Source: Oscillospiraceae bacterium | GTDB lineage: Bacteria > Bacillota > Clostridia > Oscillospirales > Oscillospiraceae | NCBI GenBank assembly: GCA_017549125.1 | Contig: JAFYVL010000051.1 | Location: forward strand, 1 to 32,673 | Length of the DNA: 32,673 nucleotides | Direction: 5' to 3' | In this document: positions 1 to 32,673 of the stretch, piece by piece | Layout: each line of letters begins with the position of its first letter | How positions within the stretch are numbered: position 1 is the stretch's first letter | Program-made: the position numbers and the translations under genes | Notes under the pieces: generated by a model | What the model saw: only the letters and a program-made list of their open reading frames with translations | The model's database searches: none | What the model was told of the DNA's origin: nothing

Positions 1-137
1 GGCTCCCCTCGTAGGGGAGCTGTCGCGAAGCGACTGAGGGGTGTAAATGCCAACATTTATGCGGATTTAACAACACCCCTCCGCCCCTTCGGGGCACCTC
101 CCCTACAGGGGAGGCAAAGCGGAAAATTTGAATTTGC
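1..137. repeat. Palindromic intergenic repeat, copy A
   Basis: This stretch contains nested hairpins: CTCCCCTcgtAGGGGAG, GTCGCgaaGCGAC, CCCCttcGGGG and CCTCCCCTacAGGGGAGG. It matches, in the opposite orientation and over its whole length, the copy at 12160-12300. It may extend left of the window. No coding capacity is visible. It is probably a non-autonomous, MITE-like or structured RNA repeat; the family is common in gut Ruminococcaceae as far as I recall. Confidence 0.75.
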
Positions 138-162
138 TTGTGGATGTTGACGGAAATGTTGC

Positions 163-191
163 TTGCATAACGGGTTGGTTTTTGGTATAAT
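163..191 (+). promoter_or_regulatory. Sigma-A promoter of the nucleoside salvage operon
   Basis: TTGCAT (163-168) and TATAAT (186-191) are separated by 17 bp, and the -10 is preceded by TGG. It lies 34 bp upstream of the tdk start, which has a GGAGGG ribosome binding site. It probably drives tdk through cdd. Confidence 0.75.
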
Positions 192-224
192 GTTGCCATA
201 GAAAAAGATATTGGAGGGATTCCA

Positions 225-827
225 ATGGCGAAGCTTTATTTTAAATATGGTGCAATGGGTTCCAGTAAAACTGCCCAGGCACTGATCACCAAGTATAATT
301 ACGAGGAGAATGATCTGCAGGTGTGGCTGATTAAGCCCAGCGCAGATACCCGTGATGGTAAAACCATTCTCCGTAGCCGCATCGGCTTGGAGGCAGAATG
401 TGAGATCATTCCGCCGGAAATGGACATTTTGGAGTGTTTCACCCAAAACCGCAAAGGACATTGCGATGTGATCATCTGCGACGAGTGCCAGTTCCTGACT
501 CCCAAGCAGATCGAACAGCTTCGGGAGATCGTCAATGAACATGTGATCCCGGTCATGTGCTTTGGCTTGCGTACGGATTTCCAGACCAATCTGTTCCCCG
601 GCAGCCTGCGGCTTATGGAACTGGCGGATGAGATCCAGGAGATCAAGACCATCTGCGATTGCGGCGCAAAGGCCACGGTCAATGCCCGTATTGACGGTAA
701 TGGTCACATTGTGATCCAGGGCGCACAGGTGCTGTTGGGCGGTAACGACGCCTATATTGCTATGTGTCATAAATGCTACATCCGTGGCATCCGTGAAAAT
801 AAAACAATTAAATTGCATAAACATTAA
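225..827 (+). CDS. tdk: Thymidine kinase (type II)
   Basis: Phosphorylates thymidine to dTMP with ATP in cytoplasmic nucleoside salvage. The 200-residue length fits type II (bacterial/TK1-like) enzymes. The P-loop is at residues 9-17 (GAMGSSKTA; the usual SGKT is SSKT here), the Walker B-like DECQF at 86-90, the lasso-region motif GLRTDFQ at 114-120, and the structural zinc cysteines at C144, C146, C181 and C184. The start is supported by GGAGGG just upstream. It is first in a run of co-directional salvage genes, only 18 nt before deoC, so it is likely co-transcribed from the promoter at 163-191. The P-loop Ser in place of Gly is tolerated in some family members; otherwise nothing is odd. Confidence 0.95.
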   Translation: MAKLYFKYGAMGSSKTAQALITKYNYEENDLQVWLIKPSADTRDGKTILRSRIGLEAECEIIPPEMDILECFTQNRKGHCDVIICDECQFLTPKQIEQLREIVNEHVIPVMCFGLRTDFQTNLFPGSLRLMELADEIQEIKTICDCGAKATVNARIDGNGHIVIQGAQVLLGGNDAYIAMCHKCYIRGIRENKTIKLHKH

Positions 828-845
828 AATAAAGGAGAAATCACT

Positions 846-1532
846 ATGGAACTGAAAGAAATTTTGGCAAAATGCGACCACACGCTGCTGGGTCAGGCGG
901 CCACCTGGAACGAGATCAAGGCCATCTGCGACGATGGCATGAAGTATAGCACCGCATCTGTGTGCATCCCTGCATCCTATGTGAAGCAGGCGAAGGAATA
1001 TGTGGGTGACAAGCTGGCAATTTGTACGGTGATCGGCTTCCCCAACGGCTATGCCACCACCGCTTCCAAGTGCTTTATGGCCACGGATGCTGTGGACAAT
1101 GGCGCAGACGAGGTGGATATGGTCATCAATATTGGCTGGGTCAAGGATGGCAAGTGGGCTGAGCTCACCGAGGAGATCCGTGCCATTAAGGCCGCCTGCA
1201 AGGGCAAGCTGCTGAAGGTTATTATTGAGACCTGCCTGCTCACCGACGAGGAGAAGATCCAGATGTGCAAGGTGGTCACCGATGCCGGTGCGGATTACAT
1301 CAAGACCTCTACCGGATTCTCCACCGCTGGCGCGACTTTCCATGATGTGGAACTGTTTGCCAAGTATGTGGGCAAGGATGTGAAGATCAAGGCCGCCGGT
1401 GGCATCTCCAGCCTGGAGGATGCCGAGAAGTTTATTGCCCTGGGCGCATCCCGTCTGGGTACTTCCCGTGTGGTCAAGCTGGCAAAGGCTATGGAAGCCG
1501 GTGAAACTGCCAAAAACGACGGCAGCTACTAA
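846..1532 (+). CDS. deoC: Deoxyribose-phosphate aldolase
   Basis: Cleaves 2-deoxyribose-5-phosphate to acetaldehyde and glyceraldehyde-3-phosphate, the last step of deoxynucleoside catabolism. The 228-residue TIM barrel has the Schiff-base lysine at K153 in the motif YIKTSTGF, the second active-site lysine at K182 (KIKAAGGI) and the DEVDMVIN strand near residue 88. An AAGGAG ribosome binding site precedes the ATG. It sits 18 nt after tdk and 19 nt before deoD, so the genes form an operon with shared substrate flow: DeoD and DeoB make the deoxyribose-5-phosphate that DeoC breaks down. The family assignment is secure; no defects were seen. Confidence 0.96.
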
Positions 1533-1551
1533 TTATAAAGGAGTTTTAACT

Positions 1552-2304
1552 ATGGCTAACTTTCCCTCTACCCCTCATATCAATGTGCAAGATGAGATCG
1601 GCTTTGGCAAAACTGTGCTGATGCCCGGTGATCCCTTGCGTTCTAAGTTTATTGCTGAAAACTTTTTGGAAAATCCCGTGCTGGTGAATAACGTTCGTGG
1701 TGTCCACGGCTACACCGGCTATTACAAGGGTGTTAAGGTGTCCGTTATGGCTTCCGGTATGGGTATGCCTGCCATCGGCATCTATTCCCATGAGCTGTTT
1801 AATTTCTTCGGTGTGGAAAATATCATCCGTGTGGGCTCTGCCGGCTCTATCCAGGATCATATTAACCTGTATGACATCGTGATCGCCCAGGGCGCATGCA
1901 CCGATTCTGCATGGCAGAACCAGTTCCATATGCCCGGTACATTTGCACCCATCGCCTCCTGGGAGCTGCTCAGCGAAGCAGTGAAGGCTTGTGAGGCTAA
2001 CGGCGCAACCTATCATGTGGGCAATGTGAATTCTTCGGATGTGTTCTACGGTGACCACAAAGACGTACCCGAGGGCTTGGACAGCGTGTACGGTTTGAAG
2101 AAGATGGGCGTTATGGCTCTGGAAATGGAAGCCGCCGCCCTGTATATGAATGCCGCTCGTTACGGCAAGCGTGGCCTGTGCATTTGCACCATTTCTGACC
2201 ATGTGCTTAAGGGTGTGGAGACCACCGCCGCCGAGCGCCAGACCGCCTTTACGGCTATGATGCAGGTTGCTCTGGATGTAGCTGTCGCAATGGAAAACCG
2301 TTAA
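1552..2304 (+). CDS. deoD: Purine nucleoside phosphorylase, DeoD type
   Basis: Phosphorolysis of purine (deoxy)nucleosides to free base and (deoxy)ribose-1-phosphate. The 250-residue product matches the hexameric E. coli-type family: phosphate-binding DPLRSKFIAE near residue 24, GMGMPAIGIYSHEL, RVGSAGS, the nucleoside-binding ALEMEAAALY and the catalytic Asp in TISDHVL. I chose the ATG at 1552 because AAAGGAG lies 8 nt upstream and the protein then begins like its family; an in-frame start at 1399 would overlap deoC by over 130 nt. It follows deoC by 19 nt. Downstream, a repeat element separates it from the next gene. Confidence 0.95.
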   Translation: MANFPSTPHINVQDEIGFGKTVLMPGDPLRSKFIAENFLENPVLVNNVRGVHGYTGYYKGVKVSVMASGMGMPAIGIYSHELFNFFGVENIIRVGSAGSIQDHINLYDIVIAQGACTDSAWQNQFHMPGTFAPIASWELLSEAVKACEANGATYHVGNVNSSDVFYGDHKDVPEGLDSVYGLKKMGVMALEMEAAALYMNAARYGKRGLCICTISDHVLKGVETTAAERQTAFTAMMQVALDVAVAMENR

Positions 2305-2306
2305 AA

Positions 2307-2481
2307 ATCGATATAAATCCCTGACGGGATTTTTGATATTCCCCTGTGGGGATCGATATGTGCTTTGCACTCGATATGCCCTGCGGGGCGATGGGGATTT
2401 ATATCATATCGATTTTTACGAAGTAAAAAATATCGATTGAGCACAGGCTCAAATATCGATTGGGTGAAGCCCAAATATCGA
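2307..2481. repeat. Modular ATCGATAT hairpin element, copy 1
   Basis: A chain of short hairpins punctuated by ATCGAT/ATATCGAT: TCCCtgacGGGA, TTCCCCtgtGGGGA, GTGCtttGCAC, GCCCtgcGGGGC, TTTTTACgaaGTAAAAA, TGAGCacaGGCTCA and TGGGtgaaGCCCA. A second direct copy is at 5218-5393; it lacks the TGAGC unit and gains an ATTCCTGCattGCAGGAAT unit. The two copies bracket the four-helix-bundle gene, deoB, rayT and cdd. Loops and units vary while the ATCGAT punctuation is conserved. Confidence 0.85.
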
Positions 2482-2493
2482 CAGGAGAATCTT

Positions 2494-2865
2494 ATGGAAC
2501 AGAAGAATCAACTCAGAGAGGATGCGCTGGACTTTGCTATTACGGTTTCCGATATGTGTGACAAAATTAACAGCTGTTCGGTGTACAAAAATCAATTGAT
2601 TCGTTCATCGTCTTCTATCGGTGCCAATATTTTTGAGGCAAGGTATGCACAAAGCAATGCAGATTTTATCAGCAAATTGGAGATCGCATTGAAGGAGTGC
2701 TATGAAACGGAATATTGGATGGAATTGTTGTATAGAAAGCATGTTATTTCTGATGAACAATTTCAAAATATAACCAATCAATGTGGATCTATCCGCAGAA
2801 GATTGATTGCATCTGTAAAAACAATGAAAGCAAAGAATCATACAAGTAGCAAGGAGGTCGTTTGA
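2494..2865 (+). CDS. Four-helix-bundle protein (23S rRNA IVS / TIGR02436-like)
   Basis: A 123-residue all-helical protein with the family hallmarks: an N-terminal FAITVSDMCDKI helix, QLIRSSSSIGANIFEA near residue 37, and ALKECYETEYWMELL in the third helix. Homologues are encoded in 23S rRNA intervening sequences or near repeats, and the Avd subunit of diversity-generating retroelements shares this fold; the cellular role of the stand-alone members is unclear. The ATG at 2494 is chosen for its ACAGGAG site; upstream in-frame codons lie in the hairpin repeat. Its TGA overlaps the TTG start of deoB. It is AT-richer than the deo genes and follows directly after a repeat, suggesting it entered the operon with the repeat. 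Confidence 0.82.
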   Translation: MEQKNQLREDALDFAITVSDMCDKINSCSVYKNQLIRSSSSIGANIFEARYAQSNADFISKLEIALKECYETEYWMELLYRKHVISDEQFQNITNQCGSIRRRLIASVKTMKAKNHTSSKEVV

Positions 2866-4037
2866 CCTTGAAACGTGTATTTTTGATTGTTCTTGACTCC
2901 TTTGGTATCGGTCAAATGGCGGATGCCAAGGCATTTGGCGATGTGGATGTGAACACATTGGCATCCTGCGCCAAATCTTCCAAACTGCAGATCCCCAATA
3001 TGATCGCTGCCGGTTTGGGTAATATTGAAGGCGTGTCCTGCCTGGAAAAGACCGCAGCGCCATTGGGTGCGTATGCCCGTCTGCAGGAACGCTCCATGGG
3101 TAAGGATACCACCATCGGCCATTGGGAAATTGCCGGTTTGGTTTCTGAAAATCCCTTGCCCACCTATCCGGAGGGCTTCCCGGAAGAAATTCTAGAGCCT
3201 TTCCGCCAGGCCACCGGTCGTGGTGTGCTGGCCAATGCCCCCTGGTCGGGTACGGCTGTGCTGGAAGCTTACGGCAAGCAGCACATGGAAACCGGCGATC
3301 TGATCGTCTATACCTCCGCCGACTCCGTATTCCAGATCGCTGCCCATGAGGACATTGTTCCTCCGGAGCAGCTGTATGAATACTGCCGCATTGCCCGGAA
3401 TTTGCTTAAGGGCAAGCACGGTGTGGGTCGCGTGATCGCCCGTCCCTTTGTGGGGGAGCCCGGTAGCTTCAAGCGTACCGCCAACCGCCATGACTTCTCC
3501 TTAGAGCCCCCGGCCAAGACCTTGCTGGTGGCTTTGCAGGAGGCCGGTAAGGCATCCATTGGCGTGGGCAAGATCCATGATATCTTTGCGGGCATCGGCA
3601 CTACGGAGCATGTGTATAATACCTCCAATGCCAATGGTATGGAGCATACAGATAGTTATGCAAACCAGAACTGGGAAGGTCTGTGCTTTGTCAACCTGGT
3701 GGATTTCGATATGCAGTACGGCCACCGTCGGGATATTGACGGCTATGCCAATGCGCTGACAGAGTTCGATACCTGGCTGGGCAAGTTCCTGCCCAAGCTG
3801 GGGGAGGATGACATTCTGATGATCACCGCCGACCACGGCTGTGACCCCGGCTACAGCGCAACCACCGACCACACCCGGGAGTATGTACCCCTATTGGTGC
3901 TGGGCAAGCAGGTGCGCCCTGTGGATCTGGGTACACGCACCAGCTTTGCGGACATTGCTGCCACCGTAGCAGAATTGCTGAATGTTACCCTGGATACCCC
4001 CGGCATCAGCTTTGCTAAGGAAATTATTGTAAACTAA
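2862..4037 (+). CDS. deoB: Phosphopentomutase
   Basis: Interconverts (deoxy)ribose-1-phosphate and -5-phosphate, linking DeoD to DeoC. The 391-residue alkaline-phosphatase-fold protein shows the metal ligand Asp in VLDSFGIG (residue 11), the phospho-acceptor Thr in MGKDTTIGHWE, DADSVFQIA-like YTSADSVFQIAAHE, and the C-terminal metal site DHGCDPGYSATTDHTREY. The start is TTG at 2862 or TTG at 2868; AAGGAGG at 2851-2857 leaves 4 or 10 nt, so the choice is open. The gene overlaps the stop of the four-helix-bundle gene, implying translational coupling. Confidence 0.95.
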   Translation: MTLKRVFLIVLDSFGIGQMADAKAFGDVDVNTLASCAKSSKLQIPNMIAAGLGNIEGVSCLEKTAAPLGAYARLQERSMGKDTTIGHWEIAGLVSENPLPTYPEGFPEEILEPFRQATGRGVLANAPWSGTAVLEAYGKQHMETGDLIVYTSADSVFQIAAHEDIVPPEQLYEYCRIARNLLKGKHGVGRVIARPFVGEPGSFKRTANRHDFSLEPPAKTLLVALQEAGKASIGVGKIHDIFAGIGTTEHVYNTSNANGMEHTDSYANQNWEGLCFVNLVDFDMQYGHRRDIDGYANALTEFDTWLGKFLPKLGEDDILMITADHGCDPGYSATTDHTREYVPLLVLGKQVRPVDLGTRTSFADIAATVAELLNVTLDTPGISFAKEIIVN

Positions 4038-4054
4038 TTATGTAAACCTGCGCC

Positions 4055-4079
4055 GTAGGGCGGGGGGCTTGCTCCCGCC
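4055..4079 (+). repeat. REP sequence R1
   Basis: GTAGGGCGGGGGGC-TT-GCTCCCGCC, an imperfect hairpin with the GTAGGG head typical of RAYT-associated REPs. It lies between deoB and the RAYT gene, 12 nt upstream of the transposase start. Confidence 0.8.
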
Positions 4080-4091
4080 TTTATAAACATC

Positions 4092-4577
4092 ATGGAATTA
4101 TTAAAACGAAAACATACACGCTTAAAGGATTATGACTATAGTTTGCCTGGCTATTATTACATTACAATCCACATGCAAGGCGATGATATTCTATCTGTGA
4201 TCGGGGATGGAGAATGCCCGATGGTAACATTGACACCTGCCGGTTGGGTGGTGCATGAGCAGTTGTTTGCCCTGGAACAGCGATATAGTTATGTGAAAAT
4301 TGATAAGTATGTTATCATGCCTACCCATATTCATGCTATCATACGTCTGGTGGGTGAGTGTGAGGGGACCGGACGATCTTCATTGACAGATATTGTCTGC
4401 GCGTTTAAGTCGCTAGCAACCAGACAATGCAATCAGATTTTTCAATCTCCGGGTAAGAAGTGGTTTCAGACATCCTTTTATGAATCTGTCCTTAGAAATG
4501 AGGCGGCGTACAGGGAATGTTGGCGTTATATCCACGAGAATCCCCACAAATGGGCATTGAATCCGGAGGATAGATAG
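4092..4577 (+). CDS. REP-associated tyrosine transposase (RAYT, Y1_Tnp family)
   Basis: A 161-residue single-copy IS200/IS605-related transposase. It carries the HUH nickase motif at residues 78-82 (PTHIH, with MPTHIHAII around it) and a C-terminal tyrosine in WRYIHENPHKW. RAYTs cleave and join REP DNA and are domesticated relatives of IS200 transposases. It lacks the accessory TnpB and classical IS ends. The gene is embedded in its likely substrates: R1 immediately upstream, R2-R5 downstream, and a further REPIN at 5460-5551. It sits inside a nucleoside operon between deoB and cdd. No strong ribosome binding site is visible before the ATG, so it may be poorly translated. Confidence 0.9.
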   Translation: MELLKRKHTRLKDYDYSLPGYYYITIHMQGDDILSVIGDGECPMVTLTPAGWVVHEQLFALEQRYSYVKIDKYVIMPTHIHAIIRLVGECEGTGRSSLTDIVCAFKSLATRQCNQIFQSPGKKWFQTSFYESVLRNEAAYRECWRYIHENPHKWALNPEDR

Positions 4578-4619
4578 TTGTCGGAAGTATGTTCCCTCAT
4601 AGAGAACAACCAACCTATC

Positions 4620-4711
4620 GTAGGGCGGGGGCTCGCTCCCGCCAAAACCGTAAATACCAACACCGATGCTATATTTTACTGCGGCATGGCGGGAGCAAGC
4701 CCCCGCCCTAC
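4620..4711. repeat. REPIN 1 (REP R2 and R3 in inverted pair)
   Basis: R2 at 4620-4643 (GTAGGGCGGGGGC-TC-GCTCCCGCC) and R3 at 4688-4711 (its inverse) flank a 44-nt spacer. The spacer is similar to that of the REPIN at 5460-5551 (shared CACCGATGC and TGCGGCAT), so the whole 92-bp unit has been copied. Confidence 0.88.
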
Positions 4712-4735
4712 GGTGCGCATCACTGATGATTGGAT

Positions 4736-4759
4736 GGCGGGAGCAAGCCCCCGCCCTAC
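4736..4759 (-). repeat. REP sequence R4
   Basis: A single REP, identical in sequence to R3 and in the same orientation, GGCGGGAGCAAG-CCCCCGCCCTAC. It lies 24 bp after REPIN 1. Confidence 0.85.
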
Positions 4760-4783
4760 GGTTCGTATTATTGATTATTGGGT

Positions 4784-4807
4784 GGTGGGAGTGAGTCCCC
4801 ACCATAC
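4784..4807 (-). repeat. Degenerate REP R5
   Basis: GGTGGGAGTGAG-TCCCCACCATAC, a diverged REP with compensatory changes keeping the hairpin (GGTGGG / CCCACC). It directly precedes the AGGAGG of cdd, so the hairpin could affect cdd translation. Confidence 0.7.
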
Positions 4808-4819
4808 AGGAGGATGATT

Positions 4820-5215
4820 ATGACACCAGAAAAATTGATGGACTTGGCTGTGGAGGCCATGGGACATTCCTATTCGCCTTATTCCGGCTATCAAGTAGGC
4901 GCAGCGCTTTTGTGCGTCGATGGTACGGTGTACCAGGGCTGCAACGTGGAAAACGCATCCTACAGCCCTACCATTTGCGCAGAACGGACAGCCATTTTTA
5001 AGGCCATCTATGATGGCAAACGGGAGTTTACCGCAATAGCGGTCTGCGGCGGCAAGGGTGGAGAGATTACCGGACAGTTTCCGCCCTGCGGTGTGTGCCG
5101 CCAGGTCATGGCGGAATTCTGCAAGCCGGATTTTCAGATCCACCTCCATAAAAATGGCGGCGGCATCGAAACCTTCACTCTGTCACAACTCCTGCCCCAA
5201 AGCTTTTGCTTGTAA
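4820..5215 (+). CDS. cdd: Cytidine deaminase
   Basis: Converts cytidine/deoxycytidine to uridine/deoxyuridine. The 131-residue size fits the small homotetrameric Bacillus-type enzymes. Zinc ligands and the catalytic Glu are in CAER (C53, E55) and PCGVC (C86, C89), with NVENASYSPTICAERTA as the substrate loop. I chose the ATG at 4820 because AGGAGG lies 6 nt upstream and the protein then starts like its family; the longer frame runs into REP R5. It is probably the last gene of the salvage operon, but three REPs and the RAYT gene lie between it and deoB, so its expression may be uncoupled. Confidence 0.94.
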   Translation: MTPEKLMDLAVEAMGHSYSPYSGYQVGAALLCVDGTVYQGCNVENASYSPTICAERTAIFKAIYDGKREFTAIAVCGGKGGEITGQFPPCGVCRQVMAEFCKPDFQIHLHKNGGGIETFTLSQLLPQSFCL

Positions 5216-5217
5216 AG

Positions 5218-5393
5218 TCGATATAAATCCCTGGCGGGATTTTCGTTATTCCCCTATGGGGATCGATATGTGCTTTGCACTCGATATGCCCTGCGGGGCG
5301 ATTGGGATTTATAGCATATCGAATTCCTGCATTGCAGGAATATATCGATTTTTGCGAAGTAAAAAATATCGATTGGGCGAAGCCCAAATATAG
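5218..5393. repeat. Modular ATCGATAT hairpin element, copy 2
   Basis: Direct copy of the element at 2307-2481. It has the same order of TCCC/GGGA, CCCC/GGGG, GTGC/GCAC and GCCC/GGGC hairpins separated by ATCGATAT, then ATTCCTGCattGCAGGAAT, TTTTTGCgaaGTAAAAA and TGGGcgaAGCCCA units. It lies between cdd and the terminator. Confidence 0.85.
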
Positions 5394-5395
5394 AC

Positions 5396-5429
5396 AACAC
5401 GGCACCCCTTGACGGGATGCCGTGTTTTT
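5396..5429 (+). terminator. Rho-independent terminator of the salvage operon
   Basis: Stem AACACGGCA / TGCCGTGTT (5396-5404 with 5418-5426) with inner CCC/GGG pairing, followed by a T-run. Confidence 0.85.
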
Positions 5430-5459
5430 GCATCAAATTTCAATTTATCGCACAATCCG

Positions 5460-5551
5460 GTAGGGCGGGGGCTTGCTCCCGCCTAAAAGGTAAAGACCAG
5501 CACCGATGCCGTATTGGGGTGCGGCATGGCGGGAGCAAGCCCCCGCCCTAC
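5460..5551. repeat. REPIN 2 (REP R6 and R7)
   Basis: R6 at 5460-5483 and R7 at 5528-5551 form an inverted pair with a 44-nt spacer resembling that of REPIN 1; the whole unit is again 92 bp. The remainder of 5430-5676 has no gene that I can see. Confidence 0.88.
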
Positions 5552-5676
5552 AGTGCCCTAACGGAACGATAAATTGGAATTTAAAACGCATGGGCGTTTC
5601 ATCCCAATACGCGTTAACCTTGGGTAATAAAGATGATTGCCCAGAGTTTGTGCGTATTGCCTGGCCGTGCTACGGC

Positions 5677-5850
5677 CTATTGTTTTGTCAATTCCTGTAC
5701 CTTTTTTGCGATCTCGCAATTGGGGGTGTGGGGGCAGCAGCCGTAATCGCAATCGACTTCCAGCAATTCACCGTCTGCGGTGATGACTACCACCATGCGG
5801 CTGCCGTCAATGCTACGGCAATAGCCACTTAAAATGGATTCTACTTCCAT
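5677..5850 (-). CDS. Small cysteine-rich conserved protein (57 aa)
   Basis: Starts MEVESILSGY and contains the cluster CDYGCCPH followed by a fifth cysteine in NCEIAKK. The clustered Cys/His suggests metal binding, which is inference. The ATG at 5850 has GAGAGGA 6 nt upstream. The first half looks like two short beta strands (RMVVVITADGELLEVD). It follows the glgA terminator by about 20 nt on the same strand, so read-through from the glycogen operon or its own promoter is possible. I recognise similar short hypothetical proteins in Clostridia but no function. It is too short for most automatic calling thresholds. Confidence 0.72.
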   Translation of the reverse strand: MEVESILSGYCRSIDGSRMVVVITADGELLEVDCDYGCCPHTPNCEIAKKVQELTKQ

Positions 5851-5871
5851 ATATATCCTCTCTCTGTGAAG

Positions 5872-5901
5872 AAAAATCGGCTCAATATTGAGCCGATTTT
5901 T
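5872..5901. terminator. Terminator after glgA
   Basis: AAAAATCGGCTC (5872-5883) pairs with GAGCCGATTTTT (5890-5901) around a 6-nt loop. On the minus strand it follows the glgA stop and ends in a T-run. Confidence 0.85.
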
Positions 5902-5911
5902 TAGTTTGTGT

Positions 5912-7357
5912 TTACCAGCCCAGCATTCTGTGGAACAGATCCATATACTTACCGGCAGGAACGTCCCAGCTGAAGTCCTGGATCATATCTGTGTACTGAA
6001 GCTTGCGGAATGCCTCGGGATTCTGGTTGTACAGAGCCAAGGCACGCTTCAGCGCACCCAGGAAATCGTCGCCGTTGTAGCTCTGGAAGGTGAAGCCCAG
6101 ACCGCCTTCACCCTGTTCGTTGACAGGGGGTACGGTGTCCTTCAGACCGCCGGTGGCATGTACCACAGGTACAGTGCCGTAACGCATAGCGTTCATCTGG
6201 CTCAGACCACAGGGCTCGCTCTTGGAGGGCATCAGATAGATGTCACCGCCTGCGTAGATACGGGAAGCCAGACCCAGATCGAAGGTGATCTTAGCGGCTA
6301 CCCGATCGGGGAACTCATTAGCCAATTCCCGGAAGAATGCTTCAAACTGCGGCTCACCTGTACCCAGGATCAGCAGCTGGCAATCCTCTTCCCACAGCAG
6401 CTTACGGGCAATATAGACCAGCAGATCCAGACCCTTGTGACCGGCCAGACGGGTGACCATGACCATCAAAGGCACATCTGCTCGCACAGGCAGACCCACT
6501 TCCTCCTGCAAAGCGGCCTTACAAGCGGCCTTGCCTTCCAGGAAGGTGTCCGCATTGTAATGGGCAGGCAGGGCAGGATCTGTTTCCGGATTGAAGGTGT
6601 TCACATCAATGCCGTTGGTGATGCCGGTAAGCTTCCAGCTGACCTGGGACAGAATATTGTCCAGACCGTGGGCATAGTAGGGGTACATCAGTTCCCGGGC
6701 ATAGGTCTCAGAAACGGTGGACACCAGCTCGGCGGACACGATTGCGCCCTTCATCATATTCACGGAATTGTTCATTTCCAGCACGCTGCGAGCATCCCAG
6801 GGCAGACCCAAGGTGTCATCAAAGAAGTCACGGTTTGCCCAGCCTTGATACTCGATGTTGTGGATGGTGAACAGACACTTGGTGTAGGGGAAGATGCTAC
6901 GGTACTGCGCATTGAGCATGGTGGGAACCAATGCGGTCTGCCAGTCGTTGCACTGCAGCACATCGGGATAATACTCCATGGCTGCCATAGCATCCAGGCA
7001 GGCACGGGAGAAGAAAGCGTAACGCTCACTGTCGTCACCGTGTCCGTAGATAGCGCCGCCACGACCGCCAAAATAATACTGGCTGTCGATGAAGTAGACC
7101 TGCACACCGTCAAAGCGGTTCTTCAGCCGCATCACACCGGCATACTGCTGCCGCCAGCCCAATGCCACCTGGAAATAGCAGACCTGCTCTACCTCGTAGG
7201 CGGGATTTTCTTTGATTTTTTGATAGTAGGGAAGGAACAGGGAAACCTCATTGCCTTCGATCCGTGCCAATGCGGCAGGTAAAGCCTCCATCACATCGCC
7301 CAATCCGCCGGACTTGGCGTAAGGTGCGCCTTCGGAAGCTAAAATGGCAATTTTCAT
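5912..7357 (-). CDS. glgA: Glycogen synthase (GT5, ADP-glucose)
   Basis: Extends alpha-1,4-glucan chains from ADP-glucose. At 481 residues it is the usual length. The N-terminal KSGGLGDV at 15-22 binds ADP-glucose; IHNIEYQGW, TVSETYARE and GITNGIDVNTF mark the N-domain; the C-terminal catalytic region has MVTRLAGHKG, SKSEPCGLSQM and YGTVPVVHATGGLKDTV. Its ATG overlaps the glgD stop by 4 bp (7354-7357), so translation is coupled. It is the third gene of glgC-glgD-glgA and is followed by a terminator. No branching enzyme or phosphorylase gene lies in the window. Confidence 0.96.
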   Translation of the reverse strand: MKIAILASEGAPYAKSGGLGDVMEALPAALARIEGNEVSLFLPYYQKIKENPAYEVEQVCYFQVALGWRQQYAGVMRLKNRFDGVQVYFIDSQYYFGGRGGAIYGHGDDSERYAFFSRACLDAMAAMEYYPDVLQCNDWQTALVPTMLNAQYRSIFPYTKCLFTIHNIEYQGWANRDFFDDTLGLPWDARSVLEMNNSVNMMKGAIVSAELVSTVSETYARELMYPYYAHGLDNILSQVSWKLTGITNGIDVNTFNPETDPALPAHYNADTFLEGKAACKAALQEEVGLPVRADVPLMVMVTRLAGHKGLDLLVYIARKLLWEEDCQLLILGTGEPQFEAFFRELANEFPDRVAAKITFDLGLASRIYAGGDIYLMPSKSEPCGLSQMNAMRYGTVPVVHATGGLKDTVPPVNEQGEGGLGFTFQSYNGDDFLGALKRALALYNQNPEAFRKLQYTDMIQDFSWDVPAGKYMDLFHRMLGW

Positions 7358-8466
7358 ACGGTTTCTCCTCTCTTGATAATGATGGGGTTGCTGGGTGTGC
7401 CCACAAGACGGGCACCGGGGCGAACGGTGACATTCTTATCCAGAATGGCATACTTGATCTCCGCATCCTTGCCGATGACGGTATCGTTCATGATGATGGA
7501 GTTCTCCACATCTGCGCCCTCTTCCACAGTGACCTGACGGAAGATGATGCAATCCTCGGCCTTGCCTTCCAGCATACAGCCGTCGGCAACGATACAGTCC
7601 TTGATCTGGCAATCCTCGCCGTAATAGGTGGGAACACGGTCACGAACCTTGGTATAGACCGGGTGGTTGTAATGGAACAGGTCGTGACGGATCTCTTTGT
7701 TGATCAGAGACATGGAGTTGCTGAAATATTCCTCCACAGACTCGTTGTACATCACGTGACCCTTGAAGCGGTACACATTGATGGACAGCTGACCGGCCTG
7801 CCACAGACCCAGCACCAGATCCCGATCCATGTGGTACAGGTTACGGGCAATATGCTCCTTGACCTGCTGTATCAGCCACTTCTTGGACAGGATGAAAATA
7901 TCCATAGAAGCATCGTATTCACTAGATGCGGCATAGTCTACCACGATGTCCTGTACGTTACCCTGGTCGTCCAGCTTCAAAGCCATATCCAGCATCTTTT
8001 CACCGTTGGCGATGCCGGTCTTGGTGACGATGGTAATATCCTTGCCGCTGTCAATATGAGAAGCCAGCACGCTGTTCAGATCGATGTTGCTGAGTACAGC
8101 AGAGTCGATCATGATCAGATACTCGTCCTCATCGCCATAGGTCAAAAAGTCCATGGCATAGTGCAAAGATTCCAGCTTGCCACGATAGTTGTTGCGAGTG
8201 CTCATGGCATAGGGGGTCAAGAATTCCAGACCGCCCTCTTCCAATTCCAGACCCCATTCTTCACCGGAACCGATGTGGTTGAGCAGGGATTGGTAATTGT
8301 ATCGGGTGATAATACCCAGATGGCGCACACCTGCGGCGGCCAGATTGGACAGGGCGAAGTCTACCTGGCGGTAACGACCGCCGAAGGGAAGACTGGCCAT
8401 GGTACGCTTTTCGGTCAGCGCGCTGATATTGCCGTCATTGGCAAAAATGATACCCATAGTTTTCAT
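7354..8466 (-). CDS. glgD: GlgD, regulatory subunit of ADP-glucose pyrophosphorylase
   Basis: A 370-residue GlgC homologue of Firmicutes that forms a heteromer with GlgC. The nucleotidyltransferase core is recognisable (RTMASLPFGGRYRQVDFALSN) but the start FANDGNIS replaces the GGxGxRL pyrophosphate loop, consistent with a poorly catalytic subunit; that this subunit activates GlgC is known for related pairs. The C-terminal left-handed beta-helix begins near residue 285 (CIVADGCMLEG...). AAGGAGG precedes the ATG. It is 14 nt after glgC and overlaps glgA. Confidence 0.94.
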   Translation of the reverse strand: MKTMGIIFANDGNISALTEKRTMASLPFGGRYRQVDFALSNLAAAGVRHLGIITRYNYQSLLNHIGSGEEWGLELEEGGLEFLTPYAMSTRNNYRGKLESLHYAMDFLTYGDEDEYLIMIDSAVLSNIDLNSVLASHIDSGKDITIVTKTGIANGEKMLDMALKLDDQGNVQDIVVDYAASSEYDASMDIFILSKKWLIQQVKEHIARNLYHMDRDLVLGLWQAGQLSINVYRFKGHVMYNESVEEYFSNSMSLINKEIRHDLFHYNHPVYTKVRDRVPTYYGEDCQIKDCIVADGCMLEGKAEDCIIFRQVTVEEGADVENSIIMNDTVIGKDAEIKYAILDKNVTVRPGARLVGTPSNPIIIKRGETV

Positions 8467-8480
8467 TGCAGTTTCCCTCC

Positions 8481-9671
8481 TTACAGCATTTCACCGGGCT
8501 TGAGCACGGTGTTGGCTTCCACCACAGCGCCCTTAGCGGTTACGCTGATCTCTTTGGCCTGGTCGGGTTCAAAAGCGCCGCCTACCACAGCGTTCTGGCA
8601 GACCTTGCTGTTCTCGCCCAGGATGGCATGACGTACAACAGCGCCGGGTTCGATCACAACACCGGGCATAACCACGCTGTCCTCTACCAATGCGCCTTCA
8701 CCGATGGTGCAGCCGATGGAGATGATGCTGTGACGGACAGTGCCGTAGACCTCACAGCCTTCTGCAATGAAGCTGTTGTAGATCTTGGAATCACCGTCGA
8801 TGTAAGAGGAAGGATAGGCATCGTTACGGGCGTAGATCTTGCTGCGCTCGTCACCACGGATGTTAAACTCCGGCTCTTTGCCCAGAAGCTCCATGTTGGC
8901 TTCCCACAGAGAGTCGATAGTACCCACGTCCTTCCAATAGCCTTCAAAGGGATAGGCCATCATCTTGTGACCGGCATTCAGCAGGCTGGGGATGATGTTC
9001 TTACCAAAGTCGTTGGAGGAATTGGGGTCTTCCTCGTCAGCCACCAGAGCATCGTGAAGTACCTTCCAGTTGAATACATAAATACCCATGGAAGCGTTGG
9101 TGGACTTGGGCTTGGGGGGTTTCTCCTCAAATTCATAGATGGAGTTGTCGGGGTTGGTGTTCAGAATACCAAAACGGGAAGCCTCTTCCAGAGGCACGTT
9201 GCGCACAGCGATGGTGCAGGCAGCGTTGTTCTTCTCGTGGTACTTGACCATGGCGGCATAGTCCATCTTGTAGATGTGGTCACCGGACAGGATCACCACA
9301 TAATCCGGATCAAAACGCTCAATGAAATCGATATTCTGATAAATGGCATTGGCAGTGCCCTTATACCAGCCGCTCTTCTTGTCGTGCCGCTCGTAGGGAG
9401 GCAGAACCTGGGCGCAGCTGTGGGTCTTGTTCAAGCCCCAGGGCTGACCGTTACCAATGTATTCATTCAATTCCAAAGGCTGATACTGGGTCAAAATACC
9501 CACCGTATCGATGCCGGAGTTAACGCAGTTGGATAAGGGGAAGTCGATGATGCGGTATTTACCGCCAAAGGGAACAGCAGGCTTTGCGGTCTTCTCGGTG
9601 AGGACCTTCAGACGGCTGCCTTGACCACCGGCCAGCAGCATTGCGATGCATCGTTTTTTCTGAAAATACAT
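8481..9671 (-). CDS. glgC: Glucose-1-phosphate adenylyltransferase
   Basis: Makes ADP-glucose from ATP and glucose-1-phosphate, the committed step of glycogen synthesis. The 396-residue protein has the full loop LAGGQGSRL at residues 14-22, [15 protein letters not shown], the catalytic Asp in SGDHIYKMD, the sugar-binding [10 protein letters not shown] and the C-terminal beta-helix. AAGGAG lies 7 nt before the ATG. It is the first gene of glgCDA. The upstream 228-nt gap holds a 10-bp hairpin (9707-9729) in the leader and only a weak promoter candidate (TTTAAA, 17 bp, TATTCT on the minus strand). Confidence 0.96.
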
Positions 9672-9706
9672 GGTCGTAACTCCTTAGTTTCGTTCGATTC
9701 TACATG

Positions 9707-9729
9707 GCTGGAAAAGGGTCTTTTCCAGC
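9707..9729 (-). other. Leader hairpin upstream of glgC
   Basis: Perfect 10-bp stem GCTGGAAAAG / CTTTTCCAGC with a 3-nt loop in the glgC 5' leader, 36 nt before the start codon. It is not followed by a T-run, so it is more likely an mRNA stability or operator element than a terminator. Confidence 0.5.
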
Positions 9730-9826
9730 TTATATATGTACTAATATAGAATAACACATTCCTTTAAATTTTTAAAGAGACAAAATACATAAAATATTCA
9801 TAAGTTTTCTGTCATATATCACAATC

Positions 9827-9842
9827 CGTTTTCCGGAAAACG
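9827..9842. repeat. 16-bp perfect palindrome
   Basis: CGTTTTCCGGAAAACG between the glgC promoter region and the ribU terminator. A dimeric regulator could bind it; there is no direct support for this. Confidence 0.4.
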
Positions 9843-9868
9843 ACTGATATCTGTCATAAGCGACAAAA

Positions 9869-9892
9869 CCTGCCATCCGCAGGGATGGCAGG
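9869..9892 (-). terminator. Terminator of ribU
   Basis: CCTGCCATCC (9869-9878) pairs with GGATGGCAGG (9883-9892). On the minus strand it lies just after the ribU stop and is followed by TTTT. Confidence 0.75.
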
Positions 9893-9899
9893 GCAGATG

Positions 9900-10610
9900 T
9901 CATAGGGAAAACAGGGGACGAGCCACCCGTTTATACAGAAGCATGGTCAGCAGGCTGACAGCAATGCCCTTGATCAGATTCAAAGGCACAACACAGATCA
10001 GTACCAGACTCCAAACAGAATCAATGCTGCTGTGGATGGCAGTGCCTGCACCGATAATGGCTTCCATGGGCATGAACATTTCCGCAAACTTGGGCAGCAG
10101 ATACAAAGCGTTAAAGGCGCTGCCGAAGGCGGTGAGTATCACCGTGCCAAGGGCTAAGCCCCAAATGGCGGTGGCACGGCTCTTTTTGATATGATAGACG
10201 ATCAGCGCGGGTAATACCATGCTGCAGCCTACCACGAAATTGGCAAAATCTCCCACAAAAGCGGTGGATGTACCTTTGAGCAGCAGCTTCAGCAGGATCT
10301 TCAATGCCTCGCAGACCACCGCTGCAGAAGGTCCTAAATAGAAACCGCAGAGCATCACCGGCAGCTCGGAAAAGTCCAGCTTGTAAAATTCCGGCGCAAT
10401 GAACAGCAGGGGGAAATCCAGAATGTGCAAAATGGCGGCAATGGCGGCGCAGATGGAAATGATGGTGATGCGCCGTGTGCCTTTCACCCGGCGGGAATTG
10501 GGCAGAAAATGCTCTGCCAGCTTGGCAAGAACAAAAATGATGGCGATGATCACCGCCACGCTACCCAGAAAGCCCAGATTGCTTCCCATATCCTGTAACA
10601 GTTTTTCCAT
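9900..10610 (-). CDS. ribU: Riboflavin ECF transporter, substrate-binding S component
   Basis: The 236-residue membrane protein has about six hydrophobic segments and the RibU-like stretch FYKLDFSELPVMLCGFYLGP near residue 77, followed by LLKLLLKGTSTAFVGDFANFVVG, which is typical of the riboflavin-specific S component. It works with the shared EcfA/EcfA'/EcfT energising module, encoded elsewhere. The FMN riboswitch directly upstream supports riboflavin as substrate and predicts repression by FMN. Compared with short family members it has an extra N-terminal helix (residues 10-35). Confidence 0.93.
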   Translation of the reverse strand: MEKLLQDMGSNLGFLGSVAVIIAIIFVLAKLAEHFLPNSRRVKGTRRITIISICAAIAAILHILDFPLLFIAPEFYKLDFSELPVMLCGFYLGPSAAVVCEALKILLKLLLKGTSTAFVGDFANFVVGCSMVLPALIVYHIKKSRATAIWGLALGTVILTAFGSAFNALYLLPKFAEMFMPMEAIIGAGTAIHSSIDSVWSLVLICVVPLNLIKGIAVSLLTMLLYKRVARPLFSL

Positions 10611-10634
10611 AAATTACCTCGCAAAAAAGAAAGA

Positions 10635-10660
10635 ATGCCCTGAGTACATACTCAGGGCAT
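10635..10660 (-). terminator. Riboswitch-controlled terminator
   Basis: ATGCCCTGAGT / ACTCAGGGCAT (10635-10645 with 10650-10660), an 11-bp stem followed on the minus strand by TCTTTCTTTTTT. It is the expression platform of the FMN riboswitch, about 25 nt before ribU. Confidence 0.88.
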
Positions 10661-10684
10661 AAAAATTACACGACTTTTGTGCAA

Positions 10685-10790
10685 ACTTCTCACATCCAGA
10701 CTTTACTGTCGGTATCGGAATCACACCGATTCTGCGCCAATGCGCTCGCGGACTTTACCGCCGGTCGGGAATTACACCCTGCCCTGAAGT
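10685..10790 (-). ncRNA. FMN riboswitch (RFN element)
   Basis: On the minus strand the sequence runs from ACTTCAGGGCAGGGTG through the conserved AATTCCCGACCGGCGG, TAAAGTCCGCGAGC, GATTCCGATACCGACAG and TAAAGTCTGGATG to GAGAAGT. P1 is ACTTC / GAAGT. These are the signature blocks of the FMN aptamer. It is followed by a terminator hairpin and then ribU, so high FMN should end transcription early. Confidence 0.95.
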
Positions 10791-10799
10791 TGTGCCATA

Positions 10800-10828
10800 A
10801 GTATACCACAGACACACCCGCTTGTCAA
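10800..10828 (-). promoter_or_regulatory. Promoter of the FMN riboswitch-ribU unit
   Basis: On the minus strand TTGACA (10823-10828), 17 bp, TATACT (10800-10805). The predicted RNA starts right at the aptamer. Confidence 0.85.
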
Positions 10829-10874
10829 GAAAAGCAGCCTGTGATATAATAAATGCAAAATCCGACTAAAAATC

Positions 10875-10889
10875 ATTTGCGAAGCAAAT
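10875..10889. repeat. Short hairpin in a TTTTGCA-rich spacer
   Basis: ATTTGC-GAA-GCAAAT lies in a spacer that also repeats TTTTGCAC, TTTGCA, TTTTGCC and TTTTTGCA up to 10926. Non-coding; function unknown. Confidence 0.45.
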
Positions 10890-10926
10890 ACCTTCATTTT
10901 GCACTTTGCATTTTGCCTTTTTGCAT

Positions 10927-11388
10927 TCAGCTTTCGGCCTTTACAATGCCCTGCATAGTGCCGTCGGGGGCGGTGTTGGTAATATCTCCACCGATGATCT
11001 TATTCTTATACACCAGCACCGTGGCATACACCGGTTCTGTGGCATCCGGGTAATTGTTCACCCGATACACATAGCGCATAACGGTCTTGCCGGCATACTT
11101 GGTCAGATCATACCCTTGGGATTTTTGCAGATCGTTGTAGCGGCTGAACATTTCCGAGGCATCCTGGGGAATCCGCACCTGTCCCGATTCTGCCGGGGAT
11201 GCGCTGACCTCCCAGCCTTGCTGCTGTAAAAATTCCACACGGCTGTCGTTGTTGGTCACCGGCGCAGCGGTGGTGGTGCTTTCGTCACCGCCACGAAAGA
11301 GCATGACCAAAAGGATGATCCCCAGAGCGATGGCGCCAAGGATCATCAGTATCTTTTTCATATCGACCTTTGCGGTCATTACCATCAT
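10927..11388 (-). CDS. Membrane-anchored DUF4830-type protein
   Basis: A 153-residue protein with a transmembrane segment near residues 12-33 (ILMILGAIALGIILLVMLF), a Thr-rich linker (STTTAAPVTN), and an extracytoplasmic domain with VEFLQQQGWEVSASP, IPQDASEMFSRYNDLQKSQGYDL and a two-strand end (YRVNNYPDATEPVYATVLVYKN). This matches what I remember of DUF4830, of unknown function. I chose ATG at 11388 because GGGAGGG lies 6 nt upstream; the frame upstream of it is antisense to rsuA. It is divergent from the rsuA-like gene and ends in the spacer before the ribU promoter. Confidence 0.82.
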   Translation of the reverse strand: MMVMTAKVDMKKILMILGAIALGIILLVMLFRGGDESTTTAAPVTNNDSRVEFLQQQGWEVSASPAESGQVRIPQDASEMFSRYNDLQKSQGYDLTKYAGKTVMRYVYRVNNYPDATEPVYATVLVYKNKIIGGDITNTAPDGTMQGIVKAES

Positions 11389-11463
11389 AGAATATCCCTC
11401 CCGAGAAACTTTGATACCAAAGCCTATTCCCGGGAAGGACAGAATATGCAGATAGGAGCAAAT

Positions 11464-12156
11464 ATGGAACGCTTGGATAAATTTTTGTGCGATTGCGGTG
11501 TGGGTACTCGGTCGCAGGTGAAGCAGATTCTCAAATCCGGTCGTGTGACCGTGGACGGGAAACCGGAGAAGGATGGGGCGAAAAAAGTAGACCCCCAGAC
11601 CCAACAGATCTATCTGGACGGAGATGCCATGGGTAAGCCGGGACTGCTGGTGGTTATGCTCAATAAGCCGGCAGGCTATGTGACTGCCACCGAGGATAAA
11701 AATGATAAAACGGTAATGGATTTGCTGCCGGCGTGTTACCGGTATCTGGATCTGAAGCCTGTGGGCTGATTGGATAAGGCAACAGAAGGACTATTGCTGT
11801 TTACCAATGATGGGGACTTGCTCCACCGGCTCATCAGCCCTAAAAAGGAAGTGCCTAAGGTGTACTATGCCCGGCATGAAGGTCAGGCAAGTGATGCGGA
11901 TGTGGCGGCCTTTACCCAGGGCTTGACTCTGAAGGACGGCACGGTGTGCCTGCCTGCGGTGTTAGAGCCTTTGGGTGCAGGGGAAAGCAAGATCACCGTC
12001 TGTGAGGGCAAATATCACCAGGTGCGTCGTATGATGGCATCCCGTGGCATGACCGTAACCTATTTGGAACGAATTTCTGAGAGCGGATTGACTTTGGGCG
12101 ACCTGCCCCGTGGCATGACCCGAGAATTGACAGAACAAGAAATTCAAGAATTATAA
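11464..12156 (+). pseudogene. rsuA: 16S rRNA pseudouridine synthase (RsuA family), interrupted by in-frame TGA
   Basis: The two halves (11464-11769 and 11770-12156) are in the same frame and together form one RsuA-type enzyme. The N-terminal S4 domain is MERLDKFLCDCGVGTRSQVKQ, followed by MLNKPAGYVTA; after the stop come LDKATEGLLLFTNDGDL, PKVYYARHEG and YHQVRRMMASRGM. Family members read VGRLDxxTxGLLL at the catalytic Asp; here the Arg position is TGA (11767-11769), which a single C-to-T change from CGA would explain. The next codon is TTG, a possible restart that would yield the catalytic half without the S4 domain. The ATG at 11464 follows AGGAG. Other genes here stop at TGA, so recoding is unlikely. 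A sequencing error remains possible. Confidence 0.88.
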
Positions 12157-12159
12157 ATT

Positions 12160-12300
12160 CAAATTTTCCGCTTTGCCTCCCCTGTAGGGGAGGTGCCCCG
12201 AAGGGGCGGAGGGGTGTTGCCGAAATCCGCATAAATGTTGGCTTGAACACCCCTCAGTCACCTGCGGTGACAGCTCCCCTGCAGGGGAGCCTTAGTGCGA
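12160..12300. repeat. Palindromic intergenic repeat, copy B
   Basis: Inverse copy of 1-137, with CCTCCCCTgtAGGGGAGG, CCCCgaaGGGG, GTCACctgcGGTGAC and CTCCCCTgcAGGGGAG hairpins. Differences from copy A fall mostly in loops or as paired changes (GTCGC/GCGAC versus GTCAC/GTGAC). The rest of 12157-12554 is non-coding apart from the promoter at 12468-12496. Confidence 0.85.
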
Positions 12301-12467
12301 TAAATTGGAATTTATGGTTTTTAAGGAAGATATGGATTGTATAATTTGCTAAATTTTCTGTGTAATCTGACAAGTGTCACAAGACGCTAATGGGGCGTTT
12401 TGAGGCTTGTGTATGGTATTTTTACTAAAAAACATAGGTAGTTTTGTAATAAAATGTCAAAAGGTAC

Positions 12468-12496
12468 TTGCAAAATGCGCAAAAGCGATGTATAAT
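12468..12496 (+). promoter_or_regulatory. Promoter of the CdaR-like regulator gene
   Basis: TTGCAA (12468-12473), 17 bp, TATAAT (12491-12496), 58 bp before the start codon. Confidence 0.8.
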
Positions 12497-12554
12497 GCTA
12501 GTGCAATTTTGTGAAAATCGTGTCTTGTGCAAGATTATAAGGAGGACCGTTAAA

Positions 12555-13643
12555 ATGTCCAATAGTGTTTTTCAGAATGTGATCCTGCAGTTGAAGGAGA
12601 TCTCCGACCGTACCTTTGGCGTTATGGATATGGATGGCTGCGTGGTATCCAGTACCGATGTAAATCTGCTGGGTGAGCGTTGGTCTGATGCTGCCTTGAA
12701 GCTGACAGGCAATGATCACCAGCCTGTGACCTTCGCTCAGAAGACCTTCCGTGCAATTTTCAGCGCAGCCGGTTATTTGGAGTATGCCGTATTCTGCACC
12801 GGTGATGACGAGCAGGCTAAGATGTGCTGTAACCTGGCCTATATCGCTTTGAACGATGCCAAGAACTTCTACGAGGAGAAGCATGACCGTGGTACCTTCG
12901 TGAAGAATATCATTATGGATAATATCCTGCCCGGTGATATTTATGTCCGTGCCAAGGAATTGCATTTTGCTACAGAAGCACCCCGTGCTGTGTTCCTGGT
13001 TCGTCAGCTGGGTCATGGTGACGTGGCAACTGTGGACGTGCTGTCCGGTCTGTTCCCCGACAAGCTGCAGGATTTTGTTGTGAGCATCAACGAGACCGAT
13101 GTGGCCGTTGTGAAGCAGCTGGCCGGTGATCCTGCTCCCGAGGAGCTGGATGCCATCGCCAAGAAGATCGAGGATACCCTCCACAACGAACTGTACTTAA
13201 AGACCGTGATCGGTATCGGCACTGTGGCAGAGCATCTGCGTGAGCTGGCCGATGTATATAAGGAAGCCCAGACCGCTATTGACGTGGGCAAGGTGTTTGA
13301 CACCGAGAAGAGCATTATTAACTATGAGAACCTGGGTATCGGCCGTCTGATTTATCAGCTGCCCACCACCCTGTGTGAGATCTTCCTGACCGAAGTATTC
13401 AAGAAGAACTCCATTGATTCTTTGGATCAGGAGACTTTGTTCACCATCAACAAGTTCTTCGAGAACAATCTGAACGTTTCCGAGACCTCTCGTAAGCTGT
13501 TCGTACACCGTAACACGCTGGTGTACCGTTTGGAGAAGATCAAGAAGCTGACCGGCCTGGATCTGCGTCAGTTTGACCATGCCATCGTGTTCAAGGTAGC
13601 ATTGATGGTTCGCAAGTACCTGTCCTCTCGCGAAATTCGATAA
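12555..13643 (+). CDS. PucR/CdaR-family transcriptional regulator
   Basis: The 362-residue protein has an N-terminal sensor-like region (LQLKEISDRTFGVMDMDGCVVSSTD, sugar-diacid-recognition-like), a central GGDEF-like fold common in this family (residues 130-260), and a C-terminal helix-turn-helix of the PucR type: FFENNLNVSETSRKLFVHRNTLVYRLEKI near residues 305-335. Family members control use of sugar acids, purines or amino acids; the ligand here is unknown. GGAGG precedes ATG 12555. It stands alone with its own promoter and strong terminator. The adjacent ftsEX cluster has its own promoter, so no target can be inferred from context. Confidence 0.86.
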   Translation: MSNSVFQNVILQLKEISDRTFGVMDMDGCVVSSTDVNLLGERWSDAALKLTGNDHQPVTFAQKTFRAIFSAAGYLEYAVFCTGDDEQAKMCCNLAYIALNDAKNFYEEKHDRGTFVKNIIMDNILPGDIYVRAKELHFATEAPRAVFLVRQLGHGDVATVDVLSGLFPDKLQDFVVSINETDVAVVKQLAGDPAPEELDAIAKKIEDTLHNELYLKTVIGIGTVAEHLRELADVYKEAQTAIDVGKVFDTEKSIINYENLGIGRLIYQLPTTLCEIFLTEVFKKNSIDSLDQETLFTINKFFENNLNVSETSRKLFVHRNTLVYRLEKIKKLTGLDLRQFDHAIVFKVALMVRKYLSSREIR

Positions 13644-13649
13644 TTTTCA

Positions 13650-13680
13650 TTGAGCCACACAAAAATTTTGTGTGGCTCAA
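13650..13680 (+). terminator. Terminator of the regulator gene
   Basis: Perfect 15-bp inverted repeat TTGAGCCACACAAAA / TTTTGTGTGGCTCAA with a 1-nt centre, 6 nt after the stop. The run of four T lies in the stem, so termination may be bidirectional or weak. Confidence 0.7.
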
Positions 13681-13707
13681 GCCGCGATATAAGGCAGTAG
13701 GGAACGC

Positions 13708-13856
13708 TGCCTTGTCCCCCTCTTAGAGGGGGATGTCAGCAAAGCTGACAGGGGGAGTGTCCTACACGATAAGCATCGCCATTACGACAACCCCTCAGGC
13801 TTATTGCCTAAAATCGGCAATAAGCCAGCTCCCCTATGAGGGGAGCCGAGATTGCC
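13708..13856. repeat. Palindromic intergenic repeat, related form C
   Basis: Built like copies A and B but diverged: CCCCCTCttaGAGGGGG, TGTCAGCaaaGCTGACA, GGCTTATTGCC...GGCAATAAGCC and CTCCCCTatgAGGGGAG. It fills most of the 315-nt gap before ftsE; no gene is visible in it. Confidence 0.75.
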
Positions 13857-13895
13857 GTGGCGATCCCTTTTGAAACATGAAATTTTTGGTACGGG

Positions 13896-13924
13896 TTGAC
13901 AAGAAGATTACAATATGTTACAAT
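13896..13924 (+). promoter_or_regulatory. Promoter of the ftsEX cluster
   Basis: TTGACA (13896-13901), 17 bp, TACAAT (13919-13924), 34 bp before ftsE. Confidence 0.82.
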
Positions 13925-13958
13925 TTGGTTACATAAATTAAGTATGGAGTAATATGGT

Positions 13959-14648
13959 ATGATTGAATTTACCGACGTGGTGAAGTCCTATTCTGTGGGC
14001 ACACAGGCTCTAAAGGGTGTCTCCCTGCAGATCGAGGACGGCGAGTTTGCATATTTGGTGGGTCCTTCCGGTTCCGGTAAGTCCACCATCATTAAGTTGA
14101 TCACCGGTGAGCTGAAGCCCACCTCCGGTACTGTCCATGTGAATGGCTATTCTCTGGAGCGTATCCGTAAGCGTGAAATTCCCTTCCTGCGCCGTACGGT
14201 TGGCGTTGTGTTCCAGGATTTCCGTCTGATCGACACCAAGACCGTGTATGAAAACGTGGCATTTGCCATGCGTGTTATTGGCGCAGGCAACCGTGAGATC
14301 CGGGAACGTGTTCCCTATGTGCTGGAACTGGTTGGCCTGGAAAACAAGGGTCACCGTCACCCCACGGAGTTGTCCGGCGGTGAGCAGCAGCGTCTGGCCA
14401 TTGCCAGAGCCCTGGTGAACAACCCCTCCACCATTATTGCCGACGAGCCCACCGGTAACCTGGATCCTGCTCGCTCTTGGGAAATCATGAGCCTGTTGCA
14501 GGAGATCAACAATTTGGGCACAACCACTCTGGTGGTTACACACCAGATGGATCTGGTGGAAAAATTCCACAAGCGTGTGATCGCAATTAACGACGGTTTG
14601 GTCGTCAGCGACGGAATGGATGGGTATAAGGCATATGAAATTCAATAA
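13959..14648 (+). CDS. ftsE: Cell division ATP-binding protein FtsE
   Basis: ATPase of the FtsEX complex, which gates cell-wall hydrolases at the division site or side wall. The 229-residue ABC protein has Walker A GPSGSGKST (36-44), Q-loop VFQDFRLI, signature LSGGEQQR (140-147), Walker B IIADEPTGNLD and the switch histidine in VVTHQMD. It overlaps ftsX by 14 nt and is read from the promoter at 13896. The downstream M23 hydrolase is the probable effector. Confidence 0.96.
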   Translation: MIEFTDVVKSYSVGTQALKGVSLQIEDGEFAYLVGPSGSGKSTIIKLITGELKPTSGTVHVNGYSLERIRKREIPFLRRTVGVVFQDFRLIDTKTVYENVAFAMRVIGAGNREIRERVPYVLELVGLENKGHRHPTELSGGEQQRLAIARALVNNPSTIIADEPTGNLDPARSWEIMSLLQEINNLGTTTLVVTHQMDLVEKFHKRVIAINDGLVVSDGMDGYKAYEIQ

Positions 14649-15525
14649 ATTTTCTTATTTGATGAAAGAGGGCATCCGTGGTATTTTCCTCCACGGCTTC
14701 ATGTCCTTTGCCGCCGTCTGCGTTACGGTGGCCTGTCTGCTGATCGTGGGCTTGTTCTCCAGCCTGGTGTACAACCTGAACATCATGGTGGACGATCTGA
14801 ACAAGACCAACGAGGTCATTGCCTATGTGGATGAGAACCTGGACGATGCAGAAGCCAAGAGCATTGGCTCTAACATTAACCACATTGAGAACGTACAGGA
14901 ATCTACCTTCATCCATCGGAAAGAGGCACTGGAACAGTTCGTGGCAACCTACGACAATCCGGAGTATTTCTCCGGTCTGAGCCCCGACACCCTGGAGCAT
15001 CGCTACAGCATTATTCTCATGGATAACCGGAAGCTGACCGAGACCGTGGACGCTCTGCGTGCCATCCCCGGCATTTCCGATGTGGAAGCCGCCAACGAAC
15101 TGGCAGAGGGCTTCACAACCGTGCAGGACGTGCTGGAGATCGTCTCCGTTCTTGTGATCGCAATTCTGCTGGTGGTCAGCTTGCTGATTATTTCCAACAC
15201 CGTTAAGCTGGCTATGTACGATCGCCGTGACGAGATCGCCATCATGAAGATGGTGGGCGCAACCAACGGCTTTATCCGTCTGCCCTTTATCGTGGAGGGC
15301 TTTACCCTGGGTATGCTGGGTGCAGGTATCGCTTTCGGCATCGAATGGGCTTTGTATGACGGCCTGGTGGGTCGTATCGAGCAGATGGAAATGGCTAAGA
15401 ACTTCCTCAAGTTCGTGCCTTTCACCGAGCTGCTGGGCCCCATGGTGGCAACCTTTGTCGGTGCAGGTCTGTTCGTTGGTGTAGTTGGTAGCTGGACCTC
15501 CATCCGTAAGTTCTTGAATGTATAA
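14635..15525 (+). CDS. ftsX: Cell division membrane protein FtsX
   Basis: The membrane half of FtsEX. The 296-residue protein has TM1 near residues 26-46, a large external loop (about 47-165) that contacts the hydrolase, and three C-terminal TM segments, with the conserved NTVKLAMYDRRDEIAIMKMVGAT after TM2. ATG 14635 is used because it begins MKFNKFSYLMKEG as in the family; it overlaps the end of ftsE. 17 nt separate it from the hydrolase gene, consistent with one transcript. Confidence 0.95.
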   Translation: MKFNKFSYLMKEGIRGIFLHGFMSFAAVCVTVACLLIVGLFSSLVYNLNIMVDDLNKTNEVIAYVDENLDDAEAKSIGSNINHIENVQESTFIHRKEALEQFVATYDNPEYFSGLSPDTLEHRYSIILMDNRKLTETVDALRAIPGISDVEAANELAEGFTTVQDVLEIVSVLVIAILLVVSLLIISNTVKLAMYDRRDEIAIMKMVGATNGFIRLPFIVEGFTLGMLGAGIAFGIEWALYDGLVGRIEQMEMAKNFLKFVPFTELLGPMVATFVGAGLFVGVVGSWTSIRKFLNV

Positions 15526-15545
15526 ACCCGTCCCCGGAGGATATG

Positions 15546-16865
15546 ATGAGAAAAGATAGAAAAAATTCTGGTAGAACCATACTGTCGCTGATTTTAGCCA
15601 TGGCCATGTTGCTGGGCGTGACCGGTATGATTCAACCTACGGTTGCCCAAGCGACCAATGATAAAAGTTCTGCTCAGATTCAGCAGGAAATTGATGGTCT
15701 GAAGGGTGAGAAAGAGGCACTGCAGGCAGAGATCGATGCACTGCGTGGTCAGATGTCTGACAGCATGGACAGCATGGAAGAGGTGGTGGATCAGAAGAAT
15801 CTGATTGACCAGGAGATCTTCCTGTTGTACGAACAGATCGCAAACATCAACGCCCAGATCCTGGCATACGGCGTTATGATCGCCGATAAGCAGGAGGAAC
15901 TGGATATTGCAGAGGGCAATCTGGCTACCTTGCAGGATCAAAACAGAGCCCGTATCCGTGCCATGGAGAAAAACAGCCGTACTTCTTACTGGTCTGTGGT
16001 ATTTAAGGCTGACAACTTCCTGGATATGCTGGATCGACTGAATGCTATTTTCAAGATCAATAAGGCTGACCAGGAACTGATCGAGGATCTGACCGAGGCT
16101 GCTGATGAGGTGGCTCGTGTTCGTGATGAACTGCAGACCCAGAAGGATGCTCTGGATGAAACCAAGCAGGAACTGGAAGAAGCACAGGGTCAGCTGGAGA
16201 CAAAGCGTGCCGAGGCTGACGAGCTGCTGGCCGAACTGATGACCGAGTACCAAGGGTATGAGGACATGGTAGAGCAGGCAGAAAGCAACCAAGCCCAGCT
16301 GGATACCGAGATCGGTGAGCTGGAGGAAGAGTACGAAGAGGCCAAGGATCGTGAGTACAAGATCTGGTACGAGCAATGGCTGGCACAGCAGCAGGCGCAG
16401 CAGCAACAACAGCAGCAGAACAAGCCCAGCAGTTCCGGTGGCGGTCAAGGCGGTAATACCAATGTGACCAACGGTATAAAGTGGCTCGTTCCCTGTAACT
16501 TTACCCGTATTTCCAGCCCCTACGGTTGGCGAATCCACCCTGTCCACGGTGACCGCCGTTTCCACAGCGGTATCGACCTGGCAGGTCCTATGGGTACACC
16601 CATTTATGCAACCCGAGCAGGTAAGGTGACCATTGCGAAGTATAGTTCTTCTGCCGGTTACTACGTGCATATTGACCACGGCGACGGCTTCGGCAGCCGT
16701 TATATGCACATGACCCACTATGTGGTGCGTGCAGGACAGAGCGTTTCTCAAGGCCAGGTGATCGGTTACATGGGCTCCACCGGTACATCTACCGGCAGCC
16801 ACTTGCACCTGTCTCTGTATCTGAATGGTTCTACTGTGAACCCCGCAAATTACATCAAATTCTAA
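15546..16865 (+). CDS. Secreted M23 murein hydrolase with coiled coil (EnvC-like FtsEX effector)
   Basis: A 439-residue exported protein. The signal peptide covers about 1-34 (charged MRKDRKNSGR, then a hydrophobic stretch ending at VAQA). Residues 40-280 are a long coiled coil as in EnvC/PcsB, then comes a QQAQQQQQQQ and Ser/Gly-rich linker, then the LytM/M23 domain: HPVHGDRRFHSGIDLAGP (zinc His and Asp), YVHIDHGDGFGSRYMHM and the HLHLSLYLNG metal/active-site motif. The ligands look intact, so it should be catalytically active. GGAGG at 15536-15540 favours ATG 15546 over 15543. Position after ftsEX suggests FtsEX releases its autoinhibition, as known for EnvC, PcsB and CwlO. Confidence 0.92.
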   Translation: MRKDRKNSGRTILSLILAMAMLLGVTGMIQPTVAQATNDKSSAQIQQEIDGLKGEKEALQAEIDALRGQMSDSMDSMEEVVDQKNLIDQEIFLLYEQIANINAQILAYGVMIADKQEELDIAEGNLATLQDQNRARIRAMEKNSRTSYWSVVFKADNFLDMLDRLNAIFKINKADQELIEDLTEAADEVARVRDELQTQKDALDETKQELEEAQGQLETKRAEADELLAELMTEYQGYEDMVEQAESNQAQLDTEIGELEEEYEEAKDREYKIWYEQWLAQQQAQQQQQQQNKPSSSGGGQGGNTNVTNGIKWLVPCNFTRISSPYGWRIHPVHGDRRFHSGIDLAGPMGTPIYATRAGKVTIAKYSSSAGYYVHIDHGDGFGSRYMHMTHYVVRAGQSVSQGQVIGYMGSTGTSTGSHLHLSLYLNGSTVNPANYIKF

Positions 16866-16898
16866 AATAAGGGGCTGTCAGCTGGACAGCCCCTTATT
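16866..16898 (+). terminator. Terminator of the ftsEX cluster
   Basis: AATAAGGGGCTGTC (16866-16879) pairs with GACAGCCCCTTATT (16885-16898), beginning directly at the stop codon. Confidence 0.85.
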
Positions 16899-16921
16899 GC
16901 ACCATGTCGTTTCGGTGCGTT

Positions 16922-17060
16922 GTAGGGGCGGTTATTAACCGCCCGCCCAATCATTTGTATACAAATGATTGGAATTTCGCAGAAATAAATTAGATTATTG
17001 CCTTTCGGCAATGTGATTTTGTTTTGACAAAATCACCGGGCGGTTGATAACCGCCCCTAC
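16922..17060. mobile_element. MITE-like element with 24-bp terminal inverted repeats
   Basis: The ends GTAGGGGCGGTTATTAACCG... (16922-16945) and its near-perfect inverse (17037-17060; 23 of 24 match) are themselves hairpins. The interior contains three more hairpins: AATCATTTGT/ACAAATGATT (16949-16970), ATTGCC/GGCAAT and GATTTTGT/ACAAAATC. 139 bp, no ORF. No clear target-site duplication. Confidence 0.8.
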
Positions 17061-17102
17061 GAGGGGTCTGCGATCAATTGAAAATGGATTGGAGTCTTGC
17101 CT

Positions 17103-18263
17103 ATGAAAAAGTGGCAGAAGGTTTTGATTTTTACAGGTACGCATATTCTGGTAGCTGCGTTGTCGGTGGTGCTGGCCTATGGTATTTTCCTGCGCCAGAC
17201 CGATGGCATGAGTAAGCTGCAGCAGTTATATAGGCTCATCGACGATCGCTATGTGGGTCAGTACGATGAACAAACCCTCTTTGACTATGCGGCAACCGGT
17301 ATGGTAGCCGGCACAGGGGATCGCTGGAGTTATTACGTGAGCGCCAAGGATATGAACACCTTTAACGAACAACGGGAGAATGCCTATGTGGGTGTGGGTA
17401 TCACCATTTCACCCCGTGAGGACGGTCTGGGCGCAGATATTCTCCGGGTAGAGCCCAACGGTTCTGCCCAGGAGGCTGGCATCCAGGGCGGCGATATCCT
17501 CTATAAGGTGGAAGACCGGCTGGTGGGCGAGATCGGCGTGGATGGGGCATCTGCCCTCATTGCCGGTGAACCCGGAACGCAGGTGAAGATCACTGTACTC
17601 CGTGAGGAGCAGGAACTGGAATTCACCTTAAAGCGTAAGCATATCCAAAGGGCGGTTGCCCAGGGTAAAATGCTGGAAAATAACATCGGTTATATCCGCA
17701 TTGAGAACTTCAATACCAATTGCGCCAAGCACACCATCGAGCAGATCAAAACCCTGGTAGACCAGGGCGCAAAGGGTCTGGTGTTCGACGTGCGTTACAA
17801 TGGCGGCGGCTATGTGACGGAGATGGTGGAGATCCTGGATTATCTGCTGCCGGAGGGCGATCTGTTTGTCAGCCAGTATTATGACGGCGAAAAGTATGTG
17901 GAGACTTCCGATAAAAACTGTCTGGAACTGCCTATGATGGTGCTGGTGAACCAGGACAGCTATTCTGCCGCTGAGTTCTTTGCGGCCGCCCTGCGGGAAT
18001 ATGAATGGGCGCAGGTGGTAGGTCTGCCCACAGTGGGTAAGAGCTATTTCCAGGAGACCTACGAGTTTGCAGACGGTTCTGCGGTGTCCCTGTCCGTGGG
18101 CAAGTATTTCACTCCCAAGGGTGTTTGCTTGCAGGACGAGGGCGGTTTGGTGCCGGATGTGGTAGTAGAGGTGGATGATACCACTGCCGCGGCTATCTAT
18201 GCCCAGACCATTGACCCCAAGGACGACCCCCAGCTGTGCAAAGCCCTGGAATTACTACAATAA
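17103..18263 (+). CDS. S41-family C-terminal processing peptidase (CtpA-like)
   Basis: A 386-residue membrane-anchored serine protease. There is one N-terminal TM (about residues 8-27), a CTP N-domain (LYRLIDDRYVGQYDEQTLFDYAATGMVAG), a PDZ domain around 95-180 (YVGVGITISPREDG...GDILYKVEDRLVGE), and the S41 core with FDVRYNGGGYV, catalytic Ser in NQDSYSAAEFFAAAL and catalytic Lys in LPTVGKSYFQ. GGAG 8 nt upstream supports ATG 17103. Such peptidases trim or degrade envelope proteins and sometimes control cell-wall hydrolases; sitting next to the ftsEX/M23 cluster makes that plausible but unproven. The MITE lies between it and the M23 gene. Confidence 0.92.
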   Translation: MKKWQKVLIFTGTHILVAALSVVLAYGIFLRQTDGMSKLQQLYRLIDDRYVGQYDEQTLFDYAATGMVAGTGDRWSYYVSAKDMNTFNEQRENAYVGVGITISPREDGLGADILRVEPNGSAQEAGIQGGDILYKVEDRLVGEIGVDGASALIAGEPGTQVKITVLREEQELEFTLKRKHIQRAVAQGKMLENNIGYIRIENFNTNCAKHTIEQIKTLVDQGAKGLVFDVRYNGGGYVTEMVEILDYLLPEGDLFVSQYYDGEKYVETSDKNCLELPMMVLVNQDSYSAAEFFAAALREYEWAQVVGLPTVGKSYFQETYEFADGSAVSLSVGKYFTPKGVCLQDEGGLVPDVVVEVDDTTAAAIYAQTIDPKDDPQLCKALELLQ

Positions 18264-18269
18264 ACAAAC

Positions 18270-18295
18270 GACCGCGGATCGTGCGATCCGCGGTC
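18270..18295. terminator. Bidirectional terminator between convergent genes
   Basis: GACCGCGGATC / GATCCGCGGTC (18270-18280 with 18285-18295) between the S41 peptidase and the AGCS symporter stops. The T-tracts are poor. Confidence 0.65.
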
Positions 18296-18303
18296 ATTGC
18301 TAT

Positions 18304-19827
18304 TTAATCTTCTTGCGCTTCCATTTCCTGCTGAATGTCAGCATCATAGGAGAGCATGGGTTCGATCTGACGACCCTTGATTTTACGACTTACATAATTC
18401 TTTGTGATCTTGGCCACCAGAGGCATCAGCGCCACCACGGCGATCAGGTTGGGAACCATCATCAGACCGTTGAAGGTATCGGACAGATCCCAGGCCAGGG
18501 AGGAGGTCATGACCGCACCGGAGATGATCATCAGTACGAAGATCACCTTGTAGATCTTGGTGGCCTTTGTACCGAACAGGTACTCCACGCCCTTTGCGCC
18601 GTACTGAGACCAGCCCAGCACTGTGGTGAAGGCGAACAGCAGCATGGCCAGAGCGATAAATATTTCGCCTGCAGAACCGAAAGCGTTGCCGAAGGCTTGA
18701 GACATCAGAGTGGCATCGTTGACACCCTTTGCAGCCATACCGGTCTTCAGATCAATGAAACCGGAGGACAGAACCACCAGAGCGGTCATGGTGCAAACCA
18801 CGAAGGTATCGAAGAACACCTCGAAAATACCCCACATACCCTGCTTCACAGGCTCTTTTACATTGGAGGAGGAGTGAACCATAACGGAAGAACCCAGACC
18901 TGCTTCGTTGGAGAACACGCCACGCTTACAGCCTTGGGTAATGACCTGGGAAATCGCCACACCGGCAACGCCACCGGCCACAGGCTTCACACCGAATGCG
19001 AAACGGAAGATGGCGGCGAAGGCATCGCCCAGCACATCAATCTTCATAACCAGGATCACCAGTGCGCCCAGCACATACAGGGTAGCCATCAGAGGCACTA
19101 TACGCTCAGCCACAGAAGCGATTCTCTGCAGACCGCCAATGATGATCATGCCGCCCAGCACCATCAAAGCCACACCGATGATCAGATTGATCACAGGGAT
19201 GCCGGCCACAGCGCCCAGGCTCACATTCTTAAAGAAGGCGGACTCCATGTTCAGGGTGATCTTGTTCACCTGACCCATGTTACCGATGCCGAAGGATGCC
19301 AGGACGGCGAAGATGGCAAACAGGGTAGCCAGCACGGAGCTGATTTTTTTGCAGCCACGGTACTTGCCCAGACCATCCTTTAAGTAATACATCGCACCGC
19401 CGGACCATTCGCCGTTGCTGTTACGGCGGCGGTAGTAGATACCCAGAACATTTTCAGAGAAGTTGGTCATCATGCCAAAGAAGGCGGCGATCCACATCCA
19501 GAATACCGCACCGGGGCCGCCGATGACGATTGCCGCAGAGACACCGGCAATGTTACCGGTACCGATGGTAGCGGCCAGCGCCGTACACAGAGCCTGGAAC
19601 TGGGAGATACTCTTCTGGTCAGTTTTCTTGGTAGCACCGCTGTCCTTGCGGAACACAGAGCCGATGGTCTGTTTCCACCAGTGACCAATGTGGGACAGCT
19701 GGAAGAACTTGGTGCAGCAGGTCATAATAATACCTGCGCCGATCAGCAGGATCAGACCGATTCTGACCCACACGAAATCGTTAATGACACCGTTGATTTC
19801 TGCGAGTTTGTTGAGAAAATTGCTCAT
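18304..19827 (-). CDS. AGCS-family sodium:alanine/glycine symporter
   Basis: A 507-residue transporter with about ten membrane segments and the family motifs FQALCTALAATIGTGNIAGVSAA, GGPGAVFWMWIAAFFGM and GVFSNEAGLGSS. ATG 19827 is preceded by TAGGAGG, while the longer frame lies in the leader. The gene sits behind a tandem glycine riboswitch, so glycine is the likely substrate and signal; AGCS proteins carry alanine or glycine with Na+. Export or uptake cannot be decided from sequence alone. Confidence 0.94.
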   Translation of the reverse strand: MSNFLNKLAEINGVINDFVWVRIGLILLIGAGIIMTCCTKFFQLSHIGHWWKQTIGSVFRKDSGATKKTDQKSISQFQALCTALAATIGTGNIAGVSAAIVIGGPGAVFWMWIAAFFGMMTNFSENVLGIYYRRRNSNGEWSGGAMYYLKDGLGKYRGCKKISSVLATLFAIFAVLASFGIGNMGQVNKITLNMESAFFKNVSLGAVAGIPVINLIIGVALMVLGGMIIIGGLQRIASVAERIVPLMATLYVLGALVILVMKIDVLGDAFAAIFRFAFGVKPVAGGVAGVAISQVITQGCKRGVFSNEAGLGSSVMVHSSSNVKEPVKQGMWGIFEVFFDTFVVCTMTALVVLSSGFIDLKTGMAAKGVNDATLMSQAFGNAFGSAGEIFIALAMLLFAFTTVLGWSQYGAKGVEYLFGTKATKIYKVIFVLMIISGAVMTSSLAWDLSDTFNGLMMVPNLIAVVALMPLVAKITKNYVSRKIKGRQIEPMLSYDADIQQEMEAQED

Positions 19828-19854
19828 GGGGAGACCTCCTAAGTGAATGAAAAT

Positions 19855-19878
19855 GGGGTGCTTATATACACGCACCCC
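19855..19878 (-). terminator. Terminator hairpin of the glycine riboswitch leader
   Basis: GGGGTGC (19855-19861) pairs with GCACCCC (19872-19878); on the minus strand it is followed by ATTTTCATT and then the symporter ribosome binding site. It is the likely expression platform. Confidence 0.72.
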
Positions 19879-19911
19879 ACAAAAAGCTTATAAGTGTTCC
19901 ATAAAGGAAAA

Positions 19912-20068
19912 ACTTTGTCCTTTTGCCTGAGAGATTAGCGCATATACGCTTTGCACCTTCGGCACCCAACCGAATGGGTTTCTCCAAAGTTCTGTCAGCT
20001 TGCAGTCCTCATCCTTACGGACACCTGAGAGCGTTACTCCTTCGGCTGCACTGGGCAATTTCCTGCAA
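19912..20068 (-). ncRNA. Tandem glycine riboswitch
   Basis: Read on the minus strand there are two aptamer-like units. The first has GCAGCCGAAGGAGTAA and CTCTCAGG; the second has GGTGCCGAAGGTGCAA and CTCTCAGGCAAAAGGAC. The GCCGAAGG...CTCTCAGGCAAAAGGAC blocks are the hallmark of the glycine riboswitch. The promoter is just upstream (20100-20128), with a terminator-like hairpin and the symporter gene downstream. The rest of 19828-20200 holds no gene. Confidence 0.93.
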
Positions 20069-20099
20069 ACATCATTCAGAAAGTGTTGAATTGTGGCAC

Positions 20100-20128
20100 A
20101 TTATAACAGCATTCGACGAAAAATGCAA
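20100..20128 (-). promoter_or_regulatory. Promoter of the glycine riboswitch-symporter unit
   Basis: On the minus strand TTGCAT (20123-20128), 17 bp, TATAAT (20100-20105). Confidence 0.85.
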
Positions 20129-20200
20129 CCCTTCAATCCGGAAATTCCGTATGTTCGTGCATTATGGACAATTGTCCGTTGAAAATGTATAAAACCATCA

Positions 20201-21127
20201 TTATAATGCCGATTCAATACCCAGCTCTCCGGGCAGGAATCGGGGGCAGACGTTCTCAGAAGAGGTGATGACGGAGGCCGCCAGCACCGAACCGATGTCA
20301 ATGGCTTCCGGCAAGGTTTTGCCGTGCGTCATGCCGATGGCCACACCGGCACAGAAGGCATCACCGGCACCGGTGGTGTCCTTAACGATCACATTTCGGG
20401 CAGGACAGATACCATGGTTGCCCTGTAGATCCGCATACACCGCACCCTGTGCGCCCATGGTCACCACCATAGAGGGGATCTGTGCGCCCAGAACCTTTTG
20501 CTGCAGGATCTGGCAGAGTTCGGCGGGGGACTTGTCCATATAATCGTCAATGAACAAAAGCCCGGCTTCCTGCTGGTTGCAGATGAAGCAATCAAATTGC
20601 TTTAAAAAGTCTCTGCGCTTGGCGGCAATACTCATATTCGATACCACACCGAATACCTGCACCCCATGCGCTTGTGCCAGTTCCAGGATCTTTTTCACCA
20701 GTTCTTTATCCAGATCCACTTCCAGCACCACGGATTTTACCTGAGAGAAGATCTCGTGACCCTTTTCTTCCAGCAGATCCAGAATGGGCATCAGATTGGG
20801 ACGGCAGGAGATCGAGCCAGCCACATCGCCATTGTTATCAAATACCGCCAGCCACGTACCCATGCCGCCGGGAACGGTGAGAACATATCGGGTGTCTACC
20901 TTGTGTTTGTTTAACTTATGCAGTACATCCCGACCCATGGGGGTGTCGTCTACAATGCCCAGATAAATGGGCTGCAGTTCCACATTGGCAATGTCCTCTA
21001 CCACGTTTCTGGCAACACCGCCGTGTAAATATTCCACCCGACCCACGTTTCGACCGGTGGGGATATAAACATCCTCCGGGAAGCCTTTAATATCCACAAA
21101 CGTAGCGCCAATGACAAGAATTTTCAT
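20201..21127 (-). CDS. PfkB-family carbohydrate/nucleoside kinase
   Basis: A 308-residue ribokinase-superfamily protein. It has the N-terminal substrate region YLHGGVARNVVEDIANV (GGxARN, like pseudouridine and related kinases) and the ATP/anion-hole signature DTTGAGDAFCAGVA with catalytic Asp near residue 259. AAGGAGGG before ATG 21127 fixes the start; the longer frame would cross the promoter. GGVARNVAE-type motifs point to a pseudouridine- or nucleoside-type kinase rather than fructokinase, but no pseudouridine-5'-phosphate glycosidase gene is adjacent, so the substrate is open. It is monocistronic with its own promoter. Confidence 0.86.
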   Translation of the reverse strand: MKILVIGATFVDIKGFPEDVYIPTGRNVGRVEYLHGGVARNVVEDIANVELQPIYLGIVDDTPMGRDVLHKLNKHKVDTRYVLTVPGGMGTWLAVFDNNGDVAGSISCRPNLMPILDLLEEKGHEIFSQVKSVVLEVDLDKELVKKILELAQAHGVQVFGVVSNMSIAAKRRDFLKQFDCFICNQQEAGLLFIDDYMDKSPAELCQILQQKVLGAQIPSMVVTMGAQGAVYADLQGNHGICPARNVIVKDTTGAGDAFCAGVAIGMTHGKTLPEAIDIGSVLAASVITSSENVCPRFLPGELGIESAL

Positions 21128-21148
21128 ACCAATCCCTCCTTTTTTCTT

Positions 21149-21177
21149 AGTATACCAACCCCAATCCCAGAATGCAA
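21149..21177 (-). promoter_or_regulatory. Promoter of the PfkB kinase gene
   Basis: On the minus strand TTGCAT (21172-21177), 17 bp, TATACT (21149-21154). Confidence 0.82.
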
Positions 21178-21249
21178 CCAAATAATTGACCTTGTATTAT
21201 TTTGTCAATGTATGTATAGTATAGACAGATTATGAAAAGGGGAGTCTTT

Positions 21250-21390
21250 ATGCCGTTTACCATAGTAAGAAATGACATTACCAATATGCAGGTGGATGCC
21301 ATTGTGAATACCGCAGATCCCATGCCTGTTGTGGCGGCCTCCTGGAAAGCATCCATCGACCGGGACTTCCAATCCCGTAAGAAGCGCTAA
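21250..21390 (+). pseudogene. Truncated macro-domain gene (46 codons)
   Basis: Starts MPFTIVRNDITNMQVDAIVNTADPMPVV, which matches the first beta strands and the substrate Asn/Asp region of macro domains (DAIVNAAN in intact proteins). It then jumps to SWKASIDRDFQSRKKR and a stop, so the glycine-rich ADP-ribose loop and all later parts are missing. AGGGGAG lies 5 nt before the ATG, so the short peptide could still be made. It is most simply a macro-domain gene with an internal deletion; a functional micropeptide is less likely. Confidence 0.7.
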
Positions 21391-21396
21391 TAAAAT

Positions 21397-21426
21397 CGGG
21401 CGGTTCGCATTCTTGCGAACCGCCCG
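21397..21426. terminator. Bidirectional terminator
   Basis: 12-bp stem CGGGCGGTTCGC / GCGAACCGCCCG (21397-21408 with 21415-21426) between the macro-domain fragment and the deformylase stop; TTTTA follows on the minus strand. Confidence 0.8.
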
Positions 21427-21430
21427 TGCG

Positions 21431-21844
21431 TTATATCAAAATACCGTTGCAATGATCGATCTCGTGCTGAATGATCTGGGCAGGGAAGCCGGTAAATTTC
21501 TGGATCTTGGTCTGGAAATCCGGGGTCTGCCACTTGACCTGAATGGTCTGATAGCGGGTGCATGGCCGAGGGCCGCCCAAAAGGGAAAGACAGCTTTCCT
21601 GTGTCTCATAGGGGCTGTTTTTCTTGAGGATCTCCGGGTTGAGCATCACCGTATATGTGCCGTTGTTGTCAAAGGCAATGATCCGCTTGCGGACACCGAT
21701 CATATTGGCAGCCATGCCCACACAGCTGTCCCGATGGGCCATCAAGGTGTCCAGGAGATCCTGTGCTACCTGCAGATCCATCAGCGTGGCCGTCTCAGAT
21801 TTTGCGCTCAATAAAATAGGATCATGCACCAGTTTTTGTACCAT
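21431..21844 (-). CDS. def: Peptide deformylase (divergent)
   Basis: Removes the formyl group from new N-termini. All three family motifs are present in altered form: CVGMAANMIGV for GxGLAAxQxGV, ESCLSLLG for EGCLS, and QHEIDHCNG with the two zinc His and catalytic Glu for QHExDHLxG. The zinc cysteine of motif 2 is kept. It is short (137 residues) and lacks the C-terminal helix, as in a small-PDF subgroup in Clostridia. ATG 21844 gives the usual MVxKL start; 21850 is an alternative, and both follow AAAGGCAGGG. A second housekeeping def may exist elsewhere. Confidence 0.88.
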   Translation of the reverse strand: MVQKLVHDPILLSAKSETATLMDLQVAQDLLDTLMAHRDSCVGMAANMIGVRKRIIAFDNNGTYTVMLNPEILKKNSPYETQESCLSLLGGPRPCTRYQTIQVKWQTPDFQTKIQKFTGFPAQIIQHEIDHCNGILI

Positions 21845-21905
21845 ATCCATCCCTGCCTTTCCTGGGTGCATTATACCCCAGCACCCGGTCGCCCGTCAAG
21901 TAGGA

Positions 21906-22067
21906 CTATTGTTTGCAACAGATCCCTTTCTGCGTCACAATGGTCAGAATCGTATCTCCCAACTGGGTCAGAGATACCCCCAATAACTCCAATTCTTCCT
22001 GGTTCATCTGACAGGCCAGCCAGTTGGCAATGGCCGTAATGGTCGCCGTCAATTCACAGGCATTCAT
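21906..22067 (-). CDS. Small DUF6774-like protein (53 aa)
   Basis: Starts MNACELTATITAIANWLACQ and continues EELELLGVSLTQLGDTILTI, two amphipathic helices with a C-terminal CC pair. This pattern matches short Firmicute proteins that I recall as DUF6774, of unknown function. The ATG at 22067 has GGGAGGATG 7 nt upstream, a strong site. It lies 61 nt upstream of def on the same strand and may share its transcript. Confidence 0.75.
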   Translation of the reverse strand: MNACELTATITAIANWLACQMNQEELELLGVSLTQLGDTILTIVTQKGICCKQ

Positions 22068-22142
22068 GCTATCATCCTCCCAACCATCCTATGCCGGAAA
22101 TGCAGATTTTGGTAAAACCATAAGAAAATCTGGAATACTTGG

Positions 22143-22346
22143 GTTGTCACCGCAAAAGGGGAGACGGTGAAGGCACGCCAGATTTTGCTTACGGGCTATG
22201 GCTTCCCTTGTGGCAGCTACGGTGCTGACGGAGATTTTGGAAATGCCACAGAGCAGGCGGTGCGGGCTTACCAAGAGAAAATGGGGTTAGCTGTGGACGG
22301 AATCGTAGGGGTCAATTGTTGGAGTATGCTGCTTGGCATCATGTGA
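22143..22346 (+). pseudogene. Peptidoglycan-binding domain fragment of a cell-wall amidase/lysin
   Basis: The frame reads KGETVKARQILLTGYGFPCG...DGDFGNATEQAVRAYQEKMGLAVDGIVG...W, a PG_binding_1 domain with its DGxFGxxTxxAVxxFQ core. There is no start codon with a ribosome binding site, and the frame is closed by TAA at 22113-22115, so the catalytic N-terminal part is missing. The following holin-like gene suggests the remains of a prophage or mobile-element lysis module. Confidence 0.78.
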
Positions 22347-22359
22347 GGTGTGACCGACC

Positions 22360-22539
22360 GTGGAAATACGGAGGAATATTGCGAAATTGATTAAGCTCAA
22401 AACCATTATTACATGGATGGTGATTACGGTTTTTACCATCCTCAGCCTCAGAGGAGATATTTCGTCCGATCATGTTATGATCGTGGTGTCCACAGTGATC
22501 GCCTTCTATTTTGGCACCCAACACGAAAAAGAAACCTAG
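22360..22539 (+). CDS. Small phage-type membrane protein (holin-like, 59 aa)
   Basis: The GTG start is preceded by GAGGTG at 9 nt. The protein has a basic start (EIRRNIAKLIKLK), one clear TM (TIITWMVITVFTILSL), a second hydrophobic segment (VMIVVSTVIAFYFGT) and a QHEKE tail. This layout is typical of small phage/ICE membrane proteins found next to amidases. It is 13 nt after the peptidoglycan-binding fragment, so both probably come from one mobile element. Whether it is still expressed is unclear. Confidence 0.62.
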   Translation: MEIRRNIAKLIKLKTIITWMVITVFTILSLRGDISSDHVMIVVSTVIAFYFGTQHEKET

Positions 22540-22566
22540 CGCAAAGGATGGAACAATGGATAAAAA

Positions 22567-22596
22567 AGCCAGCTGTAGGTTATGCTACAGCTGGCT
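22567..22596 (-). terminator. Terminator of the NCS2 permease gene
   Basis: 12-bp stem AGCCAGCTGTAG / CTACAGCTGGCT (22567-22578 with 22585-22596); on the minus strand TTTTTTA follows, 17 nt after the permease stop. Confidence 0.88.
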
Positions 22597-22612
22597 ATAG
22601 GTATCACAACGA

Positions 22613-23977
22613 TTAGTCCTGTCTGGAACCAAAGTTGACGGAAGTATCACCCTGCTCGTTGGCGCCGAATGTATAATCCTTGCCGGGGAGAATTGCATTC
22701 ATCACAATGCCCACAATGGCGGCGATGGCGAGGCTGGACATCTGGATATTCACACCGCCCACCTTGAAGGCAACACCGCCAATATCACCGGTTCCGTATT
22801 TCATGCCAATGGCGATCACCAGGATCAAAGCAGCAATCAGAACGTTGCGACTCTTGGTGAAATCTACCTGGTTTTCCACCACATTACGAACACCCACGGC
22901 AGAAATCATGCCGTACAGCACCAGGCTGACGCCACCCATGGTAGCCGCAGGCATGGCCACGATGAGCGCGGCAAACTTGGGACAGAAGGACAGCGCCACA
23001 GCAAACAACGCGGCAAGTCGGACAACCATAGGATCATAAACCCGGGACAGAGCCAGAACACCGGTGTTTTCACCATAGGTGGTGTTGGCAGGGCCACCCA
23101 GCAGTGCGGACATGGTAGTTGCCAAGCCGTCACCCATCAAGCTGCGGTGCAGACCGGGATTTGCCACGAAGTTCTTATTGACCGTTGAGGAAATGGCGCA
23201 CACATCACCCACGTGCTCCACGATTGCAGCCAGAGAAATAGGTGCAATGGTGATGATAGCGGTGATCAGCATACTGACATCCAGATCCTTGCCGAAAATA
23301 GACAAGGCGGTATTGTCCCAAATCACAGGCAGACCAAACCACTTGGCTTCAGCCACAGCGGCGGACACACTGGAACGGGCTGCAGGATCAATGGCAACAG
23401 CAAACAGATAAGAAGCGATTACACCCAGCAGAATGGGCACAATTTTGATCATGCCCTTGCCCCAGATGTTGCAAATCACCACAACAGCGATGGCGACCAG
23501 GGCAACTGGCCAGTTGGCAGAGCAGCTCTGGATGGCAGTGCCGGAGAGGGTCAGACCAATGGCAATGATTACAGGGCCGGTGACAATGGGCGGGAAGAAC
23601 CGCATCACCTTGCTGGTGCCAAAAATCTTAAAGAAAAGTGCCAGCACCAGATACATCAGACCTGCCACGGCAACACCAAAGCTGGAATAGGTCAGAGGAA
23701 TCTCCTGACCGGAGGCGGTGATCAAGCCGTATGCGCCGAGAAAAGCGAAGGAAGAACCCAAAAAAGCAGGAATCTTCATTCCGGTAATCAGGTGGAACAA
23801 CAGCGTACCCAGACCTGCACACAGCAGGGTAGTGGACACATTCAGACCGGTAATTGCGGGAACGAGCACCGTTGCGCCGAACATAGCAAACAGGTGCTGC
23901 AGACCCAGTACAAAGACCTGGGGCTTACCAAGTTTTTTGGCATCATAGACTGCATCGGTTTTTTTAGAGTTAGACAT
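22613..23977 (-). CDS. uraA: NCS2-family uracil permease
   Basis: A 454-residue transporter with 12-14 membrane segments. Typical motifs are GLQHLFAMFGATVLVPAITGL near residue 26, the central Glu region AIVEHVGDVCAIS and GGPANTTYGENTGVLALSRVYDP, which is characteristic of uracil-type NCS2 carriers. The start is taken at ATG 23977; ATG 23992 is a possible alternative. It is monocistronic, with a promoter about 38 nt upstream. No PyrR-binding attenuator was seen in the short leader. Confidence 0.92.
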   Translation of the reverse strand: MSNSKKTDAVYDAKKLGKPQVFVLGLQHLFAMFGATVLVPAITGLNVSTTLLCAGLGTLLFHLITGMKIPAFLGSSFAFLGAYGLITASGQEIPLTYSSFGVAVAGLMYLVLALFFKIFGTSKVMRFFPPIVTGPVIIAIGLTLSGTAIQSCSANWPVALVAIAVVVICNIWGKGMIKIVPILLGVIASYLFAVAIDPAARSSVSAAVAEAKWFGLPVIWDNTALSIFGKDLDVSMLITAIITIAPISLAAIVEHVGDVCAISSTVNKNFVANPGLHRSLMGDGLATTMSALLGGPANTTYGENTGVLALSRVYDPMVVRLAALFAVALSFCPKFAALIVAMPAATMGGVSLVLYGMISAVGVRNVVENQVDFTKSRNVLIAALILVIAIGMKYGTGDIGGVAFKVGGVNIQMSSLAIAAIVGIVMNAILPGKDYTFGANEQGDTSVNFGSRQD

Positions 23978-24014
23978 AGGAGTAAATCCCATCCTTTCCT
24001 TATATATCCACAAC

Positions 24015-24043
24015 AGTATACTATCTTTCCGCTGAAACTACAA
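24015..24043 (-). promoter_or_regulatory. Promoter of uraA
   Basis: On the minus strand TTGTAG (24038-24043), 17 bp, TATACT (24015-24020). Confidence 0.65.
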
Positions 24044-24105
24044 GTATAAAATTCCTTCTTGCCCCCCACTGTAGGTGGCAACTTGTTGCGATCAATATTA
24101 GAATA

Positions 24106-24318
24106 GAAAAATACCTGCGCCACAATGGGATGCCCTTCATCATCGACAACAAACACCGCGGCGAATACAATCGCAGCATCGCCAATTGGCGCACCAACCC
24201 CTCTGCACTAACCGCCGTCGCTGAACAAGCCCAATCCCGCTTCGAAGCCCAAATCGAACTCCAAAATCTCTACGCCCACACCCGCCTCTACCTCCCTGCA
24301 GACTACACGGAAGATTGA
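24106..24318 (+). pseudogene. C-terminal fragment of a Fic-family protein
   Basis: The frame reads EKYLRHNGMPFIIDNKHRGEYNR, then SALTAVAEQAQSRFEAQIELQ and a C-terminal YLPADY tail. In intact Fic proteins this follows the catalytic HPFxDGNGR loop and the FKECLRHN helix; here the catalytic part is absent and the frame degrades upstream of 24100. The ATG at 24130 lacks a ribosome binding site. Codon use (C-ending codons) differs from the AT-rich RT genes to its right. It marks the left edge of the accessory island and was probably broken when DNA was inserted or lost here. Confidence 0.72.
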
Positions 24319-24333
24319 CAGAAACCAAAAAAC

Positions 24334-24358
24334 GCCGAGGGGGTTTGTACCCCTCGGC
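24334..24358. terminator. Terminator after the Fic remnant
   Basis: GCCGAGGGG / CCCCTCGGC (24334-24342 with 24350-24358). The T-run is on the minus-strand side (A-run at 24326-24332), so it may act better for leftward transcripts. Confidence 0.65.
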
Positions 24359-24364
24359 ATATCG

Positions 24365-24393
24365 TTGACTTTTGGGCATATGATTGATAAAAT
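24365..24393 (+). promoter_or_regulatory. Promoter of the island membrane-protein gene
   Basis: TTGACT (24365-24370), 17 bp, TAAAAT (24388-24393). Its position places transcription start after the upstream in-frame start candidates and supports translation from ATG 24428. Confidence 0.7.
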
Positions 24394-24427
24394 GTTGGCA
24401 ACGAAGAGACGAGGGGGACTTGTAACG

Positions 24428-25063
24428 ATGATTATTGCTGCTTTAATAATTATTTGCGTTATTGTCATTGTGACCTTATCAAATTCGAATAACAGCCCCA
24501 ATATTAACAACAATTTGCCTTTTGATAACGTATTTAAAGATCGCATAGGGCAAGATCCTACAGCCTATATTTCTAGCAAATTGGCCAGCGGATCAGATTT
24601 GGATGCCGTTCGGTATTTGTTTGATATTATCGCAGCAGAAATTGAGTTAAAAAGTAAGTGCATGTCTCCTGGATTTGATTTTTACTATGCAAAAACGACG
24701 GGAAATAACTCGATAAAATCAGGCGAGCCAACAAAGGCAACGCCCGTAGTGACGCAAAGAATACCTTCAAGCACCACACCAAAACATTGTTGGACTATAG
24801 AGGAAGATGCATTGTGCTGCAGACGGTTTTTCGAGCAATACGTGATTCAACAGAGTTCTATGGATCTTCAGCAATTTGCAGAACAATTACATATGGAATT
24901 GCCTAGTATTTCCGTGGGTTCCTTGAAAATGAAAACACAGAATATTAAGCAGCTCTGTATAGAACATGGTATTAAGAACAGTCTTACTGCAAAACCGTTA
25001 GCTCAGTATTCTCGGCAGAACCATCATGCTTTCCTAAAAGTTAAGCAACAATTTGGTTATTAA
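24428..25063 (+). CDS. Single-pass membrane protein of unknown function next to the RT pair
   Basis: A 211-residue protein with an N-terminal TM (MIIAALIIICVIVIVTL) and a 190-residue soluble part. The last 90 residues form a conserved-looking helical domain: HCWTIEEDALCCRRFFEQYV, then LPSISVGSLKMKTQNIKQLCIEHGI and PLAQYSRQNHHAF. I recall similar W-T-x-E-E-D and SxxMKxQNIK stretches in Firmicute proteins beside nucleases and defence genes, but cannot name the family. Start choice: GAGGGGG at 24411-24417 lies 10 nt before ATG 24428, and the promoter -10 overlaps the earlier candidates (24380, 24392). Those earlier starts would add KRR residues that fit the positive-inside rule. It is codirectional with the RTs but separated by 266 nt with a terminator. 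Confidence 0.68.
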   Translation: MIIAALIIICVIVIVTLSNSNNSPNINNNLPFDNVFKDRIGQDPTAYISSKLASGSDLDAVRYLFDIIAAEIELKSKCMSPGFDFYYAKTTGNNSIKSGEPTKATPVVTQRIPSSTTPKHCWTIEEDALCCRRFFEQYVIQQSSMDLQQFAEQLHMELPSISVGSLKMKTQNIKQLCIEHGIKNSLTAKPLAQYSRQNHHAFLKVKQQFGY

Positions 25064-25084
25064 TAATCCATAGAAAAGTTGTAT

Positions 25085-25177
25085 ATGATCTATAATATCT
25101 GCTACCTGCACCAGCAATCCGGCTTCATCGCCGACCTCAAACTCGCCCACCTCCTCTCCCACGAACTGAACGCCTAA
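25085..25177 (+). pseudogene. Short GC-rich gene tail (30 codons)
   Basis: The frame MIYNICYLHQQSGFIADLKL, then AHLLSHELNA and stop, uses C-ending codons like the Fic remnant and unlike the AT-rich flanking genes. It has no ribosome binding site and is followed by a strong hairpin, so it looks like the 3' end of a lost gene with its terminator. The parent family is not recognised. Confidence 0.45.
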
Positions 25178-25189
25178 CCCAACGCAACA

Positions 25190-25213
25190 GGCCCAGCTCA
25201 TCCGAGCTGGGCC
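25190..25213 (+). terminator. Terminator upstream of the RT operon
   Basis: GGCCCAGCTC / GAGCTGGGCC (25190-25199 with 25204-25213), 10-bp stem and 4-nt loop, followed by GTTTAGT. It insulates the RT operon. Confidence 0.72.
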
Positions 25214-25254
25214 GTTTAGTCAGACCTATGCATCATAGCAATTCCAACATCAAT

Positions 25255-25283
25255 TTGAAATATGCGTAAATCTGTGCTATAAT
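25255..25283 (+). promoter_or_regulatory. Promoter of the reverse-transcriptase operon
   Basis: TTGAAA (25255-25260), 17 bp, TATAAT (25278-25283), 46 bp before the drt3a start. Near-consensus, so expression may be constitutive. Confidence 0.85.
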
Positions 25284-25329
25284 GTATATGAATATAGTAC
25301 CTTCTGTAGAAAAAGGAGGAAATGTAGAT

Positions 25330-26694
25330 ATGAAAAATGAGTTACAGAAGATCGCAGAATACCAAAATGCTCTTTTGCCACTTCATGAAAGAAAAACAGA
25401 ACAAGCGATCAAAGATGCGGTAGATAATGCAGAAAAAGCCTATAAAGATAGATCTTATAATTTTAAAAACTACTCTACGTTAAAGCTACGACAGGGAAGT
25501 GATCGCAGAATAGTAAAGATGTATTCTCCTTTTTCGTCAGAGGAGCTGCTGTGCATTTATCTGAAACGAGTTTTAGATAAAAAGTATCATATTTCCTACC
25601 CGAATCGTAACACGTTTATTCGATCTTTGTTTGACACGATTTACGGACTGAAGGATATGTCTGATTATGTAATATTTAAATTTGACTTTTCTGATTTTTT
25701 CAATTCTGTTTCCAGTGTGTATGTATACCAAAAGTATATTAAAGAAGTTGGACTGGAACGTTTTCAATCAGAGTTACTAAGGGAATTTGTTGAGAGTACA
25801 GAATATGCTTATGCTGGTTTAAACACATCTAATATTCTATGTGAAATTGCAGCAAAATCGTTTGATTCCTTGGTAATGCAAAAATTTAAGGATGCTGGCT
25901 TAATACTTTACAAAAGATATGTTGACGATGGGATTATCATTTTTAATCGCTATATAAGCAAGGATGACTGCGTTGCATGCATTCAAGATGCTATTAAAGA
26001 GGCTTTTTATGATTGTGCTTCAGCCAATGCTGCATCGTGCAAGGTAGAACTTAATAGTGGTAAAACAGCGTACATTGCAAGAAGAAATATGGTTGTTGGT
26101 GGTAATGCTTCTGAATTTGATTTTCTTGGTTATGTATTTGTACTGAATGCAAAAATAGGCGGTAAGACGGAAAAAACTGAATTTCAGTACGGAATAACCG
26201 ACAAGAAGATTGCAAAATACACCAAAAGAATAAACAAAATTGTTAGAGAATACAACGAGGCTCCGCAAAAAAACATGGAGCTATTAAGACATCAAATTAA
26301 GGCATTTACACACCGGACAGTTTACAGAATCAACCGATATAAGAGTGTTATATGGAAGAGCAAAGGATTCTTATCAAATTATTGCGAATTGCGTTTTCAT
26401 ATGGACGAACTTACGCCGAAGACAGAAAAATTTCTTAAAGAAGTTGTTAGAGATGCTTTTGCGATCAACGGTGTTGCGTTACCTTATTTTATGACGAACA
26501 AAGATGGCGAGTCGATATATAGTTTGTATAACAATATGAGAAAATATCGGACACTTTTGCTTGTTGAGATGATCGGTATAGATTGTGGTGCTCTTAAGAA
26601 AATGTGTTCTCAAGTTGGTATCGATGTGACAACAGGAAAAGGCTATGATGGTCTGGTTCGAGATTATTTGATCAAGGTGAAAGTAGGTCACTGA
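25330..26694 (+). CDS. drt3a: Reverse transcriptase, probable antiphage Drt3a (UG3-like)
   Basis: A 454-residue RT. Motif A is KFDFSDFFNS at residues 117-126, motif B the unusual GLNTSNILCEIA at 163-174, and the catalytic YVDD at 197-200 (RYVDDGIIIF). The C-terminal ~200 residues form a thumb/extra domain rich in Lys/Arg with no maturase, HNH or RNase H features. AAGGAGG at 25313-25319 decides ATG 25330. It is followed on the same strand by a second, dissimilar RT; paired RTs of this size ratio are the hallmark of DRT type 3 defence (Drt3a with Drt3b), which protects against phages. The assignment rests on architecture and motif style, not on a profile search. Markedly AT-rich compared with the housekeeping genes, pointing to horizontal transfer. 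Confidence 0.75.
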   Translation: MKNELQKIAEYQNALLPLHERKTEQAIKDAVDNAEKAYKDRSYNFKNYSTLKLRQGSDRRIVKMYSPFSSEELLCIYLKRVLDKKYHISYPNRNTFIRSLFDTIYGLKDMSDYVIFKFDFSDFFNSVSSVYVYQKYIKEVGLERFQSELLREFVESTEYAYAGLNTSNILCEIAAKSFDSLVMQKFKDAGLILYKRYVDDGIIIFNRYISKDDCVACIQDAIKEAFYDCASANAASCKVELNSGKTAYIARRNMVVGGNASEFDFLGYVFVLNAKIGGKTEKTEFQYGITDKKIAKYTKRINKIVREYNEAPQKNMELLRHQIKAFTHRTVYRINRYKSVIWKSKGFLSNYCELRFHMDELTPKTEKFLKEVVRDAFAINGVALPYFMTNKDGESIYSLYNNMRKYRTLLLVEMIGIDCGALKKMCSQVGIDVTTGKGYDGLVRDYLIKVKVGH

Positions 26695-26883
26695 AAAAGA
26701 GAAAGGAGCCTCCGGTTTCCCTTTGGCCCCTTAATCCGAGTCTAAAAATGTATATAGCCTCTTTACGTAACCATTAGCGAAGCTTTGAAATGGCTACATC
26801 GCTGATGTGTGCAACTCTTGCGAATCGCAGTAAGGCAGTACTTCCTTACATTCGTATTATATCCAATTGTTGGAGGAAATGCA
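26695..26883 (+). ncRNA. Structured intergenic RNA candidate between the two RT genes
   Basis: The 189-nt gap has no ORF but holds three good hairpins: AAGGAGCC/GGCCCCTT (26703-26710 with 26725-26732, one mismatch), ACATC/GATGT (26796-26808, 3-nt loop), and CGAAT-GTAAGG / CCTTAC-ATTCG (26821-26854, one bulge). A TGTGTG run follows the second hairpin at 26806-26811. No promoter stands out inside it, so it would be cut from or read within the operon mRNA. DRT systems commonly need an RNA partner; that this is the one is inference. Confidence 0.55.
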
Positions 26884-28872
26884 ATGAAAAAATCATGTAA
26901 TATCGAAAGAAATCGATTGGATTATTTATTAACAGATATTATGCCGGTAGAAGTGTCCGAGTTATTCTCTTTTGGTAAGTTTTATGAGTATATCCTTTCA
27001 CGCCAAAATGAGATTGATGACATTGTTCACGAGCTGCGAGCCAGCAAAGCTAAGAATACCGAGACACCATTTTCAGGGAATTGGGCGTCAACACCGTTAA
27101 AATACAGCATTCTCAAGGGAACAAGCAGTACACGCGAATTAAATCTGGTTCAACCAATAGCGGCATTAAATATGTACTTCTTTATTGAGTGCTATCAAAA
27201 GGAGATACTAGACTCATTTGAAGATAAATCTTGTTTTTCTCTTCGTTATCATCGAAAGAATACAGATCTTTACTATAAGAAAAAAGTTAAGCGGATTGCA
27301 GACTATTTTGAGAAAACTTCACGAAAGGTTGACAGGGGTATCTTACAACAAACAGGTGCGTTTTTTAAAATTCACAAATTTAATTCAGTTTCTTCTTTTA
27401 CCAATTCTCGTTTGTGGCAACAATGTAACTTTAAGTATCGTAACTTCGCTAAGATAGATTATAAATCGTGTTTTGACAGCATTTACTCTCACGCATTTAA
27501 GTGGTGTATAGAGAAGAATACAGTGGATTCTAAAGCGGCCCAAAATTCCAACTTGTACATAGTAATTGACCGTGTTCTCCAAAATATAAACGGTAGATCT
27601 TCTAACGGTGTCATTGTCGGACCAGAATTTTCACGTATGATAGCGGAAGTTCTCCTAGAATATATTGATGTGGAAGTAAAAACTGAACTGGCAGCGGAGG
27701 GCCTCCAAGTGGGCCGGGACTATCGCGTGTTTCGTTACGTTGATGATGTTTATATTTTCTCCAATAGTCAGGAACAGACAGAGCTGATCATTAAAACAAT
27801 TGAAAGAGTATCGCAACGATACTTATTACGGCTCAATGAGTTAAAATACTTTAAGTCTGATACGCCAGTTATTATGAGTACATGGTTAGGAAAGACGCGA
27901 GAATTATCTGACAAGATAGCCGACTTATTTTATCGAAAACATGAGCTTTACGAGAATAAAATGACAGGTCCGTTGCTTAAAGATGGATATATCTCATTAG
28001 AAAGGTTAAAAGATGACTTTATCTACTTGATTCATCAATATCCAAATGAACAGAGATATATCGTGTCGTTTATGCTAAGTACATTGTTAAACAATGTAAG
28101 CAACAAGAAAGATGGGTATTCACTGTTTGATTCGACCAAGCAAGGAAAGGCGTTTGTATTGCTTGATTTGGCAATGTATATCTACTCGTTCTGTCCCTGC
28201 TTTGAGCACACCCAGAAGATTATTTCTATGCTGGTCTATATGGATGATGAATTGAAATTTCAAACTGATGAACTTAATCATAAAAAGTTGGTTAATTTGG
28301 TACGAAGATATTCTTTTGTTTTTGAGAAGGGAAATTTAAACGATCTTTGTAATTGGTTTGTATTTTTCTTTGATTATAAGATTAGTCTGACTAATACTGT
28401 TGAAGAGAAGATAGAAGTAAAATTAGAAAATGAAGATAATCCTATTTTGTGGGCAAACTATCTGATCTATAGCCAGTATTTTAACACATATCACGAAGAT
28501 ATTAAAAAGCGTGTTGAACAAAGATTGTCATATAAAATAAACCAGATTGGAATAAAAGAGGTAGTGCTGCAAAAAGAATTCTGGTATGTGTTGGTGTTTA
28601 TCAATTGCCCTTATATTTCTAATGCAACCAAGACAAAACTTACTACAATTGTTCAGAATTTGAAAAAGACCGCTCCGACAAAGGCCCCCGAAAAAGCAAC
28701 TAATATTATTTGTGACTTTTTGCTTCAGACTACCTCAAATCTTTTCTTTTATTGGGGATATTATCATTTTAATACGAGCAAGCAGTTAACATTTAGAACC
28801 TATCAGAGAACATTGTTTAAGCAGTATAAAAATAAAAGATCTGTTGAACTGTATGGCAGTCTAGATACTTAA
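26884..28872 (+). CDS. drt3b: Reverse transcriptase, probable antiphage Drt3b (UG8-like)
   Basis: A 662-residue RT. Motif A is FAKIDYKSCFDSI with D192 and D198, motif B SSNGVIVGPEFSRMIAE at 239-255, and the catalytic YVDD at 285-288 (FRYVDDVYIF). The layout (long N-terminal region, AbiK/AbiA-like motif B, and a C-terminal ~330-residue alpha-helical region with no known nuclease) matches class 2 'unknown group' RTs linked to phage defence. TGGAGG at 26871-26876 sets the ATG at 26884; the longer frame runs into the structured gap. It ends 18 nt before a bidirectional terminator. Together with the preceding RT it probably forms a DRT3 system. Low GC and no integrase or intron sequences nearby. 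Confidence 0.75.
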   Translation: MKKSCNIERNRLDYLLTDIMPVEVSELFSFGKFYEYILSRQNEIDDIVHELRASKAKNTETPFSGNWASTPLKYSILKGTSSTRELNLVQPIAALNMYFFIECYQKEILDSFEDKSCFSLRYHRKNTDLYYKKKVKRIADYFEKTSRKVDRGILQQTGAFFKIHKFNSVSSFTNSRLWQQCNFKYRNFAKIDYKSCFDSIYSHAFKWCIEKNTVDSKAAQNSNLYIVIDRVLQNINGRSSNGVIVGPEFSRMIAEVLLEYIDVEVKTELAAEGLQVGRDYRVFRYVDDVYIFSNSQEQTELIIKTIERVSQRYLLRLNELKYFKSDTPVIMSTWLGKTRELSDKIADLFYRKHELYENKMTGPLLKDGYISLERLKDDFIYLIHQYPNEQRYIVSFMLSTLLNNVSNKKDGYSLFDSTKQGKAFVLLDLAMYIYSFCPCFEHTQKIISMLVYMDDELKFQTDELNHKKLVNLVRRYSFVFEKGNLNDLCNWFVFFFDYKISLTNTVEEKIEVKLENEDNPILWANYLIYSQYFNTYHEDIKKRVEQRLSYKINQIGIKEVVLQKEFWYVLVFINCPYISNATKTKLTTIVQNLKKTAPTKAPEKATNIICDFLLQTTSNLFFYWGYYHFNTSKQLTFRTYQRTLFKQYKNKRSVELYGSLDT

Positions 28873-28889
28873 GTCTATAACATAGAAAG

Positions 28890-28921
28890 CTCCCTCCCGT
28901 GGAAATTAACTCGGGAGGGAG
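28890..28921. terminator. Bidirectional terminator between drt3b and the XRE gene
   Basis: CTCCCTCCCG / CGGGAGGGAG (28890-28899 with 28912-28921), 10-bp GC-rich stem. The genes on either side converge on it. Confidence 0.8.
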
Positions 28922-28926
28922 AATTG

Positions 28927-29169
28927 TTATTTAATTTCTTGCTCCAATCCTGCAAACAAATCAGAATGGAAGAACTCGTCGATGGTAATACCCAAACCGT
29001 CACATAACTTCTTGATGGTGGATACGGTTGCGCTGTTATTTCTGCCGCTAACGATATTGTTTACGGTTGACTGCGTAATGCCGCTAATACTACTCAGTTT
29101 GTTAATGGAGATATCTCGTTCTTGGCACAGTTGAATAATTCTCTGCCGGACAGCTTCGCCTACGGTCAT
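28927..29169 (-). CDS. XRE-family (Cro/CI-like) transcriptional regulator
   Basis: An 80-residue single-domain HTH protein: RQRIIQLCQERDISINKLSSISGITQSTVNNIVSGRNNSATVSTIKKLCDGLGITIDEFF, a textbook HTH_3 domain. ATG 29169 has GAGGTG 6 nt upstream; the longer GTG start would lie inside that site. It is divergent from the SLOG gene with 91 nt between the starts. That gap holds two inverted repeats, so it probably represses itself and perhaps its neighbour. Its convergent position after drt3b suggests it could also belong to the defence island's control. Confidence 0.9.
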   Translation of the reverse strand: MTVGEAVRQRIIQLCQERDISINKLSSISGITQSTVNNIVSGRNNSATVSTIKKLCDGLGITIDEFFHSDLFAGLEQEIK

Positions 29170-29170
29170 A

Positions 29171-29201
29171 GGTATCACCTCTTTCTAAGTAAAATGATAC
29201 C
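29171..29201. promoter_or_regulatory. Operator candidate for the XRE regulator
   Basis: Perfect 7-bp inverted repeat GGTATCA (29171-29177) and TGATACC (29195-29201), centres 24 bp apart, just upstream of the XRE start codon. The spacing puts both half-sites on similar helix faces, suiting a regulator dimer or two dimers. Confidence 0.6.
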
Positions 29202-29221
29202 TTTATGTACTTGAAAAGATT

Positions 29222-29254
29222 ACCCCTTTTGAGTTAAAATAACCCAAAAGGGGT
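29222..29254. promoter_or_regulatory. Long inverted repeat overlapping the SLOG ribosome binding site
   Basis: ACCCCTTTTG-A-GTTA pairs with TAAC-C-CAAAAGGGGT, 14 of 15 positions, with a 3-nt loop. The right arm contains the AAGGGG ribosome binding site of the SLOG gene (start 29261). In RNA it would hide that site; in DNA it could be a second operator. Confidence 0.7.
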
Positions 29255-29260
29255 GAAACT

Positions 29261-29707
29261 ATGTCAGCGTGTACATTTTTTGGTCACCGGGATTGCCCGG
29301 AAACGATAAAACCGAAGTTAAGAGAGGCACTTATAGATCTGATAATCACCCACGATGTGGATATGTTCTATGTAGGCCACCAAGGTCAATTTGATGCCTA
29401 TGTGCATAGTGAGCTAAAGAGATTAAAGCAGGAATATCCACAGATTAACTACGCAGTTGTGCTGGCCTATATGCCTGGTAAGAAGACTGAATACGACGAC
29501 TACTCCGACACCATGCTCCCGGAGGGGATCGAATCTGTCCACCCGCATTATGCCATCTCCTGGCGCAACAACTGGATGCTCAAACAATCCAACTACGTCG
29601 TCACCTACATCACCCATTCCTGGGGCGGCGCATATCAGTACGCCGAAAAAGCCAGGCGGCAAAAGAAAGTTGTGATCAATCTAAAAAACCTCTTGACTCT
29701 AACGTAA
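29261..29707 (+). CDS. SLOG-family Rossmann-like protein
   Basis: A 148-residue protein with the SLOG/YpsA-type layout: N-terminal strand and loop CTFFGHRDCP, a second FYVGHQGQFDAYVHSEL (the nucleotide-binding GxxGxFD), the middle strand YAVVLAYMPG and the C-terminal THSWGGAYQYAEKARRQKKVVINL. SLOG domains bind nucleotides or nucleotide-derived ligands, and relatives sense second messengers in defence systems such as Thoeris; small stand-alone members like this one have no known function. It is divergent from an XRE gene and its ribosome binding site lies in an inverted repeat. Confidence 0.85.
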   Translation: MSACTFFGHRDCPETIKPKLREALIDLIITHDVDMFYVGHQGQFDAYVHSELKRLKQEYPQINYAVVLAYMPGKKTEYDDYSDTMLPEGIESVHPHYAISWRNNWMLKQSNYVVTYITHSWGGAYQYAEKARRQKKVVINLKNLLTLT

Positions 29708-29723
29708 CGTCATAGTATATGAT
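29693..29723 (+). promoter_or_regulatory. MerR-type promoter with operator in the spacer
   Basis: TTGACT (29693-29698) and TATGAT (29718-29723) are 19 bp apart, the long spacing typical of MerR-family targets. The spacer carries the dyad ACTCTAACGT-A-ACGTCATAGT (29696-29716, 8 of 10 positions paired). The -35 overlaps the end of the SLOG gene. A 17-bp spaced TATATG also exists. Confidence 0.68.
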
Positions 29724-29743
29724 TGTGTCAAGGAGGGATGCGT

Positions 29744-30478
29744 ATGATGACGGTAGCGCAAGTGAGTAAGCGCACCGGTGTCAGTGTGCGGACGCTGCAC
29801 CATTACGATCAGATCGGCCTGCTGAAACCCACCGAGGTAACCGAGGCCGGCTATCGGCTGTATGACGACAGGGCTTTGGACAAGCTTTATATGATCCTGG
29901 TGTATCGGGAGCTGGGCTTGTCCCTGAATGAGATCAGCAGCATTTTGGACGCACCGGACTATGACCGAAACCGGGTTTTAGAGCACCAAATCCAGCTGAT
30001 GCAGGAACGCGTAGAAAAACTGCAAAACCGAATCAGTTTTGCAAGAGGAATGTTAATGTTAGGAGTGAAATATATGGATTTTGAAGGCTTTGACCCCAAG
30101 AAAATTGATGAATACAGCCAGCAGGCCAAGGTGCTTTACGGCAAGACAGATGCCTACAAAGAATTTGAGCAGAAGCAAAAAGGCCGCACCAAGGAACAGG
30201 AAAAGGACCTGAACGCACAGGTGATGGACTTCTTTGTGCGGCTTGGCAAAATGCGCCCCTGCGCACCGGACAGCGAAGCGGCCCAAAATTGGGCGAAGGA
30301 GCTGCAAGCGTTCTTTACGGAGCATTTTTACACCTGCACGCCCCAGATTCTGGGGAGCTTGGCAGAAAGCTACGCCGGCGGTGGCAGTATGACGGAAAAC
30401 ATCGACAAAGTCGGCGGCGAGGGCACAGGTGCCTTCGCCAAGCAGGTCATTGACATTTACACCCAAAACCTGCTATGA
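29744..30478 (+). CDS. MerR-family regulator with TipAS-like domain
   Basis: A 244-residue protein: winged HTH at residues 1-70 (VAQVSKRTGVSVRTLHHYDQIGLLKPTE), a dimerising coiled coil about 75-108, and a C-terminal all-helical TipAS-like domain (residues 115-244, with MDFFVRLGKMRPCAPDSEAAQNWAKELQAFF and the AYAGGGSM-like SYAGGGSMTENIDKVGG). TipA proteins trap thiopeptide or other drugs and activate multidrug genes and their own promoter. AGGAGG at 29731-29736 favours ATG 29744 (MMTVAQV). Its stop overlaps the next gene (ATGA), and a spacer-located dyad at its own promoter supports autoregulation. Confidence 0.9.
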   Translation: MMTVAQVSKRTGVSVRTLHHYDQIGLLKPTEVTEAGYRLYDDRALDKLYMILVYRELGLSLNEISSILDAPDYDRNRVLEHQIQLMQERVEKLQNRISFARGMLMLGVKYMDFEGFDPKKIDEYSQQAKVLYGKTDAYKEFEQKQKGRTKEQEKDLNAQVMDFFVRLGKMRPCAPDSEAAQNWAKELQAFFTEHFYTCTPQILGSLAESYAGGGSMTENIDKVGGEGTGAFAKQVIDIYTQNLL

Positions 30479-30690
30479 AAGACAAGTGGATTCTGTTCGC
30501 CGTTGCCCTCGTCTTAATCGCGATCAACCTGCTGAATGCGGATTTTTCTGCCTATAAGCAGCTATCTGCCGGCGATCTTTTTCCGGTGATCGTGATCGCA
30601 CTGGTGAGCTTTCTGATAAAGACCGGCGTTCTCTCCGCTGCGGTGATCGGTATTAAAAAGCTGTGGGAATGGCTTCGGAAGAAGCGATAA
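30475..30690 (+). CDS. Small two-TM membrane protein (71 aa)
   Basis: Two hydrophobic segments (about residues 5-21 and 34-60), with a basic C-terminus KKLWEWLRKKR. It overlaps the TipA-like regulator by 4 bp (ATGA), so translation is coupled and its level likely follows the regulator's ligand. Not recognised as a known family; the coupling makes a stress- or drug-response role plausible but unproven. Confidence 0.72.
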   Translation: MKDKWILFAVALVLIAINLLNADFSAYKQLSAGDLFPVIVIALVSFLIKTGVLSAAVIGIKKLWEWLRKKR

Positions 30691-30695
30691 AATTT

Positions 30696-30731
30696 GCCGC
30701 TGAGGAACCGAAATTCCTCAGCGGCGGTTTT
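30696..30731. terminator. Bidirectional terminator, copy 1 of a duplicated hairpin
   Basis: 12-bp stem GCCGCTGAGGAA / TTCCTCAGCGGC (30696-30707 with 30714-30725), then GGTTTTTT. Nearly identical to the hairpin at 32310-32340. Confidence 0.88.
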
Positions 30732-30899
30732 TTAGTCGTCGTCTTCGTCATCAAAAAGACGTCGTTCTTCCTCTTCTTCCTCACGGCGATATTCGCTGTC
30801 ATCCCAATTGTAGACATACTCGCCCCGGTCGATACTGTAACCATCTTTGTCTATGTATTCATACTCACCGGAATCGTAATTTAAGCACCACTTTGTCAT
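30732..30899 (-). CDS. Very acidic small protein (55 aa) downstream of the RNase III gene
   Basis: Starts MTKWCLNYDSGEYEYIDKDG, has repeated Asp/Glu-Tyr units (EYEYIDKDG, GEYVYNWDDSEY), then a REEEEEERR stretch and the tail LFDDEDDD. More than a third of the residues are Asp or Glu. The ATG at 30899 is preceded by GAGGAGGTG at 6 nt, a very strong site. It begins 12 nt after the RNase III stop, so the two are almost certainly one operon. Such acidic peptides can mimic nucleic acid or bind basic domains, so inhibition of the dsRNA-binding enzyme upstream is an attractive but untested idea. No family was recognised. Confidence 0.75.
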   Translation of the reverse strand: MTKWCLNYDSGEYEYIDKDGYSIDRGEYVYNWDDSEYRREEEEEERRLFDDEDDD

Positions 30900-30911
30900 A
30901 TGCGCACCTCC

Positions 30912-32033
30912 TCAATCCTTGAGGACAAACTGCAGCATTTTGAATGCGGCAGATTTCTTGGCGTCTTTTTTTGAGGACGATTTTGCCGAGAAAGATTTGC
31001 TTTCTTCTGCAATGTGACAAACGCTTTTCCAGATGGGATTTCCATCCTTATCATAGGTTTGCTCAAATTCATAGGTAGGGATGGAAAAGTAACCACGCCG
31101 AGCCAGAATCTCCAATTGATTAATGGCGTCATCCTTGTTTGGATATTCAATTTCGTCCCGGATAGAAAGCCAGAGTCCCTGTTTACAGAGGTAGTCGTAA
31201 GCGAGCTTGCAAACATTATTTCTTGCCTCGGCTTGTGTCTGTCCAAAGCCCCGAAAAATAGGTAGATCATCAGATAACTTTAAAAGACAGTGCCATTTTG
31301 TTTTGTGGATCTCCCGATCGTCAAGGCTTTTTGGCTGCTGGGAAATACCGTCAAATTGTGTGTACCAAGTGATTTGGTAGTCTCTTTCATCGAAATGGTA
31401 TAACGGGATGTCGCCCATTTTGTTATACGACCACTCTTGGACCATTGTGGGGTAGTCTTCTGCATCGCCATCGGCAAGAACGCTCTTTGGGGACAACATG
31501 ATCTCTACGGCATTTTGCAGCTTTTCTATATTCCAGTTGCAGTCAATTGCAATCGCACCGAGAATTGCTTCAAACAGATCCTCCTTGACGGAATTCTCTT
31601 GTCCGATGTTTTGCCGAATGTCACCGCTGCCCATCAGCAGGCAGTAGCCGATACCCAGTTCGTCGATACGATTGGCTAGCGTCTTTTTCTGTACCAAAAG
31701 TTTTTTGATTTCGGTAAGCTCCGCTTCTGAATAGTCCGATACCAGCACATTTTCGTCAGGGAAAGTCTTTTGCTCCGTCATATAAGCCCAGGTGTTTTTT
31801 AGTTTGGGGTCGTGCTTTTTGTAGAGTCCTACTGCATTGCTGTTCTGAGAGATCAAGAGCTTTACTACAAAGAGGTCAAGAACTTTATCACCGATAAATT
31901 CTAGCACCTCGTTGTTTTCACCGCCGTTTTCCTCCGAATAGGAGCGCCTCGTAAATGCCTGCTGCAACAAATCCAAATTGTTAAATGTGTAGCCGATTTG
32001 ATCTTGGATAAATTGCAAATCTGATTGTTCCAT
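30912..32033 (-). CDS. Accessory RNase III with two predicted dsRNA-binding domains
   Basis: A 373-residue protein. The RNase III domain spans about 1-180: the signature NNEVLEFIGDKVLDLF holds E45 and D49, and KEDLFEAILGA holds D152 and E155, so all key catalytic acids are present. Two dsRBD-like regions follow: about 193-285 (ending GQTQAEARNNVCKLAYDYL) and 303-373 (ending SSKKDAKKSAAFKMLQFVL), each with the alpha-beta-beta-beta-alpha pattern and the Lys-rich final helix in the second. Bacterial housekeeping RNase III has one dsRBD and ~230 residues, so this is longer and probably accessory. AAAGGAG precedes ATG 32033 but lies in a hairpin. It is transcribed from 32274 with a ~210-nt leader and heads an operon with the acidic 55-aa protein. 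Confidence 0.85.
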   Translation of the reverse strand: MEQSDLQFIQDQIGYTFNNLDLLQQAFTRRSYSEENGGENNEVLEFIGDKVLDLFVVKLLISQNSNAVGLYKKHDPKLKNTWAYMTEQKTFPDENVLVSDYSEAELTEIKKLLVQKKTLANRIDELGIGYCLLMGSGDIRQNIGQENSVKEDLFEAILGAIAIDCNWNIEKLQNAVEIMLSPKSVLADGDAEDYPTMVQEWSYNKMGDIPLYHFDERDYQITWYTQFDGISQQPKSLDDREIHKTKWHCLLKLSDDLPIFRGFGQTQAEARNNVCKLAYDYLCKQGLWLSIRDEIEYPNKDDAINQLEILARRGYFSIPTYEFEQTYDKDGNPIWKSVCHIAEESKSFSAKSSSKKDAKKSAAFKMLQFVLKD

Positions 32034-32243
32034 AATAAAAAACTCCTTTTAGTAAAATAGCTCACTAAAAGGCATAATAATATCCGACAAAAAACACTAC
32101 CCCTGTGCACCGGGATAGGAAATGTCGGACAAAGTAGATTAAATTCAGTTCTTTGTTTTAGGGCGTTTACAAATGTTCACTTGCATAAACAAAAATAAAC
32201 GCACGAAAACAATGCCGCAAATTTAAAATATTATGCCCTTAGC
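32034..32243 (-). other. Structured 5' leader of the accessory RNase III gene
   Basis: From the promoter the leader would be about 210 nt. On the minus strand it can form CCTTTTAGT/ACTAAAAGG (32045-32053 with 32064-32072, containing the ribosome binding site), TCCGACA/TGTCGGA (32083-32089 with 32123-32129), and GCGTTTA/TAAACGC (32163-32169 with 32196-32202). No ORF is seen in 32034-32350. Autoregulation by RNase III cleavage of its own leader is known in other bacteria. Confidence 0.6.
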
Positions 32244-32249
32244 AACAAT

Positions 32250-32279
32250 ACTATATTACATTTTTAAGGAGAAAGTCAA
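32250..32279 (-). promoter_or_regulatory. Promoter of the accessory RNase III operon
   Basis: On the minus strand TTGACT (32274-32279), 18 bp, TATAGT (32250-32255). Confidence 0.75.
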
Positions 32280-32309
32280 TAGAAAATACTATAAGGTATG
32301 AAAAAAGTT

Positions 32310-32340
32310 GCCGCTGAGGAACCGAGAATTCCTCAGCGGC
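32310..32340. terminator. Terminator, copy 2 of the duplicated hairpin
   Basis: Stem GCCGCTGAGGAA / TTCCTCAGCGGC (32310-32321 with 32329-32340). On the minus strand it follows the last gene and ends in AACTTTTTT; it shares stem and most of the loop with the hairpin at 30696. Confidence 0.85.
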
Positions 32341-32350
32341 GGTTTTACGT

Positions 32351-32673
32351 TTATCGGACTACGGAAGAATGGCTATAGATGTAGAATTCCTCCTGGCTCG
32401 GCATCCATTTCTTTTCCTTGGGTGGGAATGTAGCGTCGAAGGCTTCCACAGCAGCGGTGTCCTCGCAGCAATCAGCGGCGGTACTGGGAATGTACATCCA
32501 CTTTCTACCGTCCAGGGCACCGGGGACAAGCTCGCAGACAAGAAGCGCTGTGGGGAAGTTGCCGTCCACCACAAAGCTGACATTCTTCTTTTTGCAGCTG
32601 ACAAAGCCACGGCTGACATAGTTACCCGGATTGCCGAAATTGATGTTCACGTCATAACCCATCTTGCGAGCAA
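32351..32673 (-). CDS. Unrecognised protein, N-terminus beyond the window
   Basis: The frame is open to the window edge (ARKMGYDVNINFGN...), and the only in-window ATG (32662) has no ribosome binding site, so this is the C-terminal part of a longer gene. The visible 107 residues include a basic turn CKKKNVSFVVDGN and a pair of Cys in AADCCEDTAAVEAF, and end IYSHSSVVR. Family not recognised. A terminator follows. Confidence 0.55.
   Translation of the reverse strand, partial: ARKMGYDVNINFGNPGNYVSRGFVSCKKKNVSFVVDGNFPTALLVCELVPGALDGRKWMYIPSTAADCCEDTAAVEAFDATFPPKEKKWMPSQEEFYIYSHSSVVR

Follow-up and report, generated by a model that had tools for sequence, protein, structure and literature searches.

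The operon and its genes

The window (the whole stretch of DNA analysed, 32,673 nucleotides from an Oscillospiraceae bacterium) carries two consecutive reverse transcriptase (RT) genes that enclose a predicted RNA gene on the opposite strand. The features at the locus are the following.

25255-25283, plus strand: drt3a promoter, TTGAAA-17-TATAAT with an extended -10, 11 of 12 consensus positions
25330-26694, plus strand: drt3a, 454-aa reverse transcriptase, UG3-type, YVDD
26694-26737, minus strand: terminal hairpin of the ncRNA with a T-rich tail, predicted intrinsic terminator (from fold and sequence)
26695-26849 (about), minus strand: predicted template ncRNA, ~155 nt, five hairpins (covariance models R1 and R2, covariation, fold z -4.0; ends predicted)
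26800-26812, minus strand: unpaired core GCACACATCAGCG, with the predicted template CACACA at 26806-26811
26856-26884, minus strand: predicted ncRNA promoter, -10 TATAAT at 26856-26861 and -35 TTGCAT at 26879-26884
26884-28872, plus strand: drt3b, 662-aa reverse transcriptase, UG8-type, YVDD
28890-28921, plus strand: inverted repeat CTCCCTCCCG...CGGGAGGGAG, possible operon terminator, read by eye 3' of drt3b

The drt3a frame gives 470 aa from an earlier start at 25282 and 454 aa from the ATG at 25330, which AAAGGAGG precedes. Similarly, the drt3b frame gives 687 aa from 26809 and 662 aa from the ATG at 26884, preceded by TTGGAGG. A first-pass annotation had described two adjacent, dissimilar RTs of 454 and 662 aa, both with YVDD, AT-rich compared with their surroundings and driven by one near-consensus promoter. 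Most of this holds. Both frames and both YVDD motifs are present, and GC content per kilobase is 0.33-0.37 over 25001-29000 compared with 0.425 immediately upstream and 0.44-0.57 elsewhere among the tabulated kilobases. The drt3a promoter is indeed close to consensus and ranks first among 14 promoter-like sites in an automatic scan, a number near the shuffle expectation (mean 15.3). However, the claim of a sole promoter was incomplete, since the operon encloses a further predicted transcription unit on the minus strand. The automatic scans list no plus-strand promoter-like site in the drt3a-drt3b gap, and the inverted repeat at 28890-28921 is absent from their terminator list. Within the gap they do mark a terminator-like site on the plus strand, at 26830-26849, which counts against an RNA gene there.

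Family identity and conserved residues

Each RT best matches a different profile. The top PADLOC family for the first is Drt3a (132 bits, E 9.6e-39; next other family 36 bits) and for the second Drt3b (405 bits, E 1.8e-121, full-length over residues 2-648), with Drt6 as runner-up at 109 bits. Retron profiles score at most 36.4 bits among the profiles listed and the group II profile 34.0 and 41.9 bits, so by profile score neither protein groups with retron or group II intron RTs. The sole real Pfam match is RVT_1, which in Drt3a falls slightly below the gathering score (28.0 vs 29.6). The few remaining Pfam rows are sub-threshold and at chance level, and at E up to 1 neither RT has a maturase, endonuclease or RNase H domain among its listed matches, in line with the annotation. 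Nevertheless, the NCBIfam equivalog cut-offs are missed by both the Drt3a (NF041747, 102.6 vs 200 bits) and the Drt3b (NF041748, 238.7 vs 350 bits) of the window. They are missed also by three other tested members of its clade (see below) and by a Lactobacillales plasmid locus (L011), and reached by a Vibrio locus. The profile evidence supports a distant version of DRT3 (UG3 plus UG8). The proposal of a DRT3 operon or close relative was right in kind, with the relative being called distant rather than close because both proteins miss the NCBI cut-offs.

Residue conservation points the same way. The catalytic D119, D199, and D200 of Drt3a are present in all 19 aligned Drt3a rows. In Drt3b, E23, R84, F197, and R251 align with E22, R71, F187, and R241 of the E. 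coli protein (EcoDrt3b) and are retained in 9/9 clade members. In E. coli DRT3 (EcoDRT3; Wang et al., 2026, PMC13174585; PDB 26cz, 9z6y, and 9z6z), E22 and R241 of Drt3b select dA and dC, and the priming tyrosine lies near the C-terminus (Y666). The candidate priming tyrosine of the window protein is Y648 (LFKQY), in place in 8/9 clade members. It does not align with the proteobacterial priming tyrosine in MAFFT, which counts against it, and the window protein has 14 extra residues (KNKRSVELYGSLDT) beyond it compared with EcoDRT3.

Relatives of the operon

The operon is rare: beyond the genome of the window itself, each sampled set gave one further match at most. Single Drt3b queries from the window, L007, L011, and L017 found no relatives among viral contigs. 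Alignment queries found three loci there (one being phage SE-1 again) and two loci (one being the L012 contig again). With the L007 Drt3b as query, plasmids gave nothing at 1e-40. The window Drt3b matched 11 plasmid records, of which ten were examined and one (H4, L. plantarum) was left out. A partial match (L016) enters the genome tallies only, and a locus with a 27% Drt3a match (L019) was left out of locus comparisons. L006 starts inside drt3b and so contains no gap. The trees cover Drt3a and Drt3b homologues only. L009, with drt3b annotated in two pieces, is omitted from the Drt3b tree, and L002, with drt3a cut by the available stretch, from the Drt3a tree. Drt3a starts are approximate for some tree members (L003, L005, and L017), and a long-branch warning applies to L008 in the Drt3a tree.

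A candidate RNA gene between the RT genes

In the eight Proteobacteria and Bacteroides loci examined, the two RT genes either abut or share 4-11 nt, whereas the window has a gap of 189 nt. A gap of 134-289 nt occurs in 9/9 loci of one Drt3b clade. In the window it would encode an ncRNA antisense to the operon mRNA, with CACACA between hairpins 2 and 3 of the predicted minus-strand fold. The candidate RNA and its antisense position are additions to what the first-pass annotation had described. The predicted ncRNA promoter overlaps the start of drt3b, covering its ribosome site and base 1 of its start codon. Taken alone, the window is not a strong case: the promoter has 9/12 consensus positions (shuffle P 0.067) and a weak -35 (3/6), the AC run is weak (shuffle P 0.062), and the ncRNA promoter and terminator are both absent from the automatic scan lists, all of which counts against the gene. 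A mismatch-free ACACACA has a single match in the window, a distant one at 31357. Two Rfam matches at E up to 1 are both well under gathering; one of them, BjrC68 (17.7 vs 39 bits), is a minus-strand match to a portion of the gap.

It is comparison across the clade that argues for a structured RNA gene, its strand and the position of its promoter. All nine gaps contain an ACACA core, have their longest AC run on the minus strand (at least 5 nt of alternating AC) and carry a minus-strand -35/-10 pair at the drt3b start. In the folds of the window, L003, L004, and L013, the core is unpaired or nearly so beside a hairpin. Compared with the RNA downstream of drt3b in an E. coli plasmid DRT3, the window core has one mismatch in 13 bases. 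A joint search pattern of core plus T-run found nothing in 19 loci because it was too strict. Covariance model R1, built from four loci, recovers three further loci on the minus strand (E 1.2e-7 to 6.9e-5; search space 221,686 bases). Model R2 at default filters misses L007 and L008. With filters off, its best match in each lies in the gap on the minus strand, weakly (E 1.2e-5 and 0.007, respectively; 3,501 bases each). In L009, a locus with a downstream, E. coli-type RNA, the correct place ranks only second (E 1.1, not significant). An extra model match in the L005 genome (L032, E 0.0019) was rejected as a false positive, with no nearby RT ORF and no CACACA. Two-sided changes affect 22 of 53 pairs among four sequences and 41 of 53 among seven, counts matched by none of 500 shuffles. 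One covariation measure, further pair types, was matched by 10 of 500 shuffles in one test, which counts against the structure.

A proposed mechanism and its alternatives

What might such an arrangement do? The window operon is quite probably a divergent DRT3-type antiphage system with a template RNA gene lying between the RT genes and transcribed against them. The minus-strand RNA would be bound by Drt3a, and repeated copying of the unpaired CACACA would yield poly(dTdG). For Drt3b, a C-terminal tyrosine (probably Y648) would serve as primer and E23 and R251 would guide synthesis, giving poly(dCdA) with no nucleic acid as template. Annealing of these products would give double-stranded DNA that would arrest the infected cell. 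This pair of products is predicted, as in E. coli DRT3, because Drt3b keeps the dA/dC-selecting residues.

Perhaps it is instead the operon mRNA that contains the functional gap element, and Drt3a copies a plus-strand UGUGUG into poly(dCdA). The plus strand also outfolds most shuffles (z -1.1 to -6.0), which counts against a minus-strand RNA, and unless drt3b has its own promoter, a plus-strand transcript through the gap is required. However, the minus strand folds to lower energy in 9/9 clade loci, and the promoter position common to all nine is on that strand. G-U outnumbers A-C on the model-fitted alignment (46 to 4) and on a plain MAFFT alignment without the structure-giving sequence (16 to 2), again favoring the minus strand. 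In addition, with the dA/dC-selecting residues of Drt3b retained, both enzymes would make the same strand. A minus-strand template is favored because only from it could Drt3a make the strand that pairs with the poly(dCdA) predicted for Drt3b. The swapped template was dropped on these grounds, and action on the plus strand seems very unlikely.

What if the RTs are DRT3-like and the gap hairpins control expression, as an attenuator or antisense regulator, with the true template elsewhere? A location at the drt3b start suits regulation, and R2 has no significant match to the E. coli-type RNA (none found in eight downstream-type loci at E up to 5, default filters). Moreover, in phage SE-1 (L008) the minus-strand AC run is 7 nt downstream of drt3b and 5 in the gap, which counts against a template in the gap. 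An observation that does not fit a control element is the ACACA core in all nine gaps, (nearly) unpaired beside a hairpin in the four folds named above, as in the E. coli plasmid RNA. Nor does any of the nine loci, the window included, have a plus-strand AC run of at least 6 nt within 250 nt downstream of drt3b (87 nt covered in L003). Pure expression control is therefore an unlikely explanation. It is extremely improbable that the operon is a degenerate or inactive remnant. It is divergent and rare, but both frames are open, the catalytic aspartates are in place and the RNA pairs are maintained through compensatory change.

Under the preferred reading, a template RNA on the minus strand, the wiring itself would have consequences. 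As the scan lists no promoter-like site for the plus strand in the gap, transcripts of drt3b should extend across the RNA gene in antisense, and the expression of the RTs and that of the template should limit each other. Could a host-toxic RT defence be restrained by antisense overlap of its own mRNA and template RNA? Template RNA and operon mRNA would be perfectly complementary, and with their promoters pointing toward one another, RT expression and template supply may exclude or titrate each other. This would be a built-in safety catch, with toxic repeat DNA made only when infection disturbs operon transcription. The idea is tentative, and we regard it as rather doubtful.

Comparison with other systems

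EcoDRT3 and the window share UG3 and UG8 RTs, YVDD, the four Drt3b residues and, as predicted for the window, an AC-repeat core in an unpaired part of a structured RNA. One difference is that EcoDRT3 has its RNA downstream of drt3b, whereas in the window the predicted RNA gene separates the RT genes and runs antisense to them. A downstream RNA is a feature of the described DRT3 members and is not known to be required for the mechanism. For the published seed model, 250 nt downstream were used; a subsequent pass extended to 1 kb on either side, though with an E. coli-type model (PMC13174585). The gap is a place not used for that seed model, and with it a divergent branch of DRT3 would gain its missing RNA component. 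The predicted template and products would extend support for a two-code model, in which one complementary strand is RNA-coded and the other protein-coded, across a deep split in the family.

Two Lactobacillales plasmid loci (L011 and L026) and a genome of the window's own class (L017) are likewise divergent and DRT3-like, with UG3 and UG8 RTs, and fall outside the nine-locus clade in the trees. Profile scans covered the L011 and L017 proteins, and the L026 Drt3b is 99% identical to that of L011. On the strand opposite drt3b, the gap carries ACACAC in L011 and L026 and ACACA in L017, and it folds strongly in L011 and L017. Unlike in the window, drt3a is directed away from drt3b in these three loci, and RNA and drt3a would therefore share a strand.

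A further parallel is the noncontiguous operon, exemplified by tha/ith, a defence locus in the S. aureus prophage 80alpha (PMC11087260). As predicted for the window, tha/ith is a defence operon enclosing an opposite-strand gene. The anatomy of an internal gene antisense to its flanking genes fits the window, given the predicted RNA gene, and the flanking genes may be co-transcribed: the gap has no listed promoter-like site on the plus strand, but it does have the terminator-like site there. The antisense gene of tha/ith encodes an inhibitor protein, whereas in the window it is predicted to be the system's own template RNA.

Identity of the Reverse Transcriptases

The window carries a distantly related DRT3-type system, and its template RNA is predicted to be encoded antisense in the gap between the two reverse transcriptase (RT) genes. 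The first-pass annotation described two consecutive YVDD open reading frames, both of which were located in the sequence, preceded by a near-consensus promoter, which is indeed present (11/12). The AT-richness that it claimed also holds, with GC at 0.33-0.37 per kilobase across 25001-29000 versus 0.425-0.57 in the other tabulated kilobases.

Features of the operon
25255-25283, plus strand: near-consensus promoter TTGAAA-17-TATAAT
25330-26694, plus strand: drt3a, 454 aa, YVDD, purine-rich ribosome site upstream
26884-28872, plus strand: drt3b, 662 aa, YVDD, purine-rich ribosome site upstream

The proposal that this is a DRT3 operon or a relative is borne out by family rankings. Drt3a is the top PADLOC family for the first RT (132 bits, runner-up family 36) and Drt3b for the second (405 bits over nearly the whole length, runner-up family Drt6 at 109). 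The same families lead in NCBIfam, yet the scores of 102.6 and 238.7 fall below the equivalog cut-offs of 200 and 350. L003, L013, and L008 (the other three clade members compared) likewise fall short of these cut-offs, as does the divergent Pediococcus pair; the Vibrio locus L010 exceeds them. Among solved structures, the second RT matches 26cz (E 1.1e-34) and 9z6y/9z6z (2.1e-30), with weaker RTs after, and the first matches 9z6y/9z6z (E 2.2e-6). One study reports that 97% of UG3 RTs adjoin a UG8 RT (PMC8934634).

A Clade of Nine Loci

The layout of drt3a, gap, and drt3b on one strand is common to the window and eight fetched loci. The closest relatives that bear a name suggest a host in the Bacillota.

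Drt3b identity to the window among the other clade loci
L003, Ruminococcus albus: 64%
L004: 63%
L005: 61%
L002: 49%
L012 and L013 (IMG/VR): 47-48%
L007, "Bacteriophage sp.": 41%
L008, Erysipelothrix phage SE-1: 31%

All nine form one group in the Drt3b tree (support 100/100), and in the Drt3a tree, which leaves out L002, the other eight do so too (100/100); both trees are unrooted with several long branches, and that of Drt3a carries a long-branch warning on L008. The clade is sparse in sampled genomes. At E ≤1e-20, and in samples that overlap, matches came from 2/394 genomes of the order (the window's own and L002), 1/398 of the phylum (the window's own), 2/300 of the family (the window's own and a weak partial match) and 2/391 of the class (the window's own and L017, outside the clade). 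L007 and L008 come from phage records, and L012 and L013 from IMG/VR viral contigs. A PHROGs scan of eight flanking proteins picked out helicase and DNA polymerase genes close to L012 and, close to L013, two integrase genes.

A Predicted Antisense RNA in the Gap

The case for a putative antisense RNA gene rests on conservation. The gap measures 134-289 nt in all nine loci, and the minus strand always carries its longest AC run (6-9 nt in eight, 5 nt in L008, which has a further minus-strand run of 7 nt downstream of drt3b). Plus-strand AC runs are at most 5 nt, both in the gap and in the first 250 nt after drt3b (87 nt in L003). Each gap run on its own is weak or moderate evidence, with shuffle P from 0.0 to 0.236 (0.062 in the window). 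All nine loci have a minus-strand -35/-10 pair at the start of drt3b, matching 9-12 of 12 positions (shuffle P between 0.0 and 0.067). Its -10 box is TATAAT in six loci and TATAGT, TATTAT, or AATAAT in the others. In seven loci the -35 begins with a T that faces the A of the drt3b start codon; this T lies 6 nt inside drt3b in L007 and L008, and a second ATG of L007 falls exactly at this position. The automatic scan of the window lists neither this promoter, whose -35 scores 3/6, nor the predicted terminator of the antisense RNA; it does list a plus-strand terminator-like site at 26830-26849.

The window RNA (fold z -4.0) is predicted to form five hairpins; GCACACAUCAGCG, which lies between hairpins two and three, stays mostly unpaired. 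Predicted folds of L004, L013, and L003 resemble it; those of L007 and L008 do so in part only. In a four-sequence MAFFT alignment with the structure taken from L004, two-sided changes occur in 22/53 pairs, a count that 0/500 shuffles reach; sliding partners by 1-3 columns leaves 1-5 such pairs, and the further pair types are reached by 10/500 shuffles. Seven sequences give 41/53 (0/500 shuffles) in an alignment fitted to the covariance model and hence biased towards it. R1, a model built from the window, L003, L004, and L005, matches the gap minus strand of L012 (E 1.2e-7), L002 (2.1e-7), and L013 (6.9e-5) in 221,686 bases from 23 sources. When five whole genomes were searched with the model R2, the drt3 locus was the one strong match in each; a single weak match besides these was a false positive.

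Could the RNA be read from the plus strand? That strand too beats most shuffles, and R1 has four partial plus-strand matches in L004 and L005 (E 0.0016-0.068), which are mirror images of hairpins. The minus strand is lower in energy in 9/9 loci. Pair cells hold 46 G-U versus 4 A-C in the model-fitted alignment, where shared ancestry makes a binomial p overstate the case, and 16 versus 2 in the plain alignment without L004, the structure source. A plus-strand RNA would be expected to give the reverse; these counts favour the minus strand.

The gap has no plus-strand promoter-like site listed by the automatic scan, so drt3b is probably expressed by readthrough from 25255. The operon mRNA would then contain the full complement of the gap RNA. 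In the tha/ith defence locus of S. aureus prophage 80alpha (PMC11087260), an operon also encloses a gene on the opposite strand, there for an inhibitor protein, and DRT3 may be controlled by comparable overlap.

Titles and abstract openings among the matches listed for DRT3, UG3/UG8 ncRNA, Drt3b/protein-templated and defence-RT antisense literature mention no gap-encoded or antisense DRT3 RNA. The word "antisense" is absent from the main text of PMC13174585 and refers to oligonucleotide drugs in the excerpted text of a review (PMC13314766).

Comparison with E. coli-type DRT3

The eight Proteobacteria/Bacteroides loci fetched differ from the clade in having no gap and a plus-strand run after drt3b instead of a minus-strand run within a gap. 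Their RT genes overlap by 4-11 nt (seven) or abut (one), and in 8/8 an AC run of at least 6 nt follows drt3b by 42-222 nt. In the E. coli system, Drt3a uses an ACACAC RNA as template for poly(dTdG), Drt3b makes poly(dCdA) on a tyrosine primer as directed by its own residues, and the duplex leads to abortive infection, restrained by RecBCD (Wang et al., PMC13174585).

The complementary-strand logic would hold in the window because the selecting residues of Drt3b are kept and, within the gap, CACACA is confined to the minus strand. By homology, Drt3a would copy this CACACA into poly(dTdG), Drt3b would make poly(dCdA), and the duplex would trigger abortive infection. E23, R84, F197, and R251 align with E22, R71, F187, and R241 of Wang et al. 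(26cz chain numbers minus 108), the fit of numbering suggesting that 26cz is their protein. Among 19 aligned Drt3b proteins, F197 and R251 are kept in all, E23 in 18 (D in L010) and R84 in 18 (N in L025). Y648 (LFKQY) is a candidate for the priming tyrosine, and 8/9 clade members have a tyrosine in this column; SE-1 has S there and Y one residue later, at the protein end. Y648 is not in the column of the proteobacterial tyrosine, and 14 more residues follow it.

Compared with GCACACACCAGCG of L009, an E. coli plasmid locus, the window core GCACACATCAGCG has 1 difference in 13 positions. The L009 core likewise lies directly 3' of a hairpin; a covariance model did not confirm homology of the two RNAs. 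The drt3b of L009 (3956-5999) is split in two in the annotation and appears to be interrupted; its neighbour drt3a is full-length, and a candidate AC-repeat RNA lies downstream.

Neighboring Genes and Divergent Pairs

Adjoining the operon are a YpsA-like SLOG protein (29261-29704, plus strand), slightly below its Pfam cut-off, and a MerR-TipAS regulator (29744-30475, plus strand). A 232-aa ORF upstream of drt3a (24365-25063, plus strand) has no Pfam match at E ≤0.01. Two kilobases away, 30915-32033 (minus strand) encodes a protein of 373 aa that combines RNase III and dsRNA-binding domains. It lies close to an operon whose mRNA is expected to pair with the template RNA, and this proximity is probably coincidence.

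DRT3-like pairs with drt3a and drt3b back to back occur in L011 (2599-6052; the Pediococcus pair), L026 (2099-5552), and L017 (1-3435). Their gaps contain ACACAC or ACACA on the drt3a strand, and in L011 and L017 they have strong predicted folds (z about -6.8), closed by a long stem between the 5' and 3' ends.
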